A stretch of DNA of 57,110 bases from Actinomycetota bacterium (GTDB lineage: Bacteria > Actinomycetota > Geothermincolia > Geothermincolales > RBG-13-55-18): contig JABLXL010000020.1 of assembly GCA_013178005.1 (NCBI GenBank), forward strand, positions 1 through 57,110. Direction: 5' to 3'. The position numbers were made by a program, and so were the translations under genes. This document shows positions 1 through 57,110 of this stretch, piece after piece. The notes under the pieces were generated by a model. The model saw only the letters and a program-made list of their open reading frames with translations, searched no databases and had not been told where the DNA came from. Position 1 is the first letter of the stretch. Each line of letters opens with the position of its first letter.

Positions 1-932
1 AAGGTGCGGAACATCTCCACCTCGTCGATCCCGCCCATATCCTTGATGATCTTGAATATGCTTTGCGGGTGCCAGGTGGTTATGTCTATGGCCGCGTCCA
101 CGCCCGGTGGCAGCACGCGCGGCACGTTCTCGATGAGGCCTCCGCCCGTTACGTGCACGATGCCCTTGACCTCCATCTCGCGCACCAGGCGCATCACGCC
201 CGGGGCGTAGATCTCGGTGGGGGTGAGCAGCTCCTCTCCAAGGGTGGCGGAGAGCCCTCGCAGGCGGTCGGCGGGATCGAAGTCGTTGATCTCGAAGAAG
301 ACTTTGCGCGCCAGGGAATAGCCGTTGGAATGGAGCCCGCTGCTCATGATGCCCACGATGACGTCACCCGGCACAATGCGCGAGCCGTCCACGATCCGCT
401 CCCTCTCCACCACGCCTACGGCGAACCCCGCCAGGTCGTATTCGTCTTCCTCCATGATCCCCGGGTGCTCTGCTGTCTCCCCCCCGATGAGGGCGCATCC
501 GCAGCGGCGGCAGCCGCGGGCGATGCCGGACACGATGGCGCGCACTTTCTCCGGGTCCACTTTTCCCATGGCCAGGTAATCGAGGAAAAAGAGGGGCTCC
601 GCGCCGCAGGTCACGATATCGTCGACACACATGGCCACGAGGTCTATCCCAATGGTGTCGTGGCGTTCGAGCATCTGGGCCACCTTGAGCTTGGTGCCCA
701 CGCCGTCCACGGAGGAGACCAGCACCGGCTCCTTGTAGCCGCCGAACCCCGCCTCGAAGAGCGCCCCGAACCCTCCCAACCCAGAGAGCACCTCGGGGCG
801 CATGGTTGACGCCGCCTCCTCCTTTATGAGCTCCACCGCCTTAGCCCCCGCCTCGATATCCACTCCAGCGCTTGAGTAGGTCAAGGGGCGGCATTTCTCC
901 TCGCCGTTAGCCGCCTTGCCATCTTCTTCCAT
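1..932 (-). CDS. purM: Phosphoribosylformylglycinamidine cyclo-ligase (AIR synthetase), 3' end outside window
   Basis: Converts FGAM to AIR with ATP in de novo purine synthesis. My reading of the minus strand gives about 310 codons from an ATG, with no stop before the window edge. The usual length is about 340, so only the C-terminus is missing. After a short N-terminal extension it has the PurM opening [11 protein letters not shown], then [12 protein letters not shown], a [13 protein letters not shown] segment, [13 protein letters not shown] and [11 protein letters not shown], all typical of the PurM/ThiL ATP-binding fold. It follows purF by about 210 bp and is the last visible gene of the leftward purine block. 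purC, purH and purN would be expected further left but cannot be seen. Confidence 0.97.
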
Positions 933-1012
933 CACGGTATCTCCATTCTCTCTCGCTCTCCGGGAAGCAGCGCCACCTCGCGACGCCCTGGGGTGGCCCG
1001 CCTCCCTGTAAC

Positions 1013-1082
1013 ATGTCTTCGCCGTCCCCGCTCCCACACGCGGGTTTGCCGTTTCCCGCCATCAATCCAACCGTGAAGACAT
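1013..1082. repeat. Nested inverted repeat in the purF-purM spacer
   Basis: ATGTCTTC (1013-1020) and GAAGACAT (1075-1082) are perfect complements. They enclose a second GCGGG/CCCGC hairpin, so the RNA between purF and purM could fold into a stacked stem. There is no T-run, so a plain intrinsic terminator is unlikely. It may be an RNA-processing or stability element; function unknown. Confidence 0.35.
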
Positions 1083-1142
1083 CCCGCTTTCCACGCTCCT
1101 TTGTCCCGCGCACCGAACCAGGCCCGCGACCCTTCTCACGGC

Positions 1143-2570
1143 TCATCCGTCCTGCTCCGACCCCACCCTTTCCTCCTCCAGCCTGCACTTGGCCATCTTC
1201 ACGTCCTCGGGGACGGGTATGGGGTAATCGCCGTCGAAGCAGGCAAGGCAGAAATCCTCCCGTGGCCTACGGGTCGCCCGCACCAGGTTCTCCATGCTCA
1301 GGTAGTGCAGGGTGTCGGCGCCTATGAACTCCCTTATCTCCTCCACGCTGCGGGTGGAGGCGATGAGTTCCTTGCGGATGGCGGTGTCGATGCCGTAGAA
1401 ACAGGGGTACATGTCGGGGGGAGAGCTGATGCGCATGTGCACCTCCCTGGCCCCCGCGTCCCTGAGCATGCGCACGATCTCCCGCGTGGTGTTTCCCCTC
1501 ACGATGGAGTCGTCCACCACCACGAGGCGCTTGCCCTTGATGTCGCCCACCAGGGGGTTGAGCTTCAGGCGCACCCCCAGCCTGCGTATGGCCTGGGTGG
1601 GCTGGATAAAGGTGCGTCCGATGTAGCGGTTCTTGATCAAGCCCTCCCCGAAGGGGATCCCTGAGGCCTGGGAATAACCTATGGCCGCGGGCACCCCGGT
1701 GTCGGGGATGGGCATGACCACGTCCGCCTCCACGGGGGCCTCGTCCGCCAGGCTCATGCCCATATGCTTGCGCGCGTGATAGAGATAGGTGTCATACATG
1801 ATGGAATCGGGGCGCGCGAAGTAAATGAACTCGAAGATGCACAGCGACGGCTTGCGTTGCTCCATGAAACGCTCGAACCTCAGGCCGTCTTCGTCGATTA
1901 CGGCCATCTCCCCCGGTTCTACCTCCCGCATGTATTCAGCCCCGATGATATCCAGGCCGCTGCTCTCGCTCGACAGAGCGTATCCGTCCCGGTAGCTCCC
2001 CACGCAGAGAGGCCGTATTCCATAGGGGTCCCTCAAGCCTATGAGGCGTTTCTCGGTGAGGATGACAAGGGAATACGCCCCCACGAGGCGGGGCATCACC
2101 TCCCTCACCGCGTCCACCATGTCCTCGCGAGCGGAGCGGGCGAGCATTACCGCGATCACCTCGGTATCGGAGGTGGAACGGAAGCGTATGCCCTGCGCCT
2201 TCAGCTCATCGCGCAACTCCACGGTGTTGATGAGGTTGCCGTTGTGGGCCACGAAGACGGATCCGCGCCGTCTCGGGACCTGCACCGGCTGCGCGTTCTC
2301 CCAGAAAGAGGACCCCGTGGTGGAGTACCTCACGTGGCCGATGGCCATATGCCCCACGAGGTTGTTGAGATCGCGCTCGCTGAAGACCTGCGAGACCATG
2401 CCCATGTCCTTGAGCATGAGACTTTCCCTGCCGTCGGTGACGGCTATGCCCGCGCTCTCCTGGCCACGGTGTTGCAGCGCGTAAAGGGCATAATAGGTCA
2501 GCTTCGCGACATCGTCCTCATGGGTGCAGATGCCGAAGATGCCGCATGATTCGTTGAGCTCAAACGCCAC
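1143..2570 (-). CDS. purF: Amidophosphoribosyltransferase
   Basis: First committed enzyme of purine synthesis: PRPP plus glutamine gives phosphoribosylamine. At 475 residues it has the usual length. Cys9 follows an eight-residue leader (MAFELNES) and should be the N-terminal glutamine-hydrolysing nucleophile after propeptide removal. The glutaminase half includes QHRGQESAG and AHNGNL. The transferase half carries the PRPP loop VVVDDSIVRGNTT near 350-362. Cys244, Cys390, Cys441 and Cys444 match the four ligands of the 4Fe-4S cluster known in Bacillus-type PurF, so this is the propeptide and Fe-S form, probably oxygen-labile. It lies between purL and purM in the same direction. Confidence 0.98.
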   Translation of the reverse strand: MAFELNESCGIFGICTHEDDVAKLTYYALYALQHRGQESAGIAVTDGRESLMLKDMGMVSQVFSERDLNNLVGHMAIGHVRYSTTGSSFWENAQPVQVPRRRGSVFVAHNGNLINTVELRDELKAQGIRFRSTSDTEVIAVMLARSAREDMVDAVREVMPRLVGAYSLVILTEKRLIGLRDPYGIRPLCVGSYRDGYALSSESSGLDIIGAEYMREVEPGEMAVIDEDGLRFERFMEQRKPSLCIFEFIYFARPDSIMYDTYLYHARKHMGMSLADEAPVEADVVMPIPDTGVPAAIGYSQASGIPFGEGLIKNRYIGRTFIQPTQAIRRLGVRLKLNPLVGDIKGKRLVVVDDSIVRGNTTREIVRMLRDAGAREVHMRISSPPDMYPCFYGIDTAIRKELIASTRSVEEIREFIGADTLHYLSMENLVRATRRPREDFCLACFDGDYPIPVPEDVKMAKCRLEEERVGSEQDG

Positions 2571-2736
2571 GCTTCCTCATCGCCTCTCTTCGTTATCGAC
2601 CCTATATCCTTTTTGTCATGTCCACCGATCGCCGGATCAATCGGCGGGCTGGTTTGCCTTCCTGTTTCCAAGCTCTTGGCCTCGTACCTCGCCAAGGCGT
2701 AACCCGAATGGCGCCCTTCGCGCGCGCTCTCCGCGG

Positions 2737-4920
2737 TCATCCCCGCATGAGCTTCTCCAGGGCCTCCTCCCTCACGCGGTTCATCTCCCTGACTTCCAGG
2801 TCTATCCAGTCATTGATGACCAATCTGTCCCCGCCCGTCCTTCCCAGGACTCGCAGGGGAACGCCCCTGGATCCGGCCAGCTCCCGCATGGCATCGAGGT
2901 CCTCGTCGCGCAGGGTCAACACGAAACGCGACTGGCTCTCGGAGAAGAGCCAGGAGACGGGCCGGAGCTCCGTCTCCACCTCAAGCCTCGCCCCGATTCC
3001 GCCGGCGCAGCAGCATTCCAGGAGGGCTATCGCCGCGCCTCCTTCCGAACAGTCGTGGGCGGAGATGATGATGCCCCTGCGTATGCCCTCGATGCACACG
3101 GTCTGCGCCCCCTTCTCCAGGCGCAGGTCCAGGCGCGGCGGTTCTCCCGCCGTCAAACCGTGCAACAGCCACAGGTACTCGGATCCCCCGAGCTCGTCCA
3201 GGGTCTCGCCCAGCATGACCACCAGCAATCCCTCATCGGGGAAGGCGATACCAGTTCGATTGGCCACGTTCCCGATGAGCCCAACCATGCCCACGATGGG
3301 GGTGGGATAGATGGCGGCGCCGAAGGATTCGTTGTAGAAACTCACGTTGCCGCTCACCACCGGCAGCTCCAGGTACCGGGCGGCGTCCGCCATGCCGCGT
3401 ACCGCCTCCCTGAACTGCCAGAATATGCCAGGTTTCTCCGGGTTCCCGAAGTTCAGGCAGTTGGTGAAGGCCATGGGGACTCCTCCCGAGGCCACCACGT
3501 TGCGCGCCGATTCCGCCACCGCGATCTGGGTGCCGGCATAGGGATCGAGGTATACGTAGCGGGAGTTGCCGTCACAGGACACCGCCAGGGCCTTGCTGGT
3601 CCCCTTGATGCGCAGGACCGCCGCGTCCGAACCCGGATAGACCACGGTGTTGAGCTGCACCATGTGGTCATACTGCTCCCAGACCATGCGCCTGCTGCTG
3701 AGGTTGGCCCCTCCCGCGAGACGGAGCAGGGTCTCGCCGCAATCCTCCGGGTGGCGCAGCGACGAGGGGTCGAAGGCCCTCGCCTCGTCAAGGTATTCCG
3801 GCCGCTCCGCCGGGCGGTCGTAGACCGGGCCGCTGGCGAGGGAGGAGGCGGGAACGTCCACCACCTTCTCGCCATGCCAGTAGATCTCCAGGGCGTCGCC
3901 CTCGACGACCTCGCCGATGACCACGGCGTTAAGCCCCCACCTACGGCAAACCCCCAGCACCTCGTCGAGGTGCTTGGGCTCCACTATGGCCAGCATGCGC
4001 TCCTGGGATTCGGAGATCATGATCTCGAAGGGCTCCATCTCCTCCCGCAGGGGCACCTTCTCCAGGTAGACGCGCATGCCCACCCCCCCGCGGGCCGCGG
4101 TCTCGGAGCAGGCGCACGATATGCCCGCCGCGCCCAGATCCTGCAGGCCCACCAGGAGCTTCCTCTCCAGGAGCTCCAGGCAGGCCTCGATGAGCAGCTT
4201 CTCGGTGAAGGGGTCTCCCACCTGCACGCTGGGGCGCTTTTCCTGGCTCTTCTCGTCGAACTCCTGCGAGGCGAGGATGGAGGCGCCGCCGATGCCGTCG
4301 CGCCCCGTGCGATTGCCAAGCAGGACCACCGCGTTGCCTATCCCGGTGGCCTGGCCCCGGATGAGGCTTTCCTTGGGCATGACCCCTATGCACATCACGT
4401 TGACGAGGATGTTCTCGTCATAGCAGGGGTCGAAATAGATGTCCCCGCCCACCGTGGGGATGCCAAGGCAGTTGCCGTACCCGGCTATCCCCGCGATAAC
4501 CCCGCCGAAGAGGTAGCGGGTGCGCGGGCTCGCGGGATCGCCGAAACGCAGGGGGTCCAGGCAGGCGATGGGCCGCGCCCCCATGGTGAAGATGTCCCGC
4601 ACGATGCCGCCTATACCGGTGGCCGCGCCCTGGTATGGCTCCACGGCGCTGGGGTGGTTGTGGGACTCCATCTTGAAGGCCACCGCCAGGCTGCCGCCGA
4701 TGTCTATGACCCCCGCGTTCTCCCCCGGGCCCTGCAGCACGTAGGAAGCGCGTGTGGGAAGCTGGGCGAGGACCGTTTTGGAGCTCTTGTAGGAGCAGTG
4801 CTCGCTCCACATGAGCGAGTACATGCCCAGCTCCACCTTGTTGGGTTCACGCCCCAGGATGCGCACGATGTCCCGGTACTCGTCAGCGGTAAGTCCCAGT
4901 TCCTCATAAAGCTCTGCCAT
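2737..4920 (-). CDS. purL: FGAM synthase, large catalytic subunit (small-type PurL)
   Basis: Converts FGAR to FGAM with ATP, using ammonia delivered by PurQ. The 727-residue length is that of the small PurL, which needs separate PurS and PurQ subunits, and both are encoded just upstream. Visible marks are SEHCSYKSS (catalytic His41), ESHNHPS at 85-91, the glycine-rich GAATGIGGIVRD near 98-109, and a second PurM-like half with VSGNVSFYNES and HDCSEGG. Only 9 bp separate it from purQ, so translation is probably coupled. Confidence 0.98.
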   Translation of the reverse strand: MAELYEELGLTADEYRDIVRILGREPNKVELGMYSLMWSEHCSYKSSKTVLAQLPTRASYVLQGPGENAGVIDIGGSLAVAFKMESHNHPSAVEPYQGAATGIGGIVRDIFTMGARPIACLDPLRFGDPASPRTRYLFGGVIAGIAGYGNCLGIPTVGGDIYFDPCYDENILVNVMCIGVMPKESLIRGQATGIGNAVVLLGNRTGRDGIGGASILASQEFDEKSQEKRPSVQVGDPFTEKLLIEACLELLERKLLVGLQDLGAAGISCACSETAARGGVGMRVYLEKVPLREEMEPFEIMISESQERMLAIVEPKHLDEVLGVCRRWGLNAVVIGEVVEGDALEIYWHGEKVVDVPASSLASGPVYDRPAERPEYLDEARAFDPSSLRHPEDCGETLLRLAGGANLSSRRMVWEQYDHMVQLNTVVYPGSDAAVLRIKGTSKALAVSCDGNSRYVYLDPYAGTQIAVAESARNVVASGGVPMAFTNCLNFGNPEKPGIFWQFREAVRGMADAARYLELPVVSGNVSFYNESFGAAIYPTPIVGMVGLIGNVANRTGIAFPDEGLLVVMLGETLDELGGSEYLWLLHGLTAGEPPRLDLRLEKGAQTVCIEGIRRGIIISAHDCSEGGAAIALLECCCAGGIGARLEVETELRPVSWLFSESQSRFVLTLRDEDLDAMRELAGSRGVPLRVLGRTGGDRLVINDWIDLEVREMNRVREEALEKLMRG

Positions 4921-4929
4921 GGCTCCACC

Positions 4930-5628
4930 CTACCCTTTTCCCCGGTAATGCGCCATGATGGATTCCCAGATCACCATGCCGTCCGTGCTTCCCAACAACG
5001 CCTCCGAGGCGCGCTCCGGATGCGGCATCAGCCCGAAGACGTTGAATCCCTCGTTGCAGATCCCCGCGATGTTGTCCATGGCACCGTTGGGGTTGGCCTC
5101 CTCGCTCACCGTGCCGTCGGGAGCGCAGTAGCGCAGGATGATCCTCCCCTGCTCCCTTAGCTCGCGCAAGGTCTCCGCGTCGGCGGTGTAATTCCCCTCG
5201 TTGTGGGCGATGGGGATGCGCAGGACCTGCCCCACCGCGGCGGCGTTGGTCCACGGCGTGGAGGCGTTCTCGACCCGCAGGTCGACGAAACGGCAGATGA
5301 AGTGCAGGCAGGTGTTGCGCAGCATGGCCCCGGGGAGCAGGCCCGCCTCGAGCAGGATCTGGAAACCGTTGCAGATGCCGATGACCAGCCCTCCTTCGCG
5401 GGCGTAGTCGGCCACCGCCTCCATGACGGGGCTGAAACGCGCGATGGCCCCGCAGCGCAGGTAGTCGCCGTAAGAAAACCCTCCCGGCAGCACCAGGCAA
5501 TCATAACGCGAGACGTCGGTCTCCTGGTGCCAGACGTAATCGACCTCCTCCCGCAACACCTTGTCGATGACGTGGTAACAGTCCATCTCGCAGTTGGATC
5601 CGGGAAAAACCACCACTCCGAATTTCAT
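4930..5628 (-). CDS. purQ: FGAM synthase, glutaminase subunit
   Basis: Class I glutamine amidotransferase that feeds ammonia to PurL. I place the start at the ATG giving [12 protein letters not shown], because a GGAGGAGAGG ribosome site sits just before it. The in-frame upstream extension has no such site. The product is 232 residues. The triad is Cys86 in GICNGFQ with His203 and Glu205 in [15 protein letters not shown] and [12 protein letters not shown] are family signatures. The gene is tightly packed between purS and purL. Confidence 0.98.
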
Positions 5629-5671
5629 CTGGCACCTCTCCTCCGGCTCTATTCGCAAGGTTGGCGAGCGT

Positions 5672-5914
5672 TCAGCGCTCGATCTCCACCCGGAAGTCCT
5701 CGATTATGGGATTGGCGAGGAGCCGCTCGCACATCTCCCGCACGCGCTCCTCCGCCTGGTCCGCGTCGATACCCTCCAGCCTCAGGGTGATGTATTTCCC
5801 GATGCGCACGTCGGACACCTCGTCGAAGCCCAGCGACTTCAGCGAGCCCAGGGTCGCCTGCCCGGCGGGGTCGAGCACCCCCTGCTTGGGCGACACGAAA
5901 ACCGATACTTTCAA
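5672..5914 (-). CDS. purS: FGAM synthase, PurS subunit
   Basis: Small dimeric protein that bridges PurQ and PurL and helps ammonia transfer. The chosen TTG start follows a GGAGGAGGAG site by six bases and gives an 80-residue product beginning [18 protein letters not shown], which is the normal PurS size and opening. An in-frame GTG 18 bases earlier would add six acidic residues and would lose that ribosome site. The order purS-purQ-purL is the classic arrangement for the multisubunit enzyme. Confidence 0.93.
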
Positions 5915-5932
5915 TCCCGTCTCCTCCTCCAC

Positions 5933-6121
5933 TCGCCGCAGGACCTCGGCACCGGCCTACGCGGCCTCGCCCAGGCCCCTCTCATGACGTTCCTCGTCCA
6001 ATCACCTCGCCCGTCTGCATGCAAAACAGACGGCAAACATCGGGGTCGAACCCATCGCCCGGCATAAGCCGTCCCTCTAGCGCACCGAAGGGCTCCCGCA
6101 TCTTCTGGCGGGAGTTCGCTC
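5933..6121 (-). other. Hairpin-rich spacer between purB and purS
   Basis: The 190-base transcribed spacer holds three possible stems. CTCCCGC/GCGGGAG (6093-6114) lies directly after the purB stop. GCCGTC (6068-6073) can pair with GACGGC (6029-6034). CCGTCTG (6011-6017) can pair with CAGACGG (6027-6033). The last two share bases and exclude each other. A GGTTCGACCCC stretch on the minus strand resembles a tRNA T-loop, but no acceptor or anticodon arm can be built. No ORF is evident. Confidence 0.45.
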
Positions 6122-7432
6122 TCACGTGTCCCGAAAATCCAGAACCTCCAGGCGCGAGAACACCTCGCCCAGGTTGCGCAGGTGCCTGTCCAGGTCGAAA
6201 CACGCGTCCAGTTCCTCTCCGTCCAGGCGGGCGGCCACCTCGGGATCCGAGGCCAGAAGGTCGCGGAAGCTCTTTTCCTCGCTCCAGGCGCGCATGGCGT
6301 TGCGTTGCACCAGGGCGTAGGCTTCCTCGCGCGTAAGACCCTTGTCCACCAGGGCGAGCAATACGCTCTCGGAGAAGATCAGGCCGCGGTTGAGCTCGAG
6401 GTTGCGGCGCATGTTGCGCTCGTGCACCTGGACGCCCTTCACCACGGAATGGAATTTCACCAGCATGTAATGGAGCAGGGTGGTGGAATCCGGGATGATC
6501 ACCCTCTCCACAGAGGAATGCGAGATGTCCCTCTCATGCCACAGGGCCACGTTCTCCATGGCAGCCAGGGCGTTTCCTCGCAGGACCCTGGCCAGGCCGC
6601 AGATACGCTCGCACATGATGGGGTTGCGCTTGTGGGGCATGGCGCTGGACCCCTTCTGCCCCTTGCGGAACGGCTCCTCCACCTCGAGGACCTCCGTCCT
6701 CTGCAGCCCCCTTATCTCCAGGGCGAACTTCTCCAGGCTGCAGCCGGTCATGGCGATGGCGGACACGTACTCGGCGTGGCGGTCCCGCTGCAGGATCTGG
6801 GTAGAGACCTCCGCCGGCTTCAAGCCCAGCTTTTCGCATACATACGCCTCGACCCAGGGATCGAGGTGCGCGTAGGTGCCGACGGCGCCGGAGATCTTGC
6901 CGTAGCCGATCGCCTCGCGCGCCCTCCGCAGGCGCTCGATATCGCGAGCCATCTCGAAAGCCCATAGGGCGAACTTCAATCCCAGGGTCATGGGCTCCGC
7001 GTGCACGCCATGGGTGCGCCCCACCACCACGAGGTCCCGGAACTCCAGCGCCTTCTCCTTCAGGGTGGAGGCGAGGGAACGCGCCTCCCCCAGGATGAGG
7101 TCCATGGCGTCGCGCATCTGCAGGGCGAGCCCGGTGTCCAGGACGTCGGAACTGGTCATGCCGTAATGGATGAAGCGGGAGCTCTCGCCCACGTTCTCCG
7201 CCACGTTGGTGAGGAAAGCGATCACGTCGTGGTTGACCGTCTCCTCGATCTCGCGCACGCGCTCGGGGTCGAAGGACGCGCGGGACTTTATCTCCTCCAG
7301 GGCTTCCCCCGGCACCTCCCCGCGCCGCACCCTGGCCTCGACGGCGAGGATCTCTATCTCCAGCCACTTCTGGAGCTTGTTGCGTTCGCTCCATACCTCG
7401 GCCATCTCGGGAAGGGTGTAGCGGGGAATCAT
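6122..7432 (-). CDS. purB: Adenylosuccinate lyase
   Basis: Acts twice in purine synthesis, splitting SAICAR and adenylosuccinate to release fumarate. It is 436 residues, the usual size for the fumarase/aspartase superfamily member. MTSSDVLDT lies near 92-100, the catalytic His141 in GRTHGVHAEP, and the flexible signature loop GSSAMPHKRNP at 261-271. The ATG follows a GGGGAGGGG ribosome site by eight bases. It lies between purE and purS. Its presence next to purA and purD suits one transcription unit for most of the pathway. Confidence 0.98.
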   Translation of the reverse strand: MIPRYTLPEMAEVWSERNKLQKWLEIEILAVEARVRRGEVPGEALEEIKSRASFDPERVREIEETVNHDVIAFLTNVAENVGESSRFIHYGMTSSDVLDTGLALQMRDAMDLILGEARSLASTLKEKALEFRDLVVVGRTHGVHAEPMTLGLKFALWAFEMARDIERLRRAREAIGYGKISGAVGTYAHLDPWVEAYVCEKLGLKPAEVSTQILQRDRHAEYVSAIAMTGCSLEKFALEIRGLQRTEVLEVEEPFRKGQKGSSAMPHKRNPIMCERICGLARVLRGNALAAMENVALWHERDISHSSVERVIIPDSTTLLHYMLVKFHSVVKGVQVHERNMRRNLELNRGLIFSESVLLALVDKGLTREEAYALVQRNAMRAWSEEKSFRDLLASDPEVAARLDGEELDACFDLDRHLRNLGEVFSRLEVLDFRDT

Positions 7433-7562
7433 GTCCGCATCCCCTCCCCGGACAAGAGGTCTGGGAGCTCGGGGGACAAGGCCATATTACCAACCTTTTC
7501 CATTTAAATCTCCCGGCACAAGTCTATTATGCCCCATGCGAAACGCCGTTAACAGGGGCTTT

Positions 7563-8021
7563 TCACCCTTCGGACATGCGCCTTCTGAATTCCTCCAGGG
7601 CCGACGCGACCGCCTCGTACTTCAGGGCCAGCATGGCGCAGGCGAGCAGCGCCGCGTTGGCGGCGCCGTCGATGGCCACCGCGGCCACGGGGACCCCGCG
7701 CGGCATCTGGACTATGGAGAGCAGGGCGTCCAGGCCCCCCAAGTCACGGGAGGAGATGGGAACCCCGATCACCGGCAGGGTGGTCATGGAGGCCACCACG
7801 CCGGGGAGATGCGCCGCCTTGCCCGCGGCGGCTATGAAAACCTCCACCCCCTCGGACGGCGCCGAGCGCACGAATTCCCTCAATTTTTCCGGCTGGCGGT
7901 GCGCGGAGATGACCTCCTTGATCACCTTGACGCCCATCTCGGCGAATATTTCCTCCGCGGGCGCGACCTTTTCCATGTCCGACTTGGAGCCCATGAGCAG
8001 GGCAACGGTTGGAGCAGCCAT
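7563..8021 (-). CDS. purE: N5-carboxyaminoimidazole ribonucleotide mutase
   Basis: Class I PurE, moving the carboxyl group of N5-CAIR to C4. The motifs MGSKSDMEK, ISAHRQPE and AGKAAHLPGVVAS are visible, and the protein has 152 residues. I chose the ATG because GGAGGT lies nine bases before it. A GTG three codons earlier overlaps the purD stop as GTGA but sits directly against that ribosome site. No purK is visible in the window. Confidence 0.95.
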   Translation of the reverse strand: MAAPTVALLMGSKSDMEKVAPAEEIFAEMGVKVIKEVISAHRQPEKLREFVRSAPSEGVEVFIAAAGKAAHLPGVVASMTTLPVIGVPISSRDLGGLDALLSIVQMPRGVPVAAVAIDGAANAALLACAMLALKYEAVASALEEFRRRMSEG

Positions 8022-8026
8022 ATCCC

Positions 8027-9301
8027 TCACACCTCCAGTGTTCGCAAAGCTATGTCCCTGCGATAATAGATGTCCTTGAAACCTATCCTCTCCACCGCCC
8101 GGTAGGCCCTTTCGCGCGCAGCGGCGAAGTCCGGCCCCAGGGCGCTGACGTTGAGCACGCGACCGCCGTCGGTGAGCACTTCGCCCCCTTCCCCTAATCT
8201 CGTCCCGGCGTGGAAAACCACGACGCCTTCCAGGGCACCCGCCTCATCCAAGCCGCTGATGGGGTACCCCTTGGCGTAGTCTCCGGGATAGCCGCCCGAG
8301 GCGAGGACCACGGTGACGCAAGCCTCGTCCGACCATTCCAGGCTCGTCCCGGCCAAGCGGCCTTCCACCACCGCCAGCATGGTCTCCACGAGGTCGCTCT
8401 TCAGGCGCGGGAGCACCGCCTGGGTCTCCGGGTCGCCGAAGCGCACGTTGAACTCCAGCACCTTGGGGCCCTCGGAGGTGAGGATGAGGCCGGCGTAGAG
8501 GATGCCCTGGTAGTGGATGCCCCGCGCGGCCAGGGCCCGGGCGGTGGGCTCGAGTATCTCCCTTACCGCGCGCCGGTAGTCACCGTCGGAGAGGACGGGC
8601 ACGGGAGAGTACGATCCCATGCCGCCGGTGTTGGAGCCGGTGTCGCCGTCGCCCACGCGCTTGTAATCCTGGGCGGGGGCCATGGGCAGGATGTCCTCGC
8701 CGTCCACGAAGGTGAGGATGGAGACCTCCTGCCCCTCGAGGAACTCCTCGACGAGCACTTTCTCCCCCGCCGTCCCGAAGGCGCGGTCCACGAAGCACGC
8801 CTTCAGGGCCTCATAGGCGGCCTTGTCGTCCTGGGCGATGACCACACCCTTGCCCGCCGCCAGGCCGTCCGCCTTTATCACGAAGGGGGGCTTGCCTTTG
8901 CTGATACAGGCCTTGGCCGCTTCGATGTCCGTGAAGACCTCCGCCCGGCCAGTGGGGACGCCTGCCTCGAGCATGAGGCGCTTGGCGAAATCCTTGCTCC
9001 CCTCCATCTGCGCGGCCTCGCGGCCGGGGCCGAAAACGCGCAGTCCGTGGCGCTCGAACTCGTCCGCGATGCCGGCGACCAGGGGGGCTTCCGGCCCCAC
9101 AACGGTCAGGTCGATCCCCTTGTCCCGCGCGAAGGCCGCCAGGGCCTCGATGTCCTCCGCCTTGATGGCCACGCACTCGGCGAGGGCGGCCATGCCCGCG
9201 TTCCCCGGCGCGCAGTATATGCGCTCCACCAGGGGCGACTGGGCGATCTTCCAGGTGAGGGCGTGCTCGCGCCCTCCTCCTCCCACCACCAGTACCTTCA
9301 T
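8027..9301 (-). CDS. purD: Phosphoribosylamine-glycine ligase (GAR synthetase)
   Basis: Joins phosphoribosylamine and glycine with ATP. It is an ATP-grasp enzyme of 424 residues, with MKVLVVGGGGREHAL at the N-terminus, GSKDFAKRLMLEAGVPTG before the ATP-grasp domain, KADGLAAGKGV near the nucleotide loop and FNVRFGDPETQ for metal binding. The stop runs directly into purE. Upstream lies a 513-base repeat-rich spacer that separates it from purA, so it may have its own promoter. A weak TTGTCA with TATAGT candidate lies about 9330-9360 on this strand. Confidence 0.97.
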   Translation of the reverse strand: MKVLVVGGGGREHALTWKIAQSPLVERIYCAPGNAGMAALAECVAIKAEDIEALAAFARDKGIDLTVVGPEAPLVAGIADEFERHGLRVFGPGREAAQMEGSKDFAKRLMLEAGVPTGRAEVFTDIEAAKACISKGKPPFVIKADGLAAGKGVVIAQDDKAAYEALKACFVDRAFGTAGEKVLVEEFLEGQEVSILTFVDGEDILPMAPAQDYKRVGDGDTGSNTGGMGSYSPVPVLSDGDYRRAVREILEPTARALAARGIHYQGILYAGLILTSEGPKVLEFNVRFGDPETQAVLPRLKSDLVETMLAVVEGRLAGTSLEWSDEACVTVVLASGGYPGDYAKGYPISGLDEAGALEGVVVFHAGTRLGEGGEVLTDGGRVLNVSALGPDFAAARERAYRAVERIGFKDIYYRRDIALRTLEV

Positions 9302-9340
9302 GCAAACCTCCCCGTGTCCGCCCCGACTATATCACTATAT

Positions 9341-9505
9341 TTTATGGACGCCGGTGACAATCCTGCCTCGTGGGGCAACGAAACGGCGATTCCATTCTCC
9401 GGCTGGCACGGACACCACCAGACGTTTATGGGTAGCCTTGACGATCCTGCCTGGTGGAACAACGAATCGGCGAGTTGCCATGACGACGGGCGCATCCATC
9501 ACCGG
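9341..9505. repeat. 84-bp imperfect direct repeat, two copies
   Basis: A block around TGACAATCCTGCCTCGTGG at 9355 recurs 84 bp later as TGACGATCCTGCCTGGTGG at 9439. Both copies continue with CAACGAA-CGGCGA, and both are preceded by TTTATGG. On the minus strand the copies translate to similar peptides ending in PPGRIV and PRGRIV. The segment reading HKRLVV resembles the purD start MKVLVV, so these may be decayed copies of the purD 5' end, but that match is short. Coding is unlikely. Confidence 0.7.
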
Positions 9506-9666
9506 GCTCCTCCGAAAGGCCGGGTTGGCATTCGCCTCGTCCGTCAAATGGGGACACGGCGGGATAGGCATTCCCGTGAGCAACGGGTACATGAGGTGCG
9601 TGGGTTATGCTGGAGAGCGACGCCTCGAATCAGGCCTTTTCGATCACTGCTCGCGTAGAATTCAGG

Positions 9667-11149
<1,483 letters not shown>

Positions 11150-11199
11150 CTATCTCCGCTTTCCTTCCGCTTGTATTTCCGTTCCCCGCACGGAGAACC

Positions 11200-11208
11200 A
11201 TTATACCA
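11200..11208 (-). promoter_or_regulatory. Extended -10 promoter of purA
   Basis: On the minus strand TGGTATAAT gives a perfect extended -10 (TGnTATAAT), about 55 bp before the purA ATG. At 17 bp spacing only a poor -35 (TCACTT) is seen, as expected for extended -10 promoters. No purine-repressor site or riboswitch is recognisable between it and the gene. Confidence 0.6.
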
Positions 11209-11284
11209 CCTGCGCGGGAGGAAAGTGACGGGAAAGGAAACCGGGCGCGGAAGCATTACTCCAGGATCGAACATTTGGGAGATC

Positions 11285-11592
11285 GCCCCCTTCTTCACGT
11301 CGAATTTGCTTGATTTGCCTGGGTAACGTGTGTTTCCTCAACCTTTTCCACCCGGAAAGCGCCCGCTTGCAGGGCGAACCGTCTTTTTCGGAAGCCCTAC
11401 CCCATCTTCCCATGGAAACCGCTTGCTTTGCCTGGGTAACGGGGGTTCCCTCAACTTTTTCGACCCGGAAAGCGCCCGCTTGCAGGGCGAACCGTCTTTT
11501 TCGGAAGCCGCCCCCTTCTTTCCATGGAAATCGTTTGTTTTAACTGGTTAATGGGGGTTTCCTCAACCTTTTCGAGCCGGAAGGCGCCCACT
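11285..11592. repeat. 113-bp tandem repeat, about 2.7 copies
   Basis: CCTGGGTAAC at 11318 recurs at 11431, and the block CCCGGAAAGCGCCCGCTTGC recurs from 11351 to 11464, both exactly 113 bp. A third, more divergent copy follows 112 bp later (GCCGGAAGGCGCCCACTG). Copies one and two match almost throughout, including GGGCGAACCGTCTTTTTCGG. The array fills the 503-base spacer between purA and the flavoprotein gene. It makes short + strand reading frames of repeated peptides, but these have no ribosome site and change frame between copies, so I treat it as non-coding. Confidence 0.88.
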
Positions 11593-11649
11593 GAACAGCA
11601 AGGCTTATTTAGCCTGCACCCCACGCCCAGCTAGGCAGGCTGGCTAGCC

Positions 11650-13026
11650 TTACCGGCGGGTTTCGTCGAGGATGGAGCGGGCGACGACGATGCCCGAGGC
11701 CGAGGCCTGCACCAGGCCGCGGGTTATCCCCGCGCCGTCGCCGATGGCGTAGAGGCCGCGGACGTCGGTCTGAAGGTCGGGGCCGAGGCCGGGACGGGAG
11801 GAATAGAACTTGACCTCCACCCCGTAGAGCAGGGTATCCCTGGAATCGAGCCCCGGGCAGAGGCTGTCCAGCGCCTCCAGCATCTCGAGGATATCGCTGA
11901 TATAGCGGTAGGGAAGGGCGAAACTCAGGTCCCCGGGGGTGGCGTCGGCGAGGGTCGGCCGCACCGTGGATCGCGCCACGCGGCGCGCGGTGGAGCGCCT
12001 GCCCGCCACCAGGTCTCCCAGCCTCTGCACGATTATGCCCTCCCCCAGGAGGTTGGCCAGGCGGGCGATGTACTTGCCGTAGGCGATGGGCTCGCGGAAG
12101 GGCTCGGTGAAGGTGGTGCTCACCAGCAGGGCGAAGTTCGTGTTCTCGGTGCGGCTTTCGGCATAGGAATGGCCGTTCACGGTGAGAACCTCGCCGTACC
12201 GCTCCACGCAGACCTGCCCGTATGGGTTCATGCAGAAAACGCGCACGCGGTCCTCGAAACGCCGCGAGAAGTAATGTATCTTGGGCTCGTAGAGATCCAG
12301 GGTGAGGGGCTCCAGGACCGGGGCCGGCACCTCCACCCGCACCCCGATGTCCACCTGGTTGTTCTGCACCGCGACGCCCAGCCTGTGCATCTCCTCCGCA
12401 AGCCAGTCCGCCCCCTCGCGGCCGGGTGCCGCCACCACCCTGGGGGCGGAGATCTCCTCTCCCAGCGCGGTCCGCACCCCGCGCACCTCCCCTCCCTCCA
12501 CGAGGATGGATTCCACCGCGCAATCGGTCCTGATCTCCACCTTCTCCGCCAGGAAGCCCTTCATCCTCAACAGCAGCTCCCTGCACCGCTCCGTGCCGAG
12601 GTGCCGGAAAGGACAGGGGGTGAGGATGAGGTTTGACAGGACCGCCTTTCTCCTCCATTCGTCCACCTTCTCCGCGTCCTCGCCATAGACGCGGCGGGGC
12701 GCGCCGAACTCCAGGTAGAGCTGGTCCACGCGGTCGATCAAACCGCGCAGCATGCGCGTGCCCACGTATTCCTCCAGCCATCCCCCCACGGCAGGAGAGA
12801 GGGAGAGCTTGCCGTCGCTGTAGGCCCCCGCTCCTCCCCAGCCCGAGGTGATGGCGCAGGTAGCGCAGCGACGGCAACTGCCCGCGCGCGCCGGGCACTC
12901 GCGCTTTTCGATGTCCGGGCCCTTCTCGAGCATGAGCACGCGCAGGCCGTCCCTCTTCACCAGCTCAAGGGCGGTGAAGATGCCCGCCGGACCGGCGCCT
13001 ATGATCACCACGTCATAATCGCTCAT
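11650..13026 (-). CDS. FAD-dependent dehydrogenase, COG2509-like
   Basis: Flavoprotein of 458 residues with an N-terminal Rossmann FAD site, DYDVVIIGAGPAGIFTALEL, and a C-terminal FAD-closing motif GLYAIGDGAGITRG. A cysteine cluster, CPARAGSCRRCATCAITSGWGG near 40-60, matches the uncharacterised COG2509 dehydrogenases. Substrate is unknown. I use the ATG giving MSDYDVVIIG; the longer in-frame start would add a low-complexity leader without a ribosome site. It is transcribed alone, leftward, with the 113-bp repeat array after its stop. Confidence 0.85.
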   Translation of the reverse strand: MSDYDVVIIGAGPAGIFTALELVKRDGLRVLMLEKGPDIEKRECPARAGSCRRCATCAITSGWGGAGAYSDGKLSLSPAVGGWLEEYVGTRMLRGLIDRVDQLYLEFGAPRRVYGEDAEKVDEWRRKAVLSNLILTPCPFRHLGTERCRELLLRMKGFLAEKVEIRTDCAVESILVEGGEVRGVRTALGEEISAPRVVAAPGREGADWLAEEMHRLGVAVQNNQVDIGVRVEVPAPVLEPLTLDLYEPKIHYFSRRFEDRVRVFCMNPYGQVCVERYGEVLTVNGHSYAESRTENTNFALLVSTTFTEPFREPIAYGKYIARLANLLGEGIIVQRLGDLVAGRRSTARRVARSTVRPTLADATPGDLSFALPYRYISDILEMLEALDSLCPGLDSRDTLLYGVEVKFYSSRPGLGPDLQTDVRGLYAIGDGAGITRGLVQASASGIVVARSILDETRR

Positions 13027-13228
13027 CTTCGACCCTTTTCCGTTGTCGCCGACCAGGGCGGCCGCCCGCGGTCCCATGGCCACCGATACTAATATCGGGC
13101 GCGGCCGCGCCTTCCATGAGCCGCCGCCCGTCCCTTGTTCGCGGGCTCAACGACGCGACAAGCGAGCCGGCCAAAAGGATCGTGCCCGAATTCCAGGATA
13201 ACCGAAATGGGGCGTAAACGCAGGAAGA

Positions 13229-13254
13229 GGCCCGGCGCCTGCCCCGGGCCTTTT
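13229..13254 (+). terminator. Orphan intrinsic terminator-like hairpin
   Basis: GGCCCGG (13229-13235) and CCGGGCC (13244-13250) form a perfect stem followed by TTTT. It reads on the + strand, where no gene lies upstream, since the flavoprotein gene runs the other way. It may end a small unrecognised RNA or be a relic. The rest of the 519-base spacer holds only the promoter of the next gene. Confidence 0.45.
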
Positions 13255-13428
13255 CCCCGCTGCGTTAAATCAAAATCTTCCACGAAAGCGCCTGGTAACC
13301 GCCTGTTTTTCCTTTTCCGGAGCGGCAAAGCAGAACGGTAGTCATCCAGGGCATCACGGTTGTACCTCCATTCGTGCCCGTCATCCCGCAAGCACAGGAC
13401 CATGACCCCATGGTCTATGTGAAAGCCG

Positions 13429-13462
13429 TTGACCTCGATTAAGTAAATTGTTACTCTAGAGT
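13429..13462 (+). promoter_or_regulatory. Promoter of the propeller/TIG protein gene
   Basis: TTGACC (13429-13434) and TACTCT (13452-13457) are separated by exactly 17 bp and fit a housekeeping promoter about 90 bp before the ATG. The -10 overlaps a 10-bp palindrome, ACTCTAGAGT (13453-13462), which could be an operator. The local sequence is AT-rich compared with its surroundings. Confidence 0.6.
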
Positions 13463-13545
13463 CAAGTGAACGACCGCCGGTAAACTTGTTCAGGGCTATA
13501 TGTGGAATGGTGCGTTTGCATCCTTTTCATCATGGGGGTGATGAG

Positions 13546-16464
13546 ATGCGGGGCAAGCTGTCTCCAAGGTACCTTTGGTTGGTGTTCGCCTGTCTCCTGG
13601 GATTTTTCTCGGCCCTCCTGTTCTCGGGCATGGCGGGAGCAGACGGACAGGCCGGCTGGCATCGGCAGTATTACGACGAGGGCATTTTGATCAACGCCGT
13701 ATCAGCCGTCGACGAGCACACCTGTTGGGCAGTTGGTACGATAGGCTACGCGACGCCTGCCTCCCTGATCCTTAAAACCGAGGACGGCGGCCTCACCTGG
13801 TCCCAGCAGGGACCGTCCTTTCCCACCTCCCTCTACGCGGTCAGCGCCGTGGATTCCGATACCTGCTGGGTGGGAGGGACGAGCCTCATCATGAAGACCA
13901 CCGACGGCGGTGACGAGTGGACGACACAGGCCTACGCCGAGGGCTACCAGGTCAACTCCCTCTCCGCCGTGGACGCCAACACCTGCTGGGGGGTGGGTAT
14001 GTCCACGGCCACTTCCGACGGGTTCATCGTGAAGACCTCGGACGGCGTCAACTGGACGTTGCAGCGAGGCGATATCGAGTATCCCCTCAGGGGGGTATCC
14101 GCCATCGACGCCGACACCTGTTGGGTCGCGGGGGGAGAGTTCTACGGACAGGGCCTATACAACATCTTCGGTTATACAAGGGGCGGGATATGGAAAACGA
14201 CCGACGGCGGCGCCAACTGGTCCATGGTCGGGAGCGCCGACCGCGCCTACGGGGACGTATCGGCCATCGACGGGCAGCGCGCCTGGGCGGTTGGATGGAA
14301 GACCATCGGTATAGGGTACATCTACACTCCTTACCCCGAGAGCTGCGTCACCGGCGACGGGGGAGCGAATTGGACCGTCACCGGAGCCCCCTTGTGGCCG
14401 GGCGCCCCCGCGGGACTCCAGATGATCGATGCGGACAGCGCCTGGCTTGCCGGCAAAGGGGGGTATTCGGCAGGAGGCCCGAACGTACCGGGGTTCATCT
14501 ACCGTAGCGATGACGGCGGAAGCACCTGGGTGCTGCAGGATAGCTCCATAAACGTGATCTCGGGCGATATATCCGCCGTCGATCCCGAAACCGCTTGGGC
14601 GGTCGGCTATACGACATCGTACGACGCGGTGCCTAACGTCTCGGGCCACATCCTGCACACCGGCAACGGAGGATGGCAGCCCGTCCCCTCCCTCCTGTCC
14701 ATCACCCCGGATTCGGGGATCATGGGCGACGAGGTCACGCTCGCGGGGAGCGGTTTTGGTGTGCGTTTACCTACGTCGAAGGTGGTTTTCGGCGGCGCTG
14801 AGGCGGAAATCGTATCCTGGTCGGACGAGGAGATCGTATGCCGCGTGCCCGATAACCTGCCGGTCGGCCCGGTGGAAGTCGCCGTGATGAACAACGGGGG
14901 CACCTCCGGCTCCCTGCCCTTCACGGTGGAATACGCCACGGTGATCACCGGGTGGGCGTGGAACTACTGGGAGGGCTACTTGTCCGGGATAGCGGTGGAG
15001 CTCTACGGCCTGGACGGAGAGCTCCTGTCGTCCGCCACAACCGGCGACGACGGGCATTACCGCATGGTCACCGCGCTGCCCTCGGGTGGATACAAGTTCT
15101 ACTTCCACGATCCCGGCGGGGTCTTCGCGCCGGAATGGCACCAGGACAAAGACGATTTCGCGTCGGCGGACGTGATCGAGATCACCGGGGGGAGGTCGCA
15201 TTCCGTCAACGAGACGATGGGCTACCATCCGCCGGAGATAATGTCCGTAAGCCCCGATTCGGCGACCATCGGAGGTGTGGTGCAGGCGACCATCTCCGGC
15301 AGGCATTTCCGCGACGGATGCACGGTGGAGATTGGCGATGCCCCGTCCGCCAAGATCTGCGACGTGTTCCTGGTATCGTCCGAGGAGATAGCCTGCACCA
15401 TAGACCTCTCGGATTGCCCGACATACGAGGCGGGCCCCAGGGAGCTCCTGGTGAAGAACGTGGACGGACAGACGGCGAGCGTGGCCTTCAACCTCATCCC
15501 GGACGCGCCGCTGTCCATCTCCACCATAACCCCCAACCACGGCTTCCAGGGCAACGAGATGGAATACCTGACCGTGTATTGTTCCGGCTTCTACGGCCCC
15601 TTCGAGATAATGCTGGTGGCCGAGGACGGCACAGAGTACGAGACCATCGAATACCTGATATCCGAGACCCAGGTCGACTGCTACATATGGCTCGTTGACG
15701 TGCCCGTGGGCGTCTATGACGTGGTGATCGAGAACCCCGGCGGGGAGCGGGCCGCGCTGGAGGACGCGTTCTCCGTCCTGGAGAACCCCATAACCGTGAC
15801 CTCCACCACCCCGGACTACGGCTACATCGACACCTATGCTGACGTGGTGATCGAGGGAGCGGGCTTCCGGGACGGGTTCACCGCCACCCTTAAGTTCGGC
15901 AAGGAGTCCGTGATCGAGGCCGAGCACGTGGAGGTACTCTCTCCCACCCGCATGAAATGCATCTTCGACCTCGCCGGCGCCGGGAACTACTCTTACGACG
16001 TGGTGGTGACCGATCCCGAGAGCGGCTGCTACGGAAACACCGGCCAGTATTTCACGGCCTTATACACCCCGTACGAGATCTACTCCATAGTCCCCAGCCA
16101 GGCCTCCAACCTGTCCTTCTTCCAACAGATAACCGTCGAGGGGAACCTGGGTCCATTTGCCGCCGGCACAACCGTGCAGCTGAGAAAAGGGCCGCGGATC
16201 ATCCAGGCCTTTTCGCCCAGGAAGACCTCGGATAACGCGATCACCTGCACGGTTCCCTTGTGGGGCGCCGAGCCGGGCGTCTACGACGTCCAGGTGGTCT
16301 GCGGGGATTACTCGTATGGAGTGGCGCGCCTCAAAGAAGGCTTCACCGTGACCTCGCCATGCGGGCAGGGCAGCGGCGCCGCGCTGCTCATGCTCGGAGC
16401 GGCCCTTGGCCTGCTCACCCTCGCCGCGCCCGCGAGAAGGCGCTGGTGCCGCGCGCGATCCTGA
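13546..16464 (+). CDS. Secreted beta-propeller and TIG-domain protein with C-terminal sorting-like tail
   Basis: Of 972 residues, the first 32 are a signal peptide (LWLVFACLLGFFSALLFSG, then AGA). Residues to about 375 hold repeats pairing AVDADTCWVAG with TTDGG-W, an Asp-box/Ycf48-like beta-propeller. About five IPT/TIG immunoglobulin-like domains follow, each opening with a SITPDSG-type strand, plus one Cna-B-like domain (AVELYGLDGELLSSATTGDDG). The end is Cys-Gly, a hydrophobic helix, then ARRRW, resembling MYXO-CTERM or Synergist-CTERM sorting tails. It is probably a surface or exported binding protein; the ligand is unknown. The ATG after GGGGGTG was chosen because it opens the signal peptide. 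Confidence 0.8.
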   Translation: MRGKLSPRYLWLVFACLLGFFSALLFSGMAGADGQAGWHRQYYDEGILINAVSAVDEHTCWAVGTIGYATPASLILKTEDGGLTWSQQGPSFPTSLYAVSAVDSDTCWVGGTSLIMKTTDGGDEWTTQAYAEGYQVNSLSAVDANTCWGVGMSTATSDGFIVKTSDGVNWTLQRGDIEYPLRGVSAIDADTCWVAGGEFYGQGLYNIFGYTRGGIWKTTDGGANWSMVGSADRAYGDVSAIDGQRAWAVGWKTIGIGYIYTPYPESCVTGDGGANWTVTGAPLWPGAPAGLQMIDADSAWLAGKGGYSAGGPNVPGFIYRSDDGGSTWVLQDSSINVISGDISAVDPETAWAVGYTTSYDAVPNVSGHILHTGNGGWQPVPSLLSITPDSGIMGDEVTLAGSGFGVRLPTSKVVFGGAEAEIVSWSDEEIVCRVPDNLPVGPVEVAVMNNGGTSGSLPFTVEYATVITGWAWNYWEGYLSGIAVELYGLDGELLSSATTGDDGHYRMVTALPSGGYKFYFHDPGGVFAPEWHQDKDDFASADVIEITGGRSHSVNETMGYHPPEIMSVSPDSATIGGVVQATISGRHFRDGCTVEIGDAPSAKICDVFLVSSEEIACTIDLSDCPTYEAGPRELLVKNVDGQTASVAFNLIPDAPLSISTITPNHGFQGNEMEYLTVYCSGFYGPFEIMLVAEDGTEYETIEYLISETQVDCYIWLVDVPVGVYDVVIENPGGERAALEDAFSVLENPITVTSTTPDYGYIDTYADVVIEGAGFRDGFTATLKFGKESVIEAEHVEVLSPTRMKCIFDLAGAGNYSYDVVVTDPESGCYGNTGQYFTALYTPYEIYSIVPSQASNLSFFQQITVEGNLGPFAAGTTVQLRKGPRIIQAFSPRKTSDNAITCTVPLWGAEPGVYDVQVVCGDYSYGVARLKEGFTVTSPCGQGSGAALLMLGAALGLLTLAAPARRRWCRARS

Positions 16465-16675
16465 GCGTTTATCTCCGAGCGGTCTCTGTGGCTACCACTC
16501 GTACGGAGGTGCGCCCTTGAGGGCAGGCTTCACCGTGATCTCGCCATGCGGGCAGGGCGGCGGCACGGCGCTGCTCATGCTCGGAGCGGCCCTTGGTCTG
16601 CTCACCCTCGCCGCGCCCGCGAGAAGGCGCTGGCGCCGCGCGCGATCCTGAGCTTTCTCCAGGTGGTCTGCGGGA
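16289..16675. repeat. About 185-bp tandem duplication of the propeller gene 3' end
   Basis: CTTCACCGTG at 16341 recurs at 16528, and the following 120 bases encoding the whole C-terminal tail are nearly identical, including the stop. The junction GGTCT is at 16296, 16481 and 16665, so a third copy starts (CCAGGTGGTCTGCGGG) but fades within about 20 bases. The 185-187 bp spacing shifts the frame between copies. The rest of the spacer up to 16915 shows nothing recognisable. Confidence 0.92.
16517..16651 (+). pseudogene. Detached copy of the C-terminal sorting-like tail (44 codons)
   Basis: The duplicated tail is preceded by a TTG with GGAGGT six bases before it. It would be translated as a 44-residue peptide: a short strand FTVISPCGQGGG, a hydrophobic helix, then ARRRWRRARS. 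The matching site in the parent gene reads GGAGTGG, so the ribosome site probably arose by chance mutation. It may be a pseudogene fragment, or a small membrane peptide made of a sorting signal alone. Three changes separate it from the parent tail, including loss of the second Cys. Confidence 0.5.
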
Positions 16676-16915
16676 ATGCGACACGACAGCCACCGCGCTT
16701 TCGGGAGATGCCTTATGGATATCGCGCCGTCATGAGCTCCATCAACCGCTTGGGGTAAATCCGGGCAGCATTGCTGACGATAAGAAATTAGCCGTTTTAT
16801 TCTCAAAACGCGGTTCAAGGCCGGTTTTGCCCGCCCGATAAGGGAAAGGGACGGTGTCATCACCCAGTCCCTCATTACCGGGATAAAGCCGGTGGAGAGA
16901 AGTCCGGGAGGGGAA

Positions 16916-17992
16916 ATGACCGAGTTCGCGACATGCGGCACCTGTGGGGTGCCGGAGAGGTTCCACCAGCTCAACACCTGGATGACCGACGGCGATATCG
17001 TCCAGGCCACCAATCACGAGGCCCGCATGGCCATGGCGGAATGCGAAAACGTGGATCCCGTGTTCCGCGCCGTCGGCGACGCCATCGGCGTCTCCATCGA
17101 CCACCTGGTGATAAACATCATCGCGCGGGGCACGCAGCTCTACATGGATTCCCTCATCCCGCCACCGGTCAAGGAGATGATCCGCGGCAAGACGCTGGAG
17201 GTGAGGGATTTCGCACAGGGAGTGATGGACCTCTGCCACGCCATCGGCTACGGAAGGTACCGTTTTCTGGATTACCGCTATGAGAACGACGAGGAGGACT
17301 TCTGCCGCATCAGCATATACAGGCCTTTCTCCATCCTGGAGACCTCGGGGGCGTTCGCCGGGGTCATCGCCTCCTCGGTGGGCGGCGAGCACTCCGTGAC
17401 CTACGAGGAGGTCGGCCCGGGCCTGTATGAGCTCACCACTACCTGGACCACCTATCCCGAGGTGCTGAAAGAGCGCCTGACGCTGAGCCAGCACGCGCCG
17501 AGACAGGGGGACGTGGACTTCGAGAGATGCCCGGAGTGCGGCATCCCCAGGCTCCTGGCGTCCATGTGCGAGTGGGACATGGAAAACGGCGTCATAAGGA
17601 ACACGCAAAACGGCTACCGCATGGCTATCCTGAGCCCCGGCCTCATGGACACGGTGTTCGACGCTCTGGAATGGGAGCTGGGGGAGGAGATCCCCAGGCT
17701 GGTGGTGAACGCGCAGCGCGCATACGCCAGGGAGGGCTTCCAGCCTATAGATTTCTCGCGGCCCTTGGAGGAGATCAGGCAGCACCTCGCGGTGCGCGGC
17801 CTCGGAAACTTGCGCGATTGCGCCATGGGCGAGGGGGGAGCGAACCTGCGCCTGGATAACGCTTGCATGAGATTGCCCCTCGTCGGCCTCTTGCAGGGCA
17901 GCTTCGAACGGATCAACGGGGTGGAATCGGAGGTGGAGTGGGAGGTGTCCGGGGAGGACACCCTATCGGTCGAGGTGCGGCCGAGACGTTGA
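16916..17992 (+). CDS. Conserved-looking hypothetical protein with two CxxC repeats
   Basis: 358 residues made of two similar halves. Each half opens with a CxxCG-P motif (FATCGTCGVP and FERCPECGIP), then W-x4-G-x-I, an asparagine-x2-RMA segment, D-VF-A and a hydrophobic I-x2-LV-N stretch. The first half continues into a V4R-like alpha/beta region (GYGRYRFLDYRY, SVGGEHSVTYEEVGPGLYEL). The CxxC pairs suggest metal or thiol chemistry. No signal peptide or membrane segment is visible, so it is probably cytoplasmic. I do not recognise the family with confidence. The start follows GGGAGGGG. Confidence 0.65.
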   Translation: MTEFATCGTCGVPERFHQLNTWMTDGDIVQATNHEARMAMAECENVDPVFRAVGDAIGVSIDHLVINIIARGTQLYMDSLIPPPVKEMIRGKTLEVRDFAQGVMDLCHAIGYGRYRFLDYRYENDEEDFCRISIYRPFSILETSGAFAGVIASSVGGEHSVTYEEVGPGLYELTTTWTTYPEVLKERLTLSQHAPRQGDVDFERCPECGIPRLLASMCEWDMENGVIRNTQNGYRMAILSPGLMDTVFDALEWELGEEIPRLVVNAQRAYAREGFQPIDFSRPLEEIRQHLAVRGLGNLRDCAMGEGGANLRLDNACMRLPLVGLLQGSFERINGVESEVEWEVSGEDTLSVEVRPRR

Positions 17993-18025
17993 CCGCGACC
18001 GGGTTTTTGCATCGGGACAGCGGGC

Positions 18026-18047
18026 GGGGCCGGATCCCTCCGGCCCC
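18026..18047. terminator. GC-rich hairpin after the two-CxxC-repeat gene
   Basis: GGGGCCGGA and TCCGGCCCC form a perfect 9-bp stem with a TCCC loop. It lies 34 bases after the stop of the + strand gene and faces the duplicated clpB end. It lacks a T-run, so it is a possible weak or factor-aided bidirectional terminator. Confidence 0.45.
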
Positions 18048-18244
18048 CCATCTATACTCAAGACGGCCCGGCGGCCGCGCGATTCCCGTGGCCCTCAGGC
18101 CTCCGCGTAAACCGAAGCCCCGGCGCGGGCGAAGGTGAAGTTCCCCTCCGCGTCCACGTCCACCTCGATGAGGCCGCCCGCGTGAAATGCGCGCGGAAAG
18201 AAAAACGAGGCGTTCCACCCCCGAGAGCAACACGCACATAAGGC

Positions 18245-18270
18245 GGGGGGCCGGTGTGGTCCGGCCCCCC
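18245..18270. terminator. GC-rich hairpin after clpB
   Basis: GGGGGGCCGG and CCGGCCCCCC form a perfect 10-bp stem with loop TGTGGT, 46 bases past the clpB stop. It is the duplicated partner of the hairpin at 18026, with a changed loop but preserved pairing. No T-run follows on either strand. Confidence 0.5.
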
Positions 18271-18315
18271 ATCTATCCTCAAGGCGGCCCGGCAGCCGCG
18301 CGATTCCCGTAGCCC

Positions 18316-20931
<2,616 letters not shown>

Positions 20932-21009
20932 ATATCATCACATCCTTCCGGTGTTATTTCCATGTTATTCCGTGGCGGCGCGCGCCGCGTCCACGGGAGC
21001 GCTTCGCGA

Positions 21010-21447
21010 TCAAGGACGCATCCGGTCCACCAACCCGCGGAATGGGTGCGCCTCGCGCCTCAGCACGATCTCGCCCCGGGGCACGGGCACGATGTCGTTG
21101 CGGAAGCTCTCGCGGACCTCCCTCACCCTTTCCTCCATCTCGCGCCGCATGCCCTCCATCTCCTTCTCCATGGCGAGCACGCGCTCCCGCATATCCTCCA
21201 CGCGGCTCCGCAGCTCCAGGATCATCTTCACCCCGGCGAGGTTCACCCCCATCTCCTGGGTGAGTTCCTGGATCAGCCGGCATCTCTCGATGTCCGCCTC
21301 GGAGTAGCGCCTTCGGTTGCGCACCCTCTGGGGGTTTATGAGCCCCTTGCGCTCGTAGATGCGCAGCGTCTGGGGGTGCACGTCCGCCAGCCGCGCCGCC
21401 ACGCTTATCACGTATACCGGCTCATCGCTCGCTCTCTTCGCATCCAT
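21010..21447 (-). CDS. hspR: Heat-shock repressor HspR (MerR family)
   Basis: DNA-binding repressor that holds the dnaK operon off with DnaK as co-repressor and releases it on heat shock. It has 145 residues. The MerR helix-turn-helix spans about 12-75 (VISVAARLADVHPQTLRIYERKGLINPQR, then NRRRYSEADIERCRLIQEL). A long charged coiled coil with VEDMRERVLAMEKEMEGMRREM follows. It lies 10 bp after dnaJ, the usual actinobacterial order dnaK-grpE-dnaJ-hspR. A matching HAIR operator sits on the dnaK promoter, which closes the autoregulatory loop. Confidence 0.95.
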   Translation of the reverse strand: MDAKRASDEPVYVISVAARLADVHPQTLRIYERKGLINPQRVRNRRRYSEADIERCRLIQELTQEMGVNLAGVKMILELRSRVEDMRERVLAMEKEMEGMRREMEERVREVRESFRNDIVPVPRGEIVLRREAHPFRGLVDRMRP

Positions 21448-21457
21448 ATCCCATCAC

Positions 21458-22591
21458 CTACTCCTCCAGGAAAGCCCGCGGACTCTCCTTCTCGAGCTCC
21501 TGGAGCTTTTTCAGCAACTCCTTCTCCTTGGCGGTCGTTTTCCTGGGCACCACCACCCGGGCGGTCACTATCATGTCGCCGTGCCCTTTTCCCTTGGGCC
21601 TGGGCGCCCCCTTGCCCTTCAGGCGGAACTTCTTGCCGTCCGCCGTACCCGCGGGAATCTTCAGTTTCACCTTGCCGTGCACGGTTGGCACCTCCACGGT
21701 GGTGCCCAGCGCCGCCTCGGGGAAGGTGAGCGGGAGGTCCAGCAGAATGTCCGCCTCCTTGCGTTTGAAATACCTGTGCGGCCGGACATGGACGTTGACG
21801 TACAGGTCCCCGGGAGGCGCGCCCAGGAGGCCGGCCTCGCCCTTTCCGGGGAAGCGCACCTTGCCGCCGTCGTTTATCCCCGCCGGGATCTTCACTTTAA
21901 TGTTGCGCGGCATCTCCTTGACGCCCGTGCCGCCGCACTTCTCGCAGGGGCTCTCTATCACCGTTCCCCGACCTCCGCATGCCGGGCACGGCCGGGAGAA
22001 GGCGAAGAGGCCCTGGTTCTGAGAGACCGAACCCCTGCCCCCGCAGGTAGGACAGGTCTTGGGCAAGGTTCCGGGCCTGGCCCCGCTTCCCTTGCATTCC
22101 GGGCAGGCGCTCTTCGCCGTCACCGTGAGCGGCACGGTGACGCCGGAAAGCGCCTCCTCGAAGGATACGGTTACGTCGGCGGATATGTCCCTTCCCCGGG
22201 AGGCCTCCCTCCGGCGCTCCTTGCCGGTTCCCACGCCCATGCCTCCGAAGAGGTTGAAGAGGTCGCCCAGGTCTCCCAGGTCCCCGCTGTAGGTGTAGGT
22301 GCGGGAACCCGGTCGCCCGCCGAAGGACCCGAAGTCGAAGGGCCCGAACCCGGGACCGGCTCCTGCGCCCGCGAACATCCCGCCCGCGTCGTACTGCTTG
22401 CGCTTCTCGGGGTTGGAAAGGACCTCGTAGGCTTCCGAGATCTCCTTGAACTTCTCCTCCGAGCCCTTGTCCCCGGGGTTGGCGTCGGGATGGTATTTGC
22501 GGGCAAGCTTGCGGTAGGCGTCCTTGATCTCTTTCTGGGACGCCTTCTTGTCGACTCCCAACACCTTGTAATAATCCTTGGTCCCGTTCAC
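21458..22591 (-). CDS. dnaJ: Chaperone DnaJ
   Basis: Co-chaperone that delivers substrates to DnaK and stimulates its ATPase. It has 377 residues. The J domain has [11 protein letters not shown] (the HPD triad). A Gly/Phe-rich linker follows, then four zinc-binding CxxCxGxG repeats ([32 protein letters not shown]) and a C-terminal substrate domain, so it is the full class I form. The start is a GTG ([12 protein letters not shown] follows); a nearby ATG is out of frame. hspR follows directly. Confidence 0.97.
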
Positions 22592-22766
22592 AACCCATTA
22601 CCTCTCTAGAAAATGTTTTCCGACGGGGCGCGCCTCCGGCCTTCGCCTGGCGCGCTCCTCCTTGCGCTCCAAAATATCTTGAGCTTGCCGCCCTAGCGCT
22701 GGTTTCTCCTCACCGGGCACGCGTCCTTCCGGCCGAAACCTCCGCGACCTGGAAGCCAATTCCAGG

Positions 22767-23396
22767 TCAAAGATCCGAATCCGTTTCGCACTTGCTCACC
22801 GTGGCGCGCGCGGGGCGGAGCAGGCTGCCCTTGTAACGGTAGCCCTTCTGGTGCACCTCCACCACCGTTTCGTCCTCGTGATCGTCGCTCACCACCGCCA
22901 TAACCGCCTCGCACTCCTCGGGGTCGAAGGGGTGGCCGTGGGGGTTGACCTCCTCCAGCCCTTCCTTCTTGAGAACCTCCATGAGCTGCTCGTAGACCAT
23001 GGCCACGCCCCGCGCCAGCGCGTCTTCGCGGCCTTCGCACGATTCCAGCGCCTTCTCCAGGTTATCGACGACAGGAAGCAGTCCCGCGATCAGGGAGCGG
23101 TTCGCCGTCTCGATGATGCGCGACTGCTCCTTGATCATCCTCTTCCTGTAGTTTTCGAGCTCTGCCTTCTGCCTCTGGGCGTCATCCAGGTACTCTTTCG
23201 CCCTGCGCTCCGCCTCCTCGAGCCTTCCCTCGAGCGCGATGACCATCTCCTCCAGGTCCTTCTTCGTGAGGTGGTGCAGCTCTTTGCGGCGCTTTTCGGA
23301 GCCCTCGGCCTCCCCGCGCGCCTCCTTCTCGCCGCCGGCGGGCGCCGCCGCTTCCTTTTCCACTTCCTCTTTCCTGCCCTTCTTGTCGTCGCTCAT
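22767..23396 (-). CDS. grpE: Nucleotide exchange factor GrpE
   Basis: Releases ADP from DnaK. It has 209 residues, with a charged, disordered N-terminus (EEVEKEAAAPAGGEKEARGE), a long coiled coil (about 45-105) and a C-terminal beta domain with NPHGHPFDPEECEAVM and VVEVHQKGYRYKGSLLRPARVTVSK-like sequence (here ATVSK). The 175-bp gap to dnaJ is longer than the other gaps in the cluster and holds no gene. Confidence 0.96.
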   Translation of the reverse strand: MSDDKKGRKEEVEKEAAAPAGGEKEARGEAEGSEKRRKELHHLTKKDLEEMVIALEGRLEEAERRAKEYLDDAQRQKAELENYRKRMIKEQSRIIETANRSLIAGLLPVVDNLEKALESCEGREDALARGVAMVYEQLMEVLKKEGLEEVNPHGHPFDPEECEAVMAVVSDDHEDETVVEVHQKGYRYKGSLLRPARATVSKCETDSDL

Positions 23397-23485
23397 CTCA
23401 TAACACCTCTCTTGGATCCCCCGCCCTTATGGCTGGGGCTGGACCCTCGCCCAGCCCCAGCTTCCAGGACCTGTCCCGGAGGGGA

Positions 23486-23953
23486 TCATTCCTTCTTTTC
23501 CCCCTCCACCTTGATGGGGATCTGCTTGGGCTTGGCCTCCTCCGCCTTGGGCATCTCTATCTTGAGCACGCCGCCGGAGACGGAAGCCGAGACCTTGTCC
23601 GGGTCTACCTTGCGCGGCAGCGGTATGTTGCGCTCGAAGTAACCGTAGGCCCGCTCGATGCGGTGGTAGTTCTCCTCCTTGACCTCGTTTGAGAACTTCC
23701 TCTCGCCCTTGACGTGCAGGATGTCGTCCTCCAGGGAGATGTCGATATCCTTGGCGTCAAGGCCGGGCAGCTCCACCTCGACGGTGAGCTTGTCATCGCT
23801 CTCGTACATGTCGAGGGCGGGCGCCCAGGTGGCCGCGGTCTCCACCGCCGCCGGCGACTCCACTCCCCTGAAGAAGCTGCGTCGGAAGAGTCGGTTGACC
23901 TCGTCCTGCAGGTTCATCAGGTCCCGGAATGGATCCCATCTCACGATAGCCAT
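23486..23953 (-). CDS. Small heat-shock protein, Hsp20/alpha-crystallin family
   Basis: ATP-independent holdase that binds unfolding proteins before DnaK and ClpB act. It has 155 residues. The N-terminus MAIVRWDPFRDL is typical of bacterial class A sHSPs. The alpha-crystallin domain runs from about 45 to 135 with ELPGLDAKDIDISLEDDILHVKGERK, and the final strand GGVLKIEMPK ends in IPIKVEGEKKE. It sits inside the operon between dnaK and grpE, where it is not always found. The ATG after GGAGTGAGGAGG was preferred to an in-frame GTG. Confidence 0.95.
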   Translation of the reverse strand: MAIVRWDPFRDLMNLQDEVNRLFRRSFFRGVESPAAVETAATWAPALDMYESDDKLTVEVELPGLDAKDIDISLEDDILHVKGERKFSNEVKEENYHRIERAYGYFERNIPLPRKVDPDKVSASVSGGVLKIEMPKAEEAKPKQIPIKVEGEKKE

Positions 23954-24013
23954 CCTCCTCACTCCTTTCTCCGCGTTTTATTTTCAAGGGGGAGGCGCGT
24001 GGCGCCCCCCGCC

Positions 24014-25870
<1,857 letters not shown>

Positions 25871-25919
25871 TTATTTCATCGCGCTTTATCTCATCATGGT
25901 CATATATGAGCGCATTTTT

Positions 25920-25949
25920 AATATATCTCTTGATAATATTATTGTCAAG
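25920..25949 (-). promoter_or_regulatory. dnaK promoter covered by an HspR (HAIR) operator
   Basis: On the minus strand the -35 TTGACA (25943-25948) and -10 TATATT (25920-25925) lie exactly 17 bp apart, close to a consensus promoter. CTTGA-N11-TCAAG (25929-25949) overlaps the -35 and spacer. It has the half sites and spacing of the HAIR operator, whose consensus is CTTGAGT-N7-ACTCAAG, although the inner GT/AC pairs are not kept. HspR bound here would block polymerase. The region is strongly AT-rich. Confidence 0.88.
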
Positions 25950-26200
25950 ACTCTTTACATAAAAATTTATAGCTCTTTCATTGGCCTTGCGTATGCGTGA
26001 ATTTGCGCGCCAGACCCAACCTCGCTTCACGATGAAACGCGCCGGCGGCGTCGTGCTTCGCCAAGCTCGTCGCGATCTCGCTGATGTACAGGCGCATGCT
26101 TCCCAAGCCTTATATCTCGCGACGCAACGCGCTGGCACCGTTGCGCCTCGCTATGATCTGCGCAATCGCTTCCGCGATGCAGGCTGTCGGGTGGCAGGCT
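25950..26200. other. Spacer upstream of the dnaK promoter, no gene seen
   Basis: About 250 bases between the dnaK promoter and the ubiA stop. The part near dnaK is AT-rich. The part near ubiA abruptly becomes GC-rich with many CGC triplets. No reading frame with a ribosome site, no tRNA and no clear repeat could be supported. Confidence 0.4.
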
Positions 26201-27118
26201 TTATCCGAGGGCGGCGTTGACGCCGTAGACGAAGTAGAAGAGCAGGAGGGCGGCGATGGGGTAGACCAGCAGCCCGGCGTTGAACCTTATATGGGGTGGT
26301 TTCCACAACAGGTGCATGCCCACGGTGAAAACGATGGCTCCCGGCAGGGACAGGGCGAAGAAGAGCTTGAAGGTCCAGGCTATGGGGAGGGTGAAGTTGT
26401 AAACCGTGACGGGGATGAGCAAAAGGCACATGGGAATCATGGCCTTGAGCATGGCGTCCGCCCCGAAAACCACCCCGGAGGTGCGGAATCCGGCCGCCTC
26501 GTCGAAGGGCACGTCGTTGGCCACGCTCGGTATATAAAGGGTAGCGGAGAAGAGGAAGCCGTAGGAAAGGGGCCAGAAGCCCGGCCAGCTCGCGGGCAGG
26601 AGGGCGTTCCACCCCGCCACGAGCAGGACCACCGCCCCCAAGGCGTTGGTCGCGATGTCCAGCACCGGTTTGGCCTTGAGGCGGAACCAGGGATGGGAGT
26701 AGAGGATGCCTAGGATGACCACCGAACCCACCATAAACAACGCGTACCAGGCGTTCACCAGCAGCGAAAACAACACGCATCCCGCTCCCGAGAGGGTAAA
26801 GAGGAGCGCCGTCTCGAGCTTTCCCATCTCCCCCGTCGCGAAGGGCTGGTCTGACATGTGCAGGTCTCCCTTGTACATGTCGTTGTGGAGGCGGTCCGAC
26901 TCCACGTCCGCGTAGAAGTTGAGCGAACTCGAGAAGAACGAGCCACAGAGGAAGCCCAGGTACATCAGGGCTATCTTGTATCCCGATGTCCTCCCACCCT
27001 CGGCCGCGGCGGAGGCGAAGCCCAGGGTGGTGGGAAATATGTAGATGAACATGGTCTTGATACGGAAAAGGATCCAGTACTTGCGAAGGTATCTTTCCAG
27101 GCGCGGCCTTATCTCCAA
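26201..27118 (-). CDS. UbiA-family polyprenyltransferase
   Basis: Membrane enzyme that transfers a prenyl chain to an acceptor, for example in quinone, heme or lipid synthesis. About 305 residues with some eight membrane helices. The first Asp-rich motif is NFYADVESDRLHND and the second site reads SVANDVPFDEAAGFRT; both are needed for prenyl-diphosphate and magnesium binding. The TTG start is chosen because AAGGAGG lies five bases before it; a TTG eleven codons earlier lacks such a site. No quinone or heme genes are adjacent, so the acceptor cannot be told. Confidence 0.85.
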   Translation of the reverse strand: MEIRPRLERYLRKYWILFRIKTMFIYIFPTTLGFASAAAEGGRTSGYKIALMYLGFLCGSFFSSSLNFYADVESDRLHNDMYKGDLHMSDQPFATGEMGKLETALLFTLSGAGCVLFSLLVNAWYALFMVGSVVILGILYSHPWFRLKAKPVLDIATNALGAVVLLVAGWNALLPASWPGFWPLSYGFLFSATLYIPSVANDVPFDEAAGFRTSGVVFGADAMLKAMIPMCLLLIPVTVYNFTLPIAWTFKLFFALSLPGAIVFTVGMHLLWKPPHIRFNAGLLVYPIAALLLFYFVYGVNAALG

Positions 27119-27200
27119 CTTGCCCTCCTTAAGCCCAGACGTCCTATTCAAGTAAAACAGATCGGGGTTGAGCGTTCAATAACATCATGAACCGAGGCAG

Positions 27201-27243
27201 GCCAGATATGTGAGAGATCACTCCTTTCTCCTGCATATCTGGC
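27201..27243. promoter_or_regulatory. Inverted repeat upstream of ubiA
   Basis: GCCAGATATG (27201-27210) and CATATCTGGC (27234-27243) are perfect 10-base complements. The 23-base loop itself holds GTGA-N4-TCAC. It lies about 85 bp before the ubiA start. In RNA it would make a strong hairpin; in DNA it could be an operator. On the + strand it is followed by TTTCTT, so it might also stop transcription coming the other way. Confidence 0.55.
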
Positions 27244-27368
27244 TTTCTTCGCAAGGGAATAGTTGAGTATTCTCCCCTCTCCTTTCTTCTCAGGCCTCCC
27301 TACGAAAGAATTTCGGCGATCCCGCCGATCCGCGATGCCCGGTCGTATGCCCCCTCCGCGTCAATGCC

Positions 27369-28001
27369 TTAGCCCAGGAAACCCTCCGCCTCCTTGAGCA
27401 CCCGGAAAAAAACCCGCTCCGCCCCTGCGTCCTCCGCGATCCTTGCCACGTCGAGGTTGAAGAGGAAGGTGGCGTTGAGGAGCCGGAAGGAATCCCCCGC
27501 CTTGGGGTTGGCCGGCACCTCGCCCCCCAGAGCCTCCCGCAATGCCACCGCGGCCACCTTCCCCGAGACCAGCACCAGGCGCGGCCCGACTATGCGCAGC
27601 TCCTCCGCCAGGTACGCTGAGCACCGCTGCACATCCTTGCGATTGGGGCGGCCGGCTGGGCAGCGCAACGCGGTGGAGAGGTACACGGACCGGAGGTCCC
27701 AGCCCCACTCCTCACGCGCCCGGGACGACACCCCCTCCCACCATGAACCCCAGGGGTTGGACGAAACCGCTCCCGGTCCCGGCATGCCTGCGAGCATGAA
27801 GAGGGACGCGCCGGGCTCTCCCCGTCCGGGTATGCCCCCGCCCTTCCCCGCGCAGCGACCGCACTCGCGCACGGCGCGGCGCAACGCCACCAGGTCAGCC
27901 CTCAGCTTGGCCCTGATGGCCGCGGCCGCCTGTCCTGCTCCATCCTCTACACGGTCAGGGTTTGATCCTCCCAACGCAAGGACCCCTCGATGGTTATCCA
28001 C
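27369..28001 (-). CDS. Uracil-DNA glycosylase-like Fe-S protein with altered active site
   Basis: About 210 residues resembling family 4/5 uracil-DNA glycosylases. Four cysteines fit the 4Fe-4S cluster: CGRC near 47-50, then RCPAGRPNR and QRC. A Rossmann-like core (GPRLVLVSGKVAAVAL) follows. The catalytic parts differ. Motif A, normally GEAPG or GEGPG, reads AGMPGPGA, and the HPA motif near the C-terminus is replaced by FNLDVA. It may be a diverged glycosylase with another substrate, or inactive. The GTG start is uncertain because the first 20 residues look unlike the family. Confidence 0.65.
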   Translation of the reverse strand: MDNHRGVLALGGSNPDRVEDGAGQAAAAIRAKLRADLVALRRAVRECGRCAGKGGGIPGRGEPGASLFMLAGMPGPGAVSSNPWGSWWEGVSSRAREEWGWDLRSVYLSTALRCPAGRPNRKDVQRCSAYLAEELRIVGPRLVLVSGKVAAVALREALGGEVPANPKAGDSFRLLNATFLFNLDVARIAEDAGAERVFFRVLKEAEGFLG

Positions 28002-28183
28002 ACCCTTCCTGCAGGGGTCGGCATCCTAACCGCCGCCCCTTTCAACCCTCCCCGGGAGAGGTAATGCGGGTTCGTCCCGCCCCTTCGCCCGACCGTTGCC
28101 CCAGGTAAAGCCGGCTTTTGCGGCGACCGGGGCGTCCATGGCCGACCCCTTGCCGTTCCTCTTCCCGACCGCCATACATCATA

Positions 28184-28212
28184 TTGTGGAAATACCATTA
28201 ATTATTCCACAA
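28184..28212. promoter_or_regulatory. Perfect inverted repeat upstream of the sigma factor promoter
   Basis: TTGTGGAA and TTCCACAA are exact complements separated by 13 bases and end five bases before the -35. The geometry suits a dimeric regulator binding just upstream of polymerase. The regulator is unknown. The surrounding 60 bases are AT-rich. Confidence 0.6.
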
Positions 28213-28216
28213 AATG

Positions 28217-28246
28217 TTGACATATCCTATATATATGGTTTAATAT
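28217..28246 (+). promoter_or_regulatory. Promoter of the SigH-like gene
   Basis: TTGACA (28217-28222) is a perfect -35. The -10 is TTTAAT, TTAATA or TAATAT at 16-18 bp spacing within TTTAATAT. It lies about 50 bp before the TTG start. The upstream palindrome touches its edge, so regulated expression is likely. Confidence 0.65.
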
Positions 28247-28292
28247 AACTCAAAATATACAACATGTGGGCTTAGAGCGAGGAGGGGATGGC

Positions 28293-28949
28293 TTGCCAGT
28301 CAAGGAAAGAACCAGGCCTTACTATTTGGAGATTTCCTATGACGAGATGAGCGACGAGGATCTCATCGCCCAGACCAGGCGGGGGGACTCCCAGGCCGTG
28401 GCGTACCTTCTCAACAAGTACCAGTACCTCGTCCACGTCAAGGCCAAGTCCTACTTCCTGGACGGAGCCGAACACGACGACACCATCCAGGAGGGGATGA
28501 TAGGTCTCTACAAAGCGATACGTGACTACAAGTTCAACGACATCTGCTCTTTTCGCTCCTTCGCCGTCCTCTGCATCACGCGCCAGATCATCACCGCGGT
28601 AAAGACGCACACGCGGAAAAAACACAACCCCCTGAGCTGCTACCGCCCCCTTGAGGCCGGCGTTTTCGACGAGAGCGGGGACGTGGTGTACTACGCCGGG
28701 GGCAGCATCGGAACCAAGGCTGAGGACCCCCTGGAGATGTTCATCTTCGAGGACGAGGTCACCAGGATCATCCACATCCTGAGGGAGAAACTTAGCGGGT
28801 TGGAATGGAACGTCCTCGTTTCCTACCTGGAGGGCAAGAGCTACCGGGAGATCGCCGATGAGATCAAGCGCGACACCAAGGTGGTGGACAACGCCCTCTG
28901 CCGCATCAAGGCGAAGATAAAGAACCACGTCGAACCTCTCCTCAATTAA
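28293..28949 (+). CDS. RNA polymerase sigma factor, SigH/Spo0H-like
   Basis: Sigma-70-family factor of 218 residues. SDEDLIAQTRRGDSQAVAYLLNKY opens region 2. SYFLDGAEHDDTIQEGMIGLYKAIRDY and FRSFAVLCITRQIITAVKTHTRKKH are close to Spo0H/SigH regions 2.1-2.4. GLEWNVLVSYLEGKSYREIADEI with VVDNALCRIKAKIK is the region 4 helix-turn-helix. In Bacillus this type directs transition-phase genes, and here the regulon is unknown. The TTG after AGGAGGGG is the best start. No anti-sigma gene is next to it. Confidence 0.88.
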   Translation: MPVKERTRPYYLEISYDEMSDEDLIAQTRRGDSQAVAYLLNKYQYLVHVKAKSYFLDGAEHDDTIQEGMIGLYKAIRDYKFNDICSFRSFAVLCITRQIITAVKTHTRKKHNPLSCYRPLEAGVFDESGDVVYYAGGSIGTKAEDPLEMFIFEDEVTRIIHILREKLSGLEWNVLVSYLEGKSYREIADEIKRDTKVVDNALCRIKAKIKNHVEPLLN

Positions 28950-29029
28950 AGCCAGCATATAAGCACTCATTTTAGAAAGTCATGATTAACACTTTACATC
29001 TTGTCCCACGCGCCGTCTCAGGTTAAAAT

Positions 29030-29064
29030 CTCCTCGGTCCCTCGAGCGTCGCCCGAGGGTGGAG
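29030..29064 (+). other. Leader hairpin upstream of the CoA-transferase terminator
   Basis: Outer CTCC/GGAG and inner CCCTCG/CGAGGG pairs make an interrupted stem 55 bp before an intrinsic terminator. Together they look like a structured leader, but I recognise no known riboswitch consensus. It could instead be the 3' untranslated part of the sigma factor transcript. Confidence 0.35.
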
Positions 29065-29118
29065 AATTGATTCACAGCAATTAACGGAGATGTCGCAGGA
29101 GCAGGGATGGCACTTAAC

Positions 29119-29150
29119 AGGCACGGTCGGGTCGGCCGTGCCTCGTTTTT
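29119..29150 (+). terminator. Intrinsic terminator between sigma factor and CoA-transferase genes
   Basis: AGGCACGG (29119-29126) pairs with CCGTGCCT (29136-29143) and is followed by CGTTTTTCTTT. This is a textbook rho-independent terminator on the + strand. It ends the sigma factor transcript or acts as an attenuator in the CoA-transferase leader. Confidence 0.8.
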
Positions 29151-29213
29151 CTTTCCGCTTGCAGGAGAACTGCTCAGCACGGAGGTACGCGCCCATAGCT
29201 CCCCTTTCATGCG

Positions 29214-29327
29214 ATTCCGGCCATACGATTCGCCGCGACGCGGGGGCTTGCTCACACGGCCAAGATCGAGGTTCCGGCTATACGGCGTCCGCCGCACTGC
29301 GGGCGCTTAGGCACAAGGCAATGATCG
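29214..29327. repeat. 57-bp tandem repeat before the CoA-transferase start
   Basis: A block beginning ATTCCGGCCATACG at 29214 and ending GATCGAG recurs 57 bp later as GTTCCGGCTATACG, also ending GATCGAG. Shared internal pieces include CCGCCGC, GCGGG and CACA-GGC. The second copy runs straight into the ribosome site GGGAGGG of the gene, so the array lies in its 5' untranslated region. Confidence 0.75.
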
Positions 29328-29355
29328 AGAAAGAAGGGACGGGAGGGAACAAGAG

Positions 29356-30690
29356 ATGAACAAGTGGGAAGAAGAGTACAAGCGCAAGCTCACCACCCCC
29401 GAGGAGGTGGCGAAGACCGTAAAGGACGGCGATAAGTTCTTCTGCGGAAGCGGCTCCTGCGCCCCCGACGCCGTTCTGGGCGCCATTTTCGACCGCGCGG
29501 AGGAGCTCAACGACGTGGTGTTCGCCGGGCTGATCATGCTCGCGCCCACCTACAAGGTCCTCAAGATGGAGCTCTCGAAGCACGTCCTCTTCAACAACCT
29601 CTACGCCACGCCCCTGGACCGCCAGGCGTTGCACGAGGGGATCAGCGTGCACACTCCCTTTCACTTCTCCGACCTTCCGCGCCTCGCCTCCGAGTTCGCC
29701 GGTTACAAGAAGGTGATCACGCAGGTGGGACCCATGGACCGGCACGGATACATGTGCGCGGGCGTTTCGGGCAACTTCCTGGACGTCGTGCATACCCTGG
29801 ACGAACTGGTGGTGGAGGTCAACGAGCACCAGCCTACGGTGCACGGCGCCAACTTCTACCATATCTCACAGGTCTCGGCGGTGGTGGAGAACCACCACCC
29901 CCTCTTCGACCTGCCCCCGGACCCCATCACCGACACCGACCGGGCCATCGCTGAGAACATCGCCCAATATATCAAGGACGGCGACACCATCCAGCTCGGC
30001 ATCGGCGCGGTGCCCAACGCCATCGGGGAATGCCTCCTGGAAAAGAAGCACCTGGGTTGCTACACGGAGATGATCCCCGATGCCATCATGAAGCTCTTCG
30101 AGGCGGGGGCACTGGACAACACCCGGAAGACCTTCTTCCCCTACCAGTTCAACGCCTTCTTCGCCGCGGGCTCCACCGAGCTCTACAAGTGGCTGGACTG
30201 CAACCCCATGGTCTATTTCAGCCCCATAAGCTACAACAACGACCCCAACAACGTGGCGAAGAACGACAACATGGTGGCCATCAACGCCACCCTTGAGATA
30301 GATCTTATGGGGCAGTGTTGCTCGGAATCGCTCGGACCCTACCAGTACAGCGCCACCGGCGGCCAGGTGGATTTCACGCGCGGCGCCTACATGGCCAAGG
30401 GCGGGCGGGCGTTCATCGCCACCCACTCCACCACCATCGACAAGAGCACGGGGGAGACGGTCTCCAAGATAGTGCCCCAGCTGAAGCCAGGCGCCACCGT
30501 CACCCTTACGCGTACCGACGTCATGTACGTTGCCACGGAGTACGGCGTGGTCAACCTCAAGGGGAAGAGCCTGAGGGAAAGGGCGAGGGCGCTCATCTCC
30601 ATCGCCCACCCGGATTTCCGTCCCGAGCTCATCCGCTACGCCAAGGACGTCAAGTATTTCGTCTTCCCCGAACACGAGATATTCGACTGA
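29356..30690 (+). CDS. Acetyl-CoA hydrolase / 4-hydroxybutyrate CoA-transferase family protein
   Basis: 444 residues, the usual length for class I CoA-transferases that move CoA between acetyl-CoA and a short organic acid. QLGIGAVPNAIGECL is the CoA-binding glycine loop. YTEMIPDAIM at 236-245 supplies the catalytic Glu238. SATGGQVDFTRGAYMAKGGRAFIA and EYGVVNLKGKSLRERA are C-terminal signatures. The likely acceptors are 4-hydroxybutyrate, butyrate or acetate, and sequence alone does not tell which. A strong terminator follows, so it is probably a single-gene unit in fermentation or energy metabolism. Confidence 0.9.
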   Translation: MNKWEEEYKRKLTTPEEVAKTVKDGDKFFCGSGSCAPDAVLGAIFDRAEELNDVVFAGLIMLAPTYKVLKMELSKHVLFNNLYATPLDRQALHEGISVHTPFHFSDLPRLASEFAGYKKVITQVGPMDRHGYMCAGVSGNFLDVVHTLDELVVEVNEHQPTVHGANFYHISQVSAVVENHHPLFDLPPDPITDTDRAIAENIAQYIKDGDTIQLGIGAVPNAIGECLLEKKHLGCYTEMIPDAIMKLFEAGALDNTRKTFFPYQFNAFFAAGSTELYKWLDCNPMVYFSPISYNNDPNNVAKNDNMVAINATLEIDLMGQCCSESLGPYQYSATGGQVDFTRGAYMAKGGRAFIATHSTTIDKSTGETVSKIVPQLKPGATVTLTRTDVMYVATEYGVVNLKGKSLRERARALISIAHPDFRPELIRYAKDVKYFVFPEHEIFD

Positions 30691-30717
30691 GAAGAACGCC
30701 GCGAGCGAAGCGGTTAA

Positions 30718-30745
30718 GGACGGGGCCGGGTTTCCGGCCCCGTCC
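30718..30745 (+). terminator. Terminator of the CoA-transferase gene
   Basis: GGACGGGGCCG and CGGCCCCGTCC form a perfect 11-bp stem 27 bases past the stop. The right arm GGCCCCGTCC is then repeated once more and followed by TTTGTTT, so two alternative stems are possible. Confidence 0.8.
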
Positions 30746-31111
30746 GGCCCCGTCCTTTGTTTCGACCGCCGTTTTCACGTTCGTCGCCCGCCGAGAGAAG
30801 GACGCCTAGCGCCGGCCTCGGCCAGGCTTCGGGGATAGCGGGTGAAAAAATATTTGCTGGCAGCAATGCGCGGGGCGCCGGCCTGGGAATAGCCATGGGG
30901 ATGGCGCCGGAGAGGCGGCACATCCCGCATCCTCGATCCCCCGAAGCCGCCCGCGTCTCCCCACGGCCAAGCACGGGAGATCGTGCAAGGTGCCCGTCGG
31001 ACGAGGGACAATGCGTCCATCCCTGGTGGTTGTTGGGGTATCTCGTCTTCTCTCACGCCTGCGCGGATTTGCCTGTCACGCAATCGCGGGTGCCGCCCAG
31101 ATTACGGGGCA
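30746..31111. other. Spacer with weak 66-bp repeat, no gene seen
   Basis: GCGCCGGCCT at 30809 recurs at 30875, and both copies continue to GGGGAT-GCG, giving two related blocks of about 35 bases. A short AT-rich run (AAAAAATATTTG) lies between them. No reading frame has both a ribosome site and coding character. The adjacent membrane-protein gene ends here from the other strand. Confidence 0.4.
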
Positions 31112-32065
31112 CTACTTCCTCTTCTTTCCAGCGGGTGGCTTGCCCGCGCCGGCACTCCCGGCCTTTCCGGCCTTCGCGCCGCTTTTCGCCGCCTGCCCGC
31201 CCGACCGCTTCGCGGGCCGCTCGCCGCGCCCGGGTTCGCCCTTTCCGTCTTTTCCCTTACGCTTCTTTTTACTTTCCTCTTCCAATATACGGTAATAGAG
31301 GCGGTTGAAGGCCGCGGCCACGAATGCCGTCCTCCCCCCTTCCAGCAGGGACATGCTCACCAACAAGATGGCGAAGATCAGCCCGGGGCCCGGCACGTAA
31401 TAGACGGCGAAGGAAGCCCCAAGGAAGAGGGTGCGCACCACAAGCTCCGGCACGATGAACAACACCATCGCGTCTCTGTATCTTTCCTTTATCAACGTAT
31501 AACTCGCCCGGAAGACCTCCTCGACCCTTGTCCCGCCCTCCAGGCATATCATCTGCGGGACCAGCACGAGCAGCACCATGACCAGGTCGGCGACCAGGTA
31601 GCTGAGGTAGAAGTGGACCAGGGTGAGCACGAAAACGCTCCCCGCGCTCACACCCCCGGTGAGGAGAAAGCTCAAGAGCATGCTGACCAGCATCTGGGCG
31701 GCCATGAAGGCGAACACCGCCACCACTCCCGTGACCAGGCCCGGCAACAAGGCGGGCCGCGAGCGGGAGCGCATGCCCGCGAAGGCCTTCCGGTAAGCAT
31801 TGGGCGATCCGCCCTTCGAGTCCCCGTGGTAGAGGAAAACGCCCATGCACCAGAAGAGGAATTGCACGCAGAAGCACACGCTATACCCGGCGAGGAGAAG
31901 GAGGATATACCAGCGGGCAGGGGTTCCGGGCACGAGGAAATAGAAAAGGAACACGAGGGGAAGAGCCGAGGCGGACAGCAGCAGCCACATGACCGGGCGC
32001 CTCCGGATGTCTTTCGCGGCGCCAAGAATGATCTCCCTCGCGGGTCCCTTTGCGTTGCCGGCCAA
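31112..32065 (-). CDS. Polytopic membrane protein with basic C-terminal tail
   Basis: 317 residues with about six membrane helices between 25 and 245 (for example WLLLSASALPLVFLFYFLV, LPGLVTGVVAVFAFMAAQMLV and LSYLVADLVMVLLVLVP). The last 60 residues are a cytoplasmic tail of lysine, arginine, glycine and alanine (KKKRKGKDGKGEPGRGERPAKR). Helix spacing recalls DUF975/YciC-like integral proteins, but I cannot assign it. The basic tail could contact nucleic acid or membrane lipids. The TTG start follows AGAGAGG closely. Confidence 0.65.
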   Translation of the reverse strand: MAGNAKGPAREIILGAAKDIRRRPVMWLLLSASALPLVFLFYFLVPGTPARWYILLLLAGYSVCFCVQFLFWCMGVFLYHGDSKGGSPNAYRKAFAGMRSRSRPALLPGLVTGVVAVFAFMAAQMLVSMLLSFLLTGGVSAGSVFVLTLVHFYLSYLVADLVMVLLVLVPQMICLEGGTRVEEVFRASYTLIKERYRDAMVLFIVPELVVRTLFLGASFAVYYVPGPGLIFAILLVSMSLLEGGRTAFVAAAFNRLYYRILEEESKKKRKGKDGKGEPGRGERPAKRSGGQAAKSGAKAGKAGSAGAGKPPAGKKRK

Positions 32066-32417
32066 CGTCCTCTCTTTCCCTCTCGTATGCCAGGCACCAG
32101 CCTGCCCGCCTCCAGCAGGTCTCCTCGTCGCGTGCCTGGACCGGTGCCAGGCGCCTCCACCCCAAAGGGAAGCGCTACCTAAAGATAAGCAGCGCCGGAC
32201 GGAGCGTCAACCAGCATCGCCCATGGCCAACGACCGGCATCATTTACGCCTTCGCTCCCGCGGGCGCCGGGACAGCGGTTATAATACTCGTGTTCTCGCC
32301 GCTTGCCGGCGGGCGTCCGGCTGAAGGGCGGGATGAGCCCGGCATGACAACGAGGGCGCGGGAGGGCAACAAGCCGCGGCGGGCCGCCGCGCAGACGACC
32401 GAGGAGGTGGCTGCATC
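32066..32417. other. Divergent spacer with inverted repeat and lone -10
   Basis: Lies between two divergently transcribed genes. CCAGGCAC (32090-32097) is complementary to GTGCCTGG (32132-32139), and GGTGCCAGGC follows, so overlapping stems are possible. TTATAATACT near 32279 looks like a -10 for the rightward gene but lacks a good -35. No gene is supported. Confidence 0.4.
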
Positions 32418-32780
32418 GTGAACGGTTCCGAGGGAGAGAGGCAGGCGCAGAAGGTAGGGGCGCTGCTGGGCGGCGTCGTGGCCTTGATCGTTCTGCGCCG
32501 CCTGAGAAAGCGCCGCAAGGCGAAAAAACTCCTCAAGCAGCGGGCGAAGGCCAAGGCGAGGCTGGAGAAGCGTCGCCGGAAGGAGCGGGAGACGGCCCGC
32601 AAGGAAAAGGGTCGCAAGGGGGAGAAGGAAAGGTCCATGGTGCAGCAGCTGGTGCGCTTCGCGGTCTTCCAGTTCCTCAAGAAGCTCATCATGCAGCAGA
32701 TCAAGCAGATGGAGGTTGACCTGGGCAAGGGCAAACTCGGCAAGCGAATCGTGGAGGCCGCCGAGGGATCGACCACCTGA
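32418..32780 (+). CDS. Small, highly basic protein with N-terminal hydrophobic segment
   Basis: 120 residues. One weak membrane helix (VGALLGGVVALIVL) is followed by an extreme Arg/Lys stretch (LRRLRKRRKAKKLLKQRAKAKAR) and an amphipathic C-terminal half with FAVFQFLKKLIMQQIKQ. The GTG start has AGGAGGT nine bases upstream. It may be membrane-anchored and bind nucleic acid or acidic lipid. No family is recognised, and the strong codon bias and ribosome site argue that it is real. Confidence 0.6.
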   Translation: MNGSEGERQAQKVGALLGGVVALIVLRRLRKRRKAKKLLKQRAKAKARLEKRRRKERETARKEKGRKGEKERSMVQQLVRFAVFQFLKKLIMQQIKQMEVDLGKGKLGKRIVEAAEGSTT

Positions 32781-32818
32781 GAGCCAAGGACGCGCCCCGG
32801 GAGCCGGAGCGGCTTGGA

Positions 32819-33016
32819 TCAGGCCTTGAAGCCCGTGGGCGGCTTGGACTTCTCCGCCGTCTCCAGGATGAGGCGGTACGCCCGCTCGTATAGCTGAAAA
32901 TAGGCGTCTGCATCTCGGTACCTGGACCGCTCATCCTCGCCCGCGAACTCGAGATACCTGCTGACCAGGTCCAACGCCACCTCCGCCTGGGTCTTGGAGA
33001 AAAAACCGTCGGGCAT
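32819..33016 (-). CDS. Small hypothetical helical protein
   Basis: 65 residues beginning MPDGFFSKTQAEVALDLVSRYLEF and rich in Tyr, Glu and Arg, predicted helical and soluble. The ATG is preceded by GGGAGGAGG. A longer reading from an ATG 57 bases upstream would add RGRRAVEHR but has a weaker site. It converges with the basic-protein gene. Function unknown. Confidence 0.5.
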   Translation of the reverse strand: MPDGFFSKTQAEVALDLVSRYLEFAGEDERSRYRDADAYFQLYERAYRLILETAEKSKPPTGFKA

Positions 33017-33141
33017 GCCATCCTCCTCCCTCGCAATCCGGTGCTCGACCGCGCGCCGTCCGCGTTTCGCCATCTTCCCCGGGTGTGTAAACGCCTCCAC
33101 GGGGTGGATTATAATCGTTTCGTCGTCGCGGTTGAACAAGA

Positions 33142-33243
33142 GCGCGATCTACGGGAGCTGCATGTATCCAGCCCGTGTGCAGTAGGGGCGGGGAATGCGT
33201 TCCCCGGGAGGTCGGAACAGGCGCGCGATCTACGGGAGCCATA
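33142..33243. repeat. 81-bp partial repeat of a gene 5' region
   Basis: GCGCGATCTACGGGAGC at 33142 recurs exactly at 33223, where it forms the ribosome site region of the next gene. Both are preceded by GAACA and followed a few bases later by an ATG. Only about 25 bases match, so this is one of the weaker examples. Confidence 0.55.
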
Positions 33244-33648
33244 ATGGGAGCATATCTGGCGGTCTTTATCTTTTTCGCCGTCCTGGGGTTGCTGGTGTTC
33301 GCCTACGCCCTGAATTTCAGGCACCGCGCCCTGAGGATGGGAAGCGATCACCTGCGCGCCGCCCTCTCCCGCACCACGACCGGCGACGAGGAGGCCGGGC
33401 GGGAAGAACTCCTTGAGGCGGCCCAGGAGCTCGACAGGCGACTCGGGCGCACCTTCATTGCTATGGCCGCCCTGCTCATCGCGGACCTGGCATCCTGCGT
33501 TTCGCTCGCCCTCACTTCCACGCTCCCCGGGCTCAGCCTCGCCCTCTCCGGCTCGTGCGTCTTCCTGGCGGCCATCGTCACCTCCATTGCCCTGCTGCGC
33601 GACATCCCCCGCGCGGCAATAGCCGGCCTGACCGGGGAGGACACTTGA
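33244..33648 (+). CDS. Small membrane protein, hypothetical
   Basis: 134 residues. Helix 1 is at the N-terminus (YLAVFIFFAVLGLLVFAYAL). A charged loop (HLRAALSRTTTGDEEAGREELLEAAQELDRR) follows, then two more helices (FIAMAALLIADLASCVSLAL and LALSGSCVFLAAIVTSIALL). The ATG follows a GGGAG site. No family recognised. It is alone on its strand between two small repeat-bearing spacers. Confidence 0.6.
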   Translation: MGAYLAVFIFFAVLGLLVFAYALNFRHRALRMGSDHLRAALSRTTTGDEEAGREELLEAAQELDRRLGRTFIAMAALLIADLASCVSLALTSTLPGLSLALSGSCVFLAAIVTSIALLRDIPRAAIAGLTGEDT

Positions 33649-33737
33649 GGCTGCCTCCCTCCGGCGGCCGCTTCGCTTATCGTGGCAACCGGGCCGTTGC
33701 CCTGTCATCACTGTGTCAAGGGCGTTTCGATGCGTGG

Positions 33738-33975
33738 GGAGCGATCCGAAAGATACCTGAAAAGACAGCAGCATCGCCTCGCACCGAAGGCAAAGTGACG
33801 AGGCCGGGCCATGCGGTATGTCCAACTCTGTAGGAACGGACATGAAGGCGACCGAAATAACGGGGGAGCGCGGATCGAGACAAGGTGAGCTATACGGGAA
33901 ATGCCCGGGGTGGAGACCACATCCCTCGCCCTGAAGGCAAAGGGATGAGGCCTGGCCATGCGGTATATTTATTTA
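33738..33975. repeat. 147-bp tandem repeat before the membrane flavoprotein gene
   Basis: GAAGGCAAAG at 33786 recurs at 33933 and CCATGCGGTAT at 33809 recurs at 33956, both exactly 147 bp apart. Between them both copies read A-TGA-GAGGCC-GGCC. The repeat fills the middle of the 382-base spacer. The last copy leads into an AT-rich stretch (TATATTTATTTATAG) that may contain the promoter. Confidence 0.8.
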
Positions 33976-34030
33976 TAGCCGGATCGGGTTATACCCCGGC
34001 GGGATCATGTCTTCCAAGGAGGTTTAGGTG

Positions 34031-36304
34031 ATGCGGAGGAAGGGCTTATTGCGTTTCATACTCGCGTGCATACCCTGGCTGGTCCTTCCCGTGCTCGCCT
34101 ACTTCGAATGGGTGAAATGGGGCGCCCTTGCCGGCCTCGCGCTGGTCCTGCTCATGTTCCCGCTCATGCCGAGGGGGAGGAGGTGGGGGATCCTGCAGGC
34201 CTTCTCCATGCTCTTCTTCCTGGTGGCCTCGGCGGCAGCCTTCGTGCTCGGGGAAGATATCGTCACGCGCATACCCAACCTTCTCGCGGGAGGCTTCGCC
34301 TGCCTCACCATTATGGCGGGATACGGCGCCCTGGAAGGCATCCTCTTTCCCGCCCATTACCTCTACCTCGACTACCCCGACACCATGAGGGAAAGCCCCA
34401 TCCTGCGCCGCGCCATATGGGTCCTGACCTTGGTCTGGGACGGGCTTTTCCTCGCCGGGCTGGCGGCCAACATAGTGGTCATGCTCGCTTTGCGCGGAGA
34501 CACCTCCATCTCCGTGGCCAGCATCATCTCGGGAGGAATCATCGCGGCGGGTCTGGCGGTCACTCCCGCGCTTGCCGTCATCCTTCCCCGGCGCATGGAA
34601 TCGGGTCTGGTGGAAAAAGGCCCGTTGGCCGTGAGGTGGGAGCCCCCGGTCATGGTGCCGGGACGGGACCTGCGCGGAAACGAGTTCGATGTGGCGGTGG
34701 TAGGCGCGGGCATAGGCAGCCTCGCCTGCGCCTCATTGCTCTCACGCGGCGGCATGAGAGTGCTGGTGGCGGAGAAAGCCCGCCTGGCGGGGGGTTACTG
34801 CCAGACCTACAACTGGGAAGGGTTCCCGCTCAACTCCGGGCCCACCATGCTAACGGGGGGGGCGGAGGGCGGCATTCTCCACGGGCTCATCGCGCGTCTG
34901 GGCCTGGAGGCCGAGATCCCGATGCGCAGGCTGGAGTGGGGGATCGCCGACGGCAGGATAGCCCTGCGTCTAGGCGGGGGGAGCGACGAAGACCTGGACA
35001 AGCTGGGCAAGAAGTTCCCCGCCTGCCGTGACGGATTGCTGCGTCTCTTCAACGACCTGCGCCGTTTCCGGGGCGAGTTCAGGGACCGCCCGGACCCCCT
35101 TACCTCTCCCCTCCCGTCGAGCCTGGAGGAATACCACGAGCAATTCGTGCGCCACCCCGTTTCCGCCCTCTGGCAGAACCTGAGCTTCCGGGACATGCTC
35201 GAAGAGTACCTTCCGGGGGATCCGCTGGCCACCATGCTCGCGAAAACGGCCTCGCTGCTGGGGGGAGACCCGGACCGATTTCCCGCCTACGAGGGGGCAA
35301 GGTTGCTCTCCGCCCTGTTCATAGACGGCGTTTATTACCCACGACGCCATTTCTCCCACCTCAGCCAGAGGCTGGCCGGGTTGGTCCGTGAGGCGGGAGG
35401 AGAGGTGCTCACCTCGTGTGCCGCCGAGGAGGTTCTGGTCAAGGGGGAGGGAGCACACGCCGTGCCCATAGGCTTGCGGCTATCGGACGGCGCCCAGGTG
35501 AGATCGAGCGTGGTGGTGCTGGGAACCGACCCGCGCCGCGCCGTGCCCGGCCTCGTGCAGCCGCGCCACCTCGGCTCGGAGATGCTCAAGGAGATGCAGC
35601 GGCTGCGCGCATCCGATTCCGCCTTCGTGCTTCACCTCATCTTCCAGGAAGACCTGCGCATACCGGAAAGGGTGTTCTATTTCCCGCCCAAGGCGCGCCG
35701 TGTACGCACCGGAGAAACCTACATGGCCATAGATTCCATCCTCTTGGCCAAGGAGCCGTGCACGGTGAAGGATAAGCCCGGCTGCGTGCTCATGGCGCGG
35801 GTCAACGTCCCCAGCCACTGCTACCACGCCTTCGACGACGAGTCCAGGGGTGCGGAGCTGGGATCGGAGCTGGCCGTGGTGATCAAGGAGGAGATAGCGG
35901 CTATCCTGCCGGCGGTGAGAAAGGCAGTAAGGGAGTTCGTAACCACGCCCACCCATTTCAGCCGCCTGACCTCAAACGGCCAGGGATGCGCCTTCGGGTT
36001 CGCGCCCCTGGTCACCCAGTGGTACTACCGCCGTCCCGGACCCCGCCTCCCCCTCGCCAACCTGTACCTGGTGGGGGCGTGGAGCCGTTTCGGGGGCGGC
36101 GTGGAGGGCGCGGTGCTGAGCGGGGTGGTCGCCGCGCGCGAGCTCTGCGGCGAGAACCCGTACGGCGGGGCCCTGGGCGTCTCGACGCCGGTGGAGAGGG
36201 CCGAGACAGCGGAGCCGGACGGCGACGGAGGCAAGAAGGCCTCCCGTGGCCTGCGGCTAAGGCGCGGGAAGAAGCCACGGGGAGAGGACGATGGCGGAGA
36301 ATGA
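34031..36304 (+). CDS. Membrane-anchored CrtI-like FAD oxidoreductase (fusion)
   Basis: 757 residues. The first 190 form about six membrane helices. After a short linker the Rossmann FAD site FDVAVVGAGIGSLACASLLSRGG (about 219-241) opens a phytoene desaturase/carotene isomerase-like domain ending near 715, with GGYCQTYNWEGFPLNSGPTML and the closing LYLVGAWSRFGGGVEGAVLSG. The last 40 residues are charged (KKASRGLRLRRGKKPRGED). CrtI-like enzymes usually lack such an N-terminal domain. A lipid-phase substrate such as an isoprenoid or sterol-like alkene is plausible. The ATG after AAGGAGGT was chosen, and the gene overlaps the next by 14 bp. Confidence 0.8.
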   Translation: MRRKGLLRFILACIPWLVLPVLAYFEWVKWGALAGLALVLLMFPLMPRGRRWGILQAFSMLFFLVASAAAFVLGEDIVTRIPNLLAGGFACLTIMAGYGALEGILFPAHYLYLDYPDTMRESPILRRAIWVLTLVWDGLFLAGLAANIVVMLALRGDTSISVASIISGGIIAAGLAVTPALAVILPRRMESGLVEKGPLAVRWEPPVMVPGRDLRGNEFDVAVVGAGIGSLACASLLSRGGMRVLVAEKARLAGGYCQTYNWEGFPLNSGPTMLTGGAEGGILHGLIARLGLEAEIPMRRLEWGIADGRIALRLGGGSDEDLDKLGKKFPACRDGLLRLFNDLRRFRGEFRDRPDPLTSPLPSSLEEYHEQFVRHPVSALWQNLSFRDMLEEYLPGDPLATMLAKTASLLGGDPDRFPAYEGARLLSALFIDGVYYPRRHFSHLSQRLAGLVREAGGEVLTSCAAEEVLVKGEGAHAVPIGLRLSDGAQVRSSVVVLGTDPRRAVPGLVQPRHLGSEMLKEMQRLRASDSAFVLHLIFQEDLRIPERVFYFPPKARRVRTGETYMAIDSILLAKEPCTVKDKPGCVLMARVNVPSHCYHAFDDESRGAELGSELAVVIKEEIAAILPAVRKAVREFVTTPTHFSRLTSNGQGCAFGFAPLVTQWYYRRPGPRLPLANLYLVGAWSRFGGGVEGAVLSGVVAARELCGENPYGGALGVSTPVERAETAEPDGDGGKKASRGLRLRRGKKPRGEDDGGE

Positions 36305-37103
36305 CCAGCGATTCCTCGTCGCGCAGATCTCTGACCTGCACTGCGGAGACCTGCGCTTCGACCGCAAGCTCATGCTGAACTGCGTGAATATCATCAACCG
36401 GGAGGCCCCCGACCTGGTGGTGGTGGCGGGCGACCTTACCGTGGAGGGATACAGGGAGCAATTCGAGGAGGCGCGGGAATACATCTCCATGATCGACTGC
36501 CGGCGCAAGGTCGTCATCGCCGGCAACCACGACTGCCGCAACGTGGGATACCTCCATTTCGAGGAGATATTCGGACCCCGCATCTCGAGCATCGAGTTCG
36601 AGCACGGGGGCGCGTGCGGGGAACACCTGAGCGGGCTGGTGAAAGTGGTGGCGGTAGACTCCAACAAGGCCGACATCAACGACGGCGAGATCGGGAGGCA
36701 CAACTACGCCTACATCGAGGAGAGGTTCTCCTCCCAGGCTTCCTTCAAGATCTTCGTGCTCCACCATCACCTGGTGCACATCCCCGGCACGGGGAGGGAA
36801 CGCAACATCGTCTGGGACGCCGGTGACGTGCTCCAGGTGCTTCGCGACCTGCGGGTGGACATCGTGCTGAGCGGACACAAGCACGTTCCCTATGTCTGGC
36901 CCCTGGCGCGCATGTATCTGATAACCTCGGGCACGGTGTCCACGTGGAGGACGCGGGGACGCACTCCCCCATCCTTCAACCTCATCGAGATCAGCAGCGA
37001 AGAGATAAAGGTGCACGAGGTGTCCTCCGCCGAAGGCACGCGGAGCACCGCCGCCTACCCGCGCTGGTGGTGCCATGAACGCTTCGCAGGCTACACCCAT
37101 TGA
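36291..37103 (+). CDS. Calcineurin-like metallophosphoesterase
   Basis: 270 residues with the full metal-binding set: DLH (15-17), GDLT (47-50), GNHD (78-81), a LHHHLVH segment and GHKH near 205. Such enzymes cleave phosphodiesters of nucleotides, lipids or cyclic nucleotides, and the substrate is unknown here. It starts inside the end of the flavoprotein gene with its own GGGAGAGG site, so the two are translationally coupled and may act on a shared isoprenoid-phosphate or lipid pathway. Confidence 0.88.
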   Translation: MAENDQRFLVAQISDLHCGDLRFDRKLMLNCVNIINREAPDLVVVAGDLTVEGYREQFEEAREYISMIDCRRKVVIAGNHDCRNVGYLHFEEIFGPRISSIEFEHGGACGEHLSGLVKVVAVDSNKADINDGEIGRHNYAYIEERFSSQASFKIFVLHHHLVHIPGTGRERNIVWDAGDVLQVLRDLRVDIVLSGHKHVPYVWPLARMYLITSGTVSTWRTRGRTPPSFNLIEISSEEIKVHEVSSAEGTRSTAAYPRWWCHERFAGYTH

Positions 37104-37180
37104 GGGGCCTGGAACCCCTGGCTGTCCACGTATCTACCGGTCCTTTGCCAACGGCTTCGCAGGCCATATACATTGAGGGG
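37079..37180. repeat. 73-bp echo of the metallophosphoesterase stop
   Basis: The gene end GCTTCGCAGGCTACACCCAT plus TGAGGGG recurs 73 bp later as GCTTCGCAGGCCATATACAT plus TGAGGGG, keeping the in-phase stop. Between them AGGGG/ACCCCT can form a small hairpin. The copy fades after about 30 bases. Confidence 0.7.
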
Positions 37181-37295
37181 AACCGCGGCCTGGGGCCTTC
37201 TCCCGCCTTTCCTCGAACCTTCCCATCGGAGCAACGGCGGGAACCTTGACCCCAGGAGTGTTCCTGTGCTTTTACTATTTACCCGACGGGCCTTT

Positions 37296-37664
37296 TCAGC
37301 CTCCCAGTAGGGCGCGGATCTTCTCCAGGAGGTCTCCGAAGACGTAAGGCTTGGCAATATAGTCGGACGCCTTGAGCTCGCGGCCCCTCTCGAGGTCCTC
37401 GGGACGGTTCTTCACCGTTGATATGATGACGGGTATGCTCCCGGTCGCGGGGTCCCCTTTGAGCTCCTCCATGATCTCCCACCCGCTTTTTCCCGGCATG
37501 AGGATGTCCAGGACGACGAGGTCGGGCTTTCCCCGCCTGCACAGCTCCACCGACACGGAGCTGTCCGAGCAGCACAGGACCTCGTACCCCTCCTTCTCCA
37601 GCCTGCGCCGGAGCATCTCCACTATGGCCTCGTTGTCGTCGATGATGGCTATGCGTCCCTTCAT
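37296..37664 (-). CDS. Single-domain response regulator
   Basis: 122 residues, a receiver domain alone. The acidic pair is Asp9-Asp10, the phosphorylation site Asp53 in VVLDILMPG, the switch Thr83 in ISTVK and the conserved Lys105 in YIAKP. The ATG is preceded by GGAGGGGGG; the in-frame upstream extension is not family-like. No histidine kinase or output domain is nearby, so it probably acts by protein contact with a partner elsewhere. Confidence 0.9.
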   Translation of the reverse strand: MKGRIAIIDDNEAIVEMLRRRLEKEGYEVLCCSDSSVSVELCRRGKPDLVVLDILMPGKSGWEIMEELKGDPATGSIPVIISTVKNRPEDLERGRELKASDYIAKPYVFGDLLEKIRALLGG

Positions 37665-37946
37665 CAGGCACCCCCCTCCCGCCTGCTCGTCGCCGTTGCG
37701 GCGGCTATATGCATGTCCTTTCCCGATCCGCGATGCGACGTGGTCCTTTAAGGTCATCGGCCCTAATGGCTTGATGGACGCAGGAGCCGAGCGTGCCGGC
37801 GGAAGCCTTCCATCCATCACCTACCCCTTGGCGAGCGACCATACCTTCATATTCGGCTTGAGAAACAAAAAGTTGAGGCGCGGGAGCAAGGGGAAGGAGG
37901 AGGGGTTTTCCATCGCGCCGTAACCCCGCTCACCCTCCCCGGGTTG

Positions 37947-37952
37947 TATAAT
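37947..37952 (+). promoter_or_regulatory. -10 box upstream of the radical SAM gene
   Basis: A perfect TATAAT inside TTGTATAATACG, about 70 bp before the TTG start. No good -35 is seen at 17 bp, so the assignment is tentative. The rest of the 358-base divergent spacer shows no gene or repeat. Confidence 0.45.
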
Positions 37953-38022
37953 ACGCGTAAAGTGGGTATATACTCTTATGCGTTCGACTTCTTATCGCTT
38001 GCGCCCGAGAAAAGGGGGAATC

Positions 38023-39471
38023 TTGAAGATAGCTTTGATCGAGCCCAAGGCACCGGGCGTACACGTCTACGCCAAGTTCAAGCTGCCTCGCCTGGGATTG
38101 CCGCTGCTGGGCGCCCTGCTGGAGCGCGAGCTCGGCATACGGCCTGCCATCTACTTCCAGGAGCTCAGCGGCCTGGACTGGGACGAACTCTCGGAGTGCG
38201 ACCTGGTGGGCATATCCACCATCACCCCCACCGCGCCCGAGGCCTTCTCCATCCTCGAGCGCATCAAGCAGCGCAGCAATACCCCCGTGGTCATGGGTGG
38301 GCCCCACGTCACCTTTTTGCCTCTCGAGGCCCTGGAGCGGGGCGCCGATTTCGTGATCAGGGGCGAAGGGGAGTTCTCCTTCCTGGAACTGGTAAGAGTC
38401 CTCAGCGGAGGCGGGGAGGGGCTGGAATCCATCCCGGGCCTCTCATACCGCGTAGGCAACCATGTTTACCACAACCCCGAGGTGCCCCGCGTCGAGCACC
38501 TCGACGACCTGCCCTGGCCGGACCTCACCCTGATCAGGAACTACGAGAAGATCCGCATCCTGCCCGTGATGACCAGCAGGGGCTGCCCCTATAACTGCAA
38601 GTTCTGCTCCGTGACCAAGATGTTCGGCAGGCGCTACCGCTTCCGGGATACCGAGGACGTCCTGGACGAGCTGGAGGCGCTGCACCGCAGCAACCCCCGC
38701 GCCAGCTTCTTCTTTTACGACGACAACTTCACCGCGAGGCCCTCGCGCACCAAGGAACTCCTGCGGGGCATGATCGAGCGCGGCATCAAGGCCAAATGGA
38801 CCGCCCAGGCACGGGTGGACGTGGTCAAGGACGTGGAGATGCTGGAGCTCATGCGCGACAGCGGCTGCATGTTCCTTTACCTGGGGCTGGAGTCCATCAA
38901 CCCCAAGACCCTGGAGAGCTACCGCAAGGAGCAGACGGTCCAGGACATCGCCGACGCGGTGAAGGTCCTGCACTCCTACCGCATAAGGGTGCACGGGATG
39001 TTCGTCCTGGGGTCTGACGAAGACGACCTGGAGACCATCCGCGAGACGGTGCGCTTCGCGCGCGGCCTGAAGATAGACACGGTGCAGTTCCTGGTGCTGA
39101 CCCCCCTGCCCGGAACCGAGACCTACGAGGAGCTCTGGCGCCAGGGGCGCATCCTGGTGGAGGACTGGTCGAAATACAGCGGCCACCACGTGGTCTTCAG
39201 CCCTTCCAAGATGACTCCCTACCAACTGCAGAAGGAGGCGTCCATCCGCTCCATGCGCCGCTTCTATTCCCTCTGGCAGTGCTGGAAGCTGGGGCTGCGC
39301 TTCCGCTGGTGGGATTTCGTCATCTACGCCTACGCCCACCACTCCATCAGCCGCTGGCGTTCGCTGAACCGCGAATTCCTCAAGGACCTCAAGCACAAAC
39401 GCTTCCGCCTGCGCCCTCGAACCCCCTTGCCCCCCATGGGCAATCTCGACCCCAATGCCGGGGGCACCTGA
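38023..39471 (+). CDS. B12-binding-domain radical SAM protein
   Basis: About 482 residues. The N-terminal cobalamin-type Rossmann domain (DLVGISTITPTAPEA, VVMGGPHVTFLPLEAL, FVIRGEGEFSFLEL) is followed by the radical SAM core with CPYNCKFC (C188, C192, C195) for the 4Fe-4S cluster. The C-terminal tail is rich in Trp, Tyr and Arg. It resembles BchE/P-methylase-type enzymes that act on hydrophobic or unactivated carbons, including hopanoid and tetrapyrrole modifiers. The DxHxxG cobalamin motif is not visible, so cobalamin binding may be base-off without the lower His or absent. The TTG start follows AAGGGGGA. Confidence 0.85.
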   Translation: MKIALIEPKAPGVHVYAKFKLPRLGLPLLGALLERELGIRPAIYFQELSGLDWDELSECDLVGISTITPTAPEAFSILERIKQRSNTPVVMGGPHVTFLPLEALERGADFVIRGEGEFSFLELVRVLSGGGEGLESIPGLSYRVGNHVYHNPEVPRVEHLDDLPWPDLTLIRNYEKIRILPVMTSRGCPYNCKFCSVTKMFGRRYRFRDTEDVLDELEALHRSNPRASFFFYDDNFTARPSRTKELLRGMIERGIKAKWTAQARVDVVKDVEMLELMRDSGCMFLYLGLESINPKTLESYRKEQTVQDIADAVKVLHSYRIRVHGMFVLGSDEDDLETIRETVRFARGLKIDTVQFLVLTPLPGTETYEELWRQGRILVEDWSKYSGHHVVFSPSKMTPYQLQKEASIRSMRRFYSLWQCWKLGLRFRWWDFVIYAYAHHSISRWRSLNREFLKDLKHKRFRLRPRTPLPPMGNLDPNAGGT

Positions 39472-39650
39472 TCAGAAAGCACCCATGCCACGAGGGCTCC
39501 GCCCGGCGATTATCGGTTGGGGGGAGGAAGAAGCTGTTCTATCTGGAATTATATTTGTAGAATCAATATAAGCATGGGCATGGGCGGGTCAACGGTGCTT
39601 GCCCGGGCCCGGATGGACGGGGAATTGGATTTCCGAGCCGAGGTGCTGAC

Positions 39651-40376
39651 TTGGAGCTCAAGGTAGGTTGCTGCGGATTCCCCCAGGCCCGCCAGATCTA
39701 CTACGAGACCCTGCCCCTGGTTGAGTTGCAGAAGACGTTCTACCAGCTCCCCCGGGTCAAGACGGCCCAGAAATGGCGTCATGAATCTCCCGCCCACTTC
39801 GAGTTCACCCTCAAGGCGTGGCAGCTCATCACCCACCGCCCTTCCAGCCCCACCTACAAGCGCCTCACCCACCCCATACCCGAGGAGCTCCGCGATGCGT
39901 ACGGCTCTTTCAAGCCCACGCCGGAGAACTTCGCCGCCTGGCGGGAAACCATGGAGGTGGCGGTGGCCCTGGACGCGGAGATCGTCCTCTTCCAGACACC
40001 GGCCACCTTTACCCCCGGCCCCAAGAACATGGCCCAGATGCGCGAGTTCCTATCCTCTATCAACCGCGGGAGGTTGTGCCTGGCCTGGGAGCCCCGCGGC
40101 CAGTGGGACCCCGAGGAGGCGGGCAGGATATGCCGCGAGCTGGATCTCTTGCACGTCGTCGATCCCTTCCAGGGGAGGGAGAAAGCCGGCCATATCATCT
40201 ACTGGCGCCTGCACGGCATGGGCAACTACCGTCACCGTTACACCGACCAGGAACTGGGCAAACTGGTCACCATGCTGCGCAAGAGCAAGAAGAAACGCGC
40301 TTACGTGCTCTTCAACAACATATATATGTGGGAGGACGCCCAGCGTCTCCTGGAGATATGGAGAAAACGCGCCTGA
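39651..40376 (+). CDS. DUF72 (YecE-like) protein
   Basis: 241 residues of the DUF72 TIM-barrel-like family. LKVGCCGFPQARQIYYETLPLVELQKTFY near the start, then FEFTLKAWQLITH, ILFQTPATF-type strand (IVLFQTPATFTPG), LAWEPRG and YWRLHGMGNYRHRYTDQEL are typical. The family role is not established; it is often linked with DNA or metal-associated functions. The TTG start lies five bases after GAGGTG. It lies 180 bp after the radical SAM gene in the same direction, with no repeat between them. Confidence 0.88.
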   Translation: MELKVGCCGFPQARQIYYETLPLVELQKTFYQLPRVKTAQKWRHESPAHFEFTLKAWQLITHRPSSPTYKRLTHPIPEELRDAYGSFKPTPENFAAWRETMEVAVALDAEIVLFQTPATFTPGPKNMAQMREFLSSINRGRLCLAWEPRGQWDPEEAGRICRELDLLHVVDPFQGREKAGHIIYWRLHGMGNYRHRYTDQELGKLVTMLRKSKKKRAYVLFNNIYMWEDAQRLLEIWRKRA

Positions 40377-40418
40377 CCTGGCCCTGCTTCGACCACCTTC
40401 ACGCGAGCCCTTTCTCCT

Positions 40419-40853
40419 TCATATATGCCCTTCATCGACCCGTTCATCGCCTCGATCCCCCTCTCGCGCGCTCAGTCTCCTCCCCAACTCGGCCACGAAA
40501 GACCGGGCATCCTCCAGGCAGGCGGCGGAGGTGACCGGATCCGCCTCCACTTCCCCGGAGGAAACGCGCCGGTACAGGTCGGCGACAATGGGGAGTGACC
40601 GCTGGTTCTCCTTGCTCAACCCCAGGCGCAGCATGGCCTGCTCCAGAAAAGCCCCCACCACGTCTCGCCAGGAGGAAAGGCCTTCCACGGAGCCCAGGGC
40701 CGCGCGCGCGGCGTAGAGCATGGCGAGGAACGAGCTCGCCACGACCTCTCCTCCCATGCCCGCGAGCATGAACTCCCCCGCCATCACCAAGGCCATGTCG
40801 GCCTGCTCCAACCAGTCAACCGCCGGGTCGTCGAACTCGAAAACGCCGGTCAC
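40419..40853 (-). CDS. HEPN-like small helical protein
   Basis: About 144 residues, helical. ADMALVMAGEFMLAGMGGEVVASSFLAMLYAARAAL and the C-terminal ADPVTSAACLEDARSFVAELGRRL follow the layout of UPF0332/HEPN domains. The RNase motif R-x4-6-H of active HEPN toxins is not seen. No nucleotidyltransferase (MNT) antitoxin is adjacent, so a toxin role is not supported. It may be a binding or scaffolding HEPN. The GTG start follows GGGGGAGG; a TTG 33 bases upstream is possible. Confidence 0.55.
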   Translation of the reverse strand: MTGVFEFDDPAVDWLEQADMALVMAGEFMLAGMGGEVVASSFLAMLYAARAALGSVEGLSSWRDVVGAFLEQAMLRLGLSKENQRSLPIVADLYRRVSSGEVEADPVTSAACLEDARSFVAELGRRLSAREGDRGDERVDEGHI

Positions 40854-41058
40854 CAAGCCTCCCCCGCGACCGTTCCGGTCCCTCAAGCCCGCCCGATCCC
40901 GCGATGCGGGCTTCTCGCTCCGCCCCGGCGCCCTCGCGCTCCCAGCGGAGCCGCTGCCAACCGCTACCCTCTAACTTATAATGTTGGGGGGTGGGCGCGG
41001 TCAAACGCCGCCGCGATCCCGACGTCACGATCGCGGGTCGCGCCCGGGAAGGAGAGAG

Positions 41059-41922
41059 ATGGAGTTTTTCAAGTACCACAGCCTAGGCAACGACTACATC
41101 CTCCTCGACGCCATGCGCTCCCCCCTGCGGCTGTCGCCGGCGGAGATACAGATGCTCTGCCACCGGCATTTCGGCATCGGTGGAGACGGAATCCTGGTCA
41201 TGGAGCCATCGGAGAGGGCGTTTTGCCGCATGGTCAACTTCAACCCCGACGCGAGCCAGGCGGAGACGAGCGGGAACGGGCTGCGCTGCCTGGCCAAGCA
41301 CCTCTACGAGACCGGCCTCTATCCCCATAGGGAGATGGAAGTGGACACGCCCTCGGGGGTCAAGAAACTCAGGGTTATGGTGGCGGGAGGAAAGGTGCGC
41401 GCGGTGGAGGTGAACATGGGGCGACCCGATTTCCGCCGCTCCTCCTTGCCCATGCGAGGCGAGGAGGACGAGGCCCTGGAGGTGGAGATCGAAGCGTTGG
41501 GAGGGAGGTTTACCGCCACATGCCTGTCCATCGGCACCCCCCACTGCGTCATCTTCCTCGAGGACCTCGAGGGATTCCCGGTGGGCGAGATCGGCCCCGC
41601 TATCGAGAGGAACCCCGCCTTTCCCCTGCGGGTCAACGTGGAGTTCGTCCAGGTGACCGACGTATCCGAGTTGAGACAGCGTTCCTGGGAGAGGGGCGCG
41701 GGGGAGACCCTGGCCAGCGCCACCGGGGCCGCGGCCGCCGTCGCCGCGGCCGAGCGCACGGGCAGGTGCAAGCGCAAAGTCCACGTCCGGCTGCCGGGGG
41801 GACTCATGGAGGTGGAGATAACCCCCCAGGGCGAGGTGCTCACGCGCGGGCCCGCACGCAGGGTCTTCCGGGGCGAGTTGGACGAGGACTGGCGAGAGCG
41901 CAGCCGCGTCGTGCTCGCTTGA
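41059..41922 (+). CDS. Diaminopimelate epimerase homologue lacking both catalytic cysteines
   Basis: 287 residues with the DapF fold along its whole length: FKYHSLGNDYILLDA, FGIGGDGIL, NPDASQAETSGNGLR, SIGTPHCVIF and ERGAGETLASATGA. In true DapF two cysteines act as acid and base, in CGNG and ACGTG/ACGSG. Here both are serine (Ser71 codon AGC, Ser220 codon AGC). The substrate-binding Asn and Glu-Arg-Gly residues remain. It is therefore unlikely to epimerise diaminopimelate in the usual way. It may be an isomerase or dehydratase of another amino acid, or an inactive relative. The ATG follows AAGGAGAG. Confidence 0.85.
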   Translation: MEFFKYHSLGNDYILLDAMRSPLRLSPAEIQMLCHRHFGIGGDGILVMEPSERAFCRMVNFNPDASQAETSGNGLRCLAKHLYETGLYPHREMEVDTPSGVKKLRVMVAGGKVRAVEVNMGRPDFRRSSLPMRGEEDEALEVEIEALGGRFTATCLSIGTPHCVIFLEDLEGFPVGEIGPAIERNPAFPLRVNVEFVQVTDVSELRQRSWERGAGETLASATGAAAAVAAAERTGRCKRKVHVRLPGGLMEVEITPQGEVLTRGPARRVFRGELDEDWRERSRVVLA

Positions 41923-41991
41923 GTGCGAGGGCGGCTTTGATCCGTCCACGAACCCCAGATCCCGGCGCCTGGCGACGGCTGCCGCCGCCAT

Positions 41992-42540
41992 CTAGCCCAG
42001 TGCCTGGGAGCAGGGGATGCAGAGGCGACGCCCGCCCTTTTCCACCAGACGCGTCTCCATGGTCGGCTCCCCGCATTCCTCGCAGGGCAGAGAGACGCGG
42101 ATCTCCGCTTCTGCCGGCGGCTCGTAATCCACCTCCGCTATGGAGAAAAGCTCCTCCACGGGCGCGGTGAGCAAACGCTCCATCGCCATCTCCCTCCTCC
42201 GGGAGGGGTCCACCACCTCCGAGGAAGAGGGCAGGGCGTCCGCCTTGAGGCTGACCCGTATAGCCTTGCCGGGCCGTCGCCTCGATGCGAAGGTGAAAAC
42301 CTGCTTGCCGTGGTCCCTGTAGACGAGGTTGCCTTTCCCGAAGGTGCAGCCGGCCAGGAACTGCACCGCGTCCACGCTACAGGAGTCGTTCTCCACCTCG
42401 CAGACCAGCTCCTCGTCGTAGGCGCGGGAAACGCCGATCCTGTCCAGGGCTTCCCGGGTGGCGCGATACCCGATGGTCAGCCCGGGGCAAAGATGCCCGT
42501 GAAATTCCGCCGCCGCGCTCAGATCCTCCGGTATATCCAT
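41992..42540 (-). CDS. FmdE-family protein with C-terminal zinc ribbon
   Basis: 182 residues. FHGHLCPGLTIGYR (His14, His16, Cys18) and VENDSCSVDAVQFLAGCTFGKGNL are hallmarks of FmdE, named for formylmethanofuran dehydrogenase subunit E. The C-terminus carries CEECGEP and CIPCSQ, a TraR/DksA-like zinc ribbon. Stand-alone FmdE proteins occur in many non-methanogens with molybdenum or tungsten enzymes. No such enzyme is in the window. It lies 29 bp after the VOC gene in the same direction, so the two are probably cotranscribed. Confidence 0.88.
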   Translation of the reverse strand: MDIPEDLSAAAEFHGHLCPGLTIGYRATREALDRIGVSRAYDEELVCEVENDSCSVDAVQFLAGCTFGKGNLVYRDHGKQVFTFASRRRPGKAIRVSLKADALPSSSEVVDPSRRREMAMERLLTAPVEELFSIAEVDYEPPAEAEIRVSLPCEECGEPTMETRLVEKGGRRLCIPCSQALG

Positions 42541-42569
42541 GGCCAGACCTCCTCAGCGATTCGCTCTCC

Positions 42570-43580
42570 TTACAGCAGCCTGAGCGCCGCCGCCGCTTTC
42601 AACAACCGCACCAGCAGCACCTTCATAACCCTGGGCGAGGCGTGAAGGACCTTCTCCACCTCCACCATCTCCACCACGTTGCCCTCCGGATCCTTGATGT
42701 AGGCGAAGCTGCCGATGGTGCCCGAGCCCATGTCCACTCGGGTGGGGGGATGGTAGAGCTCCGCCCCCCTGCCGATGAGGTCGTTGACCGTCCCCGCGAG
42801 GTCGGTGACGTCGAAGGCCATCTCCATGAGCCCCACGTCTCCCCACCGCCTGCCCTCGTAGATGGTCTTTCCCTTGTATCCCGGGGTGTGCACCAGCTTC
42901 ACCACCGCCCTCTCTAGCAAGGGCAGGGAGCTTGCCCCCTCCGGACGGTGGGCGAGGACGGCCATCTCCATTTCCCTGCCTCCCGTCACCTCGTCCATCT
43001 CCTTGATCCGGCCCGTGAATTCGTGCAGCACTTCTTTAAAGCCCAGCACGTCGGCATAGAACGAGCGCGCCCTCCCCATGTCCGATACCCCTATGGCCAC
43101 GTGGCGCACGCCTCCCACCGCGGGACGCTTTCCGCCCTCCACCTCCACCAGCTGGACCAGGAGGCCGTCGGGGTCCCGCAGGTAAGCGTAGCGCTCCCTA
43201 CCTCCCGTGCTGAGCTCCATGCTCCTCACCGGGGTCAGGAACTCCACTCCCTTGCTCCTCAGGTCCACGTAAAGCCGGTCCAGCATGAAGGCCTTGAGTC
43301 CCACCTCGAGGTAGCCGAGGTCGCCCCACTGAACGGGCTCGGAGGGCTCAAGGGGACGGGTGGAAGTGTGCTCGATGAGCTCGATGGCGGCCCCTCCCCC
43401 GATGTTCATGGCCATGAGCGCCCGCATCTCCACCACGGCGCCTACGATGGGCGCCATCTCCTCCAGGTAGCTGGTCTGATCGCTGAGTTTGATGCGGAAT
43501 CCCATGAGCCTGCGGTAGAAATCATAGGTGCGGTCGGTGTCGCGCACCCCCATGCCCACGTGCTGAAAAGCCGTGATCAC
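42570..43580 (-). CDS. Two-domain VOC (glyoxalase/dioxygenase superfamily) protein
   Basis: 336 residues holding two VOC modules. The first opens ITAFQHVGMGVRDTDRTYDFYRRLMGF and ends YLRDPDGLLVQLVEVEG. The second opens VRHVAIGVSDMGRARSFYADVLGF and ends YIKDPEGNVVEMVEVE. Each has the His near the start and the Glu at the end that can hold a metal. Candidate roles include ring-cleaving dioxygenase, glyoxalase-like lyase or epimerase, and the sequence does not decide. GTG start behind AAGGAGGG. Confidence 0.85.
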   Translation of the reverse strand: MITAFQHVGMGVRDTDRTYDFYRRLMGFRIKLSDQTSYLEEMAPIVGAVVEMRALMAMNIGGGAAIELIEHTSTRPLEPSEPVQWGDLGYLEVGLKAFMLDRLYVDLRSKGVEFLTPVRSMELSTGGRERYAYLRDPDGLLVQLVEVEGGKRPAVGGVRHVAIGVSDMGRARSFYADVLGFKEVLHEFTGRIKEMDEVTGGREMEMAVLAHRPEGASSLPLLERAVVKLVHTPGYKGKTIYEGRRWGDVGLMEMAFDVTDLAGTVNDLIGRGAELYHPPTRVDMGSGTIGSFAYIKDPEGNVVEMVEVEKVLHASPRVMKVLLVRLLKAAAALRLL

Positions 43581-44081
43581 CTGGTCCCTCCTTGTAACGG
43601 GCCGCGGCCCCGCGGCGACTACGCCCACCCTTGCATCCAGCCCACTTCGACGGCGATTACTATTCTATTCCAGGCGCGCCCGAAGCGACAGCCTCGCCCG
43701 GCGTCCCGGATGGCAGAAAGACCGATTGCGGATCGAGGACCAGGCGGGACGGGGGGTTATCCGGCATGGGGTGCCTGGTATAGCGGAGGGTGCGTCAGGC
43801 TCGCTGCCAGGCCATGGCGCGGCCGCGGCGGGGACGGCGGGGTTTTCACGCCAGGAGAAGCCTCAAGCGGGGTTATCATCACATGGCGGCGGAACGCGCC
43901 CTCACCCCCCACTTCCTGCGCACAGCCGCTCCGCCTTCACGGAAACCGGAAGGGATGACCCGCGGCCCGCCAGGGGGGATAATGGACTTGGCTCCATCCC
44001 CTGGGATGGGACGGGCAGAGCATTGCAACGGTCCTGGAAAGGCGACGGCCTTTCCCCGGAGAGGCCTGGGAGGGATGAGTC
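43581..44081. other. 501-base divergent spacer, no gene seen
   Basis: Lies between the divergent VOC and DUF2804 genes. GC-rich throughout. GGGGTTATC followed by CATGG occurs at about 43754 and again near 43871, which may be a faint repeat of about 118 bp. Reading frames here lack ribosome sites and have poor codon use. No clear promoter consensus stands out. Confidence 0.35.
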
Positions 44082-45131
44082 TTGCGAGAGATGAAGAGGA
44101 CGCCTCCCCGACTGGTGGAGGACGGCAGGGTGGTGGAGTTCGGGGTCTTCGAGGAGCCTTTCAGGGAGCTGAACCTGGGAGAGGCCAGGATCTTCGCCGG
44201 CGGGAGGTCGTCCCTCCGCCCCTTGAACCTACTGCGCCTGAAGGAATGGCAGCATTTCGGGGTGATACACCCGCGTCACTACTTCGGGATGGTCATCTTC
44301 GACGCCAAGTTCATGTCCGTTTCCTTTCTTTACCATTACGACCGCGAGACGGGCGCCATGGCGGAGCATTCCCGCCAGGCCAGGGGCGGAGTGGCGCGGC
44401 TGGCGGAAACAACCTGGCGGGGGGAATGCTCCTTTGCCGCCTCCGGCTACAACCTTGCCTTCGAGAACAGGCTGGAGGACGGGTATCACGCCGTGCGGCT
44501 TGACGTCAAGGAGCGGCGCGGGCTCCCCGCCATGAGAGGAGAGTTCCGCATGCTCGAGGATATCTCCGCTTACCGTCCCCTGGTGGTGGTCAGCCCCTTC
44601 TCACCCAACCGCCCTCTTTATACCCACAAGGCGGCCTGCCCCGTGGAGGGAAAGATAAAGGTCGGGGATGAGGAGGTGGAGCTTAAGCCGGACCGGGATG
44701 TCTGCCTGCTCGACGAGCAGAAGGCCTTTTACCCCTACCGCAGTTTCTGGAGGTGGCTGTGCTTCGGAGGGTTCACGCCCGATGGCACCCTCATCGCCGC
44801 CAACCTCTGCCATAACGTGATCCCCGACGACGAGGAATTCAGCGAGAACTGTTACTGGGTGGGCGGCGAGATCCACTTAACGGGGGCTGCGCGCTTCGGC
44901 TACAGCGAGGCAAAGATCCTCGAGCCATGGTTCATCAGGACCACGGACGGCGCGGTGGACCTGGAGTTCCATCCCCGGGGCGAGAGGGCGGAGAGGATAC
45001 GGGTCGGCCCCATCCTCTCCGACTTTCACCAGCCCTTCGGCCTCTTCCGGGGCAGGCTCGGTGGAGGGGACGAGGCGGTGGAGGTGCGCGATCTCTTCGG
45101 CCTCTGCGAGCAACACGTAACCCGTTACTGA
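44082..45131 (+). CDS. DUF2804 family protein
   Basis: 349 residues. RPLNLLRLKEWQHFGVIHPRHYFGMVIFDAKF, YHYDRETGAMAEHS and DEQKAFYPYRSFWRWLCFGGFTPDGTLIAANL match the DUF2804 pattern, a predicted beta-rich lipocalin-like protein. The C-terminal HQPFGLFRG is also conserved in the family. No signal peptide. Function not established. TTG start after GGGAGGG. Confidence 0.85.
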   Translation: MREMKRTPPRLVEDGRVVEFGVFEEPFRELNLGEARIFAGGRSSLRPLNLLRLKEWQHFGVIHPRHYFGMVIFDAKFMSVSFLYHYDRETGAMAEHSRQARGGVARLAETTWRGECSFAASGYNLAFENRLEDGYHAVRLDVKERRGLPAMRGEFRMLEDISAYRPLVVVSPFSPNRPLYTHKAACPVEGKIKVGDEEVELKPDRDVCLLDEQKAFYPYRSFWRWLCFGGFTPDGTLIAANLCHNVIPDDEEFSENCYWVGGEIHLTGAARFGYSEAKILEPWFIRTTDGAVDLEFHPRGERAERIRVGPILSDFHQPFGLFRGRLGGGDEAVEVRDLFGLCEQHVTRY

Positions 45132-45399
45132 GGGAAGCGTCGCGGCGGGATCGAGCTCAAACGGGATCGGGACCGCCCGGTCAAGCAGGGCAGCAACCCG
45201 ACACCGACTGGCGCCTCTCCTCCGGGCCACTTCATAGGAGGCAAGGAGAGGGTAACCTTGCGCGGGATCCGGATCTCCTTGGCCGGCCGGGATCCAGCGG
45301 GCTTTTCGCCCCTGGATTAAAGTGCCGGTGCCGGGAATACGAATAACCTTATATGCGTCGTGAACAGGCTCAAGGGCCGTGGACCCGGAGGTGAATGAA

Positions 45400-46266
45400 G
45401 TGAAGTGCCCCCGCTGCGGAGCCGAGAACGCCGAGAAGGCGGAGTGGTGTTACCTGTGCGAGTATAATTTCGCGGAAGGCACGGGGGCAGGCGAAACATC
45501 ACCGCCGGCAGATTTCGCCGGGGCGCCGGCGCCGCCAGCCGATCCCTCCGGCGGCGTCCCGCCTCCTCCAGCAACCACACAGGCGGCCCTCCCTCCATCC
45601 CCCCAGTTTCCACAGGCTCAACCCATGGGCGCCTACCCGCCGGGTTATCCGGCCGCTCCGACCGGGAAACGAGTGTCGAGCAACAAGATAGCCCTGGTCC
45701 TGGTGATAGCGCTGACGGTGATCGCGGCAGGGCTCCTCGCTTTCTTCATCATGCGCGGGAAGACCTACACCATAACGGTTCCTCCTCCCCCCGGCTACTC
45801 CGAGGCTCCCAGCGATATGATCGAAGAGGCCCGGAAAAGCCTGGAGGGCGAGGCCAAGGGGATAAGCCTGGACAAGGTTTTCATCGACGCGAGCGAAACT
45901 AACTTCGTCTTCGTTATGCACCAGAACGTGCCCTTCACCGACGCGCCCTCGGGAGAGGATCCCGATGAGATGGAGCGCTACTTTTACGACAACAAGGACG
46001 AGTGGACCGAGGCGTTCGCGAGCGGTATCCTGGAGGCTGGTCCAGATTTCGCCCCGGAGCTCGAGAAATACGAGGTCATCAGGATGGCCAGCGGAGACGC
46101 CGCCCTGCACATGACCACCTCATTGGGCATCCAGCAGTACAGCTTCACGGTGGATACCCTGTGGATCATCAAGGAGAACTCGGCCTTCGCCATCGTGGTG
46201 GAGGGCCTGGATCCCAAAGGAGACGAGGTAGTGGAGTTCATGAGGGAGAACGTGACCTTTAAATAA
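45400..46266 (+). CDS. Zinc-ribbon, single-pass membrane protein with outer domain
   Basis: About 288 residues. The N-terminal cytoplasmic zinc ribbon has CPRC and CYLC (Cys3, 6, 17, 20). Then comes a Pro/Ala-rich linker of about 65 residues, one membrane helix (IALVLVIALTVIAAGLLAFFIM), and an outer domain of 160 residues rich in Asp and Glu. The GTG start follows GGAGGTGA; an in-frame GTG 21 bases earlier is less well placed. The outer domain is not recognised. The architecture suggests a sensor or an assembly factor. Confidence 0.7.
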   Translation: MKCPRCGAENAEKAEWCYLCEYNFAEGTGAGETSPPADFAGAPAPPADPSGGVPPPPATTQAALPPSPQFPQAQPMGAYPPGYPAAPTGKRVSSNKIALVLVIALTVIAAGLLAFFIMRGKTYTITVPPPPGYSEAPSDMIEEARKSLEGEAKGISLDKVFIDASETNFVFVMHQNVPFTDAPSGEDPDEMERYFYDNKDEWTEAFASGILEAGPDFAPELEKYEVIRMASGDAALHMTTSLGIQQYSFTVDTLWIIKENSAFAIVVEGLDPKGDEVVEFMRENVTFK

Positions 46267-46461
46267 GGCTCTTCACCGATAACGCGGGCTATCCGTTTGA
46301 GATGCGGCGCCTGATGGATAATCCATGCTTGACCACGGGTTGTTTTCCTGACGCTATCCTTTAAGGACCATTTCTGAATTCCTGCCCACGGTCCGGGAAG
46401 AAGGGCTTTGAACAAAGAGGGCTCGGCGAGTTGTCCCAACATAAACCGCGGCGCGGGCGGA

Positions 46462-46628
46462 CCGGCGGAATTAGCCTTATCCCGGGGCCCGGCGATCAAA
46501 GGGTTCGGGTGACGAAGGGCGGGCCGGCAAGGGCGGGGTCAAAGGGGGGAATAAAGGAATTGGCCGGCGGAATTCGCCTTATCCCGGAGCCCGGCGGATG
46601 TTAGAATTGCTCCGGGAGGTGATGCGAG
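46462..46628. repeat. 102-bp repeat of the upstream region of the next gene
   Basis: CCGGCGGAATTAGCCTTATC (46462) recurs 102 bp later as CCGGCGGAATTCGCCTTATC, each followed by CCGG-GCCCGGCG. The second copy leads to the ribosome site of the next gene within 60 bases; the first copy leads nowhere. The rest of the 362-base spacer shows nothing else. Confidence 0.82.
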
Positions 46629-47135
46629 ATGGAGAAGCTGGTCTGTCCCGTAATGTCCGTGGACGATAAATACCGCACCCTCTATGCGGCACTCATGGGG
46701 GTGTTTAATGATATCGCGCAGTACGCCTCGTCGAGCCTTACCCGGGAACAGAAACAGGCGCTGGTGAACGCTGCCATGCATGGCGTGGGGTGGAGCGCGG
46801 GCAAGAGGCTGGTGAAGGTATACCGGCTCAAGCCCACGGTGGAGGACGCCATGCGCCTGCTGTTGCTACTGAACAACGAGTCCCTCGCTTACCTTCCCAA
46901 GCTGAAACAGATCTACGCCGAGATAGACGGCGACGTGGGCTATCTCACCATCCGCAGGGACCCCTGGTACGACTGGTATTTCAAGCACATCGATATCGAT
47001 TGCGAAGAGAGCTGCTCCCGACACGAATTCCCAGGGCTGGTGTCTCACCTCGGCGAGTGCTTCAGGATTGAGGTGCTGGAATCCTTGCCACGCGGCGACG
47101 AACGCTGCCGCTTCCGCATCACCAAGGAGAAATAG
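46629..47135 (+). CDS. ATC-hydrolase/V4R-like small protein
   Basis: 168 residues, soluble. The C-terminal half has IDCEESCSRHEFPGLVSHLGECFRIEVLESLPRGDERCRFRI, a pattern of spaced cysteines then RGD-x2-C-F-x-I that is seen in L-2-amino-thiazoline-4-carboxylate hydrolase-like and V4R-type domains. The N-terminal half is helical (FNDIAQYASSSLTREQKQAL). Substrate unknown; it could be a ligand-binding sensor. ATG after GGGAGGTG. Confidence 0.6.
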   Translation: MEKLVCPVMSVDDKYRTLYAALMGVFNDIAQYASSSLTREQKQALVNAAMHGVGWSAGKRLVKVYRLKPTVEDAMRLLLLLNNESLAYLPKLKQIYAEIDGDVGYLTIRRDPWYDWYFKHIDIDCEESCSRHEFPGLVSHLGECFRIEVLESLPRGDERCRFRITKEK

Positions 47136-47296
47136 GCCGGAGGGGGGATCGGCCGGCGGGAGACGGGTATAAGCGGAGAAGGCAAGAGGCCTGCGCTTGA
47201 GGAAACGGTGAGGCAGGGCTGAGCGCTCACCCTTTCCCGCTCCAGCACCTGTCTTTGCGGGCACACGCGGCCACCCGGCACACGCCACGTCGATCG

Positions 47297-47470
47297 GGTT
47301 CAATCCCCGCGCTCGCGCAGGTCCTCGGAGTTCATCTCCCGTTACCTAGACCTATGGGAAATCGACCCCCGCTCTCGGTCAGGTCCTCGGAGTTCATCGC
47401 CGGAACCGAGGCCTACGCGGAATCACCCCCCGCGCTCGCGCAGGTCCTCGAGGTAAGCGGCGCGGAACCT
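47297..47470. repeat. 61-bp tandem repeat of the PHP gene stop region, three copies
   Basis: The gene ends in CGCGCTCGCGCAGGTCCTCG, reading in from the stop. CAGGTCCTCG is at 47441, 47380 and 47318, so the spacings are 61 and 62 bp. The preceding CCCCCGC and following GAGTTCATC-type sequence match between the two outer copies. Each copy would encode the end of the protein, but only the innermost is in frame. Confidence 0.88.
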
Positions 47471-48055
47471 GCCCGCGCGCAGCTCCTCCACCAGGTCCTC
47501 CTCGCTGCGGATGTCGCGCTCGAAGACGGTCACGCATTTGCCCACCTGCCACAGGGCATGGGCGTCGCTTCCCCCGGTCCCGGGAAGGCCGATTTCCTCG
47601 GCCAGGGCCAGCGCCTTCTCGTTGCTGCGTATGGTGTTCGCCCCGTTCAAGGTCTCGATGGCTACGATGTGTCCGATGAGCTCGCGCGGGAAGGTGTGCG
47701 CGTGCTTATGCTGGCGTCCCCATCCCCGGCAGGGATGCGCGGGGACGATCACGGCCCCGTCCTTTTCCGCCATCTCCACCAGCTCCTCGAAGGTGGTCAG
47801 GTGGTATTTAGTGTCGCGCTTCATGCCGTACACCAGCATGTCTCCGAGCTCGGTGTATATCTCAACTCCCCTGAAAACGGGATACCCGCTGCCGCTCGCG
47901 AACTCCACCATCTTGTGGGCGCCGCGGTGAGAGTGGTGTTCAGTCACGCAGATGGCATCGATGCCCAGCTCCCTAACCCTGTCCAGCAGCTCCGCCGGAC
48001 CGAGTTGAGAGCAAATGGACCCCAGATTTGTGTGAATATGCAAGTCTATGATCAA
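47423..48055 (-). CDS. PHP-domain metal-dependent phosphoesterase, paralogue 1
   Basis: 210 residues, a complete PHP domain. DLHIHTNLGSICSQLG supplies the first metal ligands, ICVTEHHSH the next, then VPAHPCRGWGR, VAIETLNG and GTGGSDAHALWQVGK. Such stand-alone PHP proteins hydrolyse phosphoesters, for example histidinol phosphate, 3',5'-nucleoside bisphosphates or oligonucleotides. The cysteine after the HxHT motif is shared with the neighbouring copy. It lies three bases after paralogue 2. Confidence 0.9.
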   Translation of the reverse strand: MIIDLHIHTNLGSICSQLGPAELLDRVRELGIDAICVTEHHSHRGAHKMVEFASGSGYPVFRGVEIYTELGDMLVYGMKRDTKYHLTTFEELVEMAEKDGAVIVPAHPCRGWGRQHKHAHTFPRELIGHIVAIETLNGANTIRSNEKALALAEEIGLPGTGGSDAHALWQVGKCVTVFERDIRSEEDLVEELRAGRFRAAYLEDLRERGG

Positions 48056-48058
48056 GTG

Positions 48059-48709
48059 CTACCTCCAGAGCGTCGAAGTCCTCAGTCTCTCCACCTCCGC
48101 CGCGTAGGCCGCCCGGCACCTACCCGCCCTTATCTCCTCCACCAGCTCCTCCTCGCTCCCGATCTCGCGCTCGAAAACGGTGAGGCAACGTCCGATCTGC
48201 ATGATGAAATGGGCGTCGCTTCCTCCCACCCCCGGCAGGCCGTAGCGGTTCGCATAAGCCTCGGCCGCGAGGTTCGATTCCGGGGTGGAGCCGCCGTTGC
48301 GCACCTCGATGGCATCGACATTGGAGAGGAGGAACTCAGCCCTTTCTTCGCCCAGGGCGTGATGAAACCCCAATGACCCGCGGCAGGGGTGACAGGGGAT
48401 GATCACTCCGCCCCCGCTCCTTACCTCCTCCAGCAACTCCACGAAGGGCGTGGTTACCGGGTACCGGGCTCGGCAGGCGCCGAAAACCAGCATGTCTCCC
48501 ATATCCGTGTACACCTCCACGCCCCGGAACACGGGGAACCCCTCCTCATCGCCCAGGCGTCGGGCCACCTCGGCGCCCTCGAGCTCCTCGTGCTCGGTCA
48601 CGCATAGAGCATCAAGGCCCATCTCCGCCGCCGCCCTGATGAGAAGGCGGGGTTCTATCTGGGAACACGGCGATGATACGGAGGTGTGCACGTGCAGATC
48701 CACCAACAT
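48059..48709 (-). CDS. PHP-domain metal-dependent phosphoesterase, paralogue 2
   Basis: 216 residues. DLHVHTSVSSPCSQIEP, LCVTEHEELEG, IPCHPCRGSLGF and GVGGSDAHFIMQIGR align with paralogue 1 throughout, including the closing EELVEEIRAGRCRAAY. Two metal-site differences are visible: the third motif is TEHE instead of TEHH, and the HPCRG Cys neighbours differ. The pair arose by tandem duplication and is surely cotranscribed. The ATG giving MLVDLHVHTS was chosen; longer forms have no ribosome site. Confidence 0.9.
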   Translation of the reverse strand: MLVDLHVHTSVSSPCSQIEPRLLIRAAAEMGLDALCVTEHEELEGAEVARRLGDEEGFPVFRGVEVYTDMGDMLVFGACRARYPVTTPFVELLEEVRSGGGVIIPCHPCRGSLGFHHALGEERAEFLLSNVDAIEVRNGGSTPESNLAAEAYANRYGLPGVGGSDAHFIMQIGRCLTVFEREIGSEEELVEEIRAGRCRAAYAAEVERLRTSTLWR

Positions 48710-48950
48710 CGCTTTTGCCTCCAAGCGCCGCCAACACGCAGCGGCCTCGCATATTCTTTCACATCGCAACCGCCGCCATCAAGGCCGGAGGTCAAAGGAT
48801 AGGTCGGAGCCCTGTCGGGGAATGAGGATATAAGGCGCAGGTTTGCACGTGCGGATCCACCCGCATCGCTTTTTCCGTTCTGGAGGCGGCGCCCAAGAAA
48901 CCGGTGTCCGAACCGACGTGCACGTGCGAATCCACCGACATCGCTTAAAC
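48689..48950. repeat. Three copies of the PHP paralogue 2 start region
   Basis: The gene start CACGTGCAGATCCACCAACA plus TCGCTT recurs as CACGTGCGGATCCACCCGCA plus TCGCTT and as CACGTGCGAATCCACCGACA plus TCGCTT. The CAT start codons stand at 48707, 48864 and 48939 (157 and 75 bp apart). The outer copies code for MRVDPHVQT-like and MSVDSHVHV-like peptides that soon run out. A CTCCAGGCGCCGCC tail is shared with the gene's own upstream region. Confidence 0.85.
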
Positions 48951-49194
48951 CTCCAGGCGCCGCCGGTTCTCTGCGGCTTTGCCTGTTCTTTCACCTCGTT
49001 TCCGCCGTCTTCCGCCTGCGAGGCTGGGTATATCCATGGCTCGCACGCCATGAGAGTGCTTGGTTAGCGCGAGAATCGGAAAAGGGCCGCGACGCGTGCT
49101 CTTCTGAAATGCGCAAGTTCCACCCCCCGAGACACGGGGCACGACTCAAGCGGGATTTCCTCCTCAGCGGATATGGCCACACGCCTCAAGCTCT

Positions 49195-49932
49195 TCAGGC
49201 CAGGGGATAAAACGCCATGACCCCCATGGACGTTATAAACAGGATGTATCCCATGATCAGTACGGCGACTCGAATCCTCGGCACCTTGAACTTGGTGCAC
49301 AAACCCGCGAAGAAGAGGACGGCCGCGAAGAGCACGGTGAGGAGGACGTAGTTATCAGAGCGGCGCAAGGCTTCGGCGGCCTCCGCTCTCTTGGCGTCGG
49401 CCTCCCTTTCCAGTTCGTTAGCCCGCTCGCGGTTGGCGTTCCTGTACTCGGGCATCTCGAAGGGCGTCGGAGGAGTGGCGGCCTGCCCCTCATGAAGCGG
49501 TTTCCAGAGCTCCACCGCCACCTTCAGCTCATCGCGAAAAAGGTCCTCCTCGTAACGGCGCGCGGCTTCCATGTCCCCTTCGTTTGTCGCGTCCAGGTAG
49601 CCTAAAAACATGGTCACGTCCATGTCGAGCTCCGCATCCGCGAGATCGTCGGCCTCGTCGGCGTGAATGCGCGCGGAATTGGACTCGCTCAGCAGCAACG
49701 CCTCCCGGCTGCGCCAGCGCGAAGCCTGGTAGGCACTCCATGCCGAAGCCAGGGTGGCCAGGGCGAGTAGCGCCGTGGCGAAGATCTCCAGCCACTCCCC
49801 GTGCAGGCGCGCCAGCAAACCCGACCCAGCCTCACGGGGGGCTTTTCCTGTCCTCTTGGAGCCTGTTTCCACGCCCCACTCACCCCTTTCCTGTGTCCCA
49901 TTCTGCTCACCCGGTGCCGGCCGCACGGACAT
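49195..49932 (-). CDS. Three-helix membrane protein with charged central domain
   Basis: 245 residues. One helix near 47-69 (EIFATALLALATLASAWSAYQ), a central soluble region rich in Glu, Asp and Arg (DEADDLADAELDMDV, ERANELEREADAKRAEAAEAL, partly coiled coil), then two closely spaced C-terminal helices (YVLLTVLFAAVLFFAGLC and VAVLIMGYILFITSMGVMAFY). No family recognised. The ATG is weakly placed; a GTG 60 bases downstream after AAAGGGGTGAG could be the true start and would keep all helices. Confidence 0.6.
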   Translation of the reverse strand: MSVRPAPGEQNGTQERGEWGVETGSKRTGKAPREAGSGLLARLHGEWLEIFATALLALATLASAWSAYQASRWRSREALLLSESNSARIHADEADDLADAELDMDVTMFLGYLDATNEGDMEAARRYEEDLFRDELKVAVELWKPLHEGQAATPPTPFEMPEYRNANRERANELEREADAKRAEAAEALRRSDNYVLLTVLFAAVLFFAGLCTKFKVPRIRVAVLIMGYILFITSMGVMAFYPLA

Positions 49933-50060
49933 GAGTTCCCGGCCACGCCTTCCTCGCGCTTTTTCGGAAGGACACCCATATCTTCGGCACGGCTCGGGCT
50001 GCTTTTAACCGTTCCCGGGCGGCGGGGAAGGCGTGGGGAGAAAAGCCGCGCAGTCCGCGG

Positions 50061-50470
50061 CGTCTCTGAGGCGCTGTATCATGGGGGCTGCCATGCCGGT
50101 CGGAGAGGCGATGCGGAAAGGAGGTGGAGCGGCTTGAGGATAATGGCGAGGGTGCCCGCGGTTCCTGTGCTTATTTTGCTGCTCTTTGCGCTCGCGGCGT
50201 CTCCGGGGAGCTGTATCATGGGGGTTGCCGTGCCGGTCGGAGAGGCGATGCGGAAAGGAGGGAGCGCCTCGAGGATAAGGGCGAGAGCCTCTGTAGTACA
50301 GGCGCTTGTATTCGCGATTTTTTACGCTCATGGTGTCTCTGGGAAGCTGTACCATGGAAGTCAACGAGCAGGCCGCAATGTTACGCGGAAAGGAGGTGGG
50401 GCGCCTTGAGGACGAGGATGAGAACGCTCGCGGTGCCGGCCCTAATATTGCTGATCTTCGTGTTCGTGAC
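50061..50470. repeat. About 137-bp tandem repeat of a lipoprotein gene start, three copies
   Basis: CTGTATC/CTGTACC marks 50074, 50211 and 50347, giving 137 and 136 bp spacing. Each unit contains ATGCGGAAAGGAGG or its equivalent (a strong ribosome site), a start-like TTGAGGA or CTCGAGG, an AGGGCGAG-type basic stretch and then a hydrophobic segment. The innermost unit is the working start of the GerMN lipoprotein. The middle unit has lost the start codon. The outer unit keeps TTG and a plausible signal peptide. Confidence 0.92.
50134..50409 (+). pseudogene. Relic lipoprotein start with signal peptide
   Basis: From TTG, eight bases after GGAGGT, this reads 91 codons: RIMARVPAVPVLILLLFALA, then ASPGSC (lipobox-like), then the next repeat unit in another frame. 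It is the outermost copy of the repeated lipoprotein start and has no mature domain. It may still be translated into a short lipid-anchored peptide, but a decayed duplicate is the simpler reading. Confidence 0.45.
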
Positions 50471-51035
50471 AGCTTCAACGTGTGGCTGCGGTGAACCGGG
50501 GGAGAAAAAAAACACTGATAATTCTGCAGAAAACGGCGAGGCACAAGGCGGAGGAGACAATGGTCCTGGAGGTGGAACGACTTCCGAGGTTACCCTCTAT
50601 TTTCGCTACGATACCCCCGAGAAGTCCTGGCTGGCCCCGGAAAAACGGGAGATCGACGCCGCCGATCCGTGCCGAGCCGCCATGGCGGCCCTCATCTCCG
50701 GTCCCATGCCGGGCTCCTCCCTGAAACCGGTGTTGCCGGATACGGTGTCTGTCCTCGGGGTCGCCCTGGAGGGCGGGGTATGCACGGTCGACCTCAGCAA
50801 AGAGGTCCTGACCGACGCCAGCAAGGTCGGCGCCGGCGCCACCAGCGAGATGCTGGCCCTCGCAGCCATCGCCGACACCTTGACCGGGATCCAGGGAGTG
50901 GAAAAGGTGAGGCTGCTCGTGGAGGGGCAGCAGAGCGGCATGGTGGAAGGTCGCTTCGTGGAGGACTTCTGGGGGCATGTCGGATTGCCGGAATTCCTGG
51001 AGAGAAACGAGGAGGTCATCTTCAAGGAAGTTTGA
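50406..51035 (+). CDS. GerMN-domain lipoprotein
   Basis: 209 residues. A signal peptide (RTLAVPALILLIFVFVTA) ends in a lipobox-like STCGC, so it is probably lipid-anchored outside the membrane. After a Gly/Asn-rich linker the GerMN domain begins with VTLYFRYDTPEKSWLAPEKREI and includes VSVLGVALEGGVCTVDLSKEV and EMLALAAIADTLTGIQGVEKVRLLVEG, as in GerM and LpqB-type proteins linked to the cell wall. The TTG start lies eight bases after GGAGGT. Both its start and its stop are echoed outside the gene. Confidence 0.85.
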   Translation: MRTRMRTLAVPALILLIFVFVTASTCGCGEPGEKKNTDNSAENGEAQGGGDNGPGGGTTSEVTLYFRYDTPEKSWLAPEKREIDAADPCRAAMAALISGPMPGSSLKPVLPDTVSVLGVALEGGVCTVDLSKEVLTDASKVGAGATSEMLALAAIADTLTGIQGVEKVRLLVEGQQSGMVEGRFVEDFWGHVGLPEFLERNEEVIFKEV

Positions 51036-51380
51036 GCTTCCGGTGCTTAAAAAGCGGGGTTTCTCTGTTCTTCAGCGGAGAGGAGGCCGTCTTCAAGGAA
51101 GGTTGAGCCGCCGGCTTTCACGCCAAAACCTTACCTCGGCTTTGCGACTCGAATGCAGAGGTCTTAATTCAAGGAAAGTTGAGCTTCCGATGCTCGTAAG
51201 AGCGGGTTTCCTCTGTTTTTCAGTGGGAAAGAAGACGTTTTCAATGAAGGTCAAGCCGCCGGCGTTCGCGCCGTCTCGGCCCACGTAGACCGTAAATGCT
51301 TCATGGAGTCTTTTTCCAGGGAGGTCGATCCAGAGGCATTCGTGCATGCGGGGTTTCCTCCGCTTTTGCGGCCGGGATGA
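51012..51380. repeat. Five-copy, 71-76 bp echo of the GerMN gene stop
   Basis: TTCAAGGAAG then TTTGAGC at the gene end (51021) recurs at 51092, 51168, 51240 and 51314 with spacings 71, 76, 72 and 74. Copies two and three keep TTGAGC, and copies four and five drift to TCAAGC and TCGATC. GCGGGTTTCCTCTG-like sequence follows in copies one, three and five but not two and four, which instead share GCCGCCGGC. The alternation suggests a two-unit duplication on top of a single-unit one. Confidence 0.85.
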
Positions 51381-51467
51381 GCGGGTCGCCCCCGACGAGG
51401 CTTTGGGCGCCTCCTTGAACCTCCCGCGGGAAGGAATCCCTCGCCCTGCCGGTTGACGGAAAGGGCT

Positions 51468-52250
51468 TCAGCTCCCCTTCAGCTTCGAGAGCGCTCTCTC
51501 CAGCTCCGGATCAAGGGCCTTATAGGCGACGTCGTTGAGGTGCGAATCGTAGGGGTCGGCGGCGTACTCCGGCCTGAGCCAGCCGTCAGGGGTCACGAGG
51601 ATGTCGTAGAGGTCCACCACCACGACCCGCCCCGGGTTGGCCTCCGCCAGGTCCTCCAGGTAGGCGTTGTACTCCCGCTGGTTCTCCACCAGCCACTCGT
51701 CGCAGTACTCGCGCACCACGGGAAGGGCGTTTCCCAGCAGCAGGGCGACGTTGCCCTTCTCCATGGCGGCGTTCACCACTTCCCTGACCACACCCTTGTT
51801 CCTCTCCAGGTTCGCCTCCGCGTTTTCCCGGTCTCCCCCCTCGAAATCCGCAAAACACAGCTTGAAGAAAACCACGCCGCCTCCCCGGCCTGAGACCTCA
51901 TCGATGACCTCCCGGGCCGTGCCGGCGATACCGGGAGGGGAGTCCATCTCATGGTAAATCATGGAGAACCCACGGAAGCTCGCGGAGTCCTCGTAGTCCC
52001 AACCCCATCCCCAGTGCTCGAACCAACCTCCCAGCACCGACCGGCCGCACATATGAACCTCCCGGCCGTACGCTGCCGTCTCCCGCGAATCCGCGTCCTT
52101 CCGCTCCACAGCCTCGCCGCCTGTCTTCCCCTCTTCCCCCGCCGGGAAACCCCTTTTAGAAACCCCGTTGCCGCACCCCAGGCAGGCTACCAACACCGCC
52201 ACCACCAGCACCAGCGCGGGAAATCCCACCACCTTACGAGCAGCGCGCAT
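51468..52250 (-). CDS. SGNH/GDSL-like lipoprotein
   Basis: 260 residues. A signal peptide (VVGFPALVLVVAVLVAC) ends in a lipobox with Cys at either LVAC or CLGC. The body reads HMCGRSVLGGWFEHWGW, with the likely nucleophile Ser in a GxSxxGG block, and later LLGNALPVVREYC, VVVDLYDILV and DPYDSHLND, the Asp-x2-His pair that closes SGNH catalytic sites. Probably an outer esterase or acyl-modifying enzyme of wall polymers. The block I arginine and middle blocks are only loosely matched. Confidence 0.7.
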   Translation of the reverse strand: MRAARKVVGFPALVLVVAVLVACLGCGNGVSKRGFPAGEEGKTGGEAVERKDADSRETAAYGREVHMCGRSVLGGWFEHWGWGWDYEDSASFRGFSMIYHEMDSPPGIAGTAREVIDEVSGRGGGVVFFKLCFADFEGGDRENAEANLERNKGVVREVVNAAMEKGNVALLLGNALPVVREYCDEWLVENQREYNAYLEDLAEANPGRVVVVDLYDILVTPDGWLRPEYAADPYDSHLNDVAYKALDPELERALSKLKGS

Positions 52251-52393
52251 TTCCTCACCTTCCTCATATAACCTGGCCGAAACAGGCACGCCCGGGCCAT
52301 CGCCCGCGGCGCCGAGGAACACTTGCCCACGGGAATACCCCGCGGATTCTAGTATAATGTTTAAGGTCCGCCTGGGGACAAGGAGGTTAGATT

Positions 52394-54397
52394 TTGGGGC
52401 CGAACCGCGTAAACGTCACGGGCACGGCTTTCCTCGTTCTCCTCTCCGCGTTTACGGTCCTCGCCGCCATGGCGTGCGGCCTTTGCCCGCAGCCGGCACG
52501 GGGCCAGGGAGAAACACCGCCGCCCCACACCGGCCCCATCGATCCCGCGGCAGGCGCCTGGATCGCCTACCGCGTGGAGAGGACGAAACCGGACCGAACC
52601 GGCCCTGAGCTCTTCTCTCTCCGCGTCGAATACGGCTTCCTTCCCGGTGAGCCCCTTACGGAGATGAGCGTGCGTGCCGGCGCGGTGGAAACGGACGTGC
52701 AGGGACGCGTCACGGCGTCGCGTTCCTTCGTCGTCGACACCGTCGACCGCAGCTACACCGACCGCGATTCGGGCGAGGAAGGGTACTGGCCGTACTGGCT
52801 TGCTCCCGGACTGCGGAAAGGCGAAATGGCCACCGTAGGCGACATGGCCCACCTCACCGCCGAGGAAGTCCAGGATTACGAGTTCAAAGGCCTCAAGCTG
52901 AGGGCGGTCAAGCTGGCCGGCGGGGGCCTGGAGGTCCTGGCCGAGCAACGAACGGGGCTCGTCCTGCAACTCAAGCGGGATGGCGGCGATTCGCTGACCA
53001 TCGAGGACACCAACATGCTGGCCCAGTACCCGGCCTGGGTATACGCCCCGGACGCGTCGTCTCTGGGCGAGTCGCTTTCGGCCCTGGAGGAGGAATACCC
53101 GGATCTCGTGGAGGTCAGTTCCCTGGGAAAGTCTTCCAGGGGCAGGGACGTGTGGATGGCCCGCGTCACGGACTTCGCTTCCGAGGAGGATAAACGTTCC
53201 GTGCTCCTGGTAGCCGGCATGGAGGGCGACGCACCGGAGGGAAGCGCGTTGCTCCTCGATTTCCTGGACGAATTCCTGGCACGGGCGAGATCGGAAGAAG
53301 GGCTGGCACGAACCCTGGAGGGCCTGACCCTCTACGTCCTGCCGCTCCTCAACCCCGACGGCATGCAGAGATGGTTGGCCATGCCGGATCCCCGTGAAAG
53401 CGTCACCCTGGAGAACCAGGCGCCGCGTAACGCGCGGCTGGTGAACATCGACCGCAATTTCGACACCAGGTGGAAAGAGGCGGACCGCGACCCCGAATCA
53501 GCGGACTACGGGGGGCCGTCGGCGTTTTCCGAACCGGAGAGCTCTTTGCTCCGCGACCTCATGGAGGATATAGGCTTCGATATCTACGTAAACATCCACA
53601 CCGGGAAAGACCTCGTCACCGCCCCGTGGAACTGGAGCGAAAACCCTTCCGACAACCCGGAATCGCCGTTCTACCGGGAGGTGCTCGCCGATATAACGCG
53701 GGACCTGCCCCTGCAGTCCGTCATGGGACCCGACCGCCCTGCCTTCGGAGGCTCATCCACCGACTGGGCTTATGGCGGCGGGGGAGCCTCATCGCCTGCC
53801 TGTTTCGAGTTCCATCTCCGCCGTCCTTCCCCGGAAGGCGGCGCTTCGGGCGAGGGGGGAGAGTACTCCATGGCCCGGGAGGAACGGGGCTTCATCTCCC
53901 TTTACCAGCCCCAGGTCAAGGCAATCTACCGCCTCGTCGAGAACCTGCACTCCTACGTGGGCGTGGAGATCTCCTCGCCCGAACTGGGAGCGGAGATCAA
54001 CGTGCCCGTGGACGTCAGGGTGCAGGTGAGGGTTACCGGCATAAGGCCGCTTCCCGATGCCAGGGTGCGTCTGGTCCTCCCGGATCAGAGCGTGTTCAAG
54101 TTTTCCGGCGGCTCCCAAAAGGAGGTGGCCCTTGGGGACCTCTCGCCTGGCGCCGACATGGAAGCGGCGTGGAGCCTGGAGGGAAAGGCCAGGGGCAGAG
54201 AGGAATTGAAGGTGGTGCTCGAATCCTCTTACCCGGAATACGACCGCATTCCGGGCACCTTCATATCCAGCGTGAACATCCGTGTCTCCACGCAACGCAC
54301 CTGGATCGTTATCCTGCTCCTCTCCGTTTCCATGGTGATCGTACTCGTCTTCATCGCGTTTTCCATCCGCAAACAGCGCAGGGCGGAAAAGGGGTGA
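52394..54397 (+). CDS. Membrane-anchored M14 carboxypeptidase-like protein, first zinc motif missing
   Basis: 667 residues: a signal peptide, an N-terminal beta region (50-210), an M14 fold (about 220-520), Ig-like strands, and a C-terminal helix (TWIVILLLSVSMVIVLVFIAF) ending in KQRRAEKG inside the cell. The M14 marks LNPDGMQR (319-326), NIDRNFDTRW and NIHTGKD (third ligand His402) are present. The HxxE that holds zinc is replaced at VAGMEGDAPEG: Glu277 and Ala280 stand where His and Glu belong. Peptidase activity is doubtful. It could be a binding pseudoenzyme or use another metal arrangement. The TTG start follows AAGGAGG. Confidence 0.8.
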   Translation: MGPNRVNVTGTAFLVLLSAFTVLAAMACGLCPQPARGQGETPPPHTGPIDPAAGAWIAYRVERTKPDRTGPELFSLRVEYGFLPGEPLTEMSVRAGAVETDVQGRVTASRSFVVDTVDRSYTDRDSGEEGYWPYWLAPGLRKGEMATVGDMAHLTAEEVQDYEFKGLKLRAVKLAGGGLEVLAEQRTGLVLQLKRDGGDSLTIEDTNMLAQYPAWVYAPDASSLGESLSALEEEYPDLVEVSSLGKSSRGRDVWMARVTDFASEEDKRSVLLVAGMEGDAPEGSALLLDFLDEFLARARSEEGLARTLEGLTLYVLPLLNPDGMQRWLAMPDPRESVTLENQAPRNARLVNIDRNFDTRWKEADRDPESADYGGPSAFSEPESSLLRDLMEDIGFDIYVNIHTGKDLVTAPWNWSENPSDNPESPFYREVLADITRDLPLQSVMGPDRPAFGGSSTDWAYGGGGASSPACFEFHLRRPSPEGGASGEGGEYSMAREERGFISLYQPQVKAIYRLVENLHSYVGVEISSPELGAEINVPVDVRVQVRVTGIRPLPDARVRLVLPDQSVFKFSGGSQKEVALGDLSPGADMEAAWSLEGKARGREELKVVLESSYPEYDRIPGTFISSVNIRVSTQRTWIVILLLSVSMVIVLVFIAFSIRKQRRAEKG

Positions 54398-54717
54398 CGG
54401 GGGCTGTTCCGCGCGCCACCAACGAAAGAATGTTCATCGGGAACATCACGTAAGAGCCCCACGGCGGCGAGGCGGAACACAAGCCAGAAAAGCTTAACTC
54501 CGTGTACGATGAAAGGACGGGATATAGGAAGAACGAAGGCCGGCCAGAAACGTGAACGGTACGAAAAGGTCTCACGCGCCATGAACGATGAAACGGCCAC
54601 GCGAAACTCCATGGCGGAAAACCCCAACAGCGCATGCGGGCGGGTAGGCATGGAGACGAAAAGGGTGATAACACCGCGGCCATGCGCGCGACGCGGGAGG
54701 GGGAGGGCCACAGGGAC
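54398..54717. other. 320-base spacer, no gene seen
   Basis: ACGATGAAAGG near 54506 and ACGATGAAACGG near 54587 are about 81 bp apart and may be a very decayed repeat. No strong promoter is evident before the next gene. Several in-frame starts of the hydrolase fall at its right edge. Confidence 0.3.
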
Positions 54718-55521
54718 ATGGCGGTAGACGCCGCCAGCGACGTCAACGCCTCCCTGCCGCGCGGGGTGATGTTCGCCGCCTATACCGTCCCCACGAGGGA
54801 ATACGCCCTCTCCTGTGAGGACGGCTCGACCATACACGCCCTGCGCCTGGGCCTGGAGCCGGCGCGGGCGGTGATCCTATGCCACGGCTTCGGCGGCAAC
54901 AAGAATATCCGCGACTTCGTGGCCCTTGCCCAGGACCTCTCGCTGAGATATTGCGTGTACACCTTCGACTTCCGCGGACACGGGCTCTCTCCGGGACGCT
55001 CGACCTTCGGTTACCGTGAGACCTTGGACCTGGACGCGGTGGTGCGCCTTGCGCGACAGGATGGGAACCGGCGGGTGGCGGTGGTGGGGTTTTCCATGGG
55101 AGGGGTGGTTGCCATGCGCTACGCCGCACTTCACGGGGGCCTCGACGCGGTGGTCGCCGTCAGCGTTCCGGCGGACATCGCCACCGCCCGCGCGCCGGGA
55201 GCTCGGCTCATCCGCGCCCTCATGGGCAACCCACTGGGAAGGGCGTTGGCGGCGAGGCGTTACGGCGTGAGGGTGAGCGGCGAATGGAAGAGGCAGGCGG
55301 CCCCAGCTGACTTGGTCAAGTTGATCGCGCCGCAGCCCCTCACCATCATCCAGGGAGAGGACGATTTTATCTTCGAGGTCGAGCAGGCCCACGAGCTCGC
55401 CCGCCGCGCCGGGGACGGCTGCCGCCTGAAGACCTTCCCCGACTTCGGGCACGCCGAGCAGGGCTACGGGCCCCGCCTGGTGGAGTACCTGCTCGAGGTG
55501 CTGGAAGAGGACTTGGGCTGA
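54718..55521 (+). CDS. Alpha/beta hydrolase
   Basis: About 267 residues. LCHGFGGNKNIRDF forms the oxyanion hole, GFSMGG holds the nucleophile Ser, GEDDFIF the acid and FGHAEQG the His, so the full triad is present. YTFDFRGHGLSPG is the usual strand-turn. Related proteins are esterases, lysophospholipases or acyl transferases; the substrate is unclear. The start is uncertain: this ATG follows GGAGGG by ten bases, while an ATG 36 bases earlier lacks a good site. No signal peptide. Confidence 0.85.
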   Translation: MAVDAASDVNASLPRGVMFAAYTVPTREYALSCEDGSTIHALRLGLEPARAVILCHGFGGNKNIRDFVALAQDLSLRYCVYTFDFRGHGLSPGRSTFGYRETLDLDAVVRLARQDGNRRVAVVGFSMGGVVAMRYAALHGGLDAVVAVSVPADIATARAPGARLIRALMGNPLGRALAARRYGVRVSGEWKRQAAPADLVKLIAPQPLTIIQGEDDFIFEVEQAHELARRAGDGCRLKTFPDFGHAEQGYGPRLVEYLLEVLEEDLG

Positions 55522-55539
55522 GGGGCATGCAGGGCGGCG

Positions 55540-55650
55540 AACAGTCTCCTTGACCATCGGCGGTCAATGCGGAAGTAAAACGCGAACAGAGTGCGATTGA
55601 TGTATTTGACAGACTAACAGTCCCCTTGACCATCGGCGGTCAACGCGGGG
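55540..55650. repeat. 76-bp repeat carrying an 18-bp palindrome twice
   Basis: TTGACC-N6-GGTCAA occurs at 55550-55567 and again at 55626-55643. Both have the same inner six bases, are preceded by ACAGTC-CC, and are followed by CGCGG or TGCGG. Between them lies GTATTTGACAGAC. The spacer is between two converging genes, so a promoter operator is not expected, although the symmetric site looks like a dimer-binding motif. The rest of this 297-base gap shows no gene. Confidence 0.85.
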
Positions 55651-55818
55651 TTATGGGTGCCGGCGCGCCAAGGAGGCGCGCAAAGGAGGCGAGCCCGGTT
55701 TCTCGCTTGGGATAAGGACTGCGATGGAAGCACACGGGCAACCAGGTGCCGTTTGGAGAAGATCGCCTTATCGCATGGTTATGGACTCAAGCCCCTTGCG
55801 CGGCCCCGTTCCGGCCGG

Positions 55819-57021
55819 TCAAGATCCCTCCACCACCTCGAAGAGGACCTTCTCCAGCTCCTCCACCCCCTTTTCCCACGAAAAACACTCTACCGCCATC
55901 TCCCTCGCCCTCTCCCCCAACAACTCGCACATGCCCTCGTCATCCAGCAGTCGCACCACCGCGTCGGCGAACTTCACGGGGTCGTCGGCTATGATCATCT
56001 CCCTGCCGCTCTCCGCGTCCACCCCCTCCGCCCCCAGTGAAGTGGTGACGATGGGCAACCCCATGGACATGGCCTCAAGGATCTTGCCCCTGAAGCCGCC
56101 CCCGATGCGCACCGGGTTGACGAAGACCTTGCTCCGCTCGAAGTAGGGTCGCACGTCCTCCACCGTGCCCGTCACTATCACCGAGGGATCTCGACGCGCG
56201 ATGTCCAACAGGTCCGGCGTGGGGTCCTTCCCCACCACGTAGAAGAGCGCCTCCGGGACCCTATCCCTCACTTGAGGCCAGACGTTGGCGTGGAACCACA
56301 CCACCGCGTCACGGTTGGGGTCGTGGGGATAGTTGCCCAGGAACATCACCGCCCGTTCTTTTGCGCATTCCCCCGAGGCGCAGAAATGCTCCACGTCCAC
56401 GCCGTGGGGCACCACGGAGATATTCAGGTCGGGGCGGATGTCCAACAGCTCCTGTTTACCCTGCGGGGTGAGCACCAGGACGCGGTCGGCGTCGGCGTAC
56501 ATGTCGAACTCGAACTTCTTCAGGCCCTTCATGTTGACGAGCGCTGAGAGCCCCTCGCGCGAGAAGCGCTGCACCCGCCATGCCTTGCGCCGGGCCAGGT
56601 AATAACATTCGTGCACGGACATCACGCGCTTGATGCCCTCCAGGTCGGGGTTGCGGAAGAGGTACTGCGCCACCATGGAGTACTCCGAGACCACCACGTC
56701 GTAATGGGCGCTTCCGACCATGTCCCGCAGCGTCGCGTACATATCGGGGGAGTAGTTGTTGAGGAAATAGATGGGTATGGGAGAGAAGAAGAAGTCCCAT
56801 GCCTTGCGGAAAGGGTTACGGTAAACCGGCATGGGCACCCCCCGGAAGTCGCGACAGTAGCGCGCCACCGTCTCCACGTGGTCCCATTCGTCCGGGGACA
56901 CGAAAGAGAGGAGGGATACGTTATGCCTCTGTGATAGGATGCGCACGCGGTTGTATATGATGATGGGTCCGCCTATCACCTTCTCGTGGGGAAGGGTCTT
57001 GCAGATGAAAAGGATTTCCAT
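55819..57021 (-). CDS. GT4-family glycosyltransferase
   Basis: 400 residues with two Rossmann halves. The N-terminal acceptor half opens MEILFICKTLPHEKVIGGP. The donor half has VMFLGNYPHDPNRDAVVWF, VTGTVEDVRPYFERS, and GGFRGKILEAMSMGLPIVTT with the E-x7-E type pair that holds the sugar nucleotide. Probably acts in polysaccharide or glycolipid synthesis. The ATG follows GGGAGGAGT. Its 5' end is repeated upstream at the window edge, and more envelope genes may follow to the right. Confidence 0.88.
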   Translation of the reverse strand: MEILFICKTLPHEKVIGGPIIIYNRVRILSQRHNVSLLSFVSPDEWDHVETVARYCRDFRGVPMPVYRNPFRKAWDFFFSPIPIYFLNNYSPDMYATLRDMVGSAHYDVVVSEYSMVAQYLFRNPDLEGIKRVMSVHECYYLARRKAWRVQRFSREGLSALVNMKGLKKFEFDMYADADRVLVLTPQGKQELLDIRPDLNISVVPHGVDVEHFCASGECAKERAVMFLGNYPHDPNRDAVVWFHANVWPQVRDRVPEALFYVVGKDPTPDLLDIARRDPSVIVTGTVEDVRPYFERSKVFVNPVRIGGGFRGKILEAMSMGLPIVTTSLGAEGVDAESGREMIIADDPVKFADAVVRLLDDEGMCELLGERAREMAVECFSWEKGVEELEKVLFEVVEGS

Positions 57022-57110
57022 ACTCCTCCCTTCGCTTGCCAAGCCGTGCGGCAAACCGCCGCTGCTACGAGCCTTTGATGATGGATCCGCCTATCACCTT
57101 CTCGTGGGGA
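56958..57110. repeat. 118-bp echo of the glycosyltransferase start, cut by window edge
   Basis: The coding block at 56958-56992 recurs at 57076-57110 with a single difference in 35 bases (GGGTCC against GGATCC). On the minus strand the upstream copy encodes PHEKVIGGSIIKGS and then a stop, matching codons 11-19 of the gene. The copy continues beyond the window, so it could also belong to a paralogous neighbour gene. Confidence 0.85.

Follow-up and report, generated by a model that had tools for sequence, protein, structure and literature searches.

A selected DapF paralogue with serines at both catalytic cysteine positions in an order of Actinomycetota

The window (the whole stretch of DNA that was analysed, 57,110 nucleotides) carries an open reading frame at positions 41059 to 41922 (+) whose predicted product is confirmed by alignment to be a real DapF-fold protein with serines at both catalytic cysteine positions. 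Judged from comparisons with its relatives, this Ser/Ser paralogue is a real, selected variant of the known DapF family, and its job probably differs from the textbook DapF reaction. DapF is the textbook cofactor-free epimerase of diaminopimelate (DAP), which works with two cysteines and is a drug target. Among the functions considered for the Ser/Ser protein, the most likely, which we propose tentatively, is that of a thiol-less pseudo-epimerase that binds an amino acid.

A DapF fold with two serines, and a canonical copy elsewhere

The reading frame runs uninterrupted from an ATG start to its stop codon (287 amino acids) and is preceded by the ribosome-binding site AAGGAG (41049 to 41054, +). 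In a full-length alignment with solved DapFs, the segments ETSGNG and ERGAGETLASATGA align with the catalytic cysteines. Ser71 (codon AGC, 41269 to 41271, +) thereby corresponds to Cys75 of Anabaena DapF and Cys73 of H. influenzae DapF, and Ser220 (codon AGC, 41716 to 41718, +) to Cys217 of the H. influenzae enzyme. The protein scores 253 bits with the NCBIfam model for DapF (TIGR00652), well above its cut-off of 114.65 bits, and has Ser71 and Ser220 where DapF has its two catalytic cysteines. An automatic "diaminopimelate epimerase" label is consequently unsafe unless these two residues are inspected, and the name is unwarranted for the Ser/Ser protein from sequence alone.

An AlphaFold2 model built from 30 related sequences reached a pLDDT of 93.8. 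Its nearest solved structure is a ligand-bound cyanobacterial DapF (9mro; TM 0.90, rmsd 1.8 Å). Helices of the predicted model begin at residues 72 and 221, so that Ser71 and Ser220 would lie at helix N-termini, as the cysteines do. Compared with DapF (TIGR00652; 9mro, 4ijz, 1bwz), the protein shares the fold, the length, both domains, the distal contacts and the GNG and ERG motifs. It differs by serine for both cysteines, Ala-Ala/Thr for Gly-Thr, Thr, Ser or Asn at the Asn164 equivalent, a C-terminal tail of its own and a location outside the dapF operon.

The initial annotation had proposed a search for a second, cysteine-containing dapF and took the absence of such a gene, combined with evidence that the Ser/Ser enzyme makes meso-diaminopimelate, as an argument against its own reading. 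One was found on a different contig of the source genome (G000:C23:20505-21362), a canonical Cys/Cys copy in the operon AMMECR1-miaA-dapF-dapL-like-hflX; the labels miaA, miaB, dapL and hflX around this gene were assigned by reading the sequences and are presumed identities. The source genome also contains lysA, and no DAP dehydrogenase scored above the cut-off in the order, which argues against such an enzyme making DapF expendable. A true DapF is therefore required, and one exists; the Ser/Ser protein thus need not be the DAP epimerase of the cell.

In another genome of the analysis, a third, divergent Cys/Cys DapF homologue lies at a contig end (L030, G012:C249) and possibly represents contamination.

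Conservation and genomic setting of the Ser/Ser gene

Including the source genome, 12 genomes of the order carry orthologues of the Ser/Ser gene (11 from family f1 and one from family f2), at 58-87% identity. These carriers are related to Ca. Solincola, and 11 of the 12 good-quality genomes in the order have the paralogue. Serine occupies both sites in 12/12 orthologues, always with the codons AGC or AGT, which are one base away from the cysteine codons TGC and TGT. The claim of serines at both catalytic positions was thus borne out by the orthologues as well as by the alignment to solved DapFs, and with all 12 being Ser/Ser, neither chance nor a sequencing slip explains the change. Of 123 sampled relatives, 107 are Cys/Cys; the remainder consists of the Ser/Ser clade, one Ser/Cys sequence and two fragments. 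Profile searches of the class sample and of 396 Actinomycetota revealed no further Ser/Ser orthologues.

Clustering of the Ser/Ser homologues, another step suggested at the outset, placed them in a single clade (SH-aLRT 100). The f2 copy branches first within it, as vertical descent predicts. A sister relationship between this clade and the canonical DapF of the order received a weak support of 43. The paralogue may have been retained after a duplication or after an early acquisition, with a duplication within the order being weakly supported.

Between Ser/Ser orthologues, dN/dS ranged from 0.09 to 0.33, with dS near saturation in distant pairs. In the genome pairs compared, the Ser/Ser paralogue evolves more slowly than canonical DapF (dN of 0.080 vs. 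0.207 for G000-G014 and 0.174 vs. 0.330 for G000-G006). The invariant serines, together with dN values below those of the canonical copy, agree with the earlier suggestion of selection over random decay, and the comparisons indicate that the Ser/Ser protein is a distinct, selected and non-decaying paralogue.

A decaying duplicate or an assembly artefact is accordingly very improbable. Such an origin could account for the genome G004, where the gene is missing from the syntenic site and the 155-amino-acid gene and the FmdE gene that flank it elsewhere adjoin each other, a genuine absence. It is however rejected by conservation: the gene is intact in 12 genomes, under strong purifying selection and in conserved synteny, and one orthologue stands in the named record of Candidatus Solincola quzhuomuensis (JACVJF010000087.1). 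The gene was also not found in G017 which, together with its absence in G004, suggests that it is dispensable in some relatives. In G016 a different gene follows DUF72, with no Ser/Ser gene there, and in G005 the contig stops just past the upstream neighbour, so that the syntenic site lies beyond it.

The Ser/Ser gene stands singly, with a divergent gene on one side and a convergent gene on the other. The divergent gene (40419 to 40886, -) encodes a 155-amino-acid protein without a Pfam match that is kept beside the Ser/Ser gene; the convergent one (41992 to 42540, -) encodes an FmdE domain joined to a zinc finger of the dksA/traR type. The arrangement of DUF72, the 155-amino-acid gene and FmdE is largely common to the orthologues, which places them at one syntenic site. 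The context of the housekeeping DapF (miaA, hflX and dap genes) is absent here, the neighbours being DUF72, FmdE and others. No enzyme is encoded in an operon with the Ser/Ser gene, and no partner at the locus indicates a substrate. Judged by eye from its sequence, the 155-amino-acid neighbour appears HEPN-like.

The gene has a promoter-like site of its own (CTGCCA-17-TATAAT, 40954 to 40982, +), and TATAAT is also present at -60 to -94 upstream of five orthologues. Searches of the upstream sequence in the window and in seven orthologous regions gave no Rfam match to a riboswitch or other known RNA. About 22 bases after TATAAT, the leader contains a conserved GTCAAACG, seen in the window (40977 to 41010) and in G014, G013, G006 and G007.

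Ser/Cys DapFs in other Actinomycetota

We searched 396 Actinomycetota genomes with a DNA pattern for serine at the first catalytic site; only AGY codons were covered, so the resulting count is a lower bound. In at least 22 genomes outside the order (L179-L200), DapF reads EMSGNGIRC or close variants and has cysteine at the second site. These genomes are 96-100% complete, and their domain matches comprise the two domains of that single DapF only. The gene adjoins hflX in 22/22 and miaA in 20/22, the other two having no miaA within the 3-kb locus, and no DAP dehydrogenase scored above the cut-off in the 22 genomes. A further Ser/Cys DapF, with the serine codon TCA and an intact operon, was found in G008, from the family of the source genome (L212:7968-8789).

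With a Ser/Cys protein as the sole housekeeping DapF and no DAP dehydrogenase over the cut-off, a first-site serine probably still permits epimerisation, and the Ser/Cys DapFs are probably functional. A change of the first cysteine to serine, taken alone, is thus no sign of new chemistry. If this holds, the Cys/Cys rule for DapF would not be universal. The literature searched yielded no description of a natural serine-bearing DapF. Together with the Ser/Ser paralogue, the Ser/Cys sole copies offer ready variants for asking whether serine can carry out proton transfers that engineered mutants barely perform.

The Ser/Cys housekeeping DapFs share the first-site serine with the Ser/Ser protein and differ from it by the second-site cysteine, by being the sole copy and by their miaA-dapF-hflX operon. 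In the best tree they are separate from the Ser/Ser clade, while a tree joining the two was not rejected (p-AU 0.33). Serine at site 71 may thus have arisen independently of the Ser/Cys DapFs or share an origin with theirs.

The altered cleft and its possible functions

Residues that contact the ligand in the complex of Anabaena DapF (PMC12039745) were mapped onto the Ser/Ser clade. Invariance was found at 10 of the 12 DAP-contact positions, compared to 119 among all 287 columns (hypergeometric P = 0.003), an enrichment which argues that the cleft is still in use. Asn11, Asn62, Gly72, Asn73, Asn193, Glu211 and Arg212 are identical to canonical DapF. The fixed changes (12/12) are cysteine to serine at 71 and 220 and glycine to alanine at 221, and position 160 varies (Thr in seven, Asn in three, Ser in two). 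At the second catalytic residue, the Cys-Gly-Thr loop has become Ser-Ala-Ala/Thr. In the window, Ala221-Thr222 (41719 to 41724, +) replaces the Gly-Thr that holds the reacting carboxylate (PMC12039745). The initial annotation had described the TGA motif as intact. This holds for Thr222-Gly223-Ala224 of the present protein and not for the clade, in which position 222 is Ala in eight orthologues and Thr in four, next to the fixed change at 221. The cleft thus appears largely preserved at its recognition end and remodelled at its reacting end.

One possible reading, somewhat less likely than the binding role, is that one or both serines act as general acid/base on another amino acid, in a dehydratase, a beta-eliminating lyase or a racemase. 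The serines would sit at the N-termini of two active-site helices, they are invariant and the pocket is conserved. Both are, however, among the 41% of columns that are invariant clade-wide; a catalytic role would also produce such invariance, which makes it weak evidence either way. The altered Gly-Thr and Asn160 positions would suit an altered substrate, and the sole Ser/Cys DapFs of the 22 Actinomycetota genomes suggest that serine can work at the first site; yet all of them retain cysteine at the second.

Precedents exist in the proline-racemase superfamily, which has a related two-domain fold. The exchange of cysteine in this superfamily, cited in the initial annotation, is real and a stronger precedent than had been claimed: trans-3-hydroxyproline dehydratase (t3HypD, B9K4G4) is active with Ser90/Thr256 and without any catalytic cysteine, as is 4HypE (B9JQV3) with Ser93/Cys (PMC4113996). 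The Ser/Ser protein shares about 15% identity with these hydroxyproline enzymes in structural alignment and scores below the cut-off of the Pfam model Pro_racemase (PF05544, 16.6 vs. 27 bits). The asparagine at +3 that positions the serine in the proline-racemase enzymes (PMC4113996) is replaced by Gly74 in Ser71-Gly-Asn-Gly74, and their Ser-type motif is therefore absent. A serine hydroxyl is moreover a far weaker acid than a cysteine thiol, and no adjoining pathway gene points to a substrate. Of the proposed selection for new chemistry, the selection stands; the new chemistry does not follow from it, since the operon context suggests no substrate and a DapF without catalytic activity can still serve as a protein partner. 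A combined reading appears rather unlikely, in which this order-wide, thiol-free paralogue would catalyse a new reaction on an amino acid with its two serines as acid and base, and part of the Actinomycetota would carry out the essential epimerisation of DAP with Ser/Cys.

The DapF fold has readily been reassigned to other amino acids, as in O-ureidoserine racemase (7vdy), the histidine racemases CntK and HisR, and PddB. O-ureidoserine racemase uses a catalytic cysteine pair. The same applies to CntK, HisR (PMC11602996) and PddB (PMC8225329), unlike the Ser/Ser protein. In PddB, a relative of DapF, a single cysteine-to-serine exchange leaves <0.1% activity, and the same paper quotes a comparable remnant for the DapF of M. 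tuberculosis (PMC8225329); in HisR, an engineered exchange of this kind nearly abolishes turnover (PMC11602996).

The trace activity of such mutants (PMC8225329) would also allow a DAP epimerase that is slow or serves as a backup, such as one that tolerates oxidants better through the absence of thiols. The retained distal DAP contacts and the seeming tolerance of serine at the first site in nature fit this idea. We nevertheless regard it as improbable: every other natural variant found here retains the second cysteine, the carboxylate cradle is changed, and a backup that is about 1000-fold slower hardly fits a slower evolution than that of the main copy.

We therefore return to the thiol-less amino-acid-binding pseudo-epimerase; placing it above the serine-based enzyme, a close rival, is a matter of judgement rather than measurement. 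For this protein we infer the loss of epimerase activity, the nature of the ligand and the binding role. The lineage-specific paralogue would have given up DAP epimerisation, leaving that role to the Cys/Cys gene of contig C23. Its two-domain fold would recognise the L-amino-acid end of diaminopimelate through Asn62, Asn193, Glu211 and Arg212, while its reacting end lacks the two thiols and some of the carboxylate cradle. DAP or a DAP-like amino acid could then be bound in the closed, thiol-free cleft with its alpha proton unexchanged; lysine, which has no second carboxylate, is one candidate ligand. The protein may act through binding, as a sensor, a buffer or a regulatory partner, possibly via pairing with another protein or via its C-terminal tail. 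An engineered rather than natural example of a dead DapF with a protein-binding role is E. coli DapF C73A/C217A, which still binds and activates RppH (PMC4227774). The tail of the Ser/Ser protein (residues 275 to 287, DEDWRERSR..LA, 41881 to 41919, +) is conserved in the Ser/Ser clade and mostly absent from canonical DapF.
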